A stretch of DNA of 64,000 nucleotides from Microbacterium dextranolyticum (GTDB taxonomy: Bacteria > Actinomycetota > Actinomycetes > Actinomycetales > Microbacteriaceae): assembly GCF_016907295.1 (NCBI RefSeq), contig NZ_JAFBBR010000001.1:1612001-1676000 (forward strand), written 5' to 3'. The translations under genes and the position numbers were made by a program. Under the pieces are notes generated by a model. That model was given only the letters and a program-made list of their open reading frames with translations, searched no databases and was not told where the DNA came from. The stretch's first letter is position 1. The number at the start of each line of letters is the position of its first letter. This document shows positions 1 to 64,000 of the stretch, in pieces.

Positions 1-945
1 ATCTCGGGTGCCATCGCCGACCGCGCCCGTTTCGGATCGTGGATGATCTTCGCCTTCTTCTTCGCGACGATCGACTACTTCGCCGTCGCCGGCTGGGTGT
101 GGAACACCAACGGCTGGATCTTCAACCTGGGCACCACGTTCGGCTTCTCGACCGAGGTCATCGACTACGCCGGTGGCACCGCGGTCCACATCAACGCCGG
201 TGCTGCGGCTCTTGCGCTCGCCCTCGTCCTCGGCAAGCGCGTCGGCTTCCAGAAGGGCATCCACAAGCCGCACAACGTGCCGCTGGTGATGCTCGGCGCC
301 GCCATCCTCTGGTTCGGCTGGTTCGGCTTCAACGCCGGTGCCGCGGCTTTCTACGCTGCTCCCGAGGGCACGACGGGTGACATCCTCTCCGGCATCGCCG
401 GTGTCGGCTCGCCTGCCGGTCTCATCGTCCTGAACACCCTCGGCGCGACCGCAGCCGCCATCCTCGGCTGGGCGATCGTCGAGAAGCTGAAGGACGGCAA
501 GCCCACCGCCGTCGGTGCCGCGTCGGGTGCCGTCGCGGGTCTCGTCGCCATCACCCCCTCCTGCGCGAACCTCGCGCCCGGTTGGGCTCTGCTTCTCGGC
601 ATCATCGCCGGTGCGGTCTGCGCCCTGGCCGTCGAGCTCAAGTGGCGCCTCGGCTTCGACGACTCGCTCGACGTCGTCGGCGTCCACCTCGTCGGTGGCC
701 TCATCGGTACGCTCTACCTCGGCTTCTTCGCGACCGGCACCGGCCTGTTCGTCGGCGGCAATGCCGAGCAGCTGATCCTGCAGGCCGTGGCCGCCGTCAC
801 CGTCCTGGTCTTCTCCTTCGTCGTCGCCTACGTCCTCGGCCTCATCATCGAGAAGACGATCGGCTTCCGCGTCAAGAACGAGGACGAGATCGCCGGCATC
901 GACACCGTCGTCCACGGTGAAGAGGGCTACGCGCTGGTCGACTGA
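1..945 (+). CDS. amt: Ammonium transporter, Amt family (5' end missing)
   Basis: Trimeric inner-membrane channel protein that moves ammonium/ammonia into the cell. The frame is already open at base 1, so the N-terminal third (start codon and first helices) lies outside the window; 314 codons remain. Visible are the Amt segment beginning ISGAIADRARF, the stretch AGGTAVHINAGAAAL with one of the two conserved pore histidines, the WFGWFGFNAG helix, and DDSLDVVGVHLVGGLIG with the second pore histidine. The C-terminal cytoplasmic tail ends in EGYALVD. A strong terminator follows directly, so this is the last gene of its transcript; a glnK partner, if any, is not downstream here. Identification is confident. 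Confidence 0.95.
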   Translation: MSGAIADRARFGSWMIFAFFFATIDYFAVAGWVWNTNGWIFNLGTTFGFSTEVIDYAGGTAVHINAGAAALALALVLGKRVGFQKGIHKPHNVPLVMLGAAILWFGWFGFNAGAAAFYAAPEGTTGDILSGIAGVGSPAGLIVLNTLGATAAAILGWAIVEKLKDGKPTAVGAASGAVAGLVAITPSCANLAPGWALLLGIIAGAVCALAVELKWRLGFDDSLDVVGVHLVGGLIGTLYLGFFATGTGLFVGGNAEQLILQAVAAVTVLVFSFVVAYVLGLIIEKTIGFRVKNEDEIAGIDTVVHGEEGYALVD

Positions 946-961
946 CCAGATCATCTCCACG

Positions 962-998
962 AGGAAGGGCGCCGGGTTCGCATCCGGCGCCCTTCCTT
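962..998 (+). terminator. Rho-independent-type terminator after amt
   Basis: A perfect 14-bp stem (962-975 with 984-997) closes an 8-nt loop and starts 17 nt after the amt stop. The T tract is short (CTTCCTTCG), as is usual in high-GC actinobacteria. Bases 1000-1188, up to the end of the convergent reductase/hydrolase gene, show nothing else I recognise. Confidence 0.75.
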
Positions 999-1188
999 CG
1001 TGCGCGCAACCGGAACCACCCGCCGATCGGAGCATATCCGCGGGATTCCCAGGGATGGCCGTCAGGGCTCTGCGGCATGGCCGGTCCGCAGCGCCCCCTC
1101 CTCTGGATGGAGGTGACCGCGGCGGGCCTCGCCACATCGTGCTCGCCTTTGCGACCCGAGTAGCGGATCCGGCGTCATAGTCCCGCCG

Positions 1189-3000
1189 TCACGCCATCGT
1201 TGCCGCCGTGTCGGTCGACGCCGCGAGCAGCTCGACGAGAGCACCGCTGTGGGTCAGCTGCGGATGGTGACCGGCGCCGGGCATCGAGATCAGCTCGACG
1301 TGCGGAAGTGACGCCAGCCGTTCGATCGCGTCCGGCGCGATCGGATCCTCGCTTCCGGTGATGATGCGGATCGGGCCGCGGAACCGTGGGAGTGCATCCT
1401 CGAGCTCGGTGCGCCAGCGTGGCGAGGCCGTACGGGCGAGGTGGGCGGCGACGCTCCGCGCACGGCCGCGCGTCAGGTCGCGCGCGCTGGATTCGAGAGC
1501 CGCTGCGCTCGCCTCCGACCCGGTCAGCCGGCGCGACAGTCGCGCCGGCCGGACACGTCGCAGGTAGGCGGATGCCACGCGCCGCACCCGGGCGAGCGTG
1601 CTCGGCGGGGTCTGTAGGAAGAACGGCGCGATGAGCGTGAGCGATCGGATTCGCGCCGGGAACCGGTCCGCGGCGGCGACCGCCGCAGCGGCTCCCAGGG
1701 AGTGCCCGATGAGGTCGACCGGACCCGTTCCGAGTACGGCGGGGATCCACCCGCTCCAGTCCTGAACACCCGAACCGCCGCTGAGTCCGAGCCCGGGCAG
1801 GTCGACGGCCCGCGCGCCGATGCCGGCCGCCACGTCGGCCCAGGTGTCCGCGTTGACGGGCAACCCGGGGAGGATCACCTGACGCGACCCGGGGACGCCC
1901 AGCTCGAACGTCCTCAGGCCGCCGGCGTCGACGAATCGACGGTCGTCCGCCGGACGCGCCCCGAACCGACGCGCGGCCAGATGTTCGGCCCAGCGTTCGA
2001 GCGACACGTGCACATCCGGCATCCGGATGCCGTGGCGGTCGGCTAGCTCGATCGCGGGGGCCGTCGGATACCGGTCCGCGGACATGAAGCCGAGGGTCTC
2101 GGGGTCGGCCCGGGTGATCCACTGCGGCAGTCGTCTGATCACGCCGACCGGCATCCGCACCCGCGGGACCTTGGCGCCGAGGTGCCGGCCCACGTGCGTG
2201 AGCAGATCCGGCAGCGGTGGGGTGGCGTCGTCGAGCACCCAGTAGGCCATGCCTGCGGCGGCCGGATCGACCGCCGCTGCCGCCATGAACGCGGCCAGGT
2301 AGTCGACCGTGACGACGGGGAGGAACGTCGTCTCGTCGCCCGGCAGCGCCGCGACGGTGCCGTTCCAGAGCTGTTCGATCGTGTCGGCCAGTCCGATGTG
2401 CTGGTCGGACTCTCCGGTCGCGCTGTCGCCGATCACGCTGGCGGGGTTCACGATCGTCCACGGGATCCCGCGCTCCGCGGCGAGCGCGTGGAAGATGGCA
2501 TCCGATTCGACCTTCGAGGCTTCGTAGGCGCCGAGCTCCCGGTAGACCTCGGCACGGTGGTCCTCCGACCAGGGAACGGCGGCCGGGTCCTGTCCGCCGA
2601 CGCGGTAGCCCGAGATGTAAACGACGCGCTGCAGCCGGGGGAGCTCTGCCGCGAAGCCGACGAGCCTCTCGACGATGCCGACGTTCGCGGTGCGCGCCTC
2701 GTGGGAGGTCATTCCGAACCGGTACGACCCGGCGCAGTTGTGGATCTCGGTGACGGACGAGAACGCCGACGGGTCGCCCGCGACGAGCTCGGGCGCCTCG
2801 AAGTCGACGATCGTCGTGCGGATACTCCGGGTCAGGCCGTGCTCGCTGAGCCAGTGTTCGACGCGCGCTGCGGACTCGGCGGTCCGCACGGCCGCGGTGA
2901 CACTCGCACCTGCCCGGGCCAGAGCCAGGATGAGGTGTCGGCCCACCAGTCCCGAGGCGCCGAAGACCAGGGCGTGGCGCGAGCCGTTGTCGCGCGTCAT
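1189..3000 (-). CDS. Fusion of NAD(P)-dependent extended SDR reductase and alpha/beta hydrolase
   Basis: A 603-residue two-enzyme protein. The N-terminal half (about residues 1-330) is a Rossmann-fold extended short-chain reductase/epimerase: GASGLVGRH is the dinucleotide loop near residue 14 and YEASK is the YxxxK catalytic pair. The C-terminal half (about 375-603) is an alpha/beta hydrolase with nucleophile elbow GHSLGAA, acid loop GSEDPIAPDA and catalytic histidine in GAGHHPQ. The ATG at 3000 was chosen because the frame further upstream is arginine-rich non-coding-like sequence and this ATG overlaps the tetR stop by 4 nt, indicating translational coupling. Substrates are unknown; reductive and ester/lactone-hydrolysing steps on one lipid or xenobiotic are an inference only. 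Confidence 0.85.
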   Translation of the reverse strand: MTRDNGSRHALVFGASGLVGRHLILALARAGASVTAAVRTAESAARVEHWLSEHGLTRSIRTTIVDFEAPELVAGDPSAFSSVTEIHNCAGSYRFGMTSHEARTANVGIVERLVGFAAELPRLQRVVYISGYRVGGQDPAAVPWSEDHRAEVYRELGAYEASKVESDAIFHALAAERGIPWTIVNPASVIGDSATGESDQHIGLADTIEQLWNGTVAALPGDETTFLPVVTVDYLAAFMAAAAVDPAAAGMAYWVLDDATPPLPDLLTHVGRHLGAKVPRVRMPVGVIRRLPQWITRADPETLGFMSADRYPTAPAIELADRHGIRMPDVHVSLERWAEHLAARRFGARPADDRRFVDAGGLRTFELGVPGSRQVILPGLPVNADTWADVAAGIGARAVDLPGLGLSGGSGVQDWSGWIPAVLGTGPVDLIGHSLGAAAAVAAADRFPARIRSLTLIAPFFLQTPPSTLARVRRVASAYLRRVRPARLSRRLTGSEASAAALESSARDLTRGRARSVAAHLARTASPRWRTELEDALPRFRGPIRIITGSEDPIAPDAIERLASLPHVELISMPGAGHHPQLTHSGALVELLAASTDTAATMA

Positions 3001-3596
3001 CGAGCGGTCTCCGCGGGCCGGCAGCGCTGCTCGATGAGCTGCGCCACGACCTCGGCTGCCGAAGCCAGCGGCTGGGTGCTCCGCAGGGCGCGCGACACGA
3101 TCACGGCGCCCTCGATCGTCGAGACCACGACGGTGGCCAGGGTGCGAGCCTCCGCGCCGTCGACGCCGCCGGCTTCGAGGAGGGCGGCCGTGGGGGAGAT
3201 CCACGACTCGAAGGCCGTGGCGCACGCCTGTCGCAACCGCTCGCTCTCCGCACCCATCTCCAGGGCGACGACGGAGACCGGGCATCCCCACCGGAAGTCG
3301 CTCTCACCGACGATCGTCGACAGGGCGTCGATCACGGCGCGTGCGGCCCCGGCCGCGCTGTCGGTCGAGCGTGCGGCCTGAGCGATGAGCGCCTCGAACT
3401 GCGTCGCCGCGAGGTCGACCGCCGCGACGCCGAGGCCCTCCTTGCCGTCGGGGAAGTGGAAGTAGAGCGATCCCTTCGGGGCGGCGGCGTGTTCGACCAC
3501 GGCGTTCAGGCCGGTCCCGCTGTAGCCGCTCGTCTGGATGAGCTCGAGCATGGATGCTGCGAGCCGTGACCGCGTGAGGTCTCCTTTGGATGTCAT
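2997..3596 (-). CDS. TetR family regulator (YxaF/LmrA-like)
   Basis: 199-residue one-component repressor. The N-terminal helix-turn-helix spans roughly residues 8-52, with GTGLNAVVEHAAAPKGSLYFHF as the recognition region (it matches the TetR pattern YYHF/YFHF at the end of helix 3). The remaining ligand-binding domain resembles the LmrA/YxaF subgroup, including GCPVSVVALE. It is co-transcribed with, and overlaps by 4 nt, the downstream SDR-hydrolase, so it most likely represses its own operon and responds to a compound that the fusion enzyme handles. A palindromic site lies just before its start codon. Confidence 0.9.
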   Translation of the reverse strand: MTSKGDLTRSRLAASMLELIQTSGYSGTGLNAVVEHAAAPKGSLYFHFPDGKEGLGVAAVDLAATQFEALIAQAARSTDSAAGAARAVIDALSTIVGESDFRWGCPVSVVALEMGAESERLRQACATAFESWISPTAALLEAGGVDGAEARTLATVVVSTIEGAVIVSRALRSTQPLASAAEVVAQLIEQRCRPAETAR

Positions 3597-3604
3597 GCAT
3601 CAAT

Positions 3605-3620
3605 AATAGACCGGTCGTCA
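3605..3620. promoter_or_regulatory. Probable TetR operator in an AT-rich promoter
   Basis: The 8-bp perfect palindrome GACCGGTC (3609-3616) sits 13 nt before the tetR ATG inside a conspicuously AT-rich patch (3598-3631), which is rare in this genome. On the minus strand TATTAT overlaps it as a candidate -10 box. AGACCGGTCT-type sites are used by LmrA/YxaF-like TetR proteins, so autoregulation is a reasonable inference. Confidence 0.6.
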
Positions 3621-3677
3621 TAATTACTTTTCGCCCGCGGATGGATGGGGGATCGCAATACGGACCGGGGGCATCGA

Positions 3678-3683
3678 TAGGGT
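3678..3683 (+). promoter_or_regulatory. -10 box for a leaderless pemK-like transcript
   Basis: TAGGGT ends 6 nt before the ATG at 3690, a spacing that would place transcription start on or next to the A of the start codon. No Shine-Dalgarno sequence is present, in keeping with a leaderless message. Confidence 0.5.
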
Positions 3684-3689
3684 GGCGAC

Positions 3690-4277
3690 ATGGCCGCACG
3701 CAACCAGAACGGGTCGCTCTTCGGACTGCTCAAGGGTCTCGTCGCCGCGATCACCGGCGGGACACGCGCCGTCGACGACCGGGCGGCGGCGGGGGTGCGC
3801 CGCACGACGCGGACATCGGATGCTGCGGCATCCACCGCCACACTCTCACCGGGACAGGCCGGAGCGACCGCGACCCGTGAGATCGACCCGCCGGGCCGCG
3901 GCGGTCTGCGCATCTCGTACGCCCCCGCGCGCGACGGCGATCCGGATGCCGGCGAGGTGGTGTGGACCTGGGTGCCCTACGCCGAGAACGACGGACGCGG
4001 CAAGGATCGCCCCGTGCTCGTCATCGGCCGGGAGAGCGCCGAGCGCGTCTACGCTGTGCGGCTGACCAGCAAGGCCCACGACGGCGACCGCGATTTCCTG
4101 CCGATCGGCCCGGGGCCGTGGGACGGGCAGGGGCGTCCGTCGTGGATCGATATCGAGCAGCTGTACAGCGTGCATGCGCGGGGGATGCGACGCGAGGCCG
4201 CGGCATTGGATCGCAACAGCTTCGGGGCCGTCGCGGCCGCGCTGCGGGCTCGCTACGGCTGGGTCACCGAGGTGTGA
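3690..4277 (+). CDS. PemK/MazF-like type II toxin-family protein, solitary
   Basis: 195 residues. The first ~65 are low-complexity linker; the PemK-like beta-barrel begins near GEVVWTWVPYAENDGRGKDRPVLVIG, the family signature in which the GR-DRP loop shapes the RNA-binding face. The C-terminal part (SWIDIEQLYSVHARGMRREAAALD) resembles long actinobacterial members. There is no small antitoxin gene next to it: upstream is the divergent tetR operon and downstream a membrane protein. In actinobacteria such solitary long copies are common and may be regulatory or housekeeping RNases rather than addiction modules; the toxic activity is not shown by the sequence. Confidence 0.8.
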   Translation: MAARNQNGSLFGLLKGLVAAITGGTRAVDDRAAAGVRRTTRTSDAAASTATLSPGQAGATATREIDPPGRGGLRISYAPARDGDPDAGEVVWTWVPYAENDGRGKDRPVLVIGRESAERVYAVRLTSKAHDGDRDFLPIGPGPWDGQGRPSWIDIEQLYSVHARGMRREAAALDRNSFGAVAAALRARYGWVTEV

Positions 4278-4290
4278 GGTCGACGACGCC

Positions 4291-5700
4291 GTGACATCGT
4301 CGGCGGAGTCGATGCGGCGGCCCGCGAAGTCCGCCGTGGGCGCGGGCAGGGGGCTGGCTTTGCGGCGAGGAGCGCTCGCCCTGCTGGCGACGGCCATCGT
4401 CGTCGGGGTGATCCTGGCGGTCGACCCCGAACCGGCCCCGGTCATGCTGGGCATCTCGTTGGCGTCTTCGCTCAGTCGCAGCCAGTTCGAGAGGGATGCG
4501 CGAGGGCGCGTCGAGGCGCTCGTGCTCCTCCCCGTGCTCGGCCTGGTGACGATGGGGCTCGGCGTGCTGCTGCACGACGTGTTCTGGGCGGGCGCCGCGG
4601 TCTACGTCGTCGCGCTCGTGGGAGCCACGCTCGTGCGGCGCTTCGGCGAGATCGGGCGTCGCATCAGCGCGATCGCCGGCACACCGCTGCTCGCGGTCCT
4701 GTTCCTGCCCGCGGGGGCTGGTGCTGATCACGGCCCCGTGCTCGCGATCGTCGAACCGCTGCTCATCTCCGTGCTCGCCTGGACCGTCGTGACGATCGTC
4801 CAGCTGCCGGTTCGCGTGCGTGGGAGCGATGCGCAGCGCCGCCGTCTCTCCACGGCGGCCTCTCCTGGCGTCGCCGGAGGCGCGGCGGCTCATCCGTCGG
4901 CGGAGCGCCCGGGGGCGCGCCCGCCGGCGCGCCGCCTCTCCGCGACGACACGGATGGCCGTTCAGGTCGGCGTCGCCGCGACGGCGGCGTTCGTCGTGGG
5001 CGTGGCGGGGTTCGGCTCGCACTGGGCGTGGGTCGTGCTCAGCACCGTGATCGTCGCCTATCTGCCGCGCGGACGCGCCGACGCCGTGAGCAAGGGTGTG
5101 CACCGATTCGTCGGCGCCGCCGCCGGGTCGCTCGTCGCGCTCGTTCCCTTGAGCGTCGCGCCCGGCTTCGAGCCCCTGATCGTGGCATGCATCCTGACGG
5201 CCGTCGGCATCGGCATCCTTCTGCGCGAGGTGAGCTACGCGGTATGGGCATTCGGTGTCACCGTCGCGCTGACGCTGCTCGAACGGCTCGGAGGACAGCC
5301 CACGCCGCTGATCGGGATGCGGCTCGTCGAGATCGGCGTCGGCGTCGCGATCGGCCTGCTGGCGGTGTGCGTCATCCTGCCGATACGCACCACGGACGTG
5401 GTGCGTGCCCGGCTGGTGCCGGTTCTCGCCGCCGTCGGAACGGCTGGCCGCCGTCACTCCGCACGAGCGCGCGAGGGCGGAACGACGCATCACCGTGGGG
5501 CTGCGCGGGTGCTGATCCGTCGAGCCCCGCCCGAGGCCGTGCTCTGGGCAAGCGATGCGCACGTCATCGCGGCTGCGGCGATCGACGGGCCCGCGCCGGG
5601 CGCCGGAGCGCTGCGGCGGGCGCTCGGCGACGCGCGCCGTGCACTCGGCACGCCCGCGGCTCTCGGCGAGGCTCTGCGCCGTGCGGCCCGAGCCTCCTGA
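4291..5700 (+). CDS. FUSC-family integral membrane protein
   Basis: 469 residues with two hydrophobic blocks. The first (about 30-175) carries helices such as ALALLATAIVVGVILAV; the second (about 235-370) begins MAVQVGVAATAAFVVGVAG and continues SHWAWVVLSTVIVAYLPRGRADAVSKGVHRFVGAAAGSLVALV, the FUSC signature found in aromatic-acid efflux (AaeB) and fusaric-acid resistance proteins. The cytoplasmic tail (about 390-469) is Arg/Ala-rich. I chose GTG 4291 because GAGGT lies a suitable distance upstream; the ATG at 4312 has a Shine-Dalgarno spaced too closely. It lies 13 nt after the pemK-like gene and may be co-transcribed. Substrate unknown. Confidence 0.75.
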   Translation: MTSSAESMRRPAKSAVGAGRGLALRRGALALLATAIVVGVILAVDPEPAPVMLGISLASSLSRSQFERDARGRVEALVLLPVLGLVTMGLGVLLHDVFWAGAAVYVVALVGATLVRRFGEIGRRISAIAGTPLLAVLFLPAGAGADHGPVLAIVEPLLISVLAWTVVTIVQLPVRVRGSDAQRRRLSTAASPGVAGGAAAHPSAERPGARPPARRLSATTRMAVQVGVAATAAFVVGVAGFGSHWAWVVLSTVIVAYLPRGRADAVSKGVHRFVGAAAGSLVALVPLSVAPGFEPLIVACILTAVGIGILLREVSYAVWAFGVTVALTLLERLGGQPTPLIGMRLVEIGVGVAIGLLAVCVILPIRTTDVVRARLVPVLAAVGTAGRRHSARAREGGTTHHRGAARVLIRRAPPEAVLWASDAHVIAAAAIDGPAPGAGALRRALGDARRALGTPAALGEALRRAARAS

Positions 5701-5746
5701 CGGCGAGCATCGCGGTGGAGGCGGCGCGGCCTACCCTGAACGCGAG

Positions 5747-5774
5747 AAGGCCCCCGGTCGAAACCGAGGGCCTT
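5747..5774 (-). terminator. Terminator hairpin for tRNA-Val(CAC)
   Basis: AAGGCCC (5747-5753) pairs with GGGCCTT (5768-5774), with further inner pairing. It lies 7 nt beyond the 3' end of the minus-strand tRNA-Val gene and also falls shortly after the FUSC gene stop, so it may act in both directions. Confidence 0.6.
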
Positions 5775-5781
5775 GTGTCGG

Positions 5782-5854
5782 TGGGCGATACCAGACTCGA
5801 ACTGATGACCTCTTCCGTGTGAAGGAAGCGCGCTACCAACTGCGCCAATCGCCC
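5782..5854 (-). tRNA. tRNA-Val (CAC)
   Basis: 73-nt cloverleaf. Acceptor arm GGGCGAT/ATCGCCC, T arm with GTTCGAGTC, anticodon stem CTTCC/GGAAG and loop TTCACAC, giving anticodon CAC for GTG valine codons. The 3' CCA is not fully encoded. It faces away from the three-tRNA cluster that begins 160 bp further on. Confidence 0.95.
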
Positions 5855-5954
5855 GTGGCCGCGAGGGCCGACACACGATGCTACCCGATGCGTGGCCCCG
5901 GCGACGAATCGAGTGCCGAGCGAACGGCGAGACACGCGCGGGCTGCACTCGGTT

Positions 5955-5982
5955 TTGCGATGTCCCGAATCTGGGCTAAAGT
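5955..5982 (+). promoter_or_regulatory. Promoter of the Gly-Cys-Val tRNA cluster
   Basis: TTGCGA (5955-5960) and TAAAGT (5977-5982) with a 16-bp spacer form a near-consensus housekeeping sigma promoter, with the start expected about 25 nt before tRNA-Gly. The rest of 5855-6013 shows nothing recognisable. Confidence 0.6.
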
Positions 5983-6013
5983 CGATCAAGTTCCCGGGGC
6001 AACCAGGGAGCAC

Positions 6014-6086
6014 GCGGATGTAGCGCAGTTGGTAGCGCATAACCTTGCCAAGGTTAGGGTCGCGAGTTCGAGTCTCGTCATCCGCT
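6014..6086 (+). tRNA. tRNA-Gly (GCC)
   Basis: 73-nt cloverleaf with acceptor GCGGATG/CATCCGC, anticodon stem TAACC/GGTTA and loop TTGCCAA, giving anticodon GCC. First of a three-tRNA transcript. Confidence 0.95.
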
Positions 6087-6149
6087 CGAGTGCAGGTGTC
6101 TTCCCAGGTCTGAACCTGGGCTGATTCCGACACGTGGGTCGAACCACAT

Positions 6150-6220
6150 GGTGGCGTGGCCGAGCGGCTAGGCACCGGCCTGCAAAGCCGTTTACACGGG
6201 TTCGAATCCCGTCGCCACCT
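6150..6220 (+). tRNA. tRNA-Cys (GCA)
   Basis: 71-nt cloverleaf with acceptor GGTGGCG/CGCCACC, loop CTGCAAA (anticodon GCA) and T arm GGGTTCGAATCCC. The outermost anticodon-stem pair is a C-T mismatch as I read it. Second in the cluster. Confidence 0.94.
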
Positions 6221-6246
6221 CGCTCATAACTGAACAGCCTGTATAG

Positions 6247-6318
6247 GCGCGATTGGCGCAGCGGTAGCGCGCTTCCCTGACACGGAAGAGGTCACTGGTT
6301 CGATCCCAGTATCGCGCA
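6247..6318 (+). tRNA. tRNA-Val (GAC)
   Basis: 72-nt cloverleaf with acceptor GCGCGAT/ATCGCGC, anticodon stem CTTCC/GGAAG and loop CTGACAC, giving anticodon GAC for GTC/GTT. It is related to the minus-strand tRNA-Val(CAC) 400 bp away, which has the same anticodon stem. Third in the cluster, followed at once by a terminator. Confidence 0.95.
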
Positions 6319-6323
6319 CCGAG

Positions 6324-6350
6324 AAACCCCCGGTATCCCCGGGGGTTTTT
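6324..6350 (+). terminator. Strong intrinsic terminator of the tRNA cluster
   Basis: A perfect 10-bp stem (6324-6333 with 6339-6348) with a 5-nt loop TATCC, ending in a run of five T residues. It begins 5 nt after tRNA-Val(GAC). Confidence 0.9.
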
Positions 6351-6409
6351 GCGTTTCACGGAGCATGGGATGATCGGCTCGTCGGAGCAGAGAAGTGGAA
6401 GGAACGATC

Positions 6410-6811
6410 ATGTCGGAGAAGCCGACCGCTCTGTTCGTCTGCGTGCACAACGCCGGTCGTTCGCAGATGGCCGCCGGATTCCTCGAGGCGATCGCGGGCG
6501 ATCGCGTCCGCGTGCGTTCCGCGGGCAGCGAACCGGCAGACACCCTCAACCCCGTCGCGGTGCAGGCGATGGCCGAGGAAGGCATCGACATCGCGACCCG
6601 CACGCCCGCGGTCCTCACCGGCGACGCGGTCGCCGATTCCGACGTCGTGATCACGATGGGATGCGGCGACGCCTGTCCGTTCTTCCCCGGCAAACGCTAC
6701 GAGGACTGGAAGCTCGACGATCCGGCAGGCCAGGGGATCGAGGCGGTCCGCGGCATCCGCGACGACATCCGTCGCCGCATCGAAGCACTCGTCGACGAAC
6801 TCGGCGTCTGA
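6410..6811 (+). CDS. arsC: Arsenate reductase, low-molecular-weight phosphatase fold
   Basis: 133-residue cytoplasmic enzyme reducing arsenate to arsenite for export. The active-site loop CVHNAGRSQ (near residue 10) matches CX5R-type LMW phosphatase reductases, and MGCGDACPFFPGKRYEDWKL carries further cysteines and the acid loop (DDPAGQG). The sequence resembles the corynebacterial and mycobacterial single-domain ArsC that uses mycothiol/mycoredoxin, which is an inference from family. The ATG at 6410 was chosen over an in-frame one 15 nt upstream because GGAAGGA lies at proper distance before it. No arsR neighbour is present; an ArsB/NhaD-type transporter lies 600 bp downstream on the other strand. 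Confidence 0.9.
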   Translation: MSEKPTALFVCVHNAGRSQMAAGFLEAIAGDRVRVRSAGSEPADTLNPVAVQAMAEEGIDIATRTPAVLTGDAVADSDVVITMGCGDACPFFPGKRYEDWKLDDPAGQGIEAVRGIRDDIRRRIEALVDELGV

Positions 6812-6866
6812 GACCCGCGGGATCACGCCCCTCCCTGCCGACTCGGCTGAGCGTTAGGCTCGCGCC

Positions 6867-7376
6867 ATGGCCCATCTCGTGCTCACGGTCGTCGGAGACG
6901 ACCGGTCCGGACTCGTCCGCGCCCTCGCCGATACGATCGCCGCGCACGAGGGCAACTGGCAGCAGAGCGAACTCGCCGAGCTCGCGGGCGCGTTCGCGGG
7001 AATCGTTCTGGTCGACGTTCCCGATGACAGGGTCGCCGACCTCTCGACGGCGCTGCGCGGTCTCGACGGGCTTCTGCGGATCACGACGCACGACGCTCGC
7101 GCCGCGCACTCAGCAGCGCCCGTGTCGTCCGTCTCGTTCACGGTTCTGGGCAACGATCGCCCGGGAATCGTCCGCGACGTGACCGCTGTGGTCGCCGCGC
7201 ACTCGCTCGGTATCGACACGTTCCGCAGTCGTACCCTCGAGGCGCCGATGAGTGGCGGAACGCTCTTCGAAGCCGCCGTCACGGTGCGACTCGCGGCCGA
7301 GACGGATGCCGCGGCGCTGGCGACAGCGCTCGAGGACCTCGCGGGTGAGATCCAGGTCGACGTCACCCTCGACTGA
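6867..7376 (+). CDS. Tandem ACT-domain protein, GcvR-like
   Basis: 169 residues made of two ACT domains: residues 1-80 start HLVLTVVGDDRSGLVRALADTIAAHEGNW, and residues about 90-169 start VSFTVLGNDRPGIVRDVTAVVAAHSLGID. The G-DRPGI/DRSGL turns are the ligand-binding loops of ACT domains. Arrangement and length match GcvR-type regulators, which sense amino acids (glycine in E. coli), though no glycine-cleavage gene is nearby, so the ligand is unknown. TAGGCT at 6855-6860 ends 6 nt before the ATG and no Shine-Dalgarno is visible, suggesting a leaderless message. Confidence 0.8.
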   Translation: MAHLVLTVVGDDRSGLVRALADTIAAHEGNWQQSELAELAGAFAGIVLVDVPDDRVADLSTALRGLDGLLRITTHDARAAHSAAPVSSVSFTVLGNDRPGIVRDVTAVVAAHSLGIDTFRSRTLEAPMSGGTLFEAAVTVRLAAETDAAALATALEDLAGEIQVDVTLD

Positions 7377-7383
7377 CCGGCGC

Positions 7384-7409
7384 GGCGGCGTCGACCGGCG
7401 GTCGCCGCC
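7384..7409. terminator. Possible bidirectional terminator hairpin
   Basis: GGCGGCG (7384-7390) pairs with CGCCGCC (7403-7409), with the inner CGACC/GGTCG extending the stem. It lies between convergent genes. There is no T run, so support is moderate only. Confidence 0.4.
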
Positions 7410-7411
7410 CC

Positions 7412-8575
7412 TCAGTGAAGGGCGAGCGGAACGACGGCGAGCGCGACGGTGACCGGCGCGGCGACGAGACCCAGCAGAATGTAGCGCTTCCAGGGCACGT
7501 CCACACCGACGGCGTGCAGGCGCTCGTGCCACAGGAGCGTGGCCAGAGACGCCCAGGGGGTGATCAGGGGCCCGGCGTTGACGCCGATGAGCAGGGCCGC
7601 GAGTCGCACCGGGGAACCTGCGGCAGATTCGAGCGCCAAGTAGGCGGGAAGGTTGTTGACCACGTTGGCGCCCACGAGCCCGACGCCGGCGACCTGCCAG
7701 AGCGACACGAGGTCGTCTCCGGTGCCGGTCGCCGCCGCGAGCAGAGCGCCCGAGCCCAGCGCCTCTGCGGCGCCCACGGCGAGGAAGAGGCCCGACGCGA
7801 ACACCACGAGCTGCCACGGCACCAGCGCCCAGCGCAGGGCGCGAGGCGATCGCCACGCGAAGACGATGGCGAGCACGATCGCGGCGCCCGACGCGGGCAT
7901 CCACGGGGGGATGCCGATGACGAGCAGCGGCATCATGACGATGAGGACGAGGGCCGAGATCCGCAGCAGCACGAGGTCGGCGACCTGCGGCGGGCGTGCG
8001 GGCGTGAATCGCCCGCGGAGATCCCGTCGATTCGTGAGCCAGAGCAGAATCACCGTCACGACGGTGGCGACGATCGCCGACGGTCCGAGGAGCGCCAAGA
8101 ACCCGAGAGCGTCGAGGTCGCCGAGCCGATGCGCCGCGAGAAGGTTGGTGAGGTTCGAGACGGGGAGGAACAGCGAGGCCGTGTTCGCGAGCCACACGGT
8201 CGCGAAGGCGAACGGCATCGGCGACAGCCCGTTCGCGCGCGCCACGGCGACGACAACGGGGGTCAGCAGGACGGCGGTTGTGTCGAGCGAGAGGAACGCC
8301 GTCACGATCGCGGCGAAGGCCACCACCATGAGCCACAGCACGATCACCCGGCCGCGCGACCAGCGCGCGAGGCGGGCCGCAGCCGCATCGAACACGCCCG
8401 CGTTCGCCGCGAGCTCGGCGACCACGGTCACCGCGACGACGAACAGCAGGATCGGCCACACGCGGTCGCCGATCTCCAGCGCGTCGGCCGACGGCAGAAC
8501 TCCGAACACGACGGCTGCGCCGCCCACGAGCAGCAGCACCGCTCCGATCACGGCAAGCATCACGGCATCCATCAT
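7412..8575 (-). CDS. ArsB/NhaD/SLC13-type ion transporter
   Basis: About 387 residues and very hydrophobic, with about ten predicted helices; typical family segments are [43 protein letters not shown] and NLTNLLAA followed by a second half with [15 protein letters not shown]. The inverted DTTAV and NNLPA motifs are where ArsB/NhaD permeases bind ions. Arsenite export is suggested by arsC nearby, but they are not in one operon and Na+/H+ or anion exchange is equally possible. The start is uncertain: ATG 8575 fits the first hydrophobic helix, while ATG 8605 would add ten residues; neither has a good Shine-Dalgarno. Confidence 0.75.
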
Positions 8576-8593
8576 GGACCCGCGCCGCGACGA

Positions 8594-8599
8594 TAGACT
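8594..8599 (+). promoter_or_regulatory. -10 box for a leaderless thrS leader transcript
   Basis: TAGACT ends 6 nt before ATG 8606. Transcription would therefore begin at the start codon of the threonine-rich leader ORF, leaving about 137 nt between transcription start and the thrS start codon. Confidence 0.55.
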
Positions 8600-8605
8600 G
8601 CACAT

Positions 8606-8677
8606 ATGGAACCGAGCCGGATCATCGCTGTCGCGACCGGCGCGCGAACGCCCGGCACACGAACGACCCGCGCCTGA
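8606..8677 (+). CDS. Threonine-rich leader peptide upstream of thrS
   Basis: A 23-codon ORF beginning at ATG 8606 and ending at TGA 8675. Its last 14 residues read [14 protein letters not shown]: five of 23 residues are threonine (codons ACC, ACG, ACA, ACG, ACC), well above the normal frequency. It starts 6 nt after a -10-like box and ends 65 nt before thrS. This is the layout expected of a ribosome-mediated attenuator in which stalling at Thr codons, when charged tRNA-Thr is scarce, raises thrS expression. The peptide itself would have no other role. Seen: the ORF and its composition. Inferred: its function. Confidence 0.55.
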
Positions 8678-8684
8678 GCGGGCG

Positions 8685-8700
8685 GGGCGCGGTGGCGCCC
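8685..8700 (+). promoter_or_regulatory. Hairpin after the thrS leader ORF (candidate attenuator)
   Basis: GGGCGC (8685-8690) pairs perfectly with GCGCCC (8695-8700) around a GGTG loop, 7 nt past the leader stop codon. CGCCC inside the leader ORF (8649-8653) can pair with the hairpin's 5' arm (GGGCG, 8685-8689), giving a possible competing structure. No T run follows, so Rho-dependent or translational control is as likely as intrinsic termination. Confidence 0.4.
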
Positions 8701-8742
8701 GAAGCTGAGCATCCATCCGATCCATCCTCTGGAGACCCTTCT

Positions 8743-10755
8743 GTGACTGACGTCTCACCCGCGGCGGACGTGTCGTACCCCGCCGACGGTTTCACCCTGT
8801 TCCCCGACCGCTCCGTCGTCGCCCTGCGCGTCAACGGCGAGCTGAAAGACCTCGCGACGCTCGTCGACGAGACGGATGCCGTGGAGCCCGTCACGGTCGA
8901 CAGCGCCGACGGCCTGTCGATCCTTCGCCACTCCACCGCGCACGTCCTCGCGCAGGCTGTGCAGCGGATCAAGCCGCAGGCGAACCTCGGGATCGGCCCG
9001 CCGATCACCGACGGCTTCTATTACGACTTCGGCGTCGACGAGCCCTTCACTCCCGACGACGTCAAGGCGATCAAGAAGGAGATGGAGCGGATCGTCCGCG
9101 AGAACCAGCGGTTCGTCCGCCGGGTCGTCTCCGAGGACGAAGCGCGCGCCGAAATGGCGGACGAGCCGTTCAAGCTCGAGCTCATCGGCCTCGCCGGCGG
9201 CCCCGGTGCCGGCGCGACCGAGGGAGCGTCGGTCGAGGTCGGCGGCGGCGAGCTGACGATCTACGACAACGTCACCCGCGACGGCGAGACCGCCTGGCGC
9301 GACCTGTGTCGCGGCCCGCACGTGCCCGGCACGCGCCTCATCGGCAACGGCTGGGACCTGACCCGTGTCGCCGGCGCATATTGGCGGGGGAGTGAGAAGA
9401 ACCCCCAGCTGCAGCGCATCTACGGCACGGCGTGGCCCACCAAGGACGAGTTGCGCGCCTATCAGACGCGCCTCGAGGAGGCCGCCAAGCGCGATCACCG
9501 CAAGCTCGGCAAGGAGCTCGACCTCTTCTCGTTCCCCGACGAGATCGGGCCCGGCCTCGCGGTCTTCCACCCCAAGGGCGGCATCATCCGCTACGAGATC
9601 GAGCGGTACATGCGCGAGCGCCTGCTCGCAAGCGGCTACGAGGTCGTGAACACCCCGCACATCACCAAGGGCGACCTGTTCATGACCAGCGGACACCTGC
9701 AGTGGTACGCCGACGGCATGTACCCCCCGATGGTGCTCGACGAGGTCGTGGATGCCGACGGGCACGTGAGCCGCGAGGGCCAGGAGTACTACCTGAAGCC
9801 CATGAACTGCCCCTTCCACAACCTGATCTTCCGCTCACGCGGACGCTCGTACCGCGAGTTGCCTCTGCGCCTGAGCGAGTTCGGCTCGGTCTACCGCTAC
9901 GAGAAGAGCGGCACCCTCTCGGGTCTCACCCGCGTGCGTGGCATGACCCAGGACGACACGCACATCTACGTGACCGCCGATCAGGTCAAGAGCGAGCTGA
10001 CCCATAGCCTGGACTTCGTGCTGCAGACGCTCCGCGACTACGGCCTCAACGACTTCTACCTCGAGCTGTCGACCAAGGAGGACGGCAACCTGAAGTTCAT
10101 CGGCGACGACCGCCTCTGGACCGAGGCGACCGAGACGCTGCGCGAGGTGGCCGAGGCATCCGGGCTGGAACTCGTACCCGACCCCGGCGGAGCGGCGTTC
10201 TACGGCCCGAAGATCTCGGTGCAGGCGCGCGACGCGATCGGGCGTACGTGGCAGATCTCGACGATCCAGCTCGACTTCAACCAGCCTGAGCGGTTCGAGC
10301 TGGAGTACACGGGACCCGACGGCGAGAAGCACCGTCCGGTCATGATCCACCGCGCCCTGTTCGGGTCGATCGAGCGGTTCTTCGCGATCCTCCTCGAGCA
10401 CTATGCCGGAGCGTTCCCGGTGTGGCTGGCGCCCGTGCAGGTCGTCGGAATCCCGGTCGCCGAGACGTTCGCGCCGTACCTCGACGAGATCGTCGCGCGA
10501 CTGCGGGCGGCGGGCGTGCGTGCCGAGGTCGACCACTCCGACGACCGGATGCCGAAGAAGATCCGCACCCACACGACGCAGAAGGTGCCGCTGCAGCTCA
10601 TCGCGGGTGAGCAGGACAGCTCCGCGGGGACCGTGTCGTTCCGCTTCCGCGACGGCTCGCAGACCAATGGCATCCCGGTGGACGAGGCGATCGACAAGAT
10701 CGTGTATGCCATCTCGCGCAGGCTGCTCGTCAACACGGCCGAGGATCTGGCATGA
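8743..10755 (+). CDS. thrS: Threonine-tRNA ligase
   Basis: 670-residue class II synthetase that charges tRNA-Thr. In order: N-terminal TGS domain (about 1-65), the editing/second additional domain with [11 protein letters not shown] and the C-terminal [10 protein letters not shown], the class II catalytic core with motif 2 [30 protein letters not shown] and motif 3 [21 protein letters not shown], and the anticodon-binding domain ending near the C-terminus. GTG 8743 was chosen because GGAG at 8731-8734 is 8 nt upstream; an earlier in-frame GTG at 8692 has no such site and lies in the putative attenuator. It overlaps the next gene by 4 nt. Confidence 0.97.
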
Positions 10756-11324
10756 GCGCCGGGGACGCCGACAGCGACGCGCGCCTCGAGCAGGCGAGCG
10801 ACTTCGGCGGCGTCCCCGACGGCTTCCAGCGGCTCTGGACGCCGCACCGCATGGCGTACATCGCCACGGGCGCCGACGCGTTGCGGGGGAGTGGATGCCC
10901 GTTCTGTGCGGCTCCGCAGAAGTCCGACGCCGACGGCCTGATCGTCCACCGCGGCGCGACGGCGTACGTCCTGCTGAACCTGTTCCCCTACAACTCCGGG
11001 CACATGCTCGTCTGCCCGTACCGCCATATCGCGACGTACGACCAGGCGAGCGCCGAGGAGGTCGCTGAGATCGGCGAGCTGACACAGATCGGGATGCGTG
11101 TCCTGCGCGCCGTCTCTCGCTGTGACGGCTTCAACATCGGCATGAATCAGGGCGCGGTCGCCGGCGCCGGCGTCGACGAGCACCTGCACCAGCACATCGT
11201 GCCGCGCTGGGCATCCGACGCGAACTTCTTCCCGATCATCGCGCGCACCAAGGCGCTGCCGCAGCTGCTCGGCGAGGTCCGCGAGGCCGTGGCGGCCGCC
11301 TGGCCTGCGCCCGCTCAATCGTGA
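10752..11324 (+). CDS. HIT-domain nucleotide hydrolase/phosphorylase
   Basis: 190 residues of the histidine triad family, which cleaves nucleotide phosphoanhydride or phosphoramidate bonds. The triad [10 protein letters not shown] holds the catalytic histidine; [23 protein letters not shown] is the conserved core strand, and CPFC near residue 50 may be half of a zinc site. It resembles the actinobacterial diadenosine tetraphosphate phosphorylase-like group (mycobacterial Rv2613c type). Starting inside the thrS stop (ATGA), it is translationally coupled to thrS. Ap4A is a by-product of aminoacyl-tRNA synthetases, which makes the pairing sensible. Confidence 0.88.
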
Positions 11325-11785
11325 CGGACGTCGGGGGTCCGGACGACGGCGCCGCGGGACGCCCGATCGACGAACGCCGGCTGTCGCGGCTGCCCGTGCG
11401 CACGATCGAACTGTGCGGCGACATCACCGCATTCGATGCGCGCCGCGCGGCGGTCGAGACACGTGAGCGCGAAGACCCGCTGTACTGGGTCGATCTCGAC
11501 GTTCCCCGCGGGTGGGTACTCGTCGGGGATAACGGTCAGGGCGACGAATGGTGGCTCGGGCCGCGCGATGACGTGTGGTTCTTCGATCACGTCGACGGCG
11601 AACGCGCGGTGGCACGCTTCGCACCCCTGCACCTCTCGATCACGAAGTGGCTGATGGTCGGTCACGTGCTCGCGGCGGGGGAGTCGGTCGAGGATCCGAC
11701 CGACTCCGACCGCGTGCGCACGCGGGTCGCGCTCGATGCGATCTCCCCCGAGCTGAGCGACCGCTGGCCCTACGACCTTCCGTGA
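11321..11785 (+). CDS. Hypothetical protein, possibly SUKH/SMI1-like
   Basis: 154 residues, no signal peptide or membrane segment. The GTG start overlaps the HIT gene stop (GTGA), so it belongs to the thrS operon. The stretch YWVDLDVPRGWVLVGDNGQG, followed by EWWLGPRDDVWFFDHVDG, has the beta-rich, Trp/Gly/Asp-rich look of SMI1/KNR4 (SUKH) domains, but the similarity is only by eye. I do not assign a function. In phosphoribosyl or translation terms nothing in it is diagnostic. Confidence 0.6.
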   Translation: MTDVGGPDDGAAGRPIDERRLSRLPVRTIELCGDITAFDARRAAVETREREDPLYWVDLDVPRGWVLVGDNGQGDEWWLGPRDDVWFFDHVDGERAVARFAPLHLSITKWLMVGHVLAAGESVEDPTDSDRVRTRVALDAISPELSDRWPYDLP

Positions 11786-11810
11786 GGTGTGTCGTGTTCC
11801 GGCACAGGCC

Positions 11811-12662
11811 TCAGCGCACGCGCGTCACGGGGAACTGCATCCGGGGATGCGCGTAGAACTCCTGAGCCTCGACGAGCTGGAGCTCGCGCTGTCCGGACGC
11901 ATGGGTGAGTGAGAGCAGGTCGTAGACGCTCGAGACGGTCTTCGCCAGGGCATCCGCCGCGTCGCCGGACGTGCGGAAGTGAGCGGTGAACAGTGCGGCC
12001 GTCACATCGCCCGAGCCGTTCGCCTTCATCGGGATGTGCGGGGTCTGCACGATCCAGGCGCCGTCGTCGGTGACGACGAGCATCTCGATCGTGCCCTCGG
12101 GGCGGTCGGGACGCTCCACCGACGTGACGAGCACGGTCGATGGGCCCAGGGCGCGTGCGGCGTCCGCCGACGCGAGAGTGGAGGCGAGGTCGGTCGGCTC
12201 AGTGCCGGTGAGAAAACCCAGCTCGAACTGGTTCGGGGTGATGAGATCGGCCGCCGGCACGACGCGCTCGCGCAGCAGGACCGGGATCGCGGGGGCGACG
12301 AAGCATCCGCTCTTCGCGTTGCCCATGACCGGATCGCACGCGTAGATGGCGGAGGGGTTCGCCGCCTTCACACGGGCCACGGCGTCGAGGATCACGTCGC
12401 CGATGCCCTCCCCGCCCTGATAGCCGGACAGCACGACGTCGATCTCGCCGAACACGCCACGCTCTTCGATGCCGGTGATCACCTCGCGGACGTCGTCGGG
12501 GGAGATCAGCGGTCCGCGCCACGCTCCGTACCCGGTGTGGTTCGAGAAGTTCACGGTGTAGACCGGCAGCACCTCCACGCCGATGCGCTGCAATGGGAAC
12601 ACGGCGGCCGAGTTGCCGACGTGTCCGTAGGCGACGGCGGACTGGATGGAGAGGATCTTCAT
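11811..12662 (-). CDS. pdxY: Pyridoxal kinase
   Basis: 283-residue ribokinase-fold enzyme that phosphorylates pyridoxal (and related vitamers) in the salvage route to pyridoxal phosphate. Conserved features: ILSIQSAVAYGHVGNSAAVFPLQRIG at the N-terminus, FSNHTGYG in the substrate pocket, CDPVMG, TPNQFELGFLTG, and GSGDVTAALF near the C-terminus with the catalytic Asp. It lies 7 nt downstream of pdxR on the same strand and is likely co-transcribed with it. Confidence 0.93.
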   Translation of the reverse strand: MKILSIQSAVAYGHVGNSAAVFPLQRIGVEVLPVYTVNFSNHTGYGAWRGPLISPDDVREVITGIEERGVFGEIDVVLSGYQGGEGIGDVILDAVARVKAANPSAIYACDPVMGNAKSGCFVAPAIPVLLRERVVPAADLITPNQFELGFLTGTEPTDLASTLASADAARALGPSTVLVTSVERPDRPEGTIEMLVVTDDGAWIVQTPHIPMKANGSGDVTAALFTAHFRTSGDAADALAKTVSSVYDLLSLTHASGQRELQLVEAQEFYAHPRMQFPVTRVR

Positions 12663-12669
12663 CGGACGA

Positions 12670-14055
12670 TCATCCTGCTTTCGTAGGGGAGGGGACGGAT
12701 GCCGCGTCGACCGCGGCGGCGAGGTCGGTGGCCAGGCGCTCGAGTTCGGCGTCGGCCAGATCGTGCACGGTGAGGCGCAGCCGGCGCGCAGCGCTGGTGT
12801 CGGCGAGCACGAACTCGTCGCCGGGACGTGCGAGCCAGCCCCGCCGCATCAGATGCTCCGTGACGGCCCGGGCCGGCACCGGCAGCGGGACCCAGAGGCT
12901 CAGCCCGTCGCCGGCGGAGGTCGGGACGCCGTGGCGGGTGAAGGCCGCTGCCGCGGCGGCGTTGCGCTCTGCGTAATGGGTCGCGGCGGCACGGATCGTC
13001 TGCGCCGCACCGGGATCGGTGAGCAGAGCGAGGGTGAGCCGCTGCAACAGGTGGCTGACCCAGGTCGCGCCCGGGTTCAGGCGACGGGCCAGCCGCTCTG
13101 CCGTGTCGGGGTCGGATGCCACGACGGCCAGACACATGTCGGGGCCGAGGAACTTCGACACCGATCGCAGCAGCGCCCACCGGCGGTGCCCGGGGCCGAT
13201 GACGGAGTGGAAGGGCGCGCCCGACAGCAGCGAGAAATGGTCGTCCTCGATGACGAGGACGTACGGATGGTGCTCGAGGACCGCCCGCAGCTCGGCGGCG
13301 CGCGTCGCGGTGAGGCTCGCGCCGGTCGGATTCTGGGCGCGGGGCGTGAGGAGGACCGCGCGGGCACCGGCATCCAGCGCCGTCTGCAGGCCCTCCACAG
13401 TCATGCCCTCCGCGTCGACGGGGACCGGAATCGGCCGATAGCCCCCGAGGCGTACGGTGTTCAGGCTCGCGAGGAAGCAGGGGTCCTCCAGAGCGACGGC
13501 ATCGTCACGCGTGAGAGTCTGGGCGAGGAGGCGCTCGATCGCGTCGGACGCGCCACCGGTGATCGTGAGACGGAGAGGGCGGTCGTCGCCGGCGGCCTCG
13601 CGCATCCAGGTCGTCGCCCAGCGTTCGAGTTCGGGATCGATGACGGGCTCGCCGTAGAGCACGGGGCGCCCGACGACGCTCCGGAGCGCCGGGGTGAGGT
13701 CGGGGATCCGCGCGGCATCCGGGTTGCCGGTGCCGATGTCGCGCAGCACGGTGCCGTGCGCGAAGCCCTCCTGAGCCACCGGAAGACGGGCGGCGACGCG
13801 CGTGCCGGCGCGACCGCGTGCTTCGACGATCCCCGCCTGGGTGAGGACGCGGTAGGCCGCGACCACCGTGTTGCGATTGACGCCGAGGTCCTCCGCGAGG
13901 GTGCGCACGGGGGGAAGTGCCGCGCCGGCGGCGAGCGTGCCGCGCTCGACGTGTGTCCGGATGCTGTCGGCGATGTCGATCGCCGAGGCGCCGACGATTC
14001 GAGCGATCGCCGTCGCGCCGTCGTCGTTCTGCGCCTGTTCTGCGGCCACCGGCAT
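12670..14055 (-). CDS. pdxR: MocR/GntR-type PLP-dependent regulator of vitamin B6 synthesis
   Basis: 461 residues. The N-terminal GntR winged helix (about 20-90) contains PPVRTLAEDLGVNRNTVVAAYRVLTQAGIVEARGRAGT. A class I aminotransferase-like domain follows, with the PLP-binding region FSLL...SVSKFLGPDM carrying the Schiff-base lysine. MocR proteins sense PLP; PdxR orthologues activate the divergent pdxST genes, and that arrangement is present here (96 bp between start codons). A candidate -10 TAGACT lies at 14079-14074 on the minus strand. The specific name rests on context, which is strong. Confidence 0.9.
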   Translation of the reverse strand: MPVAAEQAQNDDGATAIARIVGASAIDIADSIRTHVERGTLAAGAALPPVRTLAEDLGVNRNTVVAAYRVLTQAGIVEARGRAGTRVAARLPVAQEGFAHGTVLRDIGTGNPDAARIPDLTPALRSVVGRPVLYGEPVIDPELERWATTWMREAAGDDRPLRLTITGGASDAIERLLAQTLTRDDAVALEDPCFLASLNTVRLGGYRPIPVPVDAEGMTVEGLQTALDAGARAVLLTPRAQNPTGASLTATRAAELRAVLEHHPYVLVIEDDHFSLLSGAPFHSVIGPGHRRWALLRSVSKFLGPDMCLAVVASDPDTAERLARRLNPGATWVSHLLQRLTLALLTDPGAAQTIRAAATHYAERNAAAAAAFTRHGVPTSAGDGLSLWVPLPVPARAVTEHLMRRGWLARPGDEFVLADTSAARRLRLTVHDLADAELERLATDLAAAVDAASVPSPTKAG

Positions 14056-14151
14056 CCCCTCTCGCCGCGTGCCAGTCTACGTGACAGGACATGCTAGCTT
14101 TTGGCCTAGGTCAAGATCTCGACCGGTCGTCGCCTCCGAGGAGTTCACTCG
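14056..14151. promoter_or_regulatory. Divergent pdxR/pdxS control region
   Basis: The 96-bp space holds -10-like boxes for both directions: TAGACT on the minus strand (14079-14074) and TAGCTT on the plus strand (14095-14100), only about 15 bp apart. A regulator bound here could govern both. CGAGGAG at 14140-14146 is the pdxS ribosome-binding site. Exact PdxR operators are not evident to me. Confidence 0.5.
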
Positions 14152-15042
14152 ATGTCCCTTTCCACCACCGGATCCACCCGCGTCAAGCGGGGTCTTGCCG
14201 ACATGCTCAAGGGCGGCGTCATCATGGACGTCGTCACCCCCGACCAAGCGCGGATCGCCGAGGATGCCGGGGCCGTCGCTGTCATGGCGCTCGAGCGCGT
14301 GCCCGCCGACATCCGTGCGCAGGGGGGTGTGTCGCGCATGAGTGATCCCGACATGATCGACGGCATCATCGCGGCCGTGTCGATCCCGGTCATGGCGAAG
14401 GCTCGGATCGGTCATTTCGTCGAGGCACAGGTATTGCAGGAGCTCGGTGTCGACTACATCGACGAGTCCGAGGTGCTCTCTCCCGCCGACTACGTGAACC
14501 ACATCGACAAGTGGGCGTTCGATGTGCCCTTCGTGTGCGGCGCGACGAACCTCGGTGAGGCGCTGCGGCGCATCACGGAGGGCGCCGCCATGATCCGCTC
14601 CAAAGGCGAGGCGGGAACCGGAGACGTCTCGGAGGCGATGAAGCACATCCGCAAGATCCGCGGCGAGGTGGCCGCCCTCGCCGCCCTCCCCAAAGACGAG
14701 CTCTACGTTGCGGCGAAGGAACTGCAGGCGCCCTACGACCTCGTCGTCGAGGTCGCCGAGAAGGGCGCGCTTCCGGTCGTCATGTTCGTCGCCGGCGGCG
14801 TCGCGACGCCCGCCGATGCGGCGATGATGATGCAGCTCGGGGCCGACGGCGTGTTCGTCGGGTCGGGCATCTTCAAGAGCGGCGACCCGGCGGCGCGGGC
14901 GGCCGCGATCGTGAAGGCCACGACGTTCTTCGACGACCCGACCGTGATCGCCGCGGTCTCGCGCGGCCTCGGCGAGGCGATGGTCGGCATCAACGTGACC
15001 GATCTTCCCGCCCCGCACCGTCTCGCGGAGCGCGGCTGGTGA
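14152..15042 (+). CDS. pdxS: Pyridoxal 5'-phosphate synthase, PdxS lyase subunit
   Basis: 296-residue TIM-barrel subunit that assembles PLP from ribose 5-phosphate, glyceraldehyde 3-phosphate and ammonia delivered by PdxT. Family-typical stretches: [30 protein letters not shown] (including the first-phase Asp), [24 protein letters not shown] with the catalytic lysine region further on at [31 protein letters not shown], and [30 protein letters not shown]. The complex is a dodecamer with PdxT, encoded next. Confidence 0.98.
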
Positions 15043-15100
15043 GCACCCGCCTCGCGGCGCGTCTGCCCTCCGTCTCGGCGCGGTGTCGACGGGTGCGGTC

Positions 15101-15709
15101 GTGACCCGCGTCGGGGTGCTGGCGCTGCAGGGCGACGTCCGGGAGCACAGCCGGATGCTCGTTCGGCTCGGAGCCGACGTCGTCCTGGTGCGCCGGCCGG
15201 AGGAGCTGGAGGCGGTGTCCGGGGTCATCCTCCCCGGGGGAGAGTCCGGCGTGATCGACAAGCTCGCGCGCGAGTTCGGGCTGCGCCTGCCGATCTGCGC
15301 GGCGATCGCGCGCGGCCTGCCCGTGTACGGCACGTGCGCGGGGCTGATCCTGCTCGCCGACCGCATCGCCAATCCGAGCCCCGGCCAGCAGAGCTTCGGC
15401 GGCCTCGACATCACGGTCGAGCGCAACGCCTTCGGCCGCCAGGCGGAGTCGTTCGAGACCGATCTGCAGGTGCAGGGCATGGAGCGGGCGGTGCACGCCG
15501 CCTTCATCCGGGCACCGGTCGTGGTCGAGCGGGGGCCGGACGTACGTGCGATCGCGACGCTCCCCGACGGTCGCGTCGTCGCCGTGCGTCAGGAGAACCT
15601 CCTCGGCACCGCCTTCCACCCGGAAGCCACGGGCGAGACGGGATTTCACGAGCTGTTCCTCGAGATGATCGCCGCGCGAACGGACGGTGTCGATAGCGTT
15701 CGGGTATGA
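15101..15709 (+). CDS. pdxT: Pyridoxal 5'-phosphate synthase, PdxT glutaminase subunit
   Basis: 202-residue class I glutamine amidotransferase that supplies ammonia to PdxS. LQGDVREH opens the protein, LPGGESGVIDKLA follows, GTCAGLILLADRI holds the nucleophilic cysteine, and TAFHPEATGE carries the His-Glu dyad. The GTG at 15101 gives the standard N-terminus VTRVGVLALQG; an in-frame GTG 18 nt upstream is possible and neither has a clear Shine-Dalgarno. It follows pdxS by 58 nt. Confidence 0.95.
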   Translation: MTRVGVLALQGDVREHSRMLVRLGADVVLVRRPEELEAVSGVILPGGESGVIDKLAREFGLRLPICAAIARGLPVYGTCAGLILLADRIANPSPGQQSFGGLDITVERNAFGRQAESFETDLQVQGMERAVHAAFIRAPVVVERGPDVRAIATLPDGRVVAVRQENLLGTAFHPEATGETGFHELFLEMIAARTDGVDSVRV

Positions 15710-16248
15710 CGACCTGGGTCGCGCTTCTGCGCGGAGTCAACGTGAACGGCATCACCATTCGCAGCGCCGACCTGAGCGCCCTTTTCCGGGAGCTCGGGTT
15801 CACCGACGTGACGACGGTGCTGGCGAGCGGGAACGTGCGGTTCCGCGCCGACGCCCGCGCGGCGGACAGACCCGCTCTCAAGGCCACGATCGAGCGTGCG
15901 CTGCGGGAGCGCTTCGACTACGACGCGTGGATCGTGCTCGTCTCGCTCGATGAGCTGCATGCGGCGCTCGGAGCCTACCCGTTCGACGCCGAGGACGACG
16001 GACGACAGCCGTACGTCGTGTTCTGCAGCGACGCGACGGTGCGTGACGCGCTCTCGGACGTCGCTGCGCGGCTCGACCCGGCCGAGGATCCGGTGCAGGT
16101 CGGGCACGGCGTCGTCTTCTGGAGCCCCGAGAAAGGGCGCACGCTCGACACCCCGTTCGGCAAGGTTCTGGGCAAGGCCGCCTACAAGAAGAGCACGACG
16201 ACACGGAACCTGCGCACCCTCGCGAAGATCGTCGACGCGGCCCCGTAA
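15706..16248 (+). CDS. DUF1697 family protein
   Basis: 180 residues of unknown function. [12 protein letters not shown] at the N-terminus, VLASGNVRF, and the C-terminal [23 protein letters not shown] are the three conserved DUF1697 blocks; the basic C-terminal motif suggests nucleic acid or nucleotide contact but this is untested. It overlaps the pdxT stop by 4 nt. TAGCGT at 15694-15699, inside pdxT, ends 6 nt before the ATG, so it could also be expressed independently from a leaderless transcript. Confidence 0.85.
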
Positions 16249-16258
16249 ACTGGAGCGC

Positions 16259-17017
16259 ATGTCCGGACACTCCAAATGGGCCACGACCAAGCACAAGAAG
16301 GCGGTCATCGACTCTCGCCGTGCCAAGTCGTGGGCCAAGCTCATCAAGAACATCGAAGTCGCGGCCAAGCTCGGCGGCGCTGACCTGCAGGGCAACCCGA
16401 CGCTGTTCGACGCCGTCCTGAAGGCCAAGAAGACCTCGGTCCCCAAAGACAACATCGATCGTGCGATCAAGCGCGGTGCCGGGATCGGCGGCGAGTCGGT
16501 CGAGTATTCCTCGATCATGTACGAGGGCTACGGTCCCAACGGTGTCGCGCTGATGATCGAGTGCCTGACCGACAACAAGAACCGGGCTGCCGCAGAGGTG
16601 CGTACGGCTCTGAGCCGCAACGGCGGCACGCTCGCCGACCCGGGGTCGGTTGCCTACAACTTCACCCGCAAGGGCGTCATCGTCGTCGCCGAAGAAGGCA
16701 CGACCGAGGACGACGTCATGATGGCGGCGCTCGAGGCCGGTGCGGAGGAGATCGAGCCGCACGCGCAGGGCTTCGAGGTCGTCACCGAGGCATCCGACCT
16801 GGTCGCCGTGCGCAGCGCGCTGACCGACGCCGGTATCGAGTACGAATCCGCCGACGTCGAGTTCGTGCCGAACCTCAAGGTCGAGATCGACGCCGACACC
16901 GCTCGCAAGATCTTCCGCCTCATCGATGCGCTCGAAGACAGCGACGACGTGCAGAACGTCTTCAGCAACTTCGACCTGTCCGCCGAGGTTCAGGCCGAGC
17001 TCGAGAACGACGAGTGA
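16259..17017 (+). CDS. yebC: YebC/PmpR family regulator or translation factor
   Basis: 252 residues. [23 protein letters not shown] is the near-invariant family start; [17 protein letters not shown] and [15 protein letters not shown] continue the pattern, ending with the acidic [23 protein letters not shown]. Family members were described as transcription regulators (PmpR) and more recently as factors that relieve ribosome stalling; the sequence cannot decide. It lies upstream of ruvC as in most actinobacteria. TAAACT (16246-16251), which includes the stop of the preceding gene, ends 7 nt before the ATG, consistent with a leaderless message. Confidence 0.93.
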
Positions 17018-17090
17018 TCGCAGGGGCGTCGTCCGGCGCCCACCCGCGTTTCAGGAGCGGATGCCGCACCCCGCCGCGTAGCGTAGGGGA

Positions 17091-17657
17091 GTGGCATCCG
17101 CTCTTCGCGTCCTCGGCATCGACCCGGGACTCACCCGCTGCGGCGTCGGCGTCGTGGACGTGCGGGCCGACCGGTCGGCGTCGCTCGTGCACGTGGGCGT
17201 GGTGCGCTCCGACGCGGGGATGCCAGTCGGTGAGCGCCTCGCCGTCATCGCTGCGGGGCTGAGGGCTGTTCTTGACGAGCATCGCCCCCAGGTCGTGGCG
17301 GTCGAGCGCGTCTTCGCACAGCAGAACCGTTCGACGGTCATGGGCACGGCGCAGGCGAGCGGGGTCGCGCTGCTCCTGGCTGCCGAGCGGGGACTGCCGG
17401 CGCACACGCACACCCCGTCCGAGGTCAAGGCCGCCATCACCGGATACGGGGCGGCCGACAAGCGTCAGGTGCAGACGATGGTCGCGCGCGTGCTCCGACT
17501 GGACGCTCTGCCGCACCCGGCGGATGCCGCGGACGCGCTGGCAATCGCGCTGTGCCACGCCTGGCGGCGGGGTGACCCGTCGGTGTCGACGGGCTCCGGC
17601 GCGCTGACCCCCGCGCAGCGCGCCTGGGCGGACGCGGAGCGCGCAGCCCGGCGCTGA
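17091..17657 (+). CDS. ruvC: Holliday junction resolvase RuvC
   Basis: 188-residue endonuclease that cuts Holliday junctions after RuvAB branch migration. The RNase H-like catalytic acids are in LGIDPGLTRCGVGVV (first Asp), AVERVFAQQN (Glu) and the C-terminal HPADAADALAIALCHA (Asp pair). The C-terminus is extended by a basic tail. GTG 17091 is chosen because it precedes the invariant LGIDPG by six codons; TAGCGT at 17079-17084 ends 6 nt upstream. It is separated from ruvAB by 511 bp that contain repeats, unlike the tight ruvCAB operon of many relatives. Confidence 0.96.
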   Translation: MASALRVLGIDPGLTRCGVGVVDVRADRSASLVHVGVVRSDAGMPVGERLAVIAAGLRAVLDEHRPQVVAVERVFAQQNRSTVMGTAQASGVALLLAAERGLPAHTHTPSEVKAAITGYGAADKRQVQTMVARVLRLDALPHPADAADALAIALCHAWRRGDPSVSTGSGALTPAQRAWADAERAARR

Positions 17658-17764
17658 GCGTCGCCGCTCACGTGTCGCTGATCCCCTTCCCGTGGGCGCG
17701 ACGCTTCGTCGGGGCGGGCTCCGTGCACCTCGCATGGTGTGCCACTCCGGGGCATCCTCCACAA

Positions 17765-17880
17765 GGTTCGGGGTCGCTTCTGGTCACCTCGTGTGGGTTG
17801 TGGCGACCGGAGGAGACCCCACACCCGTGATAGAGCGACTACTGGCGACCCCGAACCCGCGGGGGATGGGTGCGGGCGAC
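17765..17880. repeat. Repeat element copy 1, bounded by 13-bp inverted repeats
   Basis: GGTTCGGGGTCGC (17765-17777) and its exact complement GCGACCCCGAACC (17845-17857) bound a 67-nt interior in which GTGTGGG (17791-17797) can pair with CCCACAC (17818-17824). About 23 further bases (GGGGGATGGG and beyond) also match copy 2. The element lies in the gene-free stretch 17658-18168 and has no convincing coding frame. It may be a non-autonomous mobile or REP-like element, or a structured RNA. Confidence 0.7.
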
Positions 17881-17951
17881 CAGGGGCGCCGCAGAACTCG
17901 TGAGGGAGTGAAGGTGGGGCGTGAGGGGGCCCATCGCGGCGTGACCCTGCG

Positions 17952-18067
17952 AGTTCGGGGTCGCTTCTGGTCGCCTCGTGTGGCTTGTGGCGGCCGGAGG
18001 AGACCCCGAACCCGCGAGGGGACGACTACTGGCGACCCCGAACCTGTGGGGGATGGGCACGGGGGGA
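17952..18067. repeat. Repeat element copy 2, direct repeat of copy 1
   Basis: This copy is offset 187-188 bp from copy 1 in the same orientation. GTTCGGGGTCGC (17953-17964) and GCGACCCCGAAC (18032-18043) again form the ends. Bases in between match copy 1 at most positions (TTCTGGTCGCCTCGTGTGG and GGAGGAGACCCC), but about 12 interior bases are replaced by an extra GACCCCGAACCCGCG unit at 18002-18016. Outside the two copies, the rest of 17658-18168 holds only the ruvA promoter. Confidence 0.7.
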
Positions 18068-18168
18068 CCGCAGGCGACCCGAAATCTTCCGAGCATGGAG
18101 GATGAGCGAGCCCACCCGCCGCGCGTGTCGCTCGAACAAAGATCCGAAGCCGCTCGTAGGCTGTGTGG

Positions 18169-18792
18169 ATGATCTCCTCACTGCGCGGTCGTGTGCTGCA
18201 CGTGGATGCCGAGTCGGTGATCCTCGAGGTGGGCGGCGTCGGGTTCGCCGTCGCGGTGACCGCGCAGGTCGCTCGCTCGCTCCACCTCGGCGACGAGACG
18301 ATGCTGCACACGAACCTCATCGTGCGCGAGGACGCCCTCTCGCTCTACGGCTTCGCCGAGCGCGACGAGCTCGAAACCTTCGCCCTGCTGCTCAGCGTGT
18401 CGGGCGTGGGGCCAAAGTCGGCCCTCGGGGTGATGTCATCGCTGACCGTGGCGCAGATCGCCGACGCGGTGTCCGCCGAAGACGACGCACCCTTCCGTCG
18501 CGTCTCCGGTATCGGGCCGAAGACGGCGAAGCTCATCGTCGTACAACTGGCCGGCAAGCTCACCGCGCCTGCGGCGCACCGGGCGAGCACGCCGGGTGCG
18601 GCATCGGCGCCGATCGCAGCCCAAGTCGTCGCGGCGCTGATCGCTCTGGGCTGGAATGAGCGGGTGAGCGCAGAGACCGTGCGCGACGTGTCAGAGGATG
18701 CCACGGCCGCCGACCTCTCCTCGGTGCCGGCGCTCCTGAAGCTCGCCCTGGCGCACCTCGGTCCGAGCCGGACGGAGCAAGCGCGTGGCTGA
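18169..18792 (+). CDS. ruvA: Holliday junction branch migration protein RuvA
   Basis: 207-residue subunit that binds the four-way junction and loads RuvB. N-terminal OB fold [26 protein letters not shown] (1-62); helix-hairpin-helix motifs [17 protein letters not shown] and [19 protein letters not shown] in the middle; and a flexible linker leading to the C-terminal RuvB-contacting domain (about 150-207). TAGGCT at 18157-18162 ends 6 nt before ATG 18169, which favours this start over GTG 18163 and suggests a leaderless transcript. It overlaps ruvB by 8 nt. Confidence 0.97.
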
Positions 18793-19822
18793 CGATTCCG
18801 CACGCGATCCGCGCGAAGCGCAGGACGAGACCGAGCTGGCGGTCGAAGGCGCGCTGCGTCCGGTCTCGCTGGCCGAGTTCGTCGGTCAGCAGAAGGTCCG
18901 CGGGCAGCTCCAGCTCCTGCTCGATGCGGCGCGCATCCAGCAGCGCCCCGCCGATCACATCCTGCTGTCCGGCCCGCCCGGGCTCGGCAAGACGACCCTG
19001 GCGATGATCGTCGCCCACGAAAGCGGTCGGCCGCTGCGCCTGTCGTCGGGCCCCGCCATCCAGCACGCCGGCGACCTCGCCGCCCTTCTGTCGAGCCTCG
19101 TTCCGGGGGAGGTGCTGTTCATCGACGAGATCCACCGCATGGCGCGCTCCGCCGAAGAGATGCTCTACCTCGCGATGGAGGACTTCCGGATCGACATCAT
19201 GGTCGGCAAGGGGGCCGGTGCCACGAGCATCCCGCTGGACCTGGCCCCCTTCACCCTCGTGGGGGCGACGACGCGGTCGGGTCTGCTGCCCAATCCGCTG
19301 CGGGACCGCTTCGGCTTCACCGCGCATCTGGAGTACTACGAGCCGGACGAGCTCGAACGCGTCATCGCCCGGTCGGCGACCGTCCTCGGGGTCGATGTGC
19401 CGCCCGTCGCCCGCGACGAGATCGCTCGCCGCTCGCGGGGTACACCCCGTATCGCCAACCGCCTGCTGCGGCGCGTCCGCGACTACGTGATCGTGCACGG
19501 GGCATCGGACGCGGCGGCGACGGAGGGCGACGTTTCTGCCGCTCTGGAGCTCTACGATGTCGACGCGATCGGCCTCGACCGCCTCGACCGAGCGGTGCTG
19601 GATGCCGTCGTCCGCCGTTTCCGCGGCGGTCCGGTCGGTCTCAGCACGCTCGCGGTGACGGTGGGTGAGGAGGCTGAGACGATCGAGTCCGTCGTCGAGC
19701 CCTACCTCGTGCGGATCGGCTTCCTCGGGCGGACGCCGCGCGGCCGTGTGGCGACTCCCGAGGCGTACGCGCACCTGCGCGTGAGGCCGCCGTCCGAGGC
19801 GCTGAGACTCGATGTCCTATAA
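18785..19822 (+). CDS. ruvB: Holliday junction branch migration ATPase RuvB
   Basis: 345-residue AAA+ motor that drives branch migration with Ruv[23 protein letters not shown] opens the domain; Walker A is [10 protein letters not shown], Walker B FIDEIHRM, sensor 1 VGATTRSG, and the arginine-finger region LRDRFGF. The winged-helix C-terminal domain ends with [26 protein letters not shown]. It starts inside ruvA, so the two are translationally coupled. Confidence 0.98.
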
Positions 19823-19897
19823 TCACTGAAGGCTTCTGCCGTCTTCCCCACGCCCGACCGCGCCCCGACGCCGGGTGTGCACCCGAAAGGTCACCTC

Positions 19898-20329
19898 ATG
19901 GACATCCTCCTGCTCGTCGCGATGGCGGGTCTGCTCGTCTTCATGTTCTGGAGCTCGCGTCGCCGGGCCGCCAAGATGAAGTCGGAGCAGGAGGCGAAGG
20001 CGCGGGCGATGGTTCCCGGCGTCAAGGTGCTTCTTCAGGGCGGGCTGTACGGCGTGCTGGTGGAGTACGACGGTGAGGACCTCTCCAAGTCCGCGCGCGT
20101 CGCACTGGCGCCGGGTGTCGAGGTCGAGGTGCACAGCCAGGCCATTCTCCGCGTCGTCGACGAAGAAGAGGGTACGGTCACCGAGGACGAGTTCATCGAA
20201 GCCGAGGCCGACCAGGCGGAGTACGTCGCCGATGTCGCCGACGGCGAGATCACCTCGGTGAGCGAGGACCAGGCACGCGATCGCGCCGCCGCCTCCGACG
20301 CCAAGCCTGAAGACAAGCCCCTGGCCTGA
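19898..20329 (+). CDS. yajC: Preprotein translocase accessory subunit YajC
   Basis: 143-residue membrane protein of the SecDF-YajC complex. A single transmembrane segment near the N-terminus (LLLVAMAGLLVFMFW) is followed by the basic SSRRRAAKMK and a small beta domain with VPGVKVLLQGGLYGVLVEYD. The C-terminal 60 residues are acidic and low in complexity, an extension common in actinobacteria. ATG 19898 was chosen because AAAGG lies 7 nt before it; the GTG at 19877 lacks a site. Confidence 0.9.
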   Translation: MDILLLVAMAGLLVFMFWSSRRRAAKMKSEQEAKARAMVPGVKVLLQGGLYGVLVEYDGEDLSKSARVALAPGVEVEVHSQAILRVVDEEEGTVTEDEFIEAEADQAEYVADVADGEITSVSEDQARDRAAASDAKPEDKPLA

Positions 20330-20371
20330 GCCTGCCCGCTTCGTGCGGCACATCGAGAAAGCTGACCACCT

Positions 20372-22117
20372 GTGGCCTCTCCTACCCCTGCGCGCCGAGC
20401 CTGGCGTGCACTGACCGGGCTGCTCGCCGTCGTCGCGCTGCTCTTCGGCATCAACGCCCTCGGCGTCTACGTGTTCAAGAACGGCAGCGGCGAGCCGGCG
20501 AGTTCCTGGCTCCCGGCGCTCGCCCTCGACCTCGAAGGCGGCACGCAGATCATCCTCGAGGCGAAGACGCCCGACGGATCTGCCCCCTCCAGCGAGCAGA
20601 TGACGCAGGCGGCATCCATCATCCGCCAGCGCGTCGATGCGTCGGGCGTGGGTGAGACCGACATCACGACGCAGGCCGGCAACCAGATCGTGGTGCAGAT
20701 TCCCGGTCAGGCCGACAACGAGACTCGCGATCGGATCACCGCGTCGGCTCAGATGCAGCTGCGAGCGGTGCTCTACACGACCGCCGCCAGCACGTCGTTC
20801 GTCGGCGAAGACGGCAACCAGACGCCGTACCCGACTCCTGACCCGGGTCTTCCCTCGACGCCGACGGCGGCGCCGACCGACGGCAGCGACATGAACTGGG
20901 TGACCCCGGCTCTGCAGGCCAAGTTCCTCGCCTACGACTGCTCCAGCGAGGCCAATGACCCCGCGAACGAGCCGAAGGACCAGCCGCTCATCGCGTGCAG
21001 CCCGACCGGCACCGAGAAGTACCTCCTCGGCCCCGTCGAACTCGACGGCTCGTCGATCTCTGATGCGACGGCCGGCATGAACACGCAGAACGGCCAGTGG
21101 GTCGTCAACGTCGTCTTCAACGCCGACGGCACGCAGAAGTTCGGCGCGGTCAGCCAGCGCCTCTACGCCTTCACGCAGGCCGGCAAGACCCCCCAGAACC
21201 AGTTCGCCTTCGTCCTCGACGGCAAGGTCATCTCCGCGCCCTCGATGAACGGCGTCATCCTCGACGGCAAGCCGCAGATCAGCGGCTCGTTCACGCAGGA
21301 GTCGTCCAAAACTCTGGCGGACCAGCTCAAGTACGGCGCGCTGCCGCTGAGCTTCGAGGTGCAGTCCTCGAACTCGATCTCGGCGACGCTGGGATCGCAG
21401 CAGCTGCAGATCGGCCTCATCGCCGGCCTCATCGGCCTCGCCCTCGTCGCGCTGTACTCGCTCATCGTTTATCGCGCCCTGGGCTCGGTGATCATCGCCT
21501 CGCTGATGGTGATGGGCGTGCTCACGTATCTCGCCCTGTGCATCCTCGCCTGGCGGATGGGCTTCCGTCTGTCGCTCGCCGGTGTCGCCGGTCTGATCGT
21601 GACGATCGGTTTCACGGCCGACTCGTTCATCGTCTACTTCGAGCGCATCCGAGACGAGTTGCGCGACGGCAAGTCGATCACCGCCGCCGTCGAAGACGGC
21701 TGGGGTCGCGCGAAGCGCACGATCTACATCTCCAAGTCGATCAACATCCTGGCTGCCGTCGTGCTCTACATCCTTGCGGATGCCACGGTGAAAGGCTTCG
21801 CGTTCACCCTCGGACTCACGACGCTTATCGACATCCTGATCTTCATCCTCTTCACCCATCCGGTGCTGCAGCTCCTTGCACGCACTCGCTTCTTCGGCGG
21901 CGGGCATCCGCTGTCGGGTCTCGACCCCGAGGCGCTCGGTGCGGTCTACCGAGGCCGCGCGCAGTTCCGCTCGCCCGTCACCGAGGGTGCCAAGGGCTCC
22001 GCGGCACGGCGCGCCGGTCGGTCGCGCGGGGAGGCGGAACGTCGTCAGACGATCGCCGAGCGCAAGCAGGCCGAACTGACCGCCCATAGTCGCTCGCGAT
22101 CGGAGGGAGACGACTGA
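20372..22117 (+). CDS. secD: Protein translocase subunit SecD
   Basis: 581-residue membrane protein using the proton gradient to help SecYEG release exported proteins. The first helix is ALTGLLAVVALLFGINAL; DLEGGTQIILEA is the D1 motif (LxLG(G)xxxxLE form); a large periplasmic domain follows (about 45-330), with actinobacterial insert PYPTPDPGLPSTPTAAPTDGSD; then five helices, including GLIVTIGFTADSFIVYFERIRDELRDGKS, the conserved D5 region. The Arg-rich C-terminus is cytoplasmic. The GTG start precedes the first helix. It ends in TGATG, sharing one base with the secF start. Confidence 0.96.
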   Translation: MASPTPARRAWRALTGLLAVVALLFGINALGVYVFKNGSGEPASSWLPALALDLEGGTQIILEAKTPDGSAPSSEQMTQAASIIRQRVDASGVGETDITTQAGNQIVVQIPGQADNETRDRITASAQMQLRAVLYTTAASTSFVGEDGNQTPYPTPDPGLPSTPTAAPTDGSDMNWVTPALQAKFLAYDCSSEANDPANEPKDQPLIACSPTGTEKYLLGPVELDGSSISDATAGMNTQNGQWVVNVVFNADGTQKFGAVSQRLYAFTQAGKTPQNQFAFVLDGKVISAPSMNGVILDGKPQISGSFTQESSKTLADQLKYGALPLSFEVQSSNSISATLGSQQLQIGLIAGLIGLALVALYSLIVYRALGSVIIASLMVMGVLTYLALCILAWRMGFRLSLAGVAGLIVTIGFTADSFIVYFERIRDELRDGKSITAAVEDGWGRAKRTIYISKSINILAAVVLYILADATVKGFAFTLGLTTLIDILIFILFTHPVLQLLARTRFFGGGHPLSGLDPEALGAVYRGRAQFRSPVTEGAKGSAARRAGRSRGEAERRQTIAERKQAELTAHSRSRSEGDD

Positions 22118-23118
22118 TGCGCTCCATGAACGAGTTCGGCAACGACCTCTACACCGGCAAGACGTCCTTCCCCTTCGTCGGGCGCCGGCGTCTGTGGTTC
22201 ATCATCGCGGCGATCCTCGTGATCGGTGCGGCGCTGGTACCGCTCATCCGACCCATCCAGTTCTCGATCGAGTTCACGGGCGGGTCTCAGTTCACTGTCA
22301 GCGGCGTGTCCACGCCCGATCAGGCGAAGGCCACCGCGGCCGTGCAGTCGGTCGTCGCCGGTGCGAACACGAAGGTGACGACGATCGGCACCTCCGGCGA
22401 TGAGCAGTCGATCCGCATCCAGACCGACCAGATGACGGATGCCGAGACGCGCGCCGTCACGTCGGCGCTCGCCTCGGAGTTCGGCGTCGCCGAGGCGGAG
22501 GTCAGCTCGTCCTTCATCGGTCCCAGCTGGGGCCAGGACGTCACCCGCCAGTCGCTGTGGGGTCTCGCGATCTTCCTCGCGCTGACGTTCCTCATCCTCG
22601 CGATCTACTTCCGCACGTGGAAGATGTCGGTCGCAGCGATCATCGGACTCGTCGACGTGCTCGTGATCACCGTCGGCGTATACGGCCTGTTCGGTTTCGA
22701 GATCTCGCCTGCCGCGGTGATCGGATTCCTCACGATCCTCTCGTACTCGCTGTACGACACGACCGTCGTCTTCGACAAGATCCGCGAGAACACGCGTGAT
22801 GACGCGGAGCAGACAGGGCGCACGTTCGGCGAGTCGGTGAACCTCGCCGTGAACCAGACCTTGATCCGCTCGATCAACACGACGGTCGTCGCGGCGATCC
22901 CGACCGGCGCGATCCTGTTCATCGGTGCTCTCTGGCTCGGCGCGCAGACCCTGACCGACATCTCGCTGTCGATCTTCGTCGGCACGATCGTCGCGGCGTA
23001 CTCCACTCTGTTCGTGGCCGCGCCGCTCTACTCCCTCTTCCGTGAAAACGAGCCGGAGATCAAGGCTCGCGATCAGCGCGTTCTCGCCGCGCGCGAGCGC
23101 GCCGCCGTCGAGGTCTGA
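22117..23118 (+). CDS. secF: Protein translocase subunit SecF
   Basis: 333-residue partner of SecD. YTGKTSFPFVGRRRLWFIIAAILVIGAAL provides the first helix; FSIEFTGGSQFTV is the periplasmic F1 motif; the five C-terminal helices include GFLTILSYSLYDTTVVFDKIRENT, the conserved F4 region. The start codon overlaps the secD stop by one base. A hairpin terminator follows. In mycobacteria apt sits between secF and relA; it is absent here. Confidence 0.96.
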   Translation: MRSMNEFGNDLYTGKTSFPFVGRRRLWFIIAAILVIGAALVPLIRPIQFSIEFTGGSQFTVSGVSTPDQAKATAAVQSVVAGANTKVTTIGTSGDEQSIRIQTDQMTDAETRAVTSALASEFGVAEAEVSSSFIGPSWGQDVTRQSLWGLAIFLALTFLILAIYFRTWKMSVAAIIGLVDVLVITVGVYGLFGFEISPAAVIGFLTILSYSLYDTTVVFDKIRENTRDDAEQTGRTFGESVNLAVNQTLIRSINTTVVAAIPTGAILFIGALWLGAQTLTDISLSIFVGTIVAAYSTLFVAAPLYSLFRENEPEIKARDQRVLAARERAAVEV

Positions 23119-23125
23119 CGCAATC

Positions 23126-23169
23126 CCCGCCCACGCTCCGCCTCGCATCGAGAGGGGGGCGTGGGCGGG
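23126..23169 (+). terminator. Terminator hairpin after secF
   Basis: An 11-bp perfect stem, CCCGCCCACGC (23126-23136) with GCGTGGGCGGG (23159-23169), encloses 22 nt that can pair further (CCTCG/CGAG). There is no T run. It begins 8 nt after the secF stop and separates the sec genes from the relA promoter. Confidence 0.65.
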
Positions 23170-23187
23170 ATCGACTGTCCGCGGGCG

Positions 23188-23193
23188 TAGGAT
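23188..23193 (+). promoter_or_regulatory. -10 box of relA
   Basis: TAGGAT lies 30 nt before the relA ATG, followed by a purine-rich ribosome-binding stretch (GGAGAGGGGAG, 23210-23220). This gives relA its own leadered transcript separate from yajC-secDF. Confidence 0.5.
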
Positions 23194-23223
23194 TGTCAGA
23201 CTGATCGACGGAGAGGGGAGCCG

Positions 23224-25500
23224 ATGACCGAGACGGCATCCGCGTCCGCTGCGGGCGCTGCGTCCGTCCCGCCTCAGAGCTCCCTGCGTCGCCTCGTGCC
23301 GCGCATCTTCTCGCGCGCTCCTTCGCGCGAGGGCGTCGAACAGCTCGTGCGTGTCGTCCGCACGCATCACCCGAAGGGCGACATCGCGGTCATCGATCGC
23401 GCCTACCAGGTCGCCAACAGAGCGCACGCGGGTCAGACCCGACAGAGCGGTGAGCCGTACATCACCCACCCGCTCGCCGTGGCCCAGATCCTCGCCGATC
23501 TGGGGCTCGGGCCGCGCGCGATCGCGGCCGCCCTGCTGCACGACACCGTGGAAGACACGGACTACAGCCTCGAACAGCTGACAGCGGAGTTCGGCGACGA
23601 GGTCGCCATGCTCGTGGACGGTGTCACGAAGCTCGACAAAGTCAAGTACGGCGACGCCGCTCAGGCCGAGACGGTCCGCAAGATGATCGTGGCGATGTCG
23701 AAGGATATCCGCGTCCTCCTGATCAAGCTCGCCGACCGGTTGCACAACGCGCGGACCTGGGGTTTCGTGCCGCCGGAGAAGGCGGCAAAGAAGGCGACCG
23801 AGACGCTCGAGATCTACGCGCCGCTGGCCCATCGCCTCGGCATCCAGGCGGTCAAGAGCGAGCTCGAGGATCTTTCGTTCGCGGTGCTGCACCCGAAGCT
23901 CTATGTAGAGATCGACAGCCTCGTGAAGCAGCGCACCCCGCAGCGCGAAGAGTACGTGCACACCGTCATCGACGCCGTCGAGTCGGATCTGCGCGAACTG
24001 CGCATCCGCGGGCGCGTCATGGGGCGCCCCAAGCAGCTCTACTCGGTGTACCAGAAGATGGTGGTGCGCGGGCGTGAGTTCGACGACATCTACGACCTCA
24101 TCGGCATCCGCGTGCTCGTCGGCACCGTGCGGGACTGCTACGCCGTGCTGGGCTCGATCCACGCCCGATGGACGCCGATTCCCGGTCGGTTCAAGGACTA
24201 CATCGCGACGCCCAAGTTCAACCTGTACCAGTCGCTGCACACGACGGTGATCGGTCCCGGCGGTCGTACGGTCGAGATCCAGATCCGCACCAACGAGATG
24301 CACCAGCAGGCGGAATACGGCGTCGCCGCGCATTGGAAGTACAAGGAGCAGATGGCGGGCAAGAGCCCGGATGCCAAGTCGGTCGATGCCGATATGGCCT
24401 GGCTCGCCCACATCTCCGACTGGCAGGCGGAAACCGCCGATCCGGGCGAGTTCCTCGACTCGCTGCGCTTCGAGATCGGCGCGAAAGAGGTCTACGTCTT
24501 CACGCCCAAGGGCCGCGTCATCGGCCTCCCCGCGGGCGGCACACCGGTCGATTTCGCCTACGCCGTGCACACCGAGGTCGGTCACCGCACGATGGGCGCG
24601 AAGGTCAACGGACGTCTGGTCCCGCTGGAGACGCCGCTGAACTCGGGCGATGTCGTCGAGGTGTTCACCTCGAAGAACCCCGACGCCGGTCCCAGTCAGG
24701 ACTGGCTGAGCTTCGTGAAGTCCACGCGGGCGCGCAGCAAGATCCGTGGGTGGTTCACGAAGGAGCGTCGCGACGAGGCGATCGAGCAGGGCAAGGATTC
24801 GATCGCTCGTGCGATGCGACGGCAGAACCTGCCGCTGCAGCGCCTGATGAACCAGGATTCGTTCACCGAGGTCGCGCATCAGCTGCGTTACGAGGACGTC
24901 ACCGCGCTCTACGCGGCCGTGGGTGAGGGACACGTCTCGACGCAGTCGGTGCTCGAGAAGGTGACTGCGCTCGTCAGCTCCGAAGAGGACACCTCCACGG
25001 GGCCCATCGAGATCCCGCACATCGGGCGATCGCGGGCGTCGCGCGGCGGTGACTCCGGAGTTCTGGTGCGCGGGGCCCCCGACATCCTCGTGAAGATCGC
25101 CAAGTGCTGCACACCCGTTCCCGGGGATGAGATCGTGGGCTTCGTCACTCGCGGCAGCGGCGTGTCGGTGCACCGCGCGGACTGCACCAACGTGCGTGCG
25201 CTCCAGGGCGACGCCGAGCGGATGATCGAAGTGTCGTGGGCGCCGACGACGAAGAGTGTCTTCCTCGTGCAGATCCAGGTCGAGGCGCTCGATCGTTCCG
25301 GTCTGCTCAGCGACATCACGCGTGTGCTCAGCGAGCATCACGTGAACATCCTCTCGGCCTCGGTGCAGACGACGAACGATCGGCTCGCGCTCAGCCGCTA
25401 CGTGTTCGAGATGGGAGACATCGTCCATCTCGACCGTGTGCTGAATGCCGTTCGACGCATCGACGCGGTCTATGACGTCTACCGCGTGACGTCCTCCTGA
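23224..25500 (+). CDS. relA: Bifunctional (p)ppGpp synthetase/hydrolase
   Basis: 758-residue stringent-response enzyme of the long RSH type. In order: HD hydrolase domain (about 50-200) with [23 protein letters not shown] and [12 protein letters not shown] intact, so hydrolysis is expected; synthetase domain (about 260-370) with [20 protein letters not shown] and [16 protein letters not shown] domain (about 415-475) with [32 protein letters not shown]; a conserved-cysteine region [28 protein letters not shown]; and a C-terminal ACT domain. It senses amino acid starvation on ribosomes and tunes growth. The last 22 bases overlap the convergent AbiEi-like gene. Confidence 0.97.
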
Positions 25501-26093
25501 CGATTCCGGCCGCTCGGTCGGATGGCCGGAGCGGCGTCGGGAAACGTGAGCGCCGTGAGTCGCTCGCGCAGCAGAGTCGTCGCGGGGCGCGTGTAATGCA
25601 CGGAGCGCTCTTCGCCCAGGATCGTCAGGGCGGCCTCACCGAGCGCGGGGTCGCCGCGGAGAAGCCCGTCGATGTACGCGCCGACGTCGTCGCCCGCGCA
25701 GTGGGCGCGGACAAGGTCGGCGAGCGTTCGCGCGGGTGTCGTCACCCACACCCCGCCGATCCGCATCGCCCCCTCGGGTTCGAGGAGGCGTTCACGGTAG
25801 TGCAGTCGCGCGTCGAGGATATGGCGCAGTCGCACTGCGGAGCGCCGTTGAACGCTGTGTCGTCGCGGGGCATCCATCACGGCGCCATGCACCCATGCCG
25901 CGCTCTCCCGCGTCAGGGCCAGAGCGTCGGTGACGAGCGAATGCAGTGAGGCGGCGCGCATTTCGCGGGTCTCGGCGGCATCGGCCGGCATGTAGGCGTC
26001 GCCGACCTCGACGAGGTCTCCATCGAGCCTCGCGCCGCACAGTTCTGCCACGGAGAGCCGGTCACCCGCGAGGTAGAGATAGGGCCAGGACAT
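25479..26093 (-). CDS. AbiEi-like antitoxin-family protein, solitary
   Basis: 204 residues. [32 protein letters not shown] resembles the degenerate N-terminal winged helix of actinobacterial proteins annotated as type IV AbiEi antitoxin-like; [20 protein letters not shown] followed by [20 protein letters not shown] is the conserved middle block with the TTPxRT turn. No AbiEii nucleotidyltransferase toxin partner is adjacent. Orphan copies are frequent in Microbacteriaceae and their role is unknown. It converges on relA and overlaps it by 22 bp, so transcription could produce antisense RNA to the end of relA. Confidence 0.6.
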
Positions 26094-26172
26094 GATACGA
26101 AGTGTGCCAGCTGCGGTCGAGTTCCCGAACGGCTCTGCGCGTTCCTGTGGAAGAATCCGCCGAGACGACGAA

Positions 26173-26212
26173 TGGGGAGGTGGCGGATGACATCGTCATC
26201 GCCACCTCCCCA
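26173..26212. terminator. Long hairpin terminator between two minus-strand genes
   Basis: TGGGGAGGTGGC (26173-26184) pairs with GCCACCTCCCCA (26201-26212), and the inner GATGAC/GTCATC (26186-26191, 26195-26200) extends it with a single bulged G, giving about 18 bp. It lies 32 nt past the end of the DUF349 gene and should terminate that minus-strand transcript. Confidence 0.7.
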
Positions 26213-26243
26213 GTCGGACGAGCGGCAGCCCGCCGAGGAGATC

Positions 26244-27767
26244 TCAGCCGCCGAGAGCCTTGAGCCAGCCCTTGCGCGCCTCGAGCGCCTCCGTGGCCTT
26301 GGCGATGGCGGACGCATTCTTGGACGCCTTCGCCTTCTCGAGGTCGCTCTCGAGCCCGGCGATGGCATCGTGGAGCTGCTGCGTCATCGCGTTCTGACGC
26401 GCCTTGGTCTCCGGGTTGTTGCTCTTCCAGTCGGCGTCTTCGCGGCTCTTCACGCCCTGCTCGATGCGGCGGAGCTCATCGTCCAGACCTCGCTCGGCCT
26501 CACGGGGATGGATCCGACCGATCTCGTCCCACTGGCGCTGGATGCCCGTGAGCAGCGCGCGTGCCTTCGCGGTGTCCTTCTCCTTCGGCACGGCGGCGGC
26601 CTCGACGAGCAGAGCGCGCTTCGCCTCGATCTTGTCCTTCGAGGCTTCGGCGTCGGCCTGCTCGCGGTCGGAGCGTGCCGCATACAGGGCGTCGCCGGCG
26701 GCCTTGAAGCGCGCCCAGAGCGCGTCATCCGCCTTCTTGCCCGCGCGGCCGGACGTCTTCCACTCATCGAGAAGGGTGCGATACGCGCCGATACCCTCTT
26801 CGCCCTTGCTCGCGAGAGCTTCTGCGCGCTCGACGAGGCGCGCCTTGGCGTCGCGGGCCGACTTGTGCTGCTCGTCCAGGCCCGCGTAGAACTCGCGGCG
26901 ATGCTTGTCGAGCGTCGCGCGGGCATCGCGGAATCTCTTCCACAGCTGCTGGCCGGTGTTCTTGGGCAGACGGGGCCCCGTCGCCTGGTGCGCCTGCCAG
27001 CGCTCGAAGAGGGCCGTCACGTCGGCTCCGGTCTGCTTCCACTGGATCGACTTGGGGTCGCGTGCCGCGAGCTGCTCGATCTGCTCCACCAGCGCGGTGC
27101 GCTCGGCGATGGCCGCGTCGACGGCGGCGCGCTGTGCCTGGGCCTCTTCGGCGGAGGCCTCCGTCAGGGTGGCGTCGAGAGCTGCCAGCCGGGCCTCGAG
27201 GGCGGCGAGGTCTCCGACCGCGGCAGCGCCGACGACACGCTCGCGCACCGCGCGAGATGTCGCGCGCAGGTCGGACGCGGACGCGCCCCCGGCACGATGA
27301 CGCGTCTCGAGCAGAGTGACCTCGCTCACCAGGTCGGCGTACTTCCGCTCGAAGTAGGCGAGGGCCTCGGCGGGAGTTCCGTCGGGGTACTGACCGACGA
27401 CCCGCCAGACATCGCCCTCGCGCACCGATACGGTGCCGTCGTCCTCGACGCGGCCGAAGGACTCGGTCGGCGCGGCTGCCGCGGGGGCCACTGCCGCGCG
27501 GCGCGCAGGCGGCCGCGGCACGGGCATCCGCCCGGGCATCGGCGCGGGGGCCGCGACCGGCTCGGCAGAGGCGAGCGCTTCCGCGGAGTCGGCGGAGGCG
27601 TCGTCGGCGGGCGCGTCGGCGATGTCGACGGCGGGCGCCGAAGGCGTCTCTGCGTCGGCCGGAGCGGCGTCGATGGGAGCCGAGGAGGCCTCGGCGTTCG
27701 CATCCTCGGTGGCGGCGATCTCCACCTCAGTGGTGTCGTCGTTCGAGGGGATGGTGTCGTCAGTCAC
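26244..27767 (-). CDS. DUF349 repeat protein
   Basis: 507 residues. An Ala/Pro/Glu-rich low-complexity N-terminus (about 1-110) is followed by VWRVVGQYPDGTPAEALAYFERKYADL and several DUF349 helical repeats, e.g. QWKQTGADVTALFERWQAH, LWKRFRDARATLDKHRREFYAGLDEQ, LLDEWKTSGRAGKKADDALWARFKAA and IQRQWDEIGRIHPREAERGLDDEL. The long charged helices suggest coiled coils. Function is not established; the gene commonly sits near relA in actinobacteria. GTG 27767 is chosen because GAGGT lies 7 nt upstream. Confidence 0.85.
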   Translation of the reverse strand: MTDDTIPSNDDTTEVEIAATEDANAEASSAPIDAAPADAETPSAPAVDIADAPADDASADSAEALASAEPVAAPAPMPGRMPVPRPPARRAAVAPAAAAPTESFGRVEDDGTVSVREGDVWRVVGQYPDGTPAEALAYFERKYADLVSEVTLLETRHRAGGASASDLRATSRAVRERVVGAAAVGDLAALEARLAALDATLTEASAEEAQAQRAAVDAAIAERTALVEQIEQLAARDPKSIQWKQTGADVTALFERWQAHQATGPRLPKNTGQQLWKRFRDARATLDKHRREFYAGLDEQHKSARDAKARLVERAEALASKGEEGIGAYRTLLDEWKTSGRAGKKADDALWARFKAAGDALYAARSDREQADAEASKDKIEAKRALLVEAAAVPKEKDTAKARALLTGIQRQWDEIGRIHPREAERGLDDELRRIEQGVKSREDADWKSNNPETKARQNAMTQQLHDAIAGLESDLEKAKASKNASAIAKATEALEARKGWLKALGG

Positions 27768-27876
27768 GGTGTGTACCTCGTCGCGGCGCACGCCGCATGG
27801 GGGTTTCGGTCGTCCTCAGCCTATCGTTCGCCGCTTCGGGCTGCCGCTGTCGTCGCGGCCGCACGTCACCGGCGTC

Positions 27877-28191
27877 TCAGGGCGTCGGCGCGACGGTCGG
27901 GTTCTCGGTCGAGTCGGGAAGGTCGAGAGGCGCATCCTGCGGCGCCGGTGTGACGTCGGGGGCCGTGGAGGAGGGGGACGGTGTCGGCACGGGAGCGCCG
28001 GGACCCGCGGTGTAGTAGGCGACCTGTCCACCGACGACGGCGAGGAGCAGGATCCCACCGGCCACGCCGGCGATCACGTTGTCGCGGCGCCGACGCGTCT
28101 GCAGGCTCGCATGGAATTCCTGCCGCGCCCGATACACGCGTGCGCGCTCACGCTCGATGCGCGATCGATTCTTGTCTGCACCCGTCGCCAC
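27877..28191 (-). CDS. Small single-pass membrane protein, possible truncated cyclophilin
   Basis: 104 residues: a basic N-terminus (KNRSRIERERARVYRARQEF), one transmembrane helix (VIAGVAGGILLLAVVGGQVAYY) and a Pro/Ser/Thr-rich exported tail. The N-terminal pattern and the position beside DUF349 and relA resemble membrane-anchored peptidyl-prolyl isomerases of other actinobacteria, but the isomerase domain is missing. The GTG start has GGGAGG 5 nt upstream. A minus-strand -10 candidate TAGGAT lies at 28234-28229. Function unknown. Confidence 0.65.
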   Translation of the reverse strand: MATGADKNRSRIERERARVYRARQEFHASLQTRRRRDNVIAGVAGGILLLAVVGGQVAYYTAGPGAPVPTPSPSSTAPDVTPAPQDAPLDLPDSTENPTVAPTP

Positions 28192-28291
28192 GGGGACCTC
28201 CCTCTCCGGGCGAGCCCGGGCCGCAAGAATCCTAGCGCGAGAGGGCCTCGGCGCCCGTCCGCGTGTCGGCGGTCGCGACTAGCCTGGATGG

Positions 28292-29614
28292 ATGTCGTCC
28301 TCCTCCGCGCTCTTCCAGGGTCAGACCCCTCTGGCAGTGCGGATGCGACCCGTGTCGCTCGACGAGGTGGCCGGTCAGTCGCACCTGCTGCGACCGGGCT
28401 CGCCTTTGGTCGCCCTCGCCGACCCCGCCGGGAACACCAAGAACGCCGTGTCGGTCATTCTGTGGGGGCCGCCGGGGACGGGCAAGACGACGCTCGCTCA
28501 GGCGATCGCGCGTACCTCGGGACGACGCTTCGTCGAGTTGTCCGCAGTGACGGCGGGTGTGCGCGATGTCCGTGAGGTGATGCAGGATGCCATGACGCAG
28601 CGCGACCTGTACGGCACGTCCACGATCCTGTTCCTGGACGAGATCCACCGCTTCACCAAGGCGCAGCAGGATGCGCTCCTCCCGGGCGTGGAGAACGGCT
28701 GGGTGATCCTCATCGCGGCCACGACCGAGAACCCGTCGTTCTCGGTGATCTCACCGCTGCTGTCCCGCTCGCTCCTGCTGACGTTGCAGCCGCTGATCGA
28801 CGACGACCTGGGCCTGCTCATCGACCGGGCGGTGACCGACCCGCGCGGGCTCGACGGCACGATCGCGCTGTCGCCCGACGCGCGTACCGCCCTGATCCAG
28901 CTGGCCTCGGGCGACGCGCGCCGTGCGTTGACCTCGCTCGAGGCGGCGGCCGCGGTGGCCGCGGGCGGCGAGATGGAGGATGCCACCATCACCGCGGAGC
29001 AGGTGGCGCAGGCGGTCGACCGCGCGCTGCTGCGCTACGACAAGCAGGGCGACGAGCACTACGACGTGATCAGCGCCTTCATCAAGTCGATCCGGGGCTC
29101 CGATGCCGACGCGGCCGTGCACTATCTGGCGCGGATGATCGAGGCGGGCGAGGATCCACGATTCATCGCGCGACGGCTCGTGATCTCCGCGTCGGAGGAC
29201 ATCGGTCTCGCCGACCCGCAGGCTCTCGTCATCGCGGTGGCCGCCGCCGATGCCGTCGCCTTCATCGGTATGCCGGAGGGGCGCATCCCGCTCTCAGAGG
29301 CGACGATCTACCTCGCGACGACGGCGAAGTCGAACGCGGCCTATACGGCGATCGACCGGGCGATCGCCGACGTGCGGGCGGGCGGATTCGGCCGTGTGCC
29401 CACGCATCTGCGCGACGCGCATTACCCGGGAGCGAAGCGGCTGGGGCACGGGAAGGGCTATGTCTACCCCCACGACCTCGACGTCGGCGTCGCGACCCAG
29501 CAGTACCTTCCCGACGAGTTGCGCGGCCGGCACTACTACCAGCCGACGGGACGCGGGCTCGAACGCGACATCGGCGCAAGAGTCGAGAAGATCCGCAAGA
29601 TCCTGGGGGAGTGA
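28292..29614 (+). CDS. rarA: Replication-associated recombination protein RarA (MgsA)
   Basis: 440-residue AAA+ ATPase acting at stalled replication forks, related to clamp loaders. RPVSLDEVAGQSHLL; Walker A GPPGTGKTTL; Walker B LFLDEIHRF; sensor 1 AATTENPSFSV; sensor 2 SGDARRALTSLE; then the tetramerisation domain with ISAFIKSIRGSDADAAVHYLARMIEAGEDP and the C-terminal GYVYPHD...QYLPDELRGRHYYQPTGRG typical of the family. TAGCCT at 28280-28285 ends 6 nt before the ATG and there is no Shine-Dalgarno, suggesting a leaderless message. Confidence 0.96.
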   Translation: MSSSSALFQGQTPLAVRMRPVSLDEVAGQSHLLRPGSPLVALADPAGNTKNAVSVILWGPPGTGKTTLAQAIARTSGRRFVELSAVTAGVRDVREVMQDAMTQRDLYGTSTILFLDEIHRFTKAQQDALLPGVENGWVILIAATTENPSFSVISPLLSRSLLLTLQPLIDDDLGLLIDRAVTDPRGLDGTIALSPDARTALIQLASGDARRALTSLEAAAAVAAGGEMEDATITAEQVAQAVDRALLRYDKQGDEHYDVISAFIKSIRGSDADAAVHYLARMIEAGEDPRFIARRLVISASEDIGLADPQALVIAVAAADAVAFIGMPEGRIPLSEATIYLATTAKSNAAYTAIDRAIADVRAGGFGRVPTHLRDAHYPGAKRLGHGKGYVYPHDLDVGVATQQYLPDELRGRHYYQPTGRGLERDIGARVEKIRKILGE

Positions 29615-29651
29615 CGACGACCGACGCCACTGCCGATGCAAGGATCGGGGG

Positions 29652-31184
29652 ATGACCGATTCGTCCGCCGTCCCGTGGGAACGTCTGTCCAGTGTGCGCA
29701 CGTACGAGGGGTACGTCACGCTTCGTCGCGACAGGTATCGGCTGCCCGACGGCACGGTCTCGGACTGGGACGTCCTGGAGCAGCGCGACACCGTCGCCGT
29801 GGTCGCGGTGACCGCGGACGGTCGGGCCCTCCTGTTCACGCAGTTCCGGGTGGGGCCGCGCGAGCTCGTCGGTGAGCTCCCCGGAGGACTCATCGACGAC
29901 GGCGAGAGCGCGCAGGCCGCCGGCGCGCGCGAGCTGCGCGAAGAGACGGGCTACGCGCCGGGAGCGCTGTTCCATGCCGGTGCGGAATGGTCAGGCGCCA
30001 ACTCCACGCGTCGGAAGAACGTCGTGATCGCCGCGGACTGCCGTCGCGTGGGCGACCCGCAGTGGGAGAACGGGGAGACCGGCGAGGTCGGGCTCATCGC
30101 GCTCGACGAGCTCGTCGGTCATCTGCTGTCCGGTCGGTTGAGTGACGCGGGTGAGGCGCTCCGAGGCATCCTCGTCTTCGTCGGCGCACAGGTCGACGAT
30201 CCCGCCCTCGCGGCACTCCAGGAACGGCTCCGCGGTGCCCTCGGAGTGAGCCCGTCGGCCTCGGTCGCCGAGGCGTCGGCCATCATCGGCGAGTCGGCGC
30301 AGCCCGAGCCGCTTGCAGATTTCTGGCGCCGTTTCGATGGACACAACCCCGACGCCGCGCGCGCCGAGCTCGAGTCGCTGCTCGCCGCGGGCGACTTCGA
30401 TCCCGCTCGCGTCGCCTTTGAACGGGCGTCGCTGCACGACTCCCTCGGTGACGAGGCCGATGCGGTGCCGCTGTACCGGGAAGCACTCGCTGCGGGTCTC
30501 GCCGACCCGTACCGGACCGAGGCCGTCGTGCAGCTGGCCAGTTCGCTGCGGAACCTCGGCGATGCGTCGGGGGCGATCGCGCTGCTGCGTGGCATCCCGT
30601 CGACCGATCCGCTCTGGGGCGCGGCTCAGGCCTTTCTGGCGCTGGCGCTGCATTCCGACGACAAGCCGGTGCCGGCCCTGCGCACGTCGCTGCACGCGCT
30701 GGCGCTGCACCTGCCGCGCTACCGACGGTCGGTCTCCGCGTACGCAGACGAGCTCGCCCCGGTGCGCCGGATTCGTGCGATCGCCGTCGGGCTCGTGGTG
30801 CGCGACGGTCACGTGCTGTTGGAGGAATACGCCGCGACGCCGCGGCACGACGTCTTCCTGCGGGCGCCGGGCGGCGGCATCGAGTTGGGCGAGGCGGCGA
30901 CGGTGGCCGTGCGCCGCGAGTTCGCCGAGGAACTCGATGCGGACGTCGTGGAGGCACGGCTCCTCGCGGTGACGGAGAACATCTTCGAGCGTTCTGGGGC
31001 GGTCGGGCACGAGATCGTCCACGTCTTCACCGTCTCCGCTCCGTCTCTCACCGTGCTTCCACTCGCGGAGAGGATCGCTGTGCGCGACAGTGACACGACG
31101 GTGGGCTGGTACGACATCGACGCTCTGCGCGCGGGATCCGTGCCGGTGTACCCCGCCGGTGTCCTGGGCCTGCTCCCGTACTGA
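29652..31184 (+). CDS. Nudix-TPR-Nudix fusion protein
   Basis: 510 residues in one uninterrupted frame with three parts. First Nudix domain (about 1-200), ADP-ribose pyrophosphatase-like, with Nudix box GGLIDDGESAQAAGARELREETG. Middle helical domain (about 215-365) with TPR-like pairs, e.g. DPARVAFERASLHDSLGDEADAVPLYREAL and TEAVVQLASSLRNLGDASGAIALL. Second Nudix domain (about 370-510) with GGGIELGEAATVAVRREFAEELDADV, in which the canonical REExGE pattern is changed to RREFAEELD but the catalytic Glu residues remain. It probably hydrolyses nucleoside diphosphate compounds; substrates are unknown and the TPR part may bind a partner. ATG 29652 is preceded by a purine-rich GGATCGGGGG. Confidence 0.85.
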   Translation: MTDSSAVPWERLSSVRTYEGYVTLRRDRYRLPDGTVSDWDVLEQRDTVAVVAVTADGRALLFTQFRVGPRELVGELPGGLIDDGESAQAAGARELREETGYAPGALFHAGAEWSGANSTRRKNVVIAADCRRVGDPQWENGETGEVGLIALDELVGHLLSGRLSDAGEALRGILVFVGAQVDDPALAALQERLRGALGVSPSASVAEASAIIGESAQPEPLADFWRRFDGHNPDAARAELESLLAAGDFDPARVAFERASLHDSLGDEADAVPLYREALAAGLADPYRTEAVVQLASSLRNLGDASGAIALLRGIPSTDPLWGAAQAFLALALHSDDKPVPALRTSLHALALHLPRYRRSVSAYADELAPVRRIRAIAVGLVVRDGHVLLEEYAATPRHDVFLRAPGGGIELGEAATVAVRREFAEELDADVVEARLLAVTENIFERSGAVGHEIVHVFTVSAPSLTVLPLAERIAVRDSDTTVGWYDIDALRAGSVPVYPAGVLGLLPY

Positions 31185-31256
31185 GGACCCCGCGCGGGGC
31201 GGCTCCGCGCGCCCCTGCGCCGATCGACGACCACGGTGTGTGCGAGGGTAGTCCGC

Positions 31257-31991
31257 ATGTCCGTCCTCCTGCTCGGCATACTCGCGGTGGTGCTGCTCAA
31301 CGTCTACGCGATCGTGCTCATCCTGCTGCGCTCACGCGTTTACGGCGTCGGTCTGTACCGCCCGATGCTCCTGAACATCGCGCTGTCGTTCCTGCCGGTG
31401 CTGCTCGCGATCGTCCTCGGCGTCGGACTCCTTCTGCTCGCCCCCGTCTTCGGACGCCTCGCGCAACTGGTCGCGAGCGGCGGGGTGATCCTCGTCTGGA
31501 GCTACCTGGTTGTTGCGACGCTCGTCTGGCTCGTGTTCTTTCCGAACTCGGTGTACCTCATCACCGAGCTGAACTTCAGTCATCGCGGCGAGGACACCCC
31601 CGTGCCGCTCTGGTACGACATCGTGCAGACCCTCGCGCTCACCCTGTCGGGCATCGCCAACGCGGTGCTGAGCCTCGCAGTCGTGCAGACCATGTTCATC
31701 GTCCTCGTCGACCTGCCCGGCGCCGCGATCCCCTCGAGCAGCTGGGTCGCCGCCGGAGCGATCATCGTGCTCGGCGCCATCGGGGTCTATCTCGGCCGAT
31801 ACCTGCGGCTCAACAGTTGGGATGTGCGGCACCCGGCATCGCTGCTGTGGAAGCTCACGACGCACCTGCGACAGCCGGGCAAGGCGCTCGAAGCGTTCGG
31901 CTTCGTGCTGACCCACGCGCTGCTGATCGCGCTGCTCTATGTCCCGCTGTTCGTCCTGGGGTGGTCAGCCGTTCGGGCGGGCGCGCTCTGA
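31257..31991 (+). CDS. DUF1361 family membrane protein
   Basis: 244 residues with about seven transmembrane helices and short loops, e.g. LLLGILAVVLLNVYAIVLILL and IVLGAIGVYLGRYLRLNSWD. LVFFPNSVYLITELNFSHR in the middle and the GRYLRLNSWD turn match DUF1361 proteins, whose function is not known. ATG 31257 was chosen because GAGGG lies 8 nt upstream, and the first helix starts at once. Confidence 0.8.
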   Translation: MSVLLLGILAVVLLNVYAIVLILLRSRVYGVGLYRPMLLNIALSFLPVLLAIVLGVGLLLLAPVFGRLAQLVASGGVILVWSYLVVATLVWLVFFPNSVYLITELNFSHRGEDTPVPLWYDIVQTLALTLSGIANAVLSLAVVQTMFIVLVDLPGAAIPSSSWVAAGAIIVLGAIGVYLGRYLRLNSWDVRHPASLLWKLTTHLRQPGKALEAFGFVLTHALLIALLYVPLFVLGWSAVRAGAL

Positions 31992-32017
31992 GCACAGGCC
32001 GCTGCGGCGCGCTCTGG

Positions 32018-32170
32018 TAGACTGAATCGGCTCGAAACCGGTTTTCGGGCATCCCCTCTCTTCTTCACCGACCTTCCGGCATGCCCCGGCGTGCAGTCCG
32101 GACAGGGCGAGGAGAGGCGATACGTCCGCGAGTCGCGACAGTCGCGACCGCGTAACGAAAGGAACACTTC
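32018..32170 (+). promoter_or_regulatory. rpsD promoter and 140-nt leader
   Basis: TAGACT (32018-32023) is a -10 box; the following ~140-nt untranslated leader is long for this genome and contains several potential hairpins, e.g. GTCGCGAC-AGTCGCGAC near 32133-32149, before the ribosome-binding site GAAAGGA (32157-32163). S4 represses its own mRNA in other bacteria, so an autoregulatory leader is possible but not shown. Confidence 0.45.
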
Positions 32171-32800
32171 GTGGCTACGAAGTCCCAGGACCGCCGCAAG
32201 GTGCGTCTGTCGCGCGCCCTCGGCGTCGCGCTGACCCCCAAGGCGGCCAAGTACCTCGAGAAGCGCCCCTACGCTCCCGGCGAGCACGGTCGCACCAAGC
32301 GCAAGCAGGACAGCGACTTCGCCGTCCGTCTGCGTGAGAAGCAGCGTCTTCGCGAGCAGTACGGCATCCGCGAGAAGCAGATGCGCAACACCTTCAACGA
32401 GGCCCGCCGCAAGGACGGCCTGACGGGTGAGAACCTCGTCGAGCTGCTCGAGATGCGCCTCGACGCGCTCGTCGTGCGCGCCGGCTTCGCCCGCACCACG
32501 GCGCAGGCACGTCAGCTCGTCGTGCACCGTCACATCCTCGTCGACGGCCAGCTCGTGGACCGTCCCTCCTTCCGCGTGAAGCCGGGTCAGCTCATCCACG
32601 TCAAGGCCAAGAGCGAGGCGCTCGAGCCCTTCCAGGTGGCCGCCGCCGGTGGCCACGCCGAGGTTCTGCCCCCCGTTCCGGGCTACCTCGAGGTCGAGCT
32701 CGACAAGCTGCAGGCGAAGCTCGTGCGTCGTCCCAAGCGTGCCGAGGTGCCCGTCACGTGTGACGTGCAGCTCGTCGTCGAGTACTACGCCGCGCGCTGA
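32171..32800 (+). CDS. rpsD: 30S ribosomal protein S4
   Basis: 209 residues; nucleates 30S assembly by binding 16S rRNA. KAAKYLEKRPYAPGEHGRTKRKQDSDFAVRLREKQRLREQYGIREKQMRNTF and the S4 domain RLDALVVRAGFARTTAQARQLVVHRHILVDGQLVDRPSF are diagnostic. The N-terminus has no zinc-binding cysteines, i.e. the zinc-independent form usual in actinobacteria. GTG start with a good Shine-Dalgarno. Confidence 0.98.
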   Translation: MATKSQDRRKVRLSRALGVALTPKAAKYLEKRPYAPGEHGRTKRKQDSDFAVRLREKQRLREQYGIREKQMRNTFNEARRKDGLTGENLVELLEMRLDALVVRAGFARTTAQARQLVVHRHILVDGQLVDRPSFRVKPGQLIHVKAKSEALEPFQVAAAGGHAEVLPPVPGYLEVELDKLQAKLVRRPKRAEVPVTCDVQLVVEYYAAR

Positions 32801-32818
32801 TCACTTCTGCGCACGGTC

Positions 32819-32852
32819 ACGAAGGGCGTCGGGTCATCCCGGCGCCCTTCGT
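32819..32852 (+). terminator. Terminator after rpsD
   Basis: A 13-bp stem with one G-T wobble (32821-32833 with 32838-32850) closes a 4-nt loop TCAT and is followed by GTCGTTGG. It starts 20 nt after the rpsD stop. Bases 32853-33008 hold nothing else recognisable. Confidence 0.75.
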
Positions 32853-33021
32853 CGTTGGGGCGAGGCATCCGTTCGCTTCGTTCGGCGGCGCCGATGTGCG
32901 CCCTCGCGGGCGCGAGACCCGCCGAACGCCGCCTCCGAGCCGGAGTCGACCGTGCGATGCCAGGCGGTGCCGCCAGGCCGCGACGCCCACGGCGGAGAGC
33001 CGAGCACCTAACATGGATGCC

Positions 33022-33306
33022 ATGAAGAGCATGATGTGGTTCGTGCTGGGCCTGGCCGGCGGCTTCGTCGCCGCCCACCTGGTGAACAAGGATCCGCGCG
33101 GACACGAGGTCCTCGCCGACGTCGACGCCCGCATCACCGAGTTCACCGATCGCATCGGCGAGGCGTACCGCGCGCAGGAGGCGAAGATCGACGGCATCGC
33201 CGCCGATGTGAAGGATGCCGCCGCAGGCGCCCTCGGCGCCGCCAAGGACGCGGCATCCGACGCCGTCGACGCGGCCAAGGCCACCGCCGCCACGATCACC
33301 GACTGA
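33022..33306 (+). CDS. Small helical protein with N-terminal membrane anchor
   Basis: 94 residues. MKSMMWFVLGLAGGFVAAHLV is a hydrophobic segment or weak transmembrane helix; the rest is a long amphipathic helix rich in Ala, Asp and Lys (DGIAADVKDAAAGALGAAKDAASDAVDAAK), like YtxH or late-embryogenesis-type repeats. The same slot between rpsD and alaS holds a small membrane-associated protein in other actinobacteria. ATG 33022 is preferred to ATG 33013 because TAACAT (33009-33014) ends 7 nt before it, fitting a leaderless message; neither has a usable Shine-Dalgarno. Function unknown. Confidence 0.65.
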   Translation: MKSMMWFVLGLAGGFVAAHLVNKDPRGHEVLADVDARITEFTDRIGEAYRAQEAKIDGIAADVKDAAAGALGAAKDAASDAVDAAKATAATITD

Positions 33307-33375
33307 CCCGCACCGATTGACCGCTCCCGCGTCGCCCGGATGGGCGCGCGGGATCGCCTTGCCTGAGGACCTGCC

Positions 33376-36039
33376 ATGAAGACCGCCGAGATCGCCCAGC
33401 GCTACCTGGACTACTTCGAGAAGAACGGGCACACGATCGTGCCCTCCGCCTCGCTCGTCACCGACGACCCCGCGCTGCTGTTCACCGTCGCGGGCATGGT
33501 TCCCTTCATCCCGTATCTGTCCGGCGACGTCCCGGCGCCCTACGCGCGTGCCGCTGACAACCAGAAGTGCATCCGCACGAACGACATCGAAGAGGTCGGC
33601 AAGACGCCGCGTCACGGCACGTTCTTCCAGATGCTCGGCAACTGGTCGTTCGGCGACTACTTCAAAGAGGGCGCGATCCGCTACGCCTGGGAGCTGCTGA
33701 CGAGCGCCGAGGAAGACGGCGGCCTCGGTTTCGACCCGAAGGACCTCTGGGTCACGGTGTACGAGGAGGACGACGAAGCCCACGACCTGTGGCTGCGCCT
33801 CACCGACCTGCCGGAGGAGCGCATCCAGCGCCTCGGCAAGGACACGAACTACTGGTCGACGGGACTGCCGGGGCCCGCCGGTCCGTGTTCGGAGATCTTC
33901 TTCGACCGTGGTCCCGCCTACGGCATCGACGGAGGACCGGCGACGGACGACGACCGCTACGTCGAGATCTGGAATCTCGTGTTCATGCAGTACGAGATCA
34001 CGGATGTCCGCAGCAAGTACGACTTCACGATCGTCGGCGAACTGCCGAACAAGAATATCGACACCGGCATGGGCCTCGAGCGCATCGCGTTCCTCAAGCA
34101 GGGCGTGGACAACATGTACGAGACCGACCAGGTGCGCCCGGTGCTCGACATCGCGGTGAGTCTCAGCGGCAAGACGTACGGCGAGAACCACGAGGACGAC
34201 GTCCGCTTCCGCGTCGTCGCAGACCACGTGCGCTCCTCGCTCATGCTGATGAGCGACGGCGTGACCCCGTCGAACGAAGGGCGCGGCTACATCCTGCGCC
34301 GTCTCATGCGCCGCGTCATCCGCGCTATGCGGCTGCTGGGCGTCGACGGTCCGACGTTCGCCGACCTGTTCGCCGCATCGCGCGATGCGATGAAGGAGGC
34401 GTACCCCGTCGTGGCTTCGGACTACGATCGCATCTCCCAGTACGCCCTGGCGGAAGAGGCGACCTTCCTGCGCACCCTCGCTGCGGGTTCCGAAAACCTC
34501 GACGCCTCGATCGCGGCGACCAAGGCTGCCGGCGGCGACCGCATCGGCGGCGCGGAGGCGTTCCTGCTGCACGACACGTACGGCTTCCCGATCGACCTCA
34601 CGATGGAGATCGTCGAAGAGGCCGGCCTGAGCGTCGATCGTGACGCCTTCGACACGCTGATGCAGGAGCAGCGCGCCCGCGCCAAAGCTGATGCCCGCTC
34701 GCGCAAGCGCCAGCTCGCCGACACCAGCGTCTACCGCGACCTGCGCGCGAAGGGCGAGACCGTCTTCACCGGCTACACGGAGCTGGAGACCGAGTCGACC
34801 ATCCTCGGCATCCTCGCCGACGGCGTCTCCGTGCCTCGTGCCGCCGAGGGGCAGATCGTCGAGGTCATCCTCGCCGAGACAGCGCTCTACGCCGAGAGCG
34901 GCGGTCAGGTCGCCGACAAGGGGACGATCGTCGGCCCCGGCTATGCGCTCGAGGTGCTCGACGTCCAGCGCCCCGTGCCGGGACTGGTCAGCCACACGGT
35001 CGAGGTCACGAGCGGTGAGGTCGGCGTCGATCAGCCCGCGACCAGCCTCGTCGACGCGGTGAACCGCCGCGCCGCCCAGCAGGCGCACTCCGCCACGCAT
35101 CTCGTGCACGCGGCGCTGCGCGACACGCTCGGCAAGACCGCGACGCAGGCGGGCTCGCTCAACCGCGCCGGCTACCTCCGTTTCGACTTCTCGTGGGGGC
35201 AGGCGCTGTCGGATGCCACGAAGAGCGAAGTCGAGGAGATCGCCAACAACGCGGTGCGCGACAACCTCGAGGTGACGACTCGCGTTCTCTCCCTCGACGA
35301 GGCCAAGGCGGCCGGAGCGATGGCCCTCTTCGGCGAGAAGTACGGCGACATGGTGCGCATGGTCGACATCGGCGGCCCCTGGTCGCGCGAGCTGTGCGGC
35401 GGCATCCACGTCACCCGTTCGGCGGAGATCGGGCTCGTGAGCCTTATCGGCGAGTCGTCGGTCGGTGCGTCCAACCGTCGCGTCGAGGCGCTCGTCGGCC
35501 TTGACGCGTTCCGCGAGCTCGCCGCCGAGCGGGCGATCGTCTCGCAGCTGACGACCTCGCTCAAGACGCCGAAGGATCAGCTCGCGGTGCGGATCGCGGA
35601 GCTCGCCGCGAGCCTGAAGACCGCCGAGAAGCGCATCGCGCAGTTCGAGGCCAAGGCGCTCGAGGGCCGGCTACCCGAACTGGCCGCGTCGGTGAGCGCC
35701 GTCGGCGCCTACCGCGTGGTCGCGCAGTCCATCGGAACAGCCGCGTCGGGCGACGACGTCCGCAGCCTCGCACTGCAGGTGCGTGAGCGCGTCGGTGCCG
35801 GAGCGGTCGTCGCCCTCGGCGCGGAGGTGGCGGGGCGCCCCGTCGTCATCGTCGTGACGGACGAGACGGCGCGCGGTGCGGGAGCGAAGGCCGGTGCGCT
35901 CGCGAAGACGGCCGCGGCAGCTCTCGGCGGCGGCGGCGGCGGGCGCGATGACGTCGCGCAGGGCGGCGGCACGGATGTCGCCGCGTTGCCGGCGGCGCTC
36001 GTCGCGGTGACCTCTGCCCTCGAGACGGCGGCCGCGTGA
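33376..36039 (+). CDS. alaS: Alanine-tRNA ligase
   Basis: 887-residue class II synthetase. Catalytic domain (about 1-440) with LFTVAGMVPFIPYLSGD, KCIRTNDIEEVGKTPRHGTFFQMLGNWSFGDYFK (motif 2 region) and GLERIAFL; editing domain with HSATHLVHAALRDTLG and the conserved LCGGIHVTRSAEIG zinc-associated motif; and the C-terminal glycine-rich C-Ala domain ending GGGGGGRDDVAQGGGTD. It starts a tightly packed run through aroB and overlaps ruvX by 4 nt. Confidence 0.98.
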   Translation: MKTAEIAQRYLDYFEKNGHTIVPSASLVTDDPALLFTVAGMVPFIPYLSGDVPAPYARAADNQKCIRTNDIEEVGKTPRHGTFFQMLGNWSFGDYFKEGAIRYAWELLTSAEEDGGLGFDPKDLWVTVYEEDDEAHDLWLRLTDLPEERIQRLGKDTNYWSTGLPGPAGPCSEIFFDRGPAYGIDGGPATDDDRYVEIWNLVFMQYEITDVRSKYDFTIVGELPNKNIDTGMGLERIAFLKQGVDNMYETDQVRPVLDIAVSLSGKTYGENHEDDVRFRVVADHVRSSLMLMSDGVTPSNEGRGYILRRLMRRVIRAMRLLGVDGPTFADLFAASRDAMKEAYPVVASDYDRISQYALAEEATFLRTLAAGSENLDASIAATKAAGGDRIGGAEAFLLHDTYGFPIDLTMEIVEEAGLSVDRDAFDTLMQEQRARAKADARSRKRQLADTSVYRDLRAKGETVFTGYTELETESTILGILADGVSVPRAAEGQIVEVILAETALYAESGGQVADKGTIVGPGYALEVLDVQRPVPGLVSHTVEVTSGEVGVDQPATSLVDAVNRRAAQQAHSATHLVHAALRDTLGKTATQAGSLNRAGYLRFDFSWGQALSDATKSEVEEIANNAVRDNLEVTTRVLSLDEAKAAGAMALFGEKYGDMVRMVDIGGPWSRELCGGIHVTRSAEIGLVSLIGESSVGASNRRVEALVGLDAFRELAAERAIVSQLTTSLKTPKDQLAVRIAELAASLKTAEKRIAQFEAKALEGRLPELAASVSAVGAYRVVAQSIGTAASGDDVRSLALQVRERVGAGAVVALGAEVAGRPVVIVVTDETARGAGAKAGALAKTAAAALGGGGGGRDDVAQGGGTDVAALPAALVAVTSALETAAA

Positions 36040-36497
36040 GCGGTTTCCGCCGCGGCATCCGACTGGGCGTCGACGTCGGCACAGCGCGCGTCGGAGTCGC
36101 CCGCTGCGACCCGGACGGCCTGCTCGCCGTGCCCGTGGAGACCGTTCCGCGCGGCGACGAGGCCATCGCCCGGATCGCGCAGCTGGCGGGGGAGTACGAC
36201 GCGTTCGAGCTCCTCGTCGGCCTGCCCATCAGCCTCTCGGGCAACGAGACGTCGTCCACCGCGGATGCGCGCTCCTTCGCGCAGGACCTCGCCGCCGTCA
36301 CCGGGCTCGCCGTGCGCATGGTCGACGAACGTCTGAGCACGGTCTCGGCCCATGCGGCGTTGCGCGGTGCCGGGCGCTCTCAGAAATCATCTCGTAGGAT
36401 TGTCGATCAAGTCGCCGCGGTCGTGCTGCTCCAGCAGGCCATCGACGTCGAGAAGAGCACCGGTACCCCGGCCGGCGCCCTGCTTCCCGGATCGTAG
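36036..36497 (+). CDS. ruvX: Holliday junction resolvase-like protein RuvX/YqgF
   Basis: 153-residue RNase H-fold protein; orthologues process pre-16S rRNA ends and were first called putative resolvases. LGVDVGTARVGVARCDPDG carries the first catalytic Asp, LLVGLPISLSGNE follows, and VRMVDERLSTVSAHAALRGAGRSQKSSRRIVDQVAAVVLLQQ has the later acids. The GTG start overlaps the alaS stop by 4 nt. Alternative names: putative pre-16S rRNA nuclease. Confidence 0.93.
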   Translation: MSGFRRGIRLGVDVGTARVGVARCDPDGLLAVPVETVPRGDEAIARIAQLAGEYDAFELLVGLPISLSGNETSSTADARSFAQDLAAVTGLAVRMVDERLSTVSAHAALRGAGRSQKSSRRIVDQVAAVVLLQQAIDVEKSTGTPAGALLPGS

Positions 36498-36508
36498 GAG
36501 CCTCGCCG

Positions 36509-38041
36509 ATGCCCGAAAACCCGTCGAACGACGACACGTTCGCGGATCTGTTCCGCCGCCTTCCCAGCCCCGCGCGGCCGGAGGGTGGCGCGACGGGCGC
36601 ACCCGACAGCGCGCCCCCGGTGCCCAACGGCGACGAGCAGCCAACCCCCGGATCGCGACGTGCCGCACGCGCCGCCGCGGCGGGCAGTACGCCGCGCGGC
36701 AGCTCCGATCGGGCCTCAGACCCGGCGTCGGACCCGACCGCGTCGACCCACGTGGGGGACGCCGCCGCCGTCACCGGTTCCCCGGTGACGCCGCCTGCGG
36801 CCAGCGCCTCTTCTTCCGTCCCTGCGCTGGCGGCGACAGAGGAGGCTGCGTCTGTGCGCGCGGTCGCGCCTGCGGCGCAGCCGATCGAGGCGCTCTTCGC
36901 CGACCATCACGACGAGGACGAACGACGCCGCGCGGCGCGCCACTCCAGCGATCGCCGCAAGAGTCGCATCGCGGGCTGGGTCGTGCTCGGACTGATCCTC
37001 GCCATCCTCGGAGGCATCGTCGCGGGCGGATTCACCATCTGGAACACGTACGAGGACAAGATCCGCGCGTTCATGGGCTGGCAGGAGCCGACCGACTATC
37101 CCACCGACGTCGCGGAAGGAGAGGCCACCGTCACGATCGTCACCGGCGACACCGGGTCGTCGATCTCGACGAGTCTGTTCGATGCCGGGGTGACCAAGAC
37201 CTCCGCCGCCTTTTACAACTATCTCCTCTCGAGCGGTCAGAACCCCACGTTCCAGCCGGGCGTCTACACGCTCAAGCAGAAGATGGCCTCCTCCGCCGTG
37301 CTCACGGCGCTGAAAGACCCCGCGAACCGCCGCGACAACACGGCGCAGATTCCGGAGGGCCTCACGATCGACCGCACGCTGCAGCGACTCGCGGACGGCA
37401 CGGGCATGCCGCTCGCCGATCTGCAGGCGGCTGCGGCGAATCCGGCCGCGTACGGCGTCTCGGCGAAGACACTCGAGGGCTGGCTGTTCCCGGCGACGTA
37501 CACCTTCGACCCCGGCACGAGCGCGACGCAGGTGATCAAGACGCTCGTCGACCGCACGGTCCAGTCGCTCGACAAGGCCGGCGTGCCCGCCGATCAGCGC
37601 GAACGCATCCTCACGATCGCCTCGATCATCCAGCGCGAAGCCCGCTTCACCGCCGACTTCTACAAGGTCTCCCGGGTTATCGAGAATCGGCTGAATCCCG
37701 ACAACGAAGAGACCCACGGCAAGCTGCAGATGGACTCGACCGCGCAGTACGGGTACAACGAGATTCACGACGGGACAGCGAGTTCGTCCGCGGCCGCGCT
37801 CGAGGACGACAATCCGTGGAACACCTACGTTCACGCGGGGCTGCCGATCGGGCCCATCGCGAACCCGGGCGATGTCGCCATCGACGCGGCTCTGCACCCG
37901 GCGGACGGGCCGTGGCTGTACTTCGTCACGGTGAACCTCGACACCGGCGAGACGATCTTCAGCACGACCTACGCCGAGCACGAGAAGGCCGTCGCCCAGT
38001 GGCAGCAGTGGTGCGCCGCGAACGACAGCGCGGACTGCTGA
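36509..38041 (+). CDS. mltG: Endolytic peptidoglycan transglycosylase MltG
   Basis: 510 residues. A cytoplasmic disordered Pro/Ala/Ser-rich region (about 1-150), one transmembrane helix (WVVLGLILAILGGIVAGGFTIW), then an extracytoplasmic LysM-like subdomain and the YceG/MltG catalytic domain. ILTIASIIQREARFTADFYKVSRVIENRLN carries the catalytic Glu in the IASIxxxE pattern, and MDSTAQYGY, NPWNTYVHAGLPIGPIANPGDVAIDAALHPA are conserved. It cuts nascent glycan strands and sets their length. It lies between ruvX and aroE as in most actinobacteria. Confidence 0.95.
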   Translation: MPENPSNDDTFADLFRRLPSPARPEGGATGAPDSAPPVPNGDEQPTPGSRRAARAAAAGSTPRGSSDRASDPASDPTASTHVGDAAAVTGSPVTPPAASASSSVPALAATEEAASVRAVAPAAQPIEALFADHHDEDERRRAARHSSDRRKSRIAGWVVLGLILAILGGIVAGGFTIWNTYEDKIRAFMGWQEPTDYPTDVAEGEATVTIVTGDTGSSISTSLFDAGVTKTSAAFYNYLLSSGQNPTFQPGVYTLKQKMASSAVLTALKDPANRRDNTAQIPEGLTIDRTLQRLADGTGMPLADLQAAAANPAAYGVSAKTLEGWLFPATYTFDPGTSATQVIKTLVDRTVQSLDKAGVPADQRERILTIASIIQREARFTADFYKVSRVIENRLNPDNEETHGKLQMDSTAQYGYNEIHDGTASSSAAALEDDNPWNTYVHAGLPIGPIANPGDVAIDAALHPADGPWLYFVTVNLDTGETIFSTTYAEHEKAVAQWQQWCAANDSADC

Positions 38042-38044
38042 GCC

Positions 38045-38914
38045 GTGGGCGCGGGTGAGGCCGTCGCCACCCCGTCGGCGGCGGCGCGGTTCGAGGTGTG
38101 GGGAGACCCCATCGACCACAGCCTGTCGCCGCGTCTGCACTCTGCCGCATACGCCGAGCTGGGGCTGCCGTGGGAGTACGGACGGCGTCAGGTCGACGAG
38201 GCATCGTTCGCCCGCGCGCTGCGAACGAACGGCGCAGAGGCCCGCGGCCTGTCGCTCACCTTTCCGCTCAAAACCGAGGCGCACCGCGCCGCAGAGAGCC
38301 TCGATCGGTCGGCCACGCTGACGGGAGCGGTGAACACCCTGGTGCCGGGGAGCGTGCTGAGGGGATTCAACACCGATGTCGACGGGCTCGCCGCCGACCT
38401 GCGACAGCACGGTGTCCGTGACATCTCCGCGGCGCGGATCGTGGGCGCGGGGGCGACCGGCACGTCGGCGCTCCTCGCGCTGGCCGCCTGCGGCGCCACC
38501 GACGTCGAGGTGCGTGCACGCCGCCTCGCGGCCGCGTCGCCGCTCGTCGAACTCGGCGATCGCATCGGTGTGGCCGTCCGTACCGCCCCGCTGGACGCAC
38601 CACCCGGGCAGGCGGTGGCCGCCGTGCCGGTCACCGTGTCGACCCTTCCCGGGGGAGCAGAGCTGACCGACGGTGTCGCCCGGGTACTCGCCGAGAGCGG
38701 CGGACTGCTCTACGACGTCGTCTACGGTCACTGGCCGACCGAACTGGCCGCGGCATGGCTCGAGACGGAGAGGCCCGCCGTCAACGGCCTCGGCATGCTG
38801 CTGCAGCAGGCGCTCCGCCAGATCCGGATCTTCTCGACCGGCGATCCGGATGCGCCGCTGCCGCGCGAGGACGCCGTCGTGGACGTCATGCGCCTGGCGC
38901 TCGTGGGAGACTAG
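38045..38914 (+). CDS. aroE: Shikimate dehydrogenase (biosynthetic)
   Basis: 289-residue NADP-dependent enzyme reducing 3-dehydroshikimate to shikimate. [24 protein letters not shown] is the substrate loop; [11 protein letters not shown] holds the catalytic Lys; AVNTLV and [12 protein letters not shown] the catalytic Asp; and [14 protein letters not shown] the dinucleotide-binding turn; [17 protein letters not shown] closes the protein. The GTG start comes 3 nt after the mltG stop. A second, divergent homologue lies at 43164-44060 in the catabolic island. Confidence 0.92.
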
Positions 38915-38918
38915 TCCA

Positions 38919-40130
38919 ATGCTCCGCGTGCTCACGGCCGGCGAATCCCACGGCCCCGAACTCGTCGCCTTCATGGAGGGACTGCCCGCCGGCGTTCCCG
39001 TCTCCCGCGCCGCGATCCAGGCGGATCTCGCGCGCCGCAAGCTCGGCTATGGCCGAGGCTCGCGGATGAAGTTCGAAGAGGACGAACTCACCATCTCCGC
39101 CGGCGTCCGTCACGGCCTCTCCATGGGCAGTCCCATCGCCGTGCGCATCGGGAACACCGAATGGCCGAAGTGGACGGAGGTCATGAGTGCCGAGCCGGTG
39201 GAACTGACCGAGATGTCCCGTGGCCGCGGCGCCGCGCTGACCCGGCCCCGCCCCGGCCATGCCGACCTGGTCGGCATGCAGAAGTACGGTTTCGACGAGG
39301 CGCGCCCGATCCTGGAGCGCGCGAGTGCCCGCGAGACCGCGGCACGCGTCGCTCTCGGGGCCGTCGCCCGTTCGTTCCTGAGCGAGCTCGGCATCCGGCT
39401 CGTGAGCCACACGCTGTCGATCGGTCCCGTCCAGTCGCCCGCGGATGCCCCGCTGCCGACCCCCGACGACGTCGAGGCGCTCGACGCCGATCCGCTGCGC
39501 TGCTTCGACGCGGCGACCTCGGCGGCCATGGTGGCCGAAGTGGATGCCGCCAAGAAAGACGGCGACACGCTCGGCGGCATCGTCGAGGTGCTCGCGTACG
39601 GCGTTCCGCCGGGGCTCGGCTCGCACGTGCAGTGGGACCGGCGCCTGGACGGACGTCTCGCGCAGGCGCTCATGTCGATCCAGGCGATCAAGGGCGTCGA
39701 GGTCGGCGACGGCTTCGAGACCACCCGCCGCCGGGGCTCGGCTGCCCACGACGAGCTCTTCGCCGCCGCCGAGGGCATCACCCGGTCCTCGGACAAGGCG
39801 GGCGGCACCGAGGGCGGGATGTCCACCGGAACGGTGCTGCGCGTGCGCGCGGGCATGAAGCCGATCGCCACGGTTCCGCACGCGCTGCGGACCGTCGACG
39901 TCACGACCGGCGAGGCGGCGACGGCGCATCATCAGCGCTCCGACGTGTGTGCCGTGCCGGCCGCCGGCGTCGTGGCCGAGGCCATGGTCGCTCTCGTCCT
40001 CGCTGAGGCCGTGCTGGAGAAGTTCGGCGGCGACAGCGTCGTCGAGACGCGTCGCAACCTCGACGGCTACCTCGCCGCGATCCCCGGCGCCCTGCAGACG
40101 GCGGCGGACAGCGACGACGCGCTCGGATGA
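38919..40130 (+). CDS. aroC: Chorismate synthase
   Basis: 403-residue FMN-dependent enzyme converting EPSP to chorismate, the last common step to aromatic amino acids. [83 protein letters not shown] and [21 protein letters not shown] are family signatures. The ATG lies 5 nt after the aroE stop and overlap with aroK is 4 nt. Confidence 0.98.
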
Positions 40131-40657
40131 CCGGCCCCGCGATCGTTCTCGTCGGGCCGATGGGCGCCGGCAAGACGAGCGTCGGGCGGCGGGTGGCCCG
40201 TGCCCTGGAGCGGGGCTTCGTCGACACCGACAAGCTCGTCGTTCGCGACCACGGGCCGATCCCCGAGCTGTTCGTGACGCACGGAGAGGCGCGCTTCCGC
40301 GCGATCGAGCGTGACGCGGTGCGCGAAGCGCTGGCCGGGGGCGGCGTGGTCGCGCTCGGCGGCGGCGCCGTGCTCGACGACGCGACGCGTGACGACCTGC
40401 GCGCGCACCGGGTCGTGCTGCTCACTGTCTCACCGCACGTGATCGCGTCGCGGATCGGCGGGGATGACCGCCCGCTGCTGGCCGGCGAGGATCCCGTCGA
40501 ACGGTGGACGCGGATCTACGCCGCGCGGCGCCCCGTCTACGAGGAGGTCGCGGACGTGACGTTCGACACCTCGTCCGGGCCGCTGTCGGCGGTCGTGACG
40601 AAGATCGTCGACTGGGTGCAGGCGGAGACGACCCCGACCGAAAGGACCCTGTCATGA
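40127..40657 (+). CDS. aroK: Shikimate kinase
   Basis: 176-residue P-loop kinase making shikimate 3-phosphate. Walker [22 protein letters not shown] with the substrate Asp; [13 protein letters not shown] with the shikimate-binding Arg; GGGAVLDD; and the lid region [11 protein letters not shown]. Four-nucleotide overlaps with both aroC and aroB show full translational coupling. Confidence 0.96.
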
Positions 40658-41736
40658 CCGAACCCACCATCATCACCGTGCCGGGGGAGAACGGTTACGA
40701 CATCGTCATCGGCCGCGGCATCCTCGAGCGCGTCGGGGCGTCCCTCGCGCCGACCGTGCGCAAAGTGCTGGTCATCCACCCACCGACGCTCGCGGCACGA
40801 GCCGGCGAGCTGCGCGAGATCCTGCAGGACGGCGGTGCCCGCGAGGTGCTGCTCGCGGAGATCCCCGACGCGGAGAGCGGCAAGCGCGTCGAGGTCGCCG
40901 CGTTCTGCTGGCAGGTGCTCGGGCAGGCCGACTTCACCCGCACTGACGCCGTCGTCGGCTTCGGCGGGGGAGCGGTCACCGATCTCGCGGGCTTCGTCGC
41001 CGCGACCTGGCTGCGGGGGGTCGACCTGGTCCAGGTGCCCACGACGGTGCTCGGCATGGTGGACGCCGCCGTCGGCGGCAAGACCGGCATCAACACGGCC
41101 GAAGGCAAGAACCTCGTCGGCGCGTTCTGGCCCCCTCGGGCGGTCGTCTGCGATCTCGATCTGCTCGACTCGCTGAGCCGCAACGAGCGCGTCGCCGGCT
41201 TCGCGGAGGTCGTCAAGGCCGGGTTCATCTGGTACCCCGAGATCCTGGACCTCATCGAAGCCGACCCCGAGGCCGCCGTCGATCCGCGCAGCGACGCGTT
41301 CCGCCGCTGCATCGAGCTCGCGATCGAGATGAAGGCGCGCGTCGTGGGGGAGGACCTGCGGGAAGCAGGCCTGCGCGAGGTGCTCAACTACGGACACACC
41401 CTCGGCCACGCGATCGAGCACGCCGAGCGGTATCAATGGCGGCACGGTGCGGCGATCTCGGTGGGAATGCTGTTCGCCGCCGAGCTCTCTCGCCTCGCGG
41501 GACGCCTCTCCGACGACGTCGCCGGCCGTCATCGGCGCATTCTGGAGCTGCTGGGGCTGCCGACGTCGTATCGCGGCGGGGCCTGGAGTCAACTGCTCGC
41601 GACGATGCAGCGCGACAAGAAGACCCGTGGCGCCATGCTGCGCTTCATCGTGCTCGACGACCTGGCTCGGCCGACCGTGCTGCAGGCGCCGGATGAATCC
41701 CTTCTGTTCGCCGCGTATCAAGAGGTCGCAGGCTGA
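40654..41736 (+). CDS. aroB: 3-Dehydroquinate synthase
   Basis: 360-residue NAD- and metal-dependent enzyme that closes the DAHP ring to 3-dehydroquinate. GFGGGAVTDLAGFVAATWLRGV and PTTVLGMVDAAVGGKTGINTAEGKNLVG bind NAD and substrate; AEVVKAGFIW, NYGHTLGHAIEH and the later RDKKTR supply metal and catalytic residues. It ends the coupled aro run and is followed by a very strong terminator, so the downstream aroQ cannot rely on this transcript. Confidence 0.98.
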   Translation: MTEPTIITVPGENGYDIVIGRGILERVGASLAPTVRKVLVIHPPTLAARAGELREILQDGGAREVLLAEIPDAESGKRVEVAAFCWQVLGQADFTRTDAVVGFGGGAVTDLAGFVAATWLRGVDLVQVPTTVLGMVDAAVGGKTGINTAEGKNLVGAFWPPRAVVCDLDLLDSLSRNERVAGFAEVVKAGFIWYPEILDLIEADPEAAVDPRSDAFRRCIELAIEMKARVVGEDLREAGLREVLNYGHTLGHAIEHAERYQWRHGAAISVGMLFAAELSRLAGRLSDDVAGRHRRILELLGLPTSYRGGAWSQLLATMQRDKKTRGAMLRFIVLDDLARPTVLQAPDESLLFAAYQEVAG

Positions 41737-41740
41737 CACG

Positions 41741-41777
41741 ACGAGGGTCCCGCGGCATCACGCCGCGGGACCCTCGT
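41741..41777. terminator. Strong terminator after aroB
   Basis: A perfect 16-bp stem (41741-41756 with 41762-41777) with a 5-nt loop ATCAC, followed by CGTTCG. It lies between convergent genes and can stop transcription both ways. It separates the aro biosynthetic run from the inserted catabolic island. Confidence 0.85.
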
Positions 41778-41795
41778 CGTTCGATGGATGCCTCG

Positions 41796-43127
41796 TCAGG
41801 CGGCGACTCGCGTCCGCTCCCGCTCGGTCGCGCGCACCCCGCCCACCTGGGCGGTCGGCACCGTCCGTGTCTCTCGAGCCGTCGCCGCGCTGGCTGCCGC
41901 GATGAGGGCGATGACCGCCGTGAACACGCTGATGACGATCCAGCCGCCGTCGGCGGACACACCGCCCAGAGCCGCCACGATCGACGGTGCGAAGCCGGCC
42001 ATGAGGAAGCCCAGCTGCGTGCCGATCGCCATACCGGAGAAGCGCACGCGGGTCGAGAACATCTCACCGTAGAACGCGGGCCACACCGCGTTCGCGGCGG
42101 CGTACCCGCACGAGAACGTCAGCACCGCGAGGGCGAACGTGAGCGGTGCGATGCCGCTGCTCATCGAGAGCATGTAGAAGGGCATGAGGACGGCCGACGA
42201 CAGGGCGCCGTAGATGAACACCGGTTTGCGCCCGATACGGTCCGCGAGGTTTCCGAACATCGGCTGGGTTCCGAGGGCCACGATGTTGGCGACGACGACG
42301 AGCCAGAGCGTCAGTGACGAATCCAACCCGACGACCTTGCCGTAGGCGAGGGCGAGGTTCCCGAAGACCGTCGAGACGGCGGCGATGAACGCGCAGAGGA
42401 TGACGCGGATGACATCGCGCCAGTGATCGCGCAGAAGCGGGATGAGAGGCATCCGCGAGATCCGGCCCTCGGCCTTCGCCTCTTCGAACTCGGGCGTCTC
42501 GTGCAGGGTGCGGCGGATGAAGAACGCGACGATCACGACGACGGCGCTGAGCCAGAACGGGACACGCCATCCCCACGAGTACTTCAGGTCGTCGGGCATG
42601 GCGACCACCGGAATGAAGATGAGGGCGGCGAGGATCTGCCCGCCCTGCGTCCCGGTCAGAGTCCAGGAGGTGAAGAAGGCGCGCCGATCGTCCGGGGCAT
42701 GCTCGAGCGTGAGCGACGAGGCGCCGGCCTGCTCGCCCGCGGCGGACAGACCCTGCATCAGTCGGCAGACGACCAGGAGCGCGGGTGCGAACCAGCCGAT
42801 CTGGGCGAATCCGGGCAGGCATCCGATGATGAACGTGGACGCTCCCATCAGCAGCAGCGTGAACATCAGCACCTTCTGGCGCCCGATGCGGTCGCCGAAG
42901 TGCCCGAGGATCACGGCGCCGACGGGGCGCGCGATGTACGCGAACCCGAAGGTCGCGAACGACATCACGAGCGCGGCCTGGTCGCCGGACGGGAAGAACA
43001 CGGTCGGGAAGATCAGCGCGGCGGCCGATCCGAAGAGGAAGAAGTCGTAATACTCGACGGCGCTTCCCATGAAGGAGGCGACGGCGGCCTTCACGGGGGT
43101 CTTCCGCGTCATTGCGGGTGCGGACAT
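41796..43127 (-). CDS. MHS-family major facilitator, probable shikimate/quinate importer
   Basis: 443 residues with 12 predicted transmembrane helices. SFMGSAVEYYDFFLFGSAAALIFPTVFFP is the metabolite:H+ symporter (MHS) signature; the loop 2-3 motif is GHFGDRIGRQKVL and its repeat after helix 8 is GNLADRIGRKPVF. ShiA and QsuA-type importers belong here. Its neighbours (shikimate dehydrogenase and dehydroshikimate dehydratase) make quinate/shikimate uptake the best guess. Start ATG 43127 is 10 nt from AAGGAG; ATG 43136 would be too close to it. Confidence 0.8.
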   Translation of the reverse strand: MSAPAMTRKTPVKAAVASFMGSAVEYYDFFLFGSAAALIFPTVFFPSGDQAALVMSFATFGFAYIARPVGAVILGHFGDRIGRQKVLMFTLLLMGASTFIIGCLPGFAQIGWFAPALLVVCRLMQGLSAAGEQAGASSLTLEHAPDDRRAFFTSWTLTGTQGGQILAALIFIPVVAMPDDLKYSWGWRVPFWLSAVVVIVAFFIRRTLHETPEFEEAKAEGRISRMPLIPLLRDHWRDVIRVILCAFIAAVSTVFGNLALAYGKVVGLDSSLTLWLVVVANIVALGTQPMFGNLADRIGRKPVFIYGALSSAVLMPFYMLSMSSGIAPLTFALAVLTFSCGYAAANAVWPAFYGEMFSTRVRFSGMAIGTQLGFLMAGFAPSIVAALGGVSADGGWIVISVFTAVIALIAAASAATARETRTVPTAQVGGVRATERERTRVAA

Positions 43128-43163
43128 GGGGGTCATTCTCCTTGTTGTCGGGTGAGGGCGCCG

Positions 43164-44060
43164 TTATCGGGCGAGGACGTCGTGGTCGGCGTCCACGAGG
43201 CGGTGGAAGTGGGCGGTCATGCGGTCGGCGTCGGGGCGTTCCCCGGTGATCAGTTCGAACGCGTCGACGGCCTGATGGACCGCCATGCGACCGCCGTCGA
43301 GCGTGCGGCAGCCGCGTGCGCGGGCGGCCGCGAGCAAAGCCGTGTCGAACGGTCGGTAGACGATGTCGGCGACCCACAGGTCGGCGTGCAGCAGATCAGC
43401 CGGCAGAGGAAGGCCGGGGTGCTCGGCCATGCCGGTCGGCGTGCAGTGCACCAGTCCGTCGGCCGCCGCGAGCAGGCGCGCGAGATCGGTCGAGGAAGCG
43501 GCGCGTGCACGGGAGCCGCCGTGCCGGGCGCAGAGATCGGCGGCCAGACGGGCGGCGCGATCCGGGTCGACGTCGACGATGCTGAGCTCGGTCACTCCGA
43601 CCCGCAACAGGGCGTCGCCGACCGCGGAACCCGCACCCCCGGCGCCGAGCTGCACGACGCGGTCCGTCCTGACGTCGGGGAGCCCGGTGAGGAATCCGGC
43701 GGCGAACCCCGTCGTGTCGGTGTTGTAGCCGATACGACCGCTCGGGGTGAGGAGCACCGTGTTGACGGCGCCGAGGGCTGCCGCGAGCGGGTCGACGGCG
43801 TCCAGATGGGCGATCACCGTCTGCTTGCACGGGTGGGTGATGTTCAGGGCGTCGTAGCCGAGCCGCTCCGCCCAGGTGAGGACCTCTCCGATGGCGTCGG
43901 GGGAGAGGCTCAGCGTGGTGAGGTCGATCGGCCGGTACACGTAGTCCAGTCCGAGCGCGGCAGCCTCGGCCATGTGCATCGGCGGCGTGAGCGAGGGGGT
44001 GACGCCCGTGCCGACGAGGCCGACGAGGTACGGACGTCCCGCAGCGGTGCTGCTGCTCAT
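43164..44060 (-). CDS. Quinate/shikimate dehydrogenase of the catabolic type
   Basis: 298 residues, homologous to AroE but divergent. LVGTGVTPSLTPPMHMAEAAALGLDYVYRPIDL is the substrate loop; ALNITHPCKQTVIAHLDAVDPLAAALGAVNTVL carries the catalytic Lys, and YNTDTTGFAAGF the Asp; LGAGGAGSAVGDALL is the NAD(P) turn. TGxT-SLTPPMHxxE and NITHPCKQ in place of NVTxPHK match QsuD/YdiB-type enzymes of Corynebacterium that oxidise quinate or shikimate with NAD. It lies upstream of the transporter gene on the same strand (36 nt apart). AAGGAG precedes the ATG. Confidence 0.87.
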   Translation of the reverse strand: MSSSTAAGRPYLVGLVGTGVTPSLTPPMHMAEAAALGLDYVYRPIDLTTLSLSPDAIGEVLTWAERLGYDALNITHPCKQTVIAHLDAVDPLAAALGAVNTVLLTPSGRIGYNTDTTGFAAGFLTGLPDVRTDRVVQLGAGGAGSAVGDALLRVGVTELSIVDVDPDRAARLAADLCARHGGSRARAASSTDLARLLAAADGLVHCTPTGMAEHPGLPLPADLLHADLWVADIVYRPFDTALLAAARARGCRTLDGGRMAVHQAVDAFELITGERPDADRMTAHFHRLVDADHDVLAR

Positions 44061-44087
44061 GAGTACTCCTTCGTACGATCCGGTTAT

Positions 44088-44101
44088 GTACTAACCGGTA
44101 C
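44088..44101. promoter_or_regulatory. TetR operator for the dehydrogenase-transporter operon
   Basis: GTACTAACCGGTAC lies 28 nt upstream of the dehydrogenase start and between it and the divergent end of tetR. It matches 11 of 14 positions of GTACTGCCTGGTAC at 44851-44864, the core of the palindrome before qsuB. The common pattern GTACTNNCNGGTAC suggests one regulator controlling both sides. Confidence 0.65.
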
Positions 44102-44156
44102 GTCCAGAGTGAAGCATGAGAAATCGACGAGTGTCAATGATTTTTTACGGCGCGAG

Positions 44157-44783
44157 TCACCGCGCGTGCAGCCACGCGACGACGACGTCGCCGATGAGGC
44201 TGCGCCAGTGCGCGCGGTCGCGGGAGAAGTCGGTGTCGAACAGGTACGCGAACGTATAGCGGTTCGCGACCTGGAACACGCAGTACGAGCTGATGAGCAG
44301 GTGGACGTCGATCGCCGACACGTCATCGCGGAATGCTCCAGTCGCGCGCCCGCGTTCGAGGATGTCGTCGAGGAGCGTCTTGGCGGGCTGCGAGAGCGTG
44401 CGCAGCGTGTCGATCCGACGGATGAACTCGCCACGGTGGATGTTCTCGATCGACACGAGGCGGATGAACGCATCGTGGCTGACGTGGTGGTCGAAGGTGA
44501 GCTCGGCGAGTTCGCGGATGGCGTCGACGGGATCGGCATGCCTCACGTCGATCGCGCGCTCCGCCTCGCGGATGCCGCGATACGCGCTTTCCAGGACGGC
44601 CAGGTAGAGGCCTTCCTTGCTGCCGAAGTAGTAGTAGATCATCCGCTTCGTCGTGCGCGTCCGCTCTGCGATGTCGTCGACGCGCGCCCCGGAGTACCCG
44701 TCCTCGGCGAACACCTCGGTCGCCACGGCCAGCAGCTCGGCACGGGTGCGTTCGGCGTCTCTCGAGGCGGCGGGTGCGGGCAT
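44157..44783 (-). CDS. TetR family regulator of the quinate/shikimate island
   Basis: 208 residues. Helix-turn-helix near residues 13-58: ELLAVATEVFAEDGYSGARVDDIAERTRTTKRMIYYYFGSKEGLYLAVLE. The ligand-binding domain is of the TetR_C type with YRGIREAERAIDVRHADPVDAIREL. It sits between the dehydrogenase-transporter operon and the divergent qsuB, and palindromic sites precede both, so it most likely represses both in the absence of a shikimate-pathway metabolite. Corynebacterium uses a LysR protein (QsuR) for the same job. Confidence 0.88.
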   Translation of the reverse strand: MPAPAASRDAERTRAELLAVATEVFAEDGYSGARVDDIAERTRTTKRMIYYYFGSKEGLYLAVLESAYRGIREAERAIDVRHADPVDAIRELAELTFDHHVSHDAFIRLVSIENIHRGEFIRRIDTLRTLSQPAKTLLDDILERGRATGAFRDDVSAIDVHLLISSYCVFQVANRYTFAYLFDTDFSRDRAHWRSLIGDVVVAWLHAR

Positions 44784-44844
44784 CCTCCGATGCTATCCGC
44801 CAGCTCCCGTGTCATGCCGCGAGAGGCCGCCAGGGTCTTCCCTC

Positions 44845-44870
44845 GGCAATGTACTGCCTGGTACATTGCC
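44845..44870. promoter_or_regulatory. Palindromic TetR operator overlapping the qsuB -10 box
   Basis: GGCAATGTAC (44845-44854), a 6-nt spacer TGCCTG, and GTACATTGCC (44861-44870) form a perfect 10-bp inverted repeat. The right arm contains TACATT (44862-44867), which ends 7 nt before the qsuB ATG and would serve as its -10 box, so a bound repressor would occlude RNA polymerase. It also lies 62 bp before the divergent tetR start. Confidence 0.8.
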
Positions 44871-44874
44871 CGCC

Positions 44875-46710
44875 ATGAGAACGTCGATCGCCACGGTGTG
44901 CGTCAGCGGCACGCTCGTCGAGAAGCTGCACGCGTGTGCCGCTGCCGGATTCGACGGGGTCGAGATCTTCGCCCCCGATCTGGTGGCCGCTCGCGAGAGC
45001 CCCGAAGAGATCCGAGCTTTGGCGGCGCGCCTCGGTCTGCGGCTCGATCTCTACCAGCCGCTCCGCGACGTCGAAGGAGTGGACGAGGCGGAGTTCGCGC
45101 GGGTGCTGCGCCGGGCCGAGGCGACCTTCGCGCTCACGGAGCGGCTGGGCATCGACACGGTCCTCTGCTGCAGCAACGTTGCGACCGCCACGATCGACGA
45201 CGACGAAACGAGCGCGGCCCAGCTGCGCGCCCTCGGCGATCTCGCGGCCGCCCGCGGCATCCGTATCGCGTTCGAAGCGCTGGCGTGGGGCCGGTTCGTG
45301 GACGATTACCGCCGTGCGTGGCGGATCGTGGAACTCGCCGACCATCCGGCGGTCGGCGTGTGCCTCGATTCGTTCCACATCCTCTCTCGAGGGCACGACC
45401 CCGCCGCCATCCGCACCATTCCCGGCGAGCGCATCTTCTTCGTGCAGCTCGCGGACGCACCGCGCCTCTCGCTCGACGTGCTCTCGTGGAGTCGGCACCA
45501 CCGCCTCTTCCCGGGAGAGGGGGCGTTCGATCTCGTCGGCTTCATGGGGCACATCCTGCATGCGGGCTACGTCGGACCGTGGTCGCTCGAAGTGTTCAAC
45601 GACACGTTCCGACAGACCGACGTCGCCCGGACCGCGGCCCACGCGCACCGCTCGCTCCGGTGGCTGGAGGATGCCGTCGCGCGCTCGGACGCGGCGCTGG
45701 GCGGGCTGCGGATGCTTCCCGACTCGGCGGCGCCGTCCGGTGTCGACTTCGTCGAGATCAGGGCCGAAGACACCTCCGACGTCGAGGAGCTGCTGGCACA
45801 AGCGGGGTTCACATCGCGGGGCCGTCACCGGACGAAGCCCGTCACCCTCTGGACAGCGGGTCGCGCGCGGGTGGTGCTGAACGAGCAGCACGCGCGGGAC
45901 CTCGTGCCGCATCTGGCTGCGATCGGGTTCGAGGTGGACGATGCGGATGCCGTGTCGCGTCGTGTCGACGACCGCCGCTGCATCCGACTGTTCCGACGCA
46001 CGTACGCCGCCGAAGAGCCGCTCGGTGCCGTCGTGGCGCCCGACGGCATGGGAGTGCTCTGGTCGCAGGCGGCGGATGCCGGCGAGCCGGGCTGGGTCGC
46101 GGAGTTCGAGCATGGCGGAGCACACGTGGCCACCGGGGTGGTCGGTGTCGATCACGTGAGCATGACCCAGCCGTGGCATGTGATCGACGAGAGCGTGCTG
46201 TTCTACGCCGCGGCCTTCGGTCTGCGGCCCACGAGCGTCACCGACGTCCCCGGGCCTCAGGGACTGGTCCACTCGCGAGTGCTCGCGAGTCCGGACGGGC
46301 GTGTGCGCCTGCCGCTGAACGTCGCCCCGCCGATCGTGGCCGAACGCGGCGGCGAGGCGGCACACGCGCAGCACATCGCCTTCCTCTGCGCGGACGTGCG
46401 CGAGCTGGCGCGCGCCGCCAGGCGGCGAGGAATGGAGATCCTCCCCATCCCCGACAACTACTACGACGACCTCGCGGCGAGGTTCGACCTCGACCGCGCG
46501 CTTCTCGCCGAACTGCACGACCTGGGCCTCGTCTACGACCGGGACGGCGACGGCGAGTACCTGCACCTCTACACCCGCACTGTCGGGCAGGTCTTCCTCG
46601 AGTTCGTGGAGCGGCGCGGTGGCTACGACGGGTTCGGCGCAGGGAACGCGCCCGTACGGCTCACCTCGCAACGCGCCGACGGAGCCACGGCGGGTAGGGT
46701 GAGGTCGTGA
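44875..46710 (+). CDS. qsuB: 3-Dehydroshikimate dehydratase with HPPD-like C-terminal domain (QsuB type)
   Basis: 611 residues in two domains. The N-terminal sugar isomerase-like TIM barrel (about 1-270) converts 3-dehydroshikimate to protocatechuate; metal ligands are likely the Glu in FEALAWGRF, Asp and His in CLDSFHIL, Gln in FFVQLADA and Glu in WSLEVFND. The C-terminal VOC domain (about 285-600) is like hydroxyphenylpyruvate dioxygenase, with VGVDHVSMTQP, AQHIAFLCADV and VGQVFLEFVERRGGYDGFGAGNAP. That layout matches corynebacterial QsuB. Protocatechuate-cleavage genes are not in this window. The last codons contain the aroQ promoter, and it overlaps aroQ by 4 nt. Confidence 0.92.
   Translation: MRTSIATVCVSGTLVEKLHACAAAGFDGVEIFAPDLVAARESPEEIRALAARLGLRLDLYQPLRDVEGVDEAEFARVLRRAEATFALTERLGIDTVLCCSNVATATIDDDETSAAQLRALGDLAAARGIRIAFEALAWGRFVDDYRRAWRIVELADHPAVGVCLDSFHILSRGHDPAAIRTIPGERIFFVQLADAPRLSLDVLSWSRHHRLFPGEGAFDLVGFMGHILHAGYVGPWSLEVFNDTFRQTDVARTAAHAHRSLRWLEDAVARSDAALGGLRMLPDSAAPSGVDFVEIRAEDTSDVEELLAQAGFTSRGRHRTKPVTLWTAGRARVVLNEQHARDLVPHLAAIGFEVDDADAVSRRVDDRRCIRLFRRTYAAEEPLGAVVAPDGMGVLWSQAADAGEPGWVAEFEHGGAHVATGVVGVDHVSMTQPWHVIDESVLFYAAAFGLRPTSVTDVPGPQGLVHSRVLASPDGRVRLPLNVAPPIVAERGGEAAHAQHIAFLCADVRELARAARRRGMEILPIPDNYYDDLAARFDLDRALLAELHDLGLVYDRDGDGEYLHLYTRTVGQVFLEFVERRGGYDGFGAGNAPVRLTSQRADGATAGRVRS
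46695..46700 (+). promoter_or_regulatory. -10 box for aroQ inside the end of qsuB
   Basis: TAGGGT ends 6 nt before the aroQ GTG. With the aroB terminator upstream and qsuB probably repressed by TetR, this promoter would let the housekeeping dehydroquinase be made constitutively from a leaderless transcript. Confidence 0.5.
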
Positions 46711-47168
46711 CCACCGCCTCTCGTCGGCTGCTCCTCGTCAACGGGCCGAATCTGAACCTGCTCGGCACACGCGAACCCGGCATCTACGGGCACGTGACCC
46801 TCGCCGACGTCGAACGGATCGCGACGGAGGCCGCCGCGGAGCGGGGATTCGAGATTCGCGCCGTGCAGAGCAACCACGAGGGCGTGCTGCTCGACGCGAT
46901 CCACGATGCGCGAACGGACTGCGCGGGCATCGTCATCAACCCGGGCGGGCTGACCCACACCTCCGTCGTGCTGCGCGACGCACTCTCGGGGGTGGCTCTT
47001 CCCGTCGCGGAGGTCCATATCTCCAACGTGTACGAGCGCGAGGAGTTCCGACACCATTCCTACGTGCACGATGTGGCTCTGGTCCACGTGATCGGCGAGG
47101 GTGCGCCCGGTTACTCTCGCGCGGTGAGCCTTCTGATCGACGCGATCACGGGCGCCGCCGAGGGCTGA
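46707..47168 (+). CDS. aroQ: Type II 3-dehydroquinate dehydratase
   Basis: 153-residue dodecameric enzyme converting 3-dehydroquinate to 3-dehydroshikimate, used both in biosynthesis and in quinate breakdown. VNGPNLNLLGTREPGIYG holds the active-site Arg and Tyr; VQSNHEGVLLDAIHDA, IVINPGGLTHTSVVLRDAL and VAEVHISNVYEREEFRHHSYV (catalytic His) follow. No other dehydroquinase gene is present here, so this one probably serves both the aro genes and the catabolic island. GTG start. Confidence 0.96.
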   Translation: MTTASRRLLLVNGPNLNLLGTREPGIYGHVTLADVERIATEAAAERGFEIRAVQSNHEGVLLDAIHDARTDCAGIVINPGGLTHTSVVLRDALSGVALPVAEVHISNVYEREEFRHHSYVHDVALVHVIGEGAPGYSRAVSLLIDAITGAAEG

Positions 47169-47194
47169 TCCGGGCGCGAGGCGGACCCATCCCG

Positions 47195-47200
47195 TAAGAT
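47195..47200 (+). promoter_or_regulatory. -10 box of efp-nusB
   Basis: TAAGAT lies about 65 nt before the efp ATG, in the 96-nt gap after aroQ. GGAAACTC near 47251 is a weak ribosome-binding site. Confidence 0.4.
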
Positions 47201-47264
47201 GGGGCGCTGGGCCGACGGCTGTCGCCGCGCCCGCAGACCTCACGACGAACGGAAACTCCCACTC

Positions 47265-47825
47265 ATGGCATCCACTGCAGACATCAAGAACGGCGTCGTC
47301 CTCAACATCGACGGACAGCTCTGGAGCGTCGTGGAGTTCCAACACGTCAAGCCTGGCAAGGGCGGTGCGTTCGTGCGCACCAAGTTGAAGAACGTGATGA
47401 CCGGCAAGGTCGTCGACCGGACATTCAACGCCGGTGCGAAGGTCGAGCTCGAGAACGTCGACCGCCGCGACTTCACCTACCTCTACAACGACGGTGACAG
47501 CTTCGTGTTCATGGACGTCGACAACTACGACCAGCTCTCGGTGGGTGCGGCGACCGTCGGCGACGCGGCGAACTTCCTGCTGGAGAACCAGCAGGTGCAG
47601 ATCGCCCTGAACAACGACAACCCGCTCTATGTCGAGATGCCGGCCTCGGTGGTCCTCGAGATCACCTACACCGAGCCGGGCCTCCAAGGAGACCGTTCGT
47701 CCGCCGGCACGAAGCCCGCGACGGTCGAGACGGGCTATGAGATCCAGGTCCCGCTGTTCGTCGAGCAGGGCACGAAGGTCAAGGTCGACACCCGCACGGG
47801 CGACTACCTCGGCCGCGTCAGCTGA
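47265..47825 (+). CDS. efp: Translation elongation factor P
   Basis: 186 residues in three beta-barrel domains. It relieves ribosomes stalled at polyproline. [39 protein letters not shown] includes the loop Lys (in PGKGG) that reaches the peptidyl-transferase centre; no epmA/epmB genes are nearby. The C-terminal [39 protein letters not shown] is typical. ATG 47265 begins the conserved N-terminus; an upstream extension to 47199 is Arg-rich and lacks support. Confidence 0.97.
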
Positions 47826-47828
47826 CGC

Positions 47829-48239
47829 GTGAGCGCCCGCAGCAAGGCGCGCAAGCGCGCCCTCGACATCCTGTTCCAGTCCGACATCCGCGGCGACGAA
47901 CTCCCCGTGACCCTCGCCGCCGAGGCGAAGCGCGCGGCGAGCGAGCCTGCCCGTGAGGCGTCGTGGCTGTACGCCCGCGAGATCGTCGACGGCGTCATCG
48001 AGGAGCAGAGCGCGATCGACGAGCAGATCGTCACGCACGCGCGCGATTGGAAGATCGAGCGGATGCCGGCGGTGGACCGTGCCATCCTCCGGATCGCGGT
48101 CTGGGAGCTGCTCTTCAACGACGAGGTGCCCGCCGCGGTCGCGATCGACGAGGCGGTGGAACTCGCCAAGGAGTTCTCGACCGACGAATCGGGCTCGTTC
48201 GTGCATGGGGTGCTGGCGCGCGTCGCGCGGGCGAGCTGA
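47829..48239 (+). CDS. nusB: Transcription antitermination factor NusB
   Basis: 136-residue RNA-binding protein needed, with S10/NusE, for rRNA antitermination. SKARKRALDILFQSDIRG opens; IVTHARDWKIERMPAVDRAILRIAVWELLFNDEVPAAVAIDEAVELAKEFSTDESGSFVHGVLARVAR is the conserved helical bundle. GTG start 3 nt past the efp stop. Confidence 0.95.
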   Translation: MSARSKARKRALDILFQSDIRGDELPVTLAAEAKRAASEPAREASWLYAREIVDGVIEEQSAIDEQIVTHARDWKIERMPAVDRAILRIAVWELLFNDEVPAAVAIDEAVELAKEFSTDESGSFVHGVLARVARAS

Positions 48240-48335
48240 TTCGAGCCGCGGCGCGCGCCGACCTGCGGCGGCGACGGCGGCGCCCCGTCGCGACACCGCT
48301 CGTCCGTGTCGGCGGTGCTCGGCAGGATGGATGTC

Positions 48336-51305
48336 ATGACGTCGTGGCGGTCCGTGCTGCTTGCGCCGCCGGCCGACGCCGGTGATGCGCTGGCGCTCGG
48401 CGTGGAGCTGCGTCGCCGCGAGTCCGCGGATGCCGCGCACTGGGGTCCGCGCCGGGTGCGCGCTGCCACAGTGGAAGATCTCTCCGACGATCGTGCCGAG
48501 TTCACGCTCGGCGTGCGGCCATTGTCGCGTCGCCGCGAATCCGGCGGCTGGGTCCGAGGCGACGTCTCATGGGACGCCCTGCGACGAGGCGCCGGCGCTT
48601 TCCGCGCCGACCAGCGCACGTGGTTCGTCGAGCTGTACGGCATCGCCCATGACGTGCGGCTGCTCGCCGGCCTGCGCGACGACTCGGACTGGGTGACACT
48701 GGACAGCGTCACCTCGCCGCTGCTGTGGTCGCACCTGAGGGCGGCCGCAGCCGTGGAGGTGCCCGTCGTCGCCGCCGCTCGCCGCCAGCAGGTCCAGATC
48801 GCGTCGTCGGCCGATGTCGCGGTGCGCATCTCTCGCGCGTCCGAAGGGGCGCTCCGTCTGCGCGCGCAGGTCGCGCTCGACGGACGAGGCATCGACGCCG
48901 GCAGCATCCGTGCCATCGGGACGTCGGGTGTCTACGCGGTCGACGCGGACGCGACCCTCATCCGGATCACCCTCGGCGAGTCGGCGCTCGGCGACGGCGT
49001 CGTCGGCCTGCTCGCGGCACGCTCCGGTGTCGTCGTGCCCGCGAGCGACGCTCGGGATTTCGCGCGGTTGGCGCTCCCACAGTTGCAACGCCGGGGGATG
49101 CTCACGACCGATCCCGACGTCGTGCTGCCGCGCGCCGAGCCCACGGTGCTCGTGGCAACGGTGGTCTTCGGCGCGGGCGACCCTGGCACAGGTGGCTCCG
49201 GCGGAGGGGGTTCTGACGCAGAGGATTCGGTGGCGTACCGGCTCGAATGGCTGCGCCGCGGAATCCGGCGTGCGCCGTGGTCCCACACCGAGTCCGGCGA
49301 TGGTGATGAGAGCGCTGTGCGCGACGCCGTCGCGGCGGCATGGGCGGTGGCCCCGGATCTGCCGTACGGTGAGGCGTCGAGGCTCTATGGGGTGGATGCC
49401 GCCGAGTTCGTCGCGCTCGTGCTGCCCGCCCTCGAGGCGCTCGACGGCGTGCGGGTGGAGATCCGCGGACAGCGGCGCGAGTTCCGCGAACTGCGCGGTG
49501 AACCGCGGATCACGGTCCGCACCGTCGAGACCGATGATCCCGACTGGTTCGACCTCGGCATCATCGTCGAGATCGACGGCCGCCGCATCCCGTTCACCCC
49601 GCTGTTCACCGCGCTCGCCCTGCGACGCAAGAAGATGCTCCTCGCCGACGGCCGCTTCTTCTCGCTCGCCCATCCGGCGCTGGATCGCCTGCGCGAGCTG
49701 CTCGACGATGCCGCGGAGCTCGGCGAGTGGGAGGCCGGCCCGCGGATCGCGCGCTATCACGTCCCGCTCTGGGAGGACTTCGAAGACCTCGCGGACCAGG
49801 CCGAACCCGCGGTCGCGTGGCGCGCGGCCGCCCGCGCGCTTCGCGACGGCGGAGTCCCGGAGCCGGTGGCGGTGCCGCGGGGGGTGAACGCCGAGCTGCG
49901 GCCGTACCAGCGCACGGGACTCGATCGTCTCGCGCTCTGGCGTCGGTACGGACTCGGCGGAATCCTCGCCGATGACATGGGCCTCGGCAAGACGCTGCAG
50001 GTCCTCGCCCTTCTCGCCCACGCCCGTGACGAGGGCGAGGGGCGGCCGTTCCTGGTCGTCGCACCGACCTCCGTGATGTCGACCTGGCGCGAGGAGGCGG
50101 AGCGGTTCACTCCAGGTTTGCGGGTGCATCTGCACGATCGAACCGTGGGGGCGGGCGCGAGGCACCCGGCCGAGGTGACGGCGGATGTCGTCGTGACCTC
50201 CTACGGCCTTCTCCGCCACGACGAGGAAGCATTCGCCGCGGTGCTCTGGGCCGTCGTCGTGCTCGACGAGGCGCAGTTCGTCAAGAACCCGGCCACGCGC
50301 CAGCACCGTGCCGTCGCCGGATTGCGCGCCGGCATGGTGCTGGCAGTCACCGGCACACCGCTGGAGAACTCGCTCACCGAGCTCTGGGCGATCCTCTCGC
50401 TCACCTGCCCCGGGCTGTTCCCTTCCGCGCGCCGATTCCGCGAGGAGTACGTGAAACCGATCGAACGCGGAAAGGTGCCCGAGAACGCCGAAGGCGCCCC
50501 CGGGCGGCAGGCACGGCTGGCACGTCTTCGCTCTCGACTACGGCCGTTCGTGCTGCGCCGGACCAAGGAATCCGTCGCACCCGAGCTCCCAGCCCGTCAG
50601 GAGCAGGAGGTGCGGGTCGAACTGAGCCCCGCGCATCGCGCCGTCTACGAGACCGTGCTCCAGCGCGAACGGCAGAAGGTCCTCGGGCTGCTCGACGACC
50701 TCGACCGCCATCGCTTCATCGTCTTCCGGTCCCTGACTCTGCTCCGCATGCTCGCCCTGGCCCCCGAACTCGTGGACGCCGGTGCGCCGGGCATCCGTTC
50801 GACCAAGCTGGACGCCCTGCGAGAACACCTACGGGAACTCGCGGCGGAGGGGCACCGCGCGCTCGTGTTCAGCCAGTTCACGTCCTATCTCGATCTCGTG
50901 CGCACCGACCTCGTCGCGCACGGGATCGACATCGAGTACCTGGACGGGTCGACGAGGCGGCGGCAGGACGTGATCCGCAGATTCCGCACCGGGTCCGCCG
51001 CGGTGTTCCTCATCAGCCTCAAAGCCGGAGGGTTCGGCCTCACACTCACCGAGGCGGATTACGTCTTCCTGCTCGATCCGTGGTGGAACCCCGCCGCCGA
51101 GGCGCAGGCGGTCGACCGCACGCACCGCATCGGGCAGACGCGCCCGGTGAACGTGTACCGTCTGATCGCAGCGGGCACCATCGAGGAGAAGGTGGTCGCC
51201 CTGCAGCAGCGGAAGGCGCGCCTGTTTCAGGCGGTGCTCGGCGACGACGACGCGCTCGCGCAGTCGCTCACCGCCGACGACATCCGCGGGCTTCTCGCCG
51301 ATTGA
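48336..51305 (+). CDS. SNF2/SWI2-family DNA-dependent ATPase
   Basis: 989 residues. The first ~510 have no zinc finger or SWIM motif that I can see and correspond to the bacterial SNF2 N-terminal region (RKKMLLADGRFFSL near 430). The helicase core follows: ELRPYQRTGLDRLALWRRYGLGGILADDMGLGKTLQVLALLAHA (motif I), VVLDEAQFVKN (II), LAVTGTPLENSLTELWAIL (III), then LVFSQFTSYLDLV, FLISLKAGGFGLTLTEADYVFLLDPWWNPAAEAQAVDRTHRIGQTRPV (V-VI, arginine fingers). It remodels protein-DNA or transcription complexes; the specific target is unknown. ATG 48336 has AGGA 8 nt upstream; other starts lie 9 and 30 nt earlier. It stands between nusB and pyrR, which are adjacent in many relatives. Confidence 0.92.
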   Translation: MTSWRSVLLAPPADAGDALALGVELRRRESADAAHWGPRRVRAATVEDLSDDRAEFTLGVRPLSRRRESGGWVRGDVSWDALRRGAGAFRADQRTWFVELYGIAHDVRLLAGLRDDSDWVTLDSVTSPLLWSHLRAAAAVEVPVVAAARRQQVQIASSADVAVRISRASEGALRLRAQVALDGRGIDAGSIRAIGTSGVYAVDADATLIRITLGESALGDGVVGLLAARSGVVVPASDARDFARLALPQLQRRGMLTTDPDVVLPRAEPTVLVATVVFGAGDPGTGGSGGGGSDAEDSVAYRLEWLRRGIRRAPWSHTESGDGDESAVRDAVAAAWAVAPDLPYGEASRLYGVDAAEFVALVLPALEALDGVRVEIRGQRREFRELRGEPRITVRTVETDDPDWFDLGIIVEIDGRRIPFTPLFTALALRRKKMLLADGRFFSLAHPALDRLRELLDDAAELGEWEAGPRIARYHVPLWEDFEDLADQAEPAVAWRAAARALRDGGVPEPVAVPRGVNAELRPYQRTGLDRLALWRRYGLGGILADDMGLGKTLQVLALLAHARDEGEGRPFLVVAPTSVMSTWREEAERFTPGLRVHLHDRTVGAGARHPAEVTADVVVTSYGLLRHDEEAFAAVLWAVVVLDEAQFVKNPATRQHRAVAGLRAGMVLAVTGTPLENSLTELWAILSLTCPGLFPSARRFREEYVKPIERGKVPENAEGAPGRQARLARLRSRLRPFVLRRTKESVAPELPARQEQEVRVELSPAHRAVYETVLQRERQKVLGLLDDLDRHRFIVFRSLTLLRMLALAPELVDAGAPGIRSTKLDALREHLRELAAEGHRALVFSQFTSYLDLVRTDLVAHGIDIEYLDGSTRRRQDVIRRFRTGSAAVFLISLKAGGFGLTLTEADYVFLLDPWWNPAAEAQAVDRTHRIGQTRPVNVYRLIAAGTIEEKVVALQQRKARLFQAVLGDDDALAQSLTADDIRGLLAD

Positions 51306-51413
51306 TCCCGCCGAGAAGACGGGGGCACCCCGGGATCCTTTCCACGGCGCGCGGACAGGATGGCCCGGCACCCGCCGCGTAGACTCGACGACGCTGAACG
51401 GAAGGACGCCCGC

Positions 51414-52979
51414 ATGCGCATCACAGGCCTCGGCCACGCTGGAATGTTCATCGAGACGACGGGTGGCAGCATCCTGTGCGATCCGGTGATCGGACCGAGT
51501 TTCTTCGGATCCTGGTTCCCGTTCCCCGACAATCGTGCGCTCGACTGGGAGCGCTTCGGCGCCGCGGACTTCCTCTACATCTCACACCGGCATCGTGACC
51601 ACTTCGATCCGGCGCTGCTCGAGAGATACGTGCCGAAGGACATCAGCGTGCTGCTGCCCGCGTACCCGACCGACGATCTCGAGGCCGACATCCGCGCGCT
51701 CGGCTACGAGAACATCGTGTACACCCAGCCCGGAGAAGTTCTGGAGTACGAGGGCGGCCTGAAGATCATGGTGACGCCGTTGCGCGCGCCCAGCGATGGT
51801 CCGATCGGCGACTCGTCGCTGTCCGTGGACGACGGCACCGCGTCGATCCTCAACCAGAACGACTCGCACCCCCTCGATCTCGAGAAGCTGCTGTCGTTCT
51901 CGAAACCCGATGCGTACTTCACGCAGGTGTCGGGAGCGATCTGGTGGCCGATGGTCTACGACCTGCCGCAGGAGGCGAAGCAGAACTTCGCCCAGCTCAA
52001 GCGTGATGCGCAGAACAAGCGCGCGATGTACTACATCGACAAGGTCGACGCCGAGCACGTCTTCCCGATGGCGGGACCGCCCATGTTCCTGCGGGAGGAC
52101 CTCTTCCGCTACAACGGCTATGGTCTCGAGAACGACTCGATCTTCACCGACCAGCGGCAGTTCCTCGCCCACATGCGCGAACAGCGACCGACGCAGAAAG
52201 GCTACGAGTTCGTGCCCGGCACGCAGGTCGACCTGCACGCCGGCGCGATGGAGATCACCCAGACCCTCTACACGCCCGACGAGATCGACCGCATCTTCGA
52301 CGACAAGTGGGCCTACCTCGCGGAGCAGCGAGATGCCCGCCAGGCCGAGGTCGCCGCCGAGGTCGCGCGGCGCGCCGACATCCTTGCCCCGCAAGAGATG
52401 CTCGCCGCCCTCAAGCAGTGGTGGGAGCCGCTGCTGCGCCGGGCCCGCACGATCCGGCTCGGCGTGGGCGGCAACGTGCGTTTCCGCATCGGCGAGCTCG
52501 ACATGGTGGTGGATTTCCCCAAGGCGAAGGTGCGCGAGTACGCGGGCGAGGAGTGCATCTACTGGTACACGATCCCCGCCGATCTCGTCTCGACGAACAT
52601 CGCCGACCACGAGATCGACTGGTCGAACTCGATCTTCCTGTCGATGCAGTTCGACGTGGGGCGCTCCGGGAAGTTCAACGAGTTCCTGACGACGTTCCTC
52701 AAATGCCTGTCGCGCGACCGCATCGAGTACGTCGAGAACTGGTACGCCGAGCAGAGCGACCAGACCGAAGACGCCGACATCGACGAGTGGACCGTGCAGC
52801 GCCGCTGCCCGCACCTGCGCGCCGACCTGACCAAGACCGGCAAGATCGAGGACGGCGTGCTGACCTGCGCGCTCCACGACTGGAAGTGGGATCTGGAGTC
52901 GGGACAGTGTCTGACGACGCCGGGGCACCCGATCCGGGCATCCCGCATCGTGGAGACCGCGGCAGCCGCGAGCGCCTGA
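51414..52979 (+). CDS. MBL-fold hydrolase with C-terminal Rieske [2Fe-2S] domain
   Basis: 521 residues. The N-terminal metallo-beta-lactamase domain (about 1-240) has GLGHAGMFIETTGGSILCDPVIGPSF, the metal motif SHRHRDHFD (variant of HxHxDH) and later MYYIDKVDAEH; a middle domain (about 300-430) contains WWEPLLRRARTIRLGVGGNVRFRIGELDMVVDFP; the C-terminal Rieske region has CPHLRAD and CALHDWKWDLESGQCLTTPGHPI, supplying the C-x-H...C-x2-H cluster ligands. This matches actinobacterial homologues of CMP-NeuAc hydroxylase, but with the domain order MBL then Rieske. The substrate is unknown. GGAAGGA precedes the ATG by 7 nt, and TAGACT near 51380 may be its -10 box. Confidence 0.85.
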   Translation: MRITGLGHAGMFIETTGGSILCDPVIGPSFFGSWFPFPDNRALDWERFGAADFLYISHRHRDHFDPALLERYVPKDISVLLPAYPTDDLEADIRALGYENIVYTQPGEVLEYEGGLKIMVTPLRAPSDGPIGDSSLSVDDGTASILNQNDSHPLDLEKLLSFSKPDAYFTQVSGAIWWPMVYDLPQEAKQNFAQLKRDAQNKRAMYYIDKVDAEHVFPMAGPPMFLREDLFRYNGYGLENDSIFTDQRQFLAHMREQRPTQKGYEFVPGTQVDLHAGAMEITQTLYTPDEIDRIFDDKWAYLAEQRDARQAEVAAEVARRADILAPQEMLAALKQWWEPLLRRARTIRLGVGGNVRFRIGELDMVVDFPKAKVREYAGEECIYWYTIPADLVSTNIADHEIDWSNSIFLSMQFDVGRSGKFNEFLTTFLKCLSRDRIEYVENWYAEQSDQTEDADIDEWTVQRRCPHLRADLTKTGKIEDGVLTCALHDWKWDLESGQCLTTPGHPIRASRIVETAAAASA

Positions 52980-53041
52980 GCGCCTTCCTTCGACCGGGGC
53001 GAGGCCCCGCGGTTCGCCCGGTGACGTCGACACCGCGTCCA

Positions 53042-53080
53042 CGCGTCGAGACCGCCGCCACGAGTCGCCGTCTCGACGCG
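53042..53080. terminator. Terminator-like hairpin before pyrR
   Basis: CGCGTCGAGAC (53042-53052) and GTCTCGACGCG (53070-53080) form an 11-bp perfect stem around a 17-nt loop. No T run follows. It may end the MBL-Rieske transcript and insulate the pyr operon promoter (TACGCT at 53115-53120). Confidence 0.55.
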
Positions 53081-53151
53081 GAAGGACGGTCTCGGTGCCC
53101 TCTCCGAGATCCGGTACGCTGGAAGGCGAAATCACAGCAACCTTTAACCCC

Positions 53152-53163
53152 GTCCCGTGAGGC
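53152..53163 (+). promoter_or_regulatory. PyrR-binding site in the pyr operon leader
   Basis: GTCCCGTGAGGC fits the PyrR RNA recognition consensus RUCCNGNGAGGY at every position. It lies 17 nt before the pyrR ATG and just upstream of the ribosome-binding site GGGAG (53170-53174). In mycobacteria PyrR binding in this position represses translation of the operon when UMP/UTP is plentiful; the same mechanism is inferred. Confidence 0.75.
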
Positions 53164-53180
53164 GGAGAAGGGAGCGGCGG

Positions 53181-53720
53181 ATGACTGTGGACGAGTCCCC
53201 ACGGACGGTTCTGCATGCGGCCGACATCGCTCGCGCACTGACTCGGATCTCGCACGAGATCCTGGAGTCCAACCGTGGCGCCGATGATCTCGTGCTTCTC
53301 GGCATCCCGACGCGCGGCGTCACTCTCGCCCGGCGGATCGGCGGACTGCTCGCCGAGTTCTCCGGCGTCGAGGTGCCCGTCGGTGCACTCGATGTGACGA
53401 TGTACCGCGACGATCTGCACCGCAATCCGACGCGCGCGCCGCACCCGACCGACATCCCCGCGGGTGGGCTCGATGGGCGCACGGTCGTCCTCGTCGACGA
53501 CGTGCTGTTCTCTGGACGCTCGATCCGGGCGGCCCTCGATGCGCTCGGCGACATCGGACGCCCGGCAGCGGTGCGGCTGGCGATCCTCGTCGACCGTGGA
53601 CACCGCGAGCTCCCGATCCGCCCCGACTTCGTGGGTAAGAACCTCCCCAGCGCACGCAGCGAGCGGGTCAACGTCCACCTCGCCGAGGTCGACGGCATCG
53701 AAGAGGTGACGATCGCATGA
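53181..53720 (+). CDS. pyrR: Bifunctional pyr operon regulator / uracil phosphoribosyltransferase
   Basis: 179 residues. [32 protein letters not shown] and the PRPP loop [21 protein letters not shown] are diagnostic, as is the C-terminal [22 protein letters not shown]. PyrR binds leader RNA in a UMP-dependent way and also has weak uracil phosphoribosyltransferase activity. ATG 53181 is preferred over the earlier in-frame GTG at 53157, which lies inside the PyrR-binding site. It overlaps pyrB by 4 nt. Confidence 0.97.
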
Positions 53721-54718
53721 GGAACCTGCTCGACACGAAGCACCTCGGGCTCGAGGACGCGTTGCGGATCCTGGACGTCGCCGAGGACATGCGCGACACT
53801 CAGACGCGCGAGGTCAAGAAGCTGCCGACGCTGCGCGGCAAGACCGTTGTCAACCTCTTCTTCGAGGACTCGACCCGCACGCGCATCTCGTTCGAGGCGG
53901 CGGCGAAGCGGCTCTCCGCCGACGTCATCAACTTCTCCGCGAAGGGCTCGTCGGTGAGCAAGGGGGAGTCGCTGCAGGACACCGCGCAGACCCTGCAGGC
54001 GATGGGTGCGGATGCCGTCGTGATCCGGCACGGGGCCTCCGGCGCGCCGCACACGCTCGCCACGAGCGGTTGGATCAGCGCGGGCGTCATCAACGCCGGT
54101 GACGGCACGCACGAGCATCCGACCCAGGCGCTCCTCGACGCGTTCACGATCCGCAAGCGGCGATTCGGCGCCGACAGCCGCGGACGCGATCTGTCGGGCG
54201 TGCGCGTGGTGATCGTCGGTGACGTGCTGCACTCACGTGTCGCCCGCTCGAACGTGTGGCTGCTGTCGACCCTCGGCGCCGACGTCACCCTGGTCGCGCC
54301 TCCCACCCTGGTGCCGCAGGACGTCTCGGCGTGGCCGGTGCGGATCGTCTACGACCTCGACGAGGCGATCGCCGGCGCTCCCGACGCGATCATGATGCTC
54401 CGGATCCAACTGGAGCGCATGAACGCGGCATATTTCCCGACTGAACGGGAGTATTCGCGCCGATGGGGGTTGGATGCCGCACGCCTGCGCGCCCTCCCGG
54501 ACGGTAGCATCGTCATGCACCCCGGTCCGATGAACCGGGGTCTGGAGATCTCCGCCGACGCCGCCGATTCACCGCAGTCGACTGTGCTCGAGCAGGTCGC
54601 GAACGGCGTGTCTGTGCGTATGGCGGCGCTGTACCTGCTGCTCGCCGGAGGACGCGGCGAGACCCCCGCCCCCGCCGGCACCACGACGACCCACACCGCA
54701 GAGGAGTCCGCACGATGA
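53717..54718 (+). CDS. pyrB: Aspartate carbamoyltransferase catalytic subunit
   Basis: 333 residues; joins carbamoyl phosphate and aspartate. The carbamoyl phosphate loop [19 protein letters not shown], the [25 protein letters not shown] 80s loop and [21 protein letters not shown] are canonical, with MLRIQLERM (240s region) and [12 protein letters not shown] near the end. No pyrI regulatory subunit is present, as usual in actinobacteria. Confidence 0.98.
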
Positions 54719-56025
54719 CCGAGACCCACCTCATCCGCGGAGCCCGGATCGCCGGAGGCGACGCCGCCGACCTGATCGTCGAAGGCGGGCGCATCGCCGA
54801 GGTCGGCACGGGTCTCTCCCGCGTCGGCGCGACTGTGATCGATGCCGACGGCCTCATCGCCCTGCCGGGCCTCGTCGACCTGCACACGCACCTCCGTGAG
54901 CCCGGCTACGAGGCCTCCGAGACGATCGTCAGCGGATCGCGCGCCGCCGCCGCCGGCGGCTACACGACCGTCTTCGCCATGCCGAACACCTCGCCGGTGG
55001 CCGACACCGCAGGCGTCGTCGAGCAGGAACTCGCCCTCGGCGAAGCCGCCGGCTACGTCCACGTGCAGCCGATCGGCGCCGTGACCGTCGGGCAGAAGGG
55101 CGAGCGCCTCGCCGAGCTCGGCGCCATGGCATCCAGCCGCGCCCGCGTGCGCGTCTTCAGCGACGACGGCTTCTGCGTCTTCGATCCGCTGATCATGCGG
55201 CGGGCGCTGGAGTACGTCAAGGCGTTCGACGGCGTCGTCGCCCAGCACGCGCAGGATCCCCGCCTCACCGAGGGGGCGCAGATGAACGAGGGCACGGTGT
55301 CGGCCGAACTCGGCCTCGCCGGCTGGCCGGCCGTGGCCGAGGAGTCGATCATCGCCCGCGACGTTCTGCTCGCCGAGCACGTCGGGTCGCGCCTGCACGT
55401 CTGCCACCTCTCCACCGCCGGCTCGGTCGACATCATCCGATGGGCCAAGCAGCGTGGCGTGAACGTGACCGCTGAGGTCACCCCGCACCACCTGCTGCTG
55501 ACCGAAGAGCTCGTCCGGGGCTATGACGCGCGGTTCAAGGTCAACCCGCCTCTGCGCCGCGATGAGGACGTGCAGGCGGTGCGCGAAGGACTCGCCGACG
55601 GCACGATCGACATCGTCGCGACCGATCACGCCCCCCACCCCGCCGAGGCGAAGTCCTGCGAGTGGCAGGCCGCGGCCAACGGCATGGTCGGCCTCGAGTC
55701 GGCGCTGCGGGTGGTGCAGCAGGCGATGGTCGACACGGGTCTGCTCGCCTGGCAGGACGTCGCGCGCGTGATGTCGTCTGCGCCCGCCCGCATCGGCCGC
55801 CTCGCCGACGCCGGCACCGACCTCGTCGTCGGGGCACCCGCCTCGCTGACGCTGTACGACCCGTCGCCCGTGCGCGCGTTCGCGCGCTCCGACCTGCGCG
55901 GCCTCAGCGTCAACTCGCCCTACCTGGGGCGCGAGCTTCCCGGTGACGTCCGATGGACGCTGTTCCGCGGCGTGCCCACCGTGGTCGACGGGCACGTCGT
56001 GGAGCACGTGGGGGAGCGCGCATGA
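54715..56025 (+). CDS. pyrC: Dihydroorotase
   Basis: 436-residue zinc amidohydrolase that cyclises carbamoyl aspartate. [17 protein letters not shown] provides HxH, the metal-bridging Lys is in the following barrel region, [18 protein letters not shown] and [15 protein letters not shown] the further metal histidines, and [14 protein letters not shown] the catalytic Asp. It is a class I (bacterial PyrC/AllB-like) form, long enough to be active. It overlaps both neighbours by 4 nt. Confidence 0.97.
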
Positions 56026-56579
56026 CCCGCGAGGGCGCCCTGCTGGTGATGCTCGGCGTCGTGGTCGTGCTGCTCGGCCTCGGCGTCGTCGCGTGGCTCC
56101 GCCGACGACGCCGCGATGGAGGCCTCGTGACACCGTACGGCGACGCACCCTCCGACGCGGCGGAGCGTTTCGCCGCGTCGGGGTTCTACGTGGCCACGAC
56201 CCGTCGGGGCGAACCGCTCGAGCGGCTGGCGATCCGGGGCCTCGGGTTCCGCTCCCGCGTCGACGTCACGGTGACAGACCGCGGTGTCGCCTTGGCGATG
56301 CCCGGCCAGGCGACGGTGTTCCTCCCGGTCGACCGCCTCGACGACGTGTCGCTGGCGACCGTCGCGATCGATCGCGTCGTCGAGCCGGGCGGACTCGTGC
56401 GCGTGGCGTGGCGGATCGACACCGCTGCCGGTGCGCCCCAGAGCGTCGACACCTATCTGCGACCGCAGGACGTTTCGGCCCGTGTGCTCGCCGACGCGAT
56501 CGACGCGATCCTCACCCCGGAGCCGCACCCCAGCACTTCTTCCCCTTCCACCGCGACCCCGACGGGAAACGACGCATGA
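56022..56579 (+). CDS. Membrane-anchored protein of the pyr operon
   Basis: 185 residues. One N-terminal transmembrane helix ([21 protein letters not shown]) followed by an Arg-rich stop-transfer, then a cytoplasmic beta-rich domain ([36 protein letters not shown]) reminiscent of PH-like folds. A protein of this kind occupies the slot between pyrC and carA in many actinobacteria. Its 4-nt overlaps on both sides imply coupling to pyrimidine synthesis, but no function is known to me. Confidence 0.75.
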
Positions 56580-57769
56580 CCCATTCGACACGCTCCGGGG
56601 CCGCCCCGACGCCCTCCTTCTCGCAAGACCCCGCCGTCCTCGTCCTCGAAGACGGATCGCGACACCCGGGTCGTGCCTACGGCGCCCGTGGCACGACCTT
56701 CGGCGAGGTCGTCTTCTCCACCGGGATGACCGGCTACCAGGAGACGCTCACCGATCCTTCCTACGCCGGCCAGATCGTCCTGCAGACCGCGCCCCACATC
56801 GGCAACACCGGCATGAACGGCGAAGACCCCGAGTCGCGCCGCATCTGGGTCGCCGGCTACATCGTGCGCGACCCCTCGCGCGTCGTGTCGAACTGGCGCG
56901 CCGAGGAGTCGCTCGACGACGCGCTGGTGCGCGACGGGATCGTCGGCATCTCCGGCATCGACACCCGCGCCGTGACCCGTGTGCTCCGCTCGGCCGGTTC
57001 GATGCGCGGCGGCGTGTTCTCCGGCGCCGACGCGGCACTGGATGCCGAGGAGCAGCTGCGCCTCGTCCGCGAGGCGCCCGAGATGGCGGGGCAGAACCTC
57101 TCCGCGGCGGTCTCGGTCTCGGCGGTGGAGGTCGTCCCGGCGACGATCGCCGACGAGGCCCAGCGCCTCGGCAACCTGGCCGTGCTCGACCTCGGCGTCA
57201 AGCAGGCCACGATCGACAACCTCGCCGCGCGCGGCTTCGACGTGCACGTCCTTCCGCAGGACGTGACGATCGAGGGGATCCGCGCGATCGACCCGGTTGC
57301 CGTCTTCTACTCGAACGGTCCCGGCGACCCCGCGGCATCCGGTGACCACGTCGCGCTGCTGCGCTCCGTGCTCGACGAGCGCCTGCCCTTCTTCGGCATC
57401 TGCTTCGGCAACCAGCTGCTCGGCCGCGCACTCGGCTTCGGCACGTACAAGCTGCCGTTCGGCCACCGCGGGATCAACCAGCCGGTGCTCGACAAGCAGA
57501 CCGGCCGCGTGGAGATCACGGCGCACAACCACGGCTTCGCCGTCGACGCACCCCTCGAGGGCAGCGTCGAGAGCCCGAACGGCTACGGCCGCGTCGAGGT
57601 GAGCCACATCGGCCTCAACGACAACGTGGTCGAGGGGCTTCGCGCCCTCGACATCCCGGCGTTCAGCGTGCAGTACCACCCCGAGGCCGCCGCCGGCCCG
57701 CACGACGCCAACTACCTCTTCGACCGCTTCGCCGACATGGTGCGCACCTCCCGGGAGAACAACAACTGA
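56576..57769 (+). CDS. carA: Carbamoyl-phosphate synthase small (glutaminase) subunit
   Basis: 397 residues. The N-terminal domain contains [34 protein letters not shown]. The class I amidotransferase domain has [10 protein letters not shown], the nucleophile loop [16 protein letters not shown] and [13 protein letters not shown] with the His-Glu dyad. It feeds ammonia through a tunnel to CarB. The stop shares one base with the carB ATG. Confidence 0.98.
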
Positions 57770-60700
57770 TGCCCAAGCGCGACGACATCCAGAGCGTCCT
57801 CGTCATCGGGTCCGGCCCGATCGTCATCGGACAGGCGTGCGAGTTCGACTACTCCGGCACCCAGGCGTGCCGCGTGCTCCGCGAGGAGGGCGTGCGGGTC
57901 ATCCTCGTGAACTCCAACCCGGCCACGATCATGACCGACCCCGACTTCGCCGACGCGACCTACATCGAGCCGATCACCCCCGCGGTGATCGAGACGATCA
58001 TCGCGAAGGAGAAGCCGGATGCCATCCTGCCGACCCTCGGCGGTCAGACGGCGCTCAACGCGGCGATGGCCCTCCACGAGCAGGGCATCCTCGAGAAGTA
58101 CGGCGTCGAGCTCATCGGCGCGAAGGTCGACGCCATCCGCAAGGGCGAGGACCGGCAGATCTTCAAGCAGCTCGTGCTGGATGCCGGGGCGGACGTCGCC
58201 CGGAGCGTCATCGCCCACACGATGGACGACCTGCTCGCCGGTGCCGCCGAGCTCGGCTATCCGCTCGTCGTGCGCCCGTCGTTCACGATGGGGGGCCTGG
58301 GCTCGGGCTTCGCGTACGACGAGGAGGACCTCCGCCGTATCGGTGGCGCGGGCCTGCGCGACTCGCCGACCACCGAGGTGCTCCTGGAGGAGTCGATCCT
58401 CGGCTGGAAGGAGTACGAGCTCGAGCTCATGCGCGACACCGCCGACAACACGGTCGTCGTCTGCTCGATCGAGAATGTCGACCCCGTCGGCGTGCACACG
58501 GGAGACTCGATCACGGTCGCCCCGGCTCTCACCCTCACCGACCGCGAATATCAGAAGCTTCGCGACATCGGCATCGACATCATCCGCGCCGTCGGCGTCG
58601 ACACCGGCGGCTGCAACATCCAGTTCGCCGTCGACCCGGCGACGGGGCGCATCATCGTCATCGAGATGAACCCGCGCGTGTCGCGCTCGTCGGCGCTCGC
58701 CTCGAAGGCGACGGGCTTCCCGATCGCGAAGCTCGCGGCGAAGCTCGCCATCGGGTATCGCCTCGACGAGGTGCCCAACGACATCACGAAGGCGACACCG
58801 GCCAGCTTCGAGCCGACGCTCGACTACGTCGTGGTGAAGGTGCCGCGCTTCAACTTCGAGAAGTTCCCGAACGCCGACGCGACGCTCACGACGACCATGA
58901 AATCGGTCGGCGAGGCCATGGCGATCGGACGCAACTACACGACGGCGCTGCAGAAGGCGCTGCGGTCGCTGGAGAAGCGCGGTTCGAGCTTCCACTGGGG
59001 CGTCGAGCCCCGATCGGTGGAAGAGCTGCTGGAGATCGCGAAGACGCCGACCGACGGCCGGATCGTGACGCTGCAGCAGGCGATGCGCAAGGGTGCGAGC
59101 ATCGAGCAGGCCTTCGAAGCCACCAAGATCGACCCGTGGTTCCTCGACCAGATGGCGCTCATCAACGAGGTCGCGGCCTTCGTCGAGGCCGCGCCCGAGC
59201 TCGATGCGAACACCCTCCGCATCGCGAAGGAGCACGGCTTCAGCGACGCACAGATCGCGCAGCTGCGCGGCGTCTCCGAGTCCGAGGTGCGCGGCGTGCG
59301 GCACGGCCTCGACATCCGCCCCGTGTACAAGACCGTCGACACGTGCGCGGGAGAGTTCCCGGCGCTCACGCCATACCACTACTCGAGCTACGACCACGAG
59401 ACCGAGGTCACTCCCTCCGAGCGCACCAAGGTCGTCATCATCGGATCGGGTCCGAACCGCATCGGCCAGGGAGTGGAGTTCGACTACTCGTGCGTCCACG
59501 CGTCGTTCGCGCTGTCGGATGCCGGCTACGAGACCATCATGGTCAACTGCAACCCCGAGACCGTCTCGACCGACTACGACACCAGCGACCGGCTGTACTT
59601 CGAGCCACTGACCCTCGAGGACGTCCTCGAGGTGCTGCACGCCGAGAGCGCGTCCGGCACGATCCTGGGTGTCGTCTGCCAGCTGGGCGGCCAGACGCCG
59701 CTGGGCCTTGCCAAGGGCATCGAAGAGGCCGGCTACACGATCCTCGGCACGTCGCCGGCGGCCATCGACATCGCCGAGGAGCGCGAGCTCTTCTCGCAGC
59801 TGCTCGACCGCGCGGGGCTCGTCGCCCCGCGTCACGACACCGCGATCGATGAGGCGGGCGCGGTCGCGATCGCCGAGGAGATCGGCTACCCCGTGCTCGT
59901 GCGCCCGAGCTTCGTGCTCGGTGGTCGCGGCATGGAGATCGTGTACGACACGGAGAGCCTGCGCGACTACTTCGTGCGCGCCGCCGGCGAGGTCGTCATC
60001 GAAGAGGGCAAGCCCCTGCTCGTGGACCGCTTCCTCGACGACGCGATCGAGCTCGACGTCGACGCGCTCTACGACGGCCGGGAGCTGTACATCGGCGGCG
60101 TCATGGAGCATCTGGAGGAGGCCGGCATCCACTCCGGCGACTCGTCCTGCACCCTGCCTCCCATTTCTCTCGGCCGCACCGAGATCGACCGGGTGCGCGC
60201 CGCGACCCTCGCCATCGCCGAGGGCGTGGGCGTACGCGGACTCCTGAACGTCCAGTTCGCCGTCTCGGCAGGTGTGCTCTACGTCATCGAGGCCAACCCT
60301 CGCGCCTCGCGCACGGTGCCCTTCGTCTCGAAGGCCCTCGGCATCCCCCTGGCCAAGGCGGCCTCGCGCATCATGGCCGGCGCCAGCGTCGCAGAGCTGA
60401 AGGCGGAGGGGCTGCTTCCCGCCGAGGACGGCTCCCGGGTGCCGCTGGATGCCCCCGTCGCCGTCAAGGAGGCGGTGCTGCCGTTCAAGCGCTTCCGCAC
60501 CGCAGACGGCCACACGGTCGATTCCGTTCTCGGTCCGGAGATGCGTTCGACCGGCGAGGTCATGGGCATCGACCGGGACTTCCCGACAGCGTTCGCGAAG
60601 AGCCAGGCCGCGGCGTACGGCGGCATGCCGACCGAGGGCACGGTGTTCCTGTCGGTCGCCGACGACGACAAGCGTGCGGTGATCCTCCCGGCCCACCGCC

Positions 60701-61059
60701 TGCAGGAGCTCGGCTTCCGCCTGGTCGCGACGGAGGGGACCGCCGAGATCCTCGCGCGCAACGGCATCCGCGTCGACATCGTGAACAAGTACTCGGCGAC
60801 GCAGGTCTCGGGGGAGCGGAACGTCGTCGACCTCATCAACGCCGGTGAGATCGACATCGTCGTGAACACCCCCTCGGGGGGGATCGCCCGCGCCGACGGG
60901 TACGAGATCCGCGCCGCGGCCGTCGCCGCCGACAAGGCGCTGTTCACCACGATGGCCGTCCTCGGTGCCGCGGTCAGTGCGCTGCCGGTGCTCCGGACCG
61001 GCTTCGAGGTGCGGAGCCTGCAGGAGTACGCCGCCGACCGCGCCGCGGCCCGCGGATGA
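57769..61059 (+). CDS. carB: Carbamoyl-phosphate synthase large subunit
   Basis: 1096 residues; makes carbamoyl phosphate for pyrimidines and arginine. Two homologous ATP-grasp halves: the first starts [32 protein letters not shown], the second [55 protein letters not shown] and [29 protein letters not shown] are the paired catalytic segments. The C-terminal MGS-like allosteric domain (about 945-1096) binds UMP/ornithine-type effectors. Confidence 0.99.
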
Positions 61060-61142
61060 GCGCCGCACGGCACTCGCCGCCGCCTGCTCCCCGGCCCGCG
61101 GCGTCGGCCGTTGCCCCGAGTCGGTCCGGGGCACTCCGGTGA
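61056..61142 (+). CDS. 28-codon bridging ORF between carB and pyrF
   Basis: ATG 61056 overlaps the carB stop (ATGA) and the TGA at 61140-61142 overlaps the pyrF GTG (GTGA), so it joins two coupled junctions exactly where carB and pyrF would otherwise be 79 nt apart. The peptide is Pro/Ala/Arg/Ser-rich ([19 protein letters not shown]) with no recognisable domain. It may serve to carry ribosomes from carB to pyrF rather than make a functional peptide. Chance cannot be excluded. Confidence 0.35.
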
Positions 61143-61972
61143 GCACGTTCGGCCAGCGACTGCGCCAGGCGATCGACGCGCGCGGTCCGCTGTGCGTCGG
61201 CATCGATCCGCATGAGGCGCTGCTACGCGCCTGGGGGCTCGATGCATCGGCCGCGGGCGTGCGGGAATTCGGTCTGCGCACGGTGGATGCCGCGCGCGGG
61301 CGCGCCGGGATCGTGAAGCCCCAGGTCGCGTTCTTCGAGCGCTACGGCTCCGCCGGATTCGCCGCACTCGAGGAGGTCATCGCCGCCGCCCGCGCCGCTG
61401 ACCTGCTGGTGATCGCGGATGCCAAACGCGGAGACATCGGCACGACGATGGACGGCTATGCCGAGGCGTGGCTGCGCCCCGGCGCACCGCTGGAGAGCGA
61501 TGCCGTCACGCTCAGTCCGTACCTCGGCACCGATGCCCTGCACGCCGCACTGACGATGGCCCTCGAACACGACAAGGGTGCTTTCGTCCTCGCTGCGACG
61601 AGCAACCCCGAGGCCGCGGCCCTGCAGAAGGCCCGTGTCGACGAGGAGGAGACCGTCGCGGAACGCGTTGCGCACGACGTCGCCGCTCGCAACATCGGAG
61701 CCCCGGGCTCGCTCGGGCCGATCGGACTCGTCGTGGGCGCCACCGTCGACCGACGGGCGTTCGGTCTCGACGACATCGTCCTGGCCGGGACCCCGATCCT
61801 GGCGCCGGGCTTCGGCGCTCAGGGTGCGCAGCCCGCCGACCTCGGGTCGATCTTCGGGTACGTGGCGTCGCAGGTCGTGGCCAGTGAGAGCCGCAGCGTG
61901 CTCTCGGCCGGCCCCGATGACCTGGCGACGCGGATCGAGGAGCGCGCGGCGCTGTACCGTGGTCAGCGATGA
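61139..61972 (+). CDS. pyrF: Orotidine 5'-phosphate decarboxylase (type 2)
   Basis: 277-residue TIM-barrel enzyme forming [35 protein letters not shown] and the catalytic Lys-Asp array [23 protein letters not shown] are those of the actinobacterial PyrF subfamily. The GTG start is inferred from the overlap with the bridging ORF and the family's usual N-terminus; no better ribosome-binding site is visible. It overlaps the next gene by 4 nt. Confidence 0.96.
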
Positions 61973-62865
61973 GTGAGAAGCGCCGCCCCCCCGAGGTCGA
62001 CCGCGCCGCCGCCTCCCGTCGCGCCGTCGCCGCGCGTCGTGAGCGCGCGGCCCTGAAGCACGATGTCGCCATGCGCGTCATCACCCCGCAGGAGCTGCTG
62101 CGGCGCGCGCTGGAGAACCCGGCCTCGCCGGCGGGCGCCATGCGGGTCACCGAGTACCTGACGGCTCTGCCGGCCATCGGCGAGGGCAAGCGCGATCGCA
62201 TCCTCGCCGATCTCGACATCTCGCCGGTCAAGCGACTGGGCGGACTCGGCACGCGACAGCGCACCGCGCTCTCGCAGTGGCTCGACGGGAGATTCCCCGC
62301 ACCCGCCGCCCGCGCGGGACGCAGCCGCCTGCTCGTGCTGGCCGGCCCGACGGCCGTCGGCAAGGGCACGGTCGCCGCGCACATCCGCGACCACCACCCC
62401 GAGATCCTGCTGTCGGTCTCGGCGACGACGCGGCAACCCCGCCCCGGCGAGGTCCACGGCGAGCACTACTACTTCGTCGACGACGCCGAGTTCGATCGGC
62501 TGATCGCCGCGGGGGAGCTCCTCGAGCACGCCACGGTGCACAACAAGTACCGCTACGGCACGCCCAAGGCGCCCATCGAGGCGGCCCTGGCCGAGGGACG
62601 CACCGTCCTTCTGGAGATCGATCTGCAGGGTGCCCGCCAGGTGCGCGCCGCGGCTCCCGACGCCACTCTCGTCTTCCTGCTGCCGCCGAGCTGGGACGAG
62701 CTCGTGCAACGGCTCGTGGGGCGCGGTACCGAAGACGCCGAGGAGCGGGCGCGGCGTCTGCGCACGGCCAAGACGGAGCTGGCCTCGCAGGGGGAGTTCG
62801 ACTATCGCGTCGTCAACGACGAGGTCGCCCGCGCGGCGGCCGAGGTCGCAGCGCTCGCACGCTGA
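61969..62865 (+). CDS. gmk: Fusion of mycobacterial-type integration host factor (mIHF) and guanylate kinase
   Basis: 298 residues in one frame. The N-terminal ~115 residues match the actinobacterial mIHF: an Arg/Ala-rich start, [78 protein letters not shown], containing the helix-two-turn-helix DNA-binding motif ([13 protein letters not shown]). The C-terminal ~180 residues are guanylate kinase: P-loop [36 protein letters not shown] (GMP site), [14 protein letters not shown] and [11 protein letters not shown]. In Mycobacterium mihF and gmk are separate neighbours. The pyrF overlap ties it to the pyr operon. Confidence 0.9.
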
Positions 62866-62871
62866 TAGAAT
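62866..62871 (+). promoter_or_regulatory. -10 box of rpoZ, possibly leaderless
   Basis: TAGAAT overlaps the gmk stop. It ends 6 nt before an ATG at 62878 that is in frame with rpoZ. The leader 62878-62952 can also fold (ATGCCGC 62878-62884 with GCGGCAT 62901-62907, or CCGCGG 62881-62886 with CCGCGG 62891-62896). Confidence 0.5.
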
Positions 62872-62952
62872 GATCGGATGCCGCGGGCTCCCGCGGCCTT
62901 GCGGCATCCGCATCTCAGATTCTCCACCGCCATCCGATCCTGGAGGTTCATC

Positions 62953-63207
62953 ATGGCTGGACGTGACAAGGGCATCATCGACCCGCCCATCGACGCATTG
63001 CTCGAGAAGGTCGACTCGAAGTACCAGCTGGTCATCTACGCGTCCAAGCGCGCCCGCCAGATCAACGACTACTACTCGGACCTGCACGAGGGCAACCTGT
63101 TCGACAACGTCGGACCGCTCGTGGACTCGAGCGTCGAGGACAAGCCGCTGACGATCGCACTGCACGAGATCCACGAGGACAAGCTGCGCCTGCGTCAGGC
63201 CGACTGA
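62953..63207 (+). CDS. rpoZ: DNA-directed RNA polymerase omega subunit
   Basis: 84 residues. [72 protein letters not shown] is the actinobacterial omega, which helps fold and assemble beta-prime. ATG 62953 has an excellent GGAGG 6 nt upstream. An in-frame ATG at 62878, next to a -10 box, could give a 109-residue leaderless variant with a basic N-terminus; that segment is not conserved in the family as far as I know. Confidence 0.95.
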
Positions 63208-63212
63208 GGTCC

Positions 63213-63243
63213 GCGCCACCGGTCCTGTGACCGTTCGTGGCGC
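63213..63243 (+). terminator. Hairpin after rpoZ
   Basis: GCGCCAC (63213-63219) pairs with GTGGCGC (63237-63243), and the inner CGGTC (63220-63224) with GACCG (63229-63233), giving 12 bp with a 3-nt bulge and a CTGT loop. It begins 6 nt after the rpoZ stop. There is no T run, so termination or RNA processing before metK is only probable. No SAM riboswitch fold is evident in 63244-63325. Confidence 0.5.
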
Positions 63244-63325
63244 TCCACCGTGCCCGCGTTTCCCGCCATGTCGGGGACCGCGGGCATGATTGTCTGCGTA
63301 CCCGCCGAACCCCGAGGAGCATCCG

Positions 63326-64000
63326 ATGAGCGGCCTGCGTCTGTTCACCTCCGAGTCCGTGACCGAGGGTCACCCCGACAAGATCTGCGACCAGATCTCC
63401 GACTCGATCCTCGACGCGCTGCTCGCGGTCGACCCGGGCAGCCGCGTCGCGGTGGAGACGCTCGTCACGACGGGTCTCGTCCACGTCGCCGGTGAGGTGC
63501 GCACCGATGGCTACGTCGACATCCCCGGCATCGTGCGTCGCGTGGTCAACCGCATCGGCTACACCTCGAGCGAGACCGGCTTCGACGGCGACTCCTGCGG
63601 CGTGACCGTATCGATCGGCGAGCAGTCCGGCGATATCGCCGCCGGCGTCGACACCGCCATCGAGCACCGCGAGGGCGGCTCCTCCGACCCGATCTCGGCG
63701 CTCGGCGCGGGCGATCAGGGCATCATGTTCGGCTACGCCACGACCGAGACGCCGCAGCTCATGCCGATGGCGATCTGGACTGCCCACCGGCTCGCGGAGC
63801 GGCTGACGGATGCCCGTCGCTCGGGCGCTCTCGGATTCCTCCGCCCCGACGGCAAGACCCAGGTGACGCTCGGGTACGACGGTGCGGTGCCCCGCACCGT
63901 CGACACGGTCGTCCTCTCGACGCAGCACAACCCGGACATCTCGCTCCCGGCCCTGCGGGCCGCCGTGCAGGTCGAGGTCATCGACCCGGTTCTGGCGACG
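63326..64000 (+). CDS. metK: S-adenosylmethionine synthetase (3' end missing)
   Basis: 225 codons are present (about 400 expected), open to the end of the window. [28 protein letters not shown] is the N-terminal ATP/methionine-binding motif with [28 protein letters not shown] follows; [24 protein letters not shown] is the conserved flexible-loop region; and [12 protein letters not shown] near the cut. It makes SAM from ATP and methionine. GAGGAG lies 6 nt before the ATG. Its position after gmk-rpoZ is standard in actinobacteria (some have coaBC between). Confidence 0.97.

Follow-up and report, generated by a model that had tools for sequence, protein, structure and literature searches.

The actinobacterial integration host factors, mIHF (Rv1388) of mycobacteria and sIHF (SCO1480) of Streptomyces coelicolor, are stand-alone proteins of ~105 aa encoded before gmk. 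In mycobacteria, mIHF is reported to be an essential protein (PMC6155035, PMC10028186). Monomeric binding has been reported for sIHF (PMC10028186), and a homodimer for mIHF-80 (PMC3724605). Bacterial guanylate kinases (Gmk; TIGR03263, with Rv1389 of Mycobacterium tuberculosis as an example) are reported to dimerise in Bacillus subtilis and Escherichia coli and, across several phyla, to be subject to (p)ppGpp inhibition that depends on the lid and on the C-terminal helix of the partner (PMC6783271). Sensitivity to (p)ppGpp cannot be assumed for the fused Gmk described below. In eukaryotes, the MAGUK proteins carry a guanylate-kinase-like domain fused to other domains.

In a window of 64,000 nucleotides from Microbacterium dextranolyticum (GCF_016907295.1, contig NZ_JAFBBR010000001.1, positions 1,612,001 to 1,676,000), the two bacterial families meet in one gene, mihF::gmk, a true gene fusion that is conserved across the Microbacteriaceae sampled (Table 1). 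The N-terminal part is like mIHF and sIHF in its NF041260 domain, its place before gmk, its basic character, its helical model and the residues of the core motif. It differs in being the N-terminal third of a 298-aa chain rather than a stand-alone protein, and because it is joined to Gmk in one frame, the fusion is a member of the actino_IHF family at the domain level only. The C-terminal part is like other bacterial Gmk in its complete domain, P-loop and conserved site residues, and differs from them in the DNA-binding-type domain and linker added at its N terminus. The MAGUK proteins likewise join a guanylate kinase fold to other domains, but the fusion retains the P-loop and substrate residues and is the only Gmk above cut-off in its genome, which suggests that it works as an enzyme and not as a binding module.

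A full-text literature search, covering titles and the beginnings of abstracts, returned no published description of a mihF::gmk fusion; coverage was limited, and absence is unproven. Guanylate kinase goes unmentioned in the accessible part of PMC4255298, a study of sIHF. Source records name the fused proteins plainly 'guanylate kinase', which hides the nucleoid-protein domain, so that surveys of stand-alone genes would score mIHF as missing. The reason for the essentiality of mIHF in mycobacteria is unsettled, and lineages in which mIHF is fused to a metabolic enzyme, or is missing beside a retained kinase, amount to natural experiments. By comparing them in harmless laboratory actinobacteria, one could test directly why mIHF is essential and whether it is linked to guanine nucleotide supply, and the fusion is a natural route to asking what purpose the chromosome-binding half serves.

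Two domains in one open reading frame

The fusion ATG overlaps the stop of the upstream ORF, which we take to be pyrF (orotidine 5'-phosphate decarboxylase), as ATGA (61969-61972), an overlap that suggests translational coupling with the upstream frame. From there the frame runs for 298 aa with no internal stops. Residues 11-103 score 67.7 bits against the NCBIfam model actino_IHF (NF041260; curated cut-off 60), and residues 42-103 match Pfam H2TH_5 (E 1.1e-10, 41.8 bits, cut-off 27). The remainder matches Pfam Guanylate_kin (PF00625; residues 119-295, E 2.1e-42) and NCBIfam guanyl_kin (TIGR03263; residues 120-296, 217.3 bits, curated cut-off 160.45). An earlier sequence-only reading had proposed an mIHF and a complete guanylate kinase in a single polypeptide, and both domains indeed lie above curated cut-offs in one 298-codon ORF. 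The same reading extended mIHF from residue 1 to ~115; the domain is present, but its profile stops at 103, and residues from about 104 to 118 are better described as a linker. The model type of actino_IHF, 'equivalog_domain', suggests that its curators allow for the domain within larger proteins.

The intact P-loop and nucleotide site, also proposed earlier, are confirmed by 41 kinase residues, the P-loop included, that are common to at least 98% of 214 Gmk rows (among them G126, P127, V130, G131 and K132). The individual roles of the 41 belong to general background on guanylate kinases. A MAGUK-like domain without a kinase site was rejected as an identity because these residues are conserved.

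By sequence, the solved relatives are M. tuberculosis Gmk (1s4q/1znw), mIHF (6tob) and S. coelicolor SCO1480 (4itq). Foldseek gives 1s4q as the best match to the kinase half, with 52% identity over the aligned part. The 50 Foldseek matches listed are kinases throughout, with none to the N-terminal fold, and the assignment of that fold therefore rests on sequence. Identity with HU/IHF of the E. coli type, presumably Pfam PF00216 (Bac_DNA_binding), was rejected, as Pfam matches at E 0.001 are to two other families only.

Table 1. The mihF::gmk locus and its neighbours, in window coordinates
Feature	Position	Strand	Basis or remark
Upstream ORF, overlapping the fusion gene by 4 nt	60965..61972	+	ORF; start provisional
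mihF::gmk fusion gene	61969..62865	+	298 codons plus stop, ATG to stop
Actinobacterial IHF (mIHF/sIHF) domain, residues 11-103	61999..62277	+	NF041260, H2TH_5; 6tob, 4itq by sequence
Linker, residues 104-118	62278..62322	+	between mIHF profile end and kinase domain
Guanylate kinase domain, residues 119-295	62323..62853	+	TIGR03263, PF00625; Foldseek best match 1s4q
Kinase P-loop GPTAVGKG, residues 126-133	62344..62367	+	sequence
rpoZ (RNA polymerase omega)	62953..63207	+	PF01192 E 1.9e-16; likely ATG 62953 after GGAGG, chosen by eye

A second stand-alone copy of either gene had been flagged as a reason for doubt. The M. dextranolyticum genome is one contig of 3,181,200 bases, rated 100% complete, in which H2TH_5 and Guanylate_kin each have a single match above cut-off, both being the fusion gene; a second mihF or gmk above cut-off was not found in it. 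Matches below cut-off occur elsewhere in the genome for H2TH_5 (E 0.0021 and 0.119) and Guanylate_kin (E 0.18). Among 14 named control genomes, actino_IHF matched one (Corynebacterium glutamicum), and Pfam H2TH_5 matched 10, above cut-off in one.

Distribution, origins and losses

All 29 Microbacterium genomes in the sample, M. dextranolyticum included, carry the fusion. Both Pfam domains are present in all 120 listed homologues of the 8000 scored, and 119 of the 120 are 298 aa long. Across Microbacteriaceae, actino_IHF matched at E 1e-5 or better in 274 of 299 genomes (above cut-off in 250), and the matches listed from this family search lie in open frames of at least 283 aa, save one of 112 aa (G292). 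Matches were found in 195 of 218 genomes in the order search and in 188 of 196 in the class search, Microbacteriaceae being included in both. Two actino_IHF matches per genome were seen in G528, G548, G558, G583, G589, G609, G625 and G680 (class search) and in G212 (Microbacteriaceae search).

We sorted 214 loci, with assignment by domain score, according to whether a single frame holds both mIHF and Gmk; 97 are fused, 90 split and 27 without mIHF, counts that are not frequencies, since the choice of loci aimed at roughly one for each genus or family, with negative genera added. The search for the fusion across Microbacteriaceae, which had been suggested from the sequence, found 84 fused loci, 2 split and 14 without mIHF, so that 84 of the 86 loci with both domains are fused. 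In Nanopelagicaceae, a freshwater family that we take to be the acI group, a name that one record title carries, all 12 loci are fused (taken from 12 of the family's 17 genomes in the class search). Family f45 has one fused locus (L050), four split and two without mIHF. The remaining families contribute 84 split loci and not one fused. Split adjacent mihF and gmk genes occur in 46 sampled families besides Microbacteriaceae, f45 included, in agreement with the earlier statement that the two are separate neighbours in mycobacteria. The 80 named loci comprise 59 fused, 19 split and 2 without mIHF, the fused ones including Actinobacteria bacterium IMCC19121 (CP015605.1) and records of Candidatus Planktophila and Candidatus Nanopelagicaceae.

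Both split loci in Microbacteriaceae are open to doubt. The Gmk of L105, from a genome 84% complete, falls on a long branch beside families f22 and f43 rather than with Microbacteriaceae, and the locus is probably on a foreign contig. L202 comes from an 86%-complete single-contig genome (G009) in which the reading frame is broken both in the upstream pyrF-like ORF and in the mIHF part; because the upstream frame is broken in the same stretch, sequencing error is the probable cause. Some fusions of Nanopelagicaceae or Microbacterium type sit in records titled Bifidobacterium breve or Streptomycetaceae (metagenomic), Sphingomonas sp. and Candidatus Paceibacterota (L274, L281, L283, L287, L291, L293, L297, L300; P0113; P0121), and these look like wrong labels or mixed assemblies.

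On a Gmk tree of 158 rows, Nanopelagicaceae form one clade (95/96, starred) nested among class-level split families by unstarred forks (80/84, 90/94, 93/97), and Microbacteriaceae fall with mostly same-order families at a weak fork (47/93). A tree of mIHF plus Gmk (77 rows, 267 columns) recovers Microbacteriaceae at 100/100 (starred) and joins them to four split rows from f6 and f7 at 99/97 (starred), apart from Nanopelagicaceae. At least two origins of the fusion, in Microbacteriaceae and in Nanopelagicaceae, are favoured, and the mIHF plus Gmk tree speaks against a single fused gene that both lineages share by inheritance or by transfer. AU tests with the two lineages held together gave p 0.247 (Gmk alone) and p 0.094 (mIHF plus Gmk) and did not reject that arrangement. 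L050 is perhaps a third origin; it comes from one multi-contig genome, taken as metagenomic, and lay outside the AU tests.

A gmk gene without mIHF occurs in 14 Microbacteriaceae genomes of five genera (g11, g14, g66, g71 and g82; loci L016-L019, L021-L025, L028 and L032-L035), judged at an actino_IHF threshold of E 1e-5. Three of the 14 genomes are incomplete (78-84%), and four more Microbacteriaceae genomes with neither an mIHF nor a gmk match were left out of the count. Among the 13 of these loci that were printed, the pyrF-like frame ends at most 35 nt from the kinase domain in 11, leaving no space there for an mIHF domain. In L034, a long low-complexity Ala/Pro/Thr stretch precedes the kinase. 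On the Gmk tree a g66/g71 clade (5 rows; 96/80, starred) is nested in the fused clade (89/78), as expected if mIHF was lost after fusion; the other mIHF-less clade (9 rows; 98/98, starred) is weakly placed. The label 'essential', attached to this domain from mycobacteria, is therefore not simply transferable to a family in which five genera have gmk without an mIHF match. Family f4, which we suspect to be Bifidobacteriaceae, has no actino_IHF match in 14 listed genomes, and gmk stands alone in four of its loci (L036-L039).

The joined protein and its alternatives

Both halves of the fusion are under purifying selection within the genus, with dN/dS of 0.24 for mIHF and 0.17 for Gmk (406 pairs, not independent); the linker value is 0.43 (387 pairs). 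We consider a genuine two-domain, chromosome-tethered guanylate kinase to be the best explanation of the gene, and probably the correct one. The fusion chain would be produced and kept whole as a two-domain protein, in which a flexibly tethered N-terminal domain may bind DNA non-specifically and the kinase domain at the C terminus would be the cell's guanylate kinase. One molecule would then supply the roles of mIHF and Gmk 1:1, and part of GDP synthesis would be carried on the nucleoid.

An AlphaFold2 model built from 68 sequences, all of which match both Pfam families, has a mean pLDDT of 86.7 and a pTM of 0.60. Both domains are confident, the mIHF half is helical, the start of the linker continues helix 95-108, and residues 113-116 fall below pLDDT 50. 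Taken together, these values suggest two domains without a fixed arrangement, as tethered domains would give. In M. smegmatis, strains carrying msIHF-EGFP and msIHF-mNeonGreen are reported to grow like the wild type, though msihf is essential (PMC10028186). Going by the strain names, the tag is presumably C-terminal, in which case a C-terminal partner need not harm mIHF function.

The mIHF half may instead no longer act on DNA and be kept as an appendage that serves the kinase in structure or regulation, through dimerisation, stability or contact with RNA, with chromosome duties taken over by other proteins. This is unlikely in our judgement, although several observations point toward it, among them the absence of the domain from the five genera that keep the kinase. 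Microbacteriaceae mIHF is markedly diverged, with a mean identity of 36% to unfused same-order mIHF; the ratio of mIHF to Gmk mean (1-id) is 1.76 when Microbacteriaceae are set against split genomes of their order, and 1.06 when split sets are compared with each other. Several basic alignment columns have also been lost, K or R falling from 90% in unfused to 6% in fused Microbacteriaceae sequences at column 8, from 97% to 15% at column 24 and from 89% to 1% at column 95. These losses may have altered DNA binding, and to judge from its sequence the Microbacteriaceae domain may have changed in what it binds.

Against an appendage, the mean net charge of mIHF is undiminished (+8.2 in the 84 fused Microbacteriaceae rows and +8.2 in Nanopelagicaceae; +6.8 and +8.1 in the split sets). 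R23, R26, K30, G71, L93 and Q97 are identical in all 84 fused Microbacteriaceae rows, position 74 is always K or R, positions 88 and 89 (K88 and R89) are basic in 98%, and the GLGxxQ motif is retained. The linker, being of low confidence in the model, does not look like a rigid joint. Moreover, the fused mIHF of Nanopelagicaceae is not specially diverged (ratio 1.13 against class-level split sets; 1.52 for L050), so fusion alone does not force divergence of this domain.

The chain might also be translated whole and then cut in the linker, with free mIHF and free Gmk acting as they do elsewhere. In favour of this, constraint is weakest in the linker, which is also of low confidence in the model. 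Against it, the linker's length is narrowly held (12-21 residues in 82 of 84 fused Microbacteriaceae loci, 25 and 45 in the other two) and a Pro/Arg pattern recurs within the genus, neither of which a simple cut site needs. We therefore think cleavage quite improbable as the normal fate of the protein.

Internal initiation, which the sequence-only reading had left open as a way of freeing the kinase, would yield a separate kinase besides the fusion and is very unlikely. The commonest in-frame GTG, present in many genus members, encodes the valine in VLAG, immediately ahead of the P-loop; it lies within kinase strand 1, part of which a start there would cut away, and it is unremarkable given that 311 of 744 valine codons in the fusion genes of the genus are GTG. 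No start codon in the linker is common to all 29 Microbacterium genomes, and a scan of 60900-63300 for one promoter type found no sigma-70-like site. The explanations graded here, the tethered kinase included, are not mutually exclusive.

An artefact (misassembly, frameshift read-through or a decayed duplicate), suggested by the two split-looking loci among 86 and named earlier as a danger, is already refuted for practical purposes and retains virtually no probability, because all 29 genomes sampled from the genus and the family-search rows listed show the same fused frame, and both split loci are dubious.

Operon and a possible partnership

The fused mIHF domain keeps its place upstream of gmk and rpoZ, with gmk in frame and rpoZ next; the mechanical start of the rpoZ ORF is 62878. 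Deletion of mihF in M. tuberculosis is reported to require that gmk and rpoZ be supplied, owing to polar effects (PMC6155035), which fits one operon.

A more general proposal is that mIHF and Gmk are partners throughout actinobacteria, which their neighbouring genes would reflect, such that the GMP/GDP (or ppGpp) state would set how much of the mIHF is bound to DNA, or DNA occupancy would set kinase activity, and that the two have since been welded together, probably twice and perhaps thrice. If the fused kinase dimerises as in B. subtilis and E. coli, two mIHF domains would also be paired and DNA bridging would be possible. The apparent repetition of the fusion strengthens the case for functional coupling of this kind, and the repeated lack of an mIHF half weakens it; we regard it as conceivable but doubtful.

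Elsewhere in the window, four tRNA genes are clustered at positions 5782-6318, three on the forward strand and one on the reverse.
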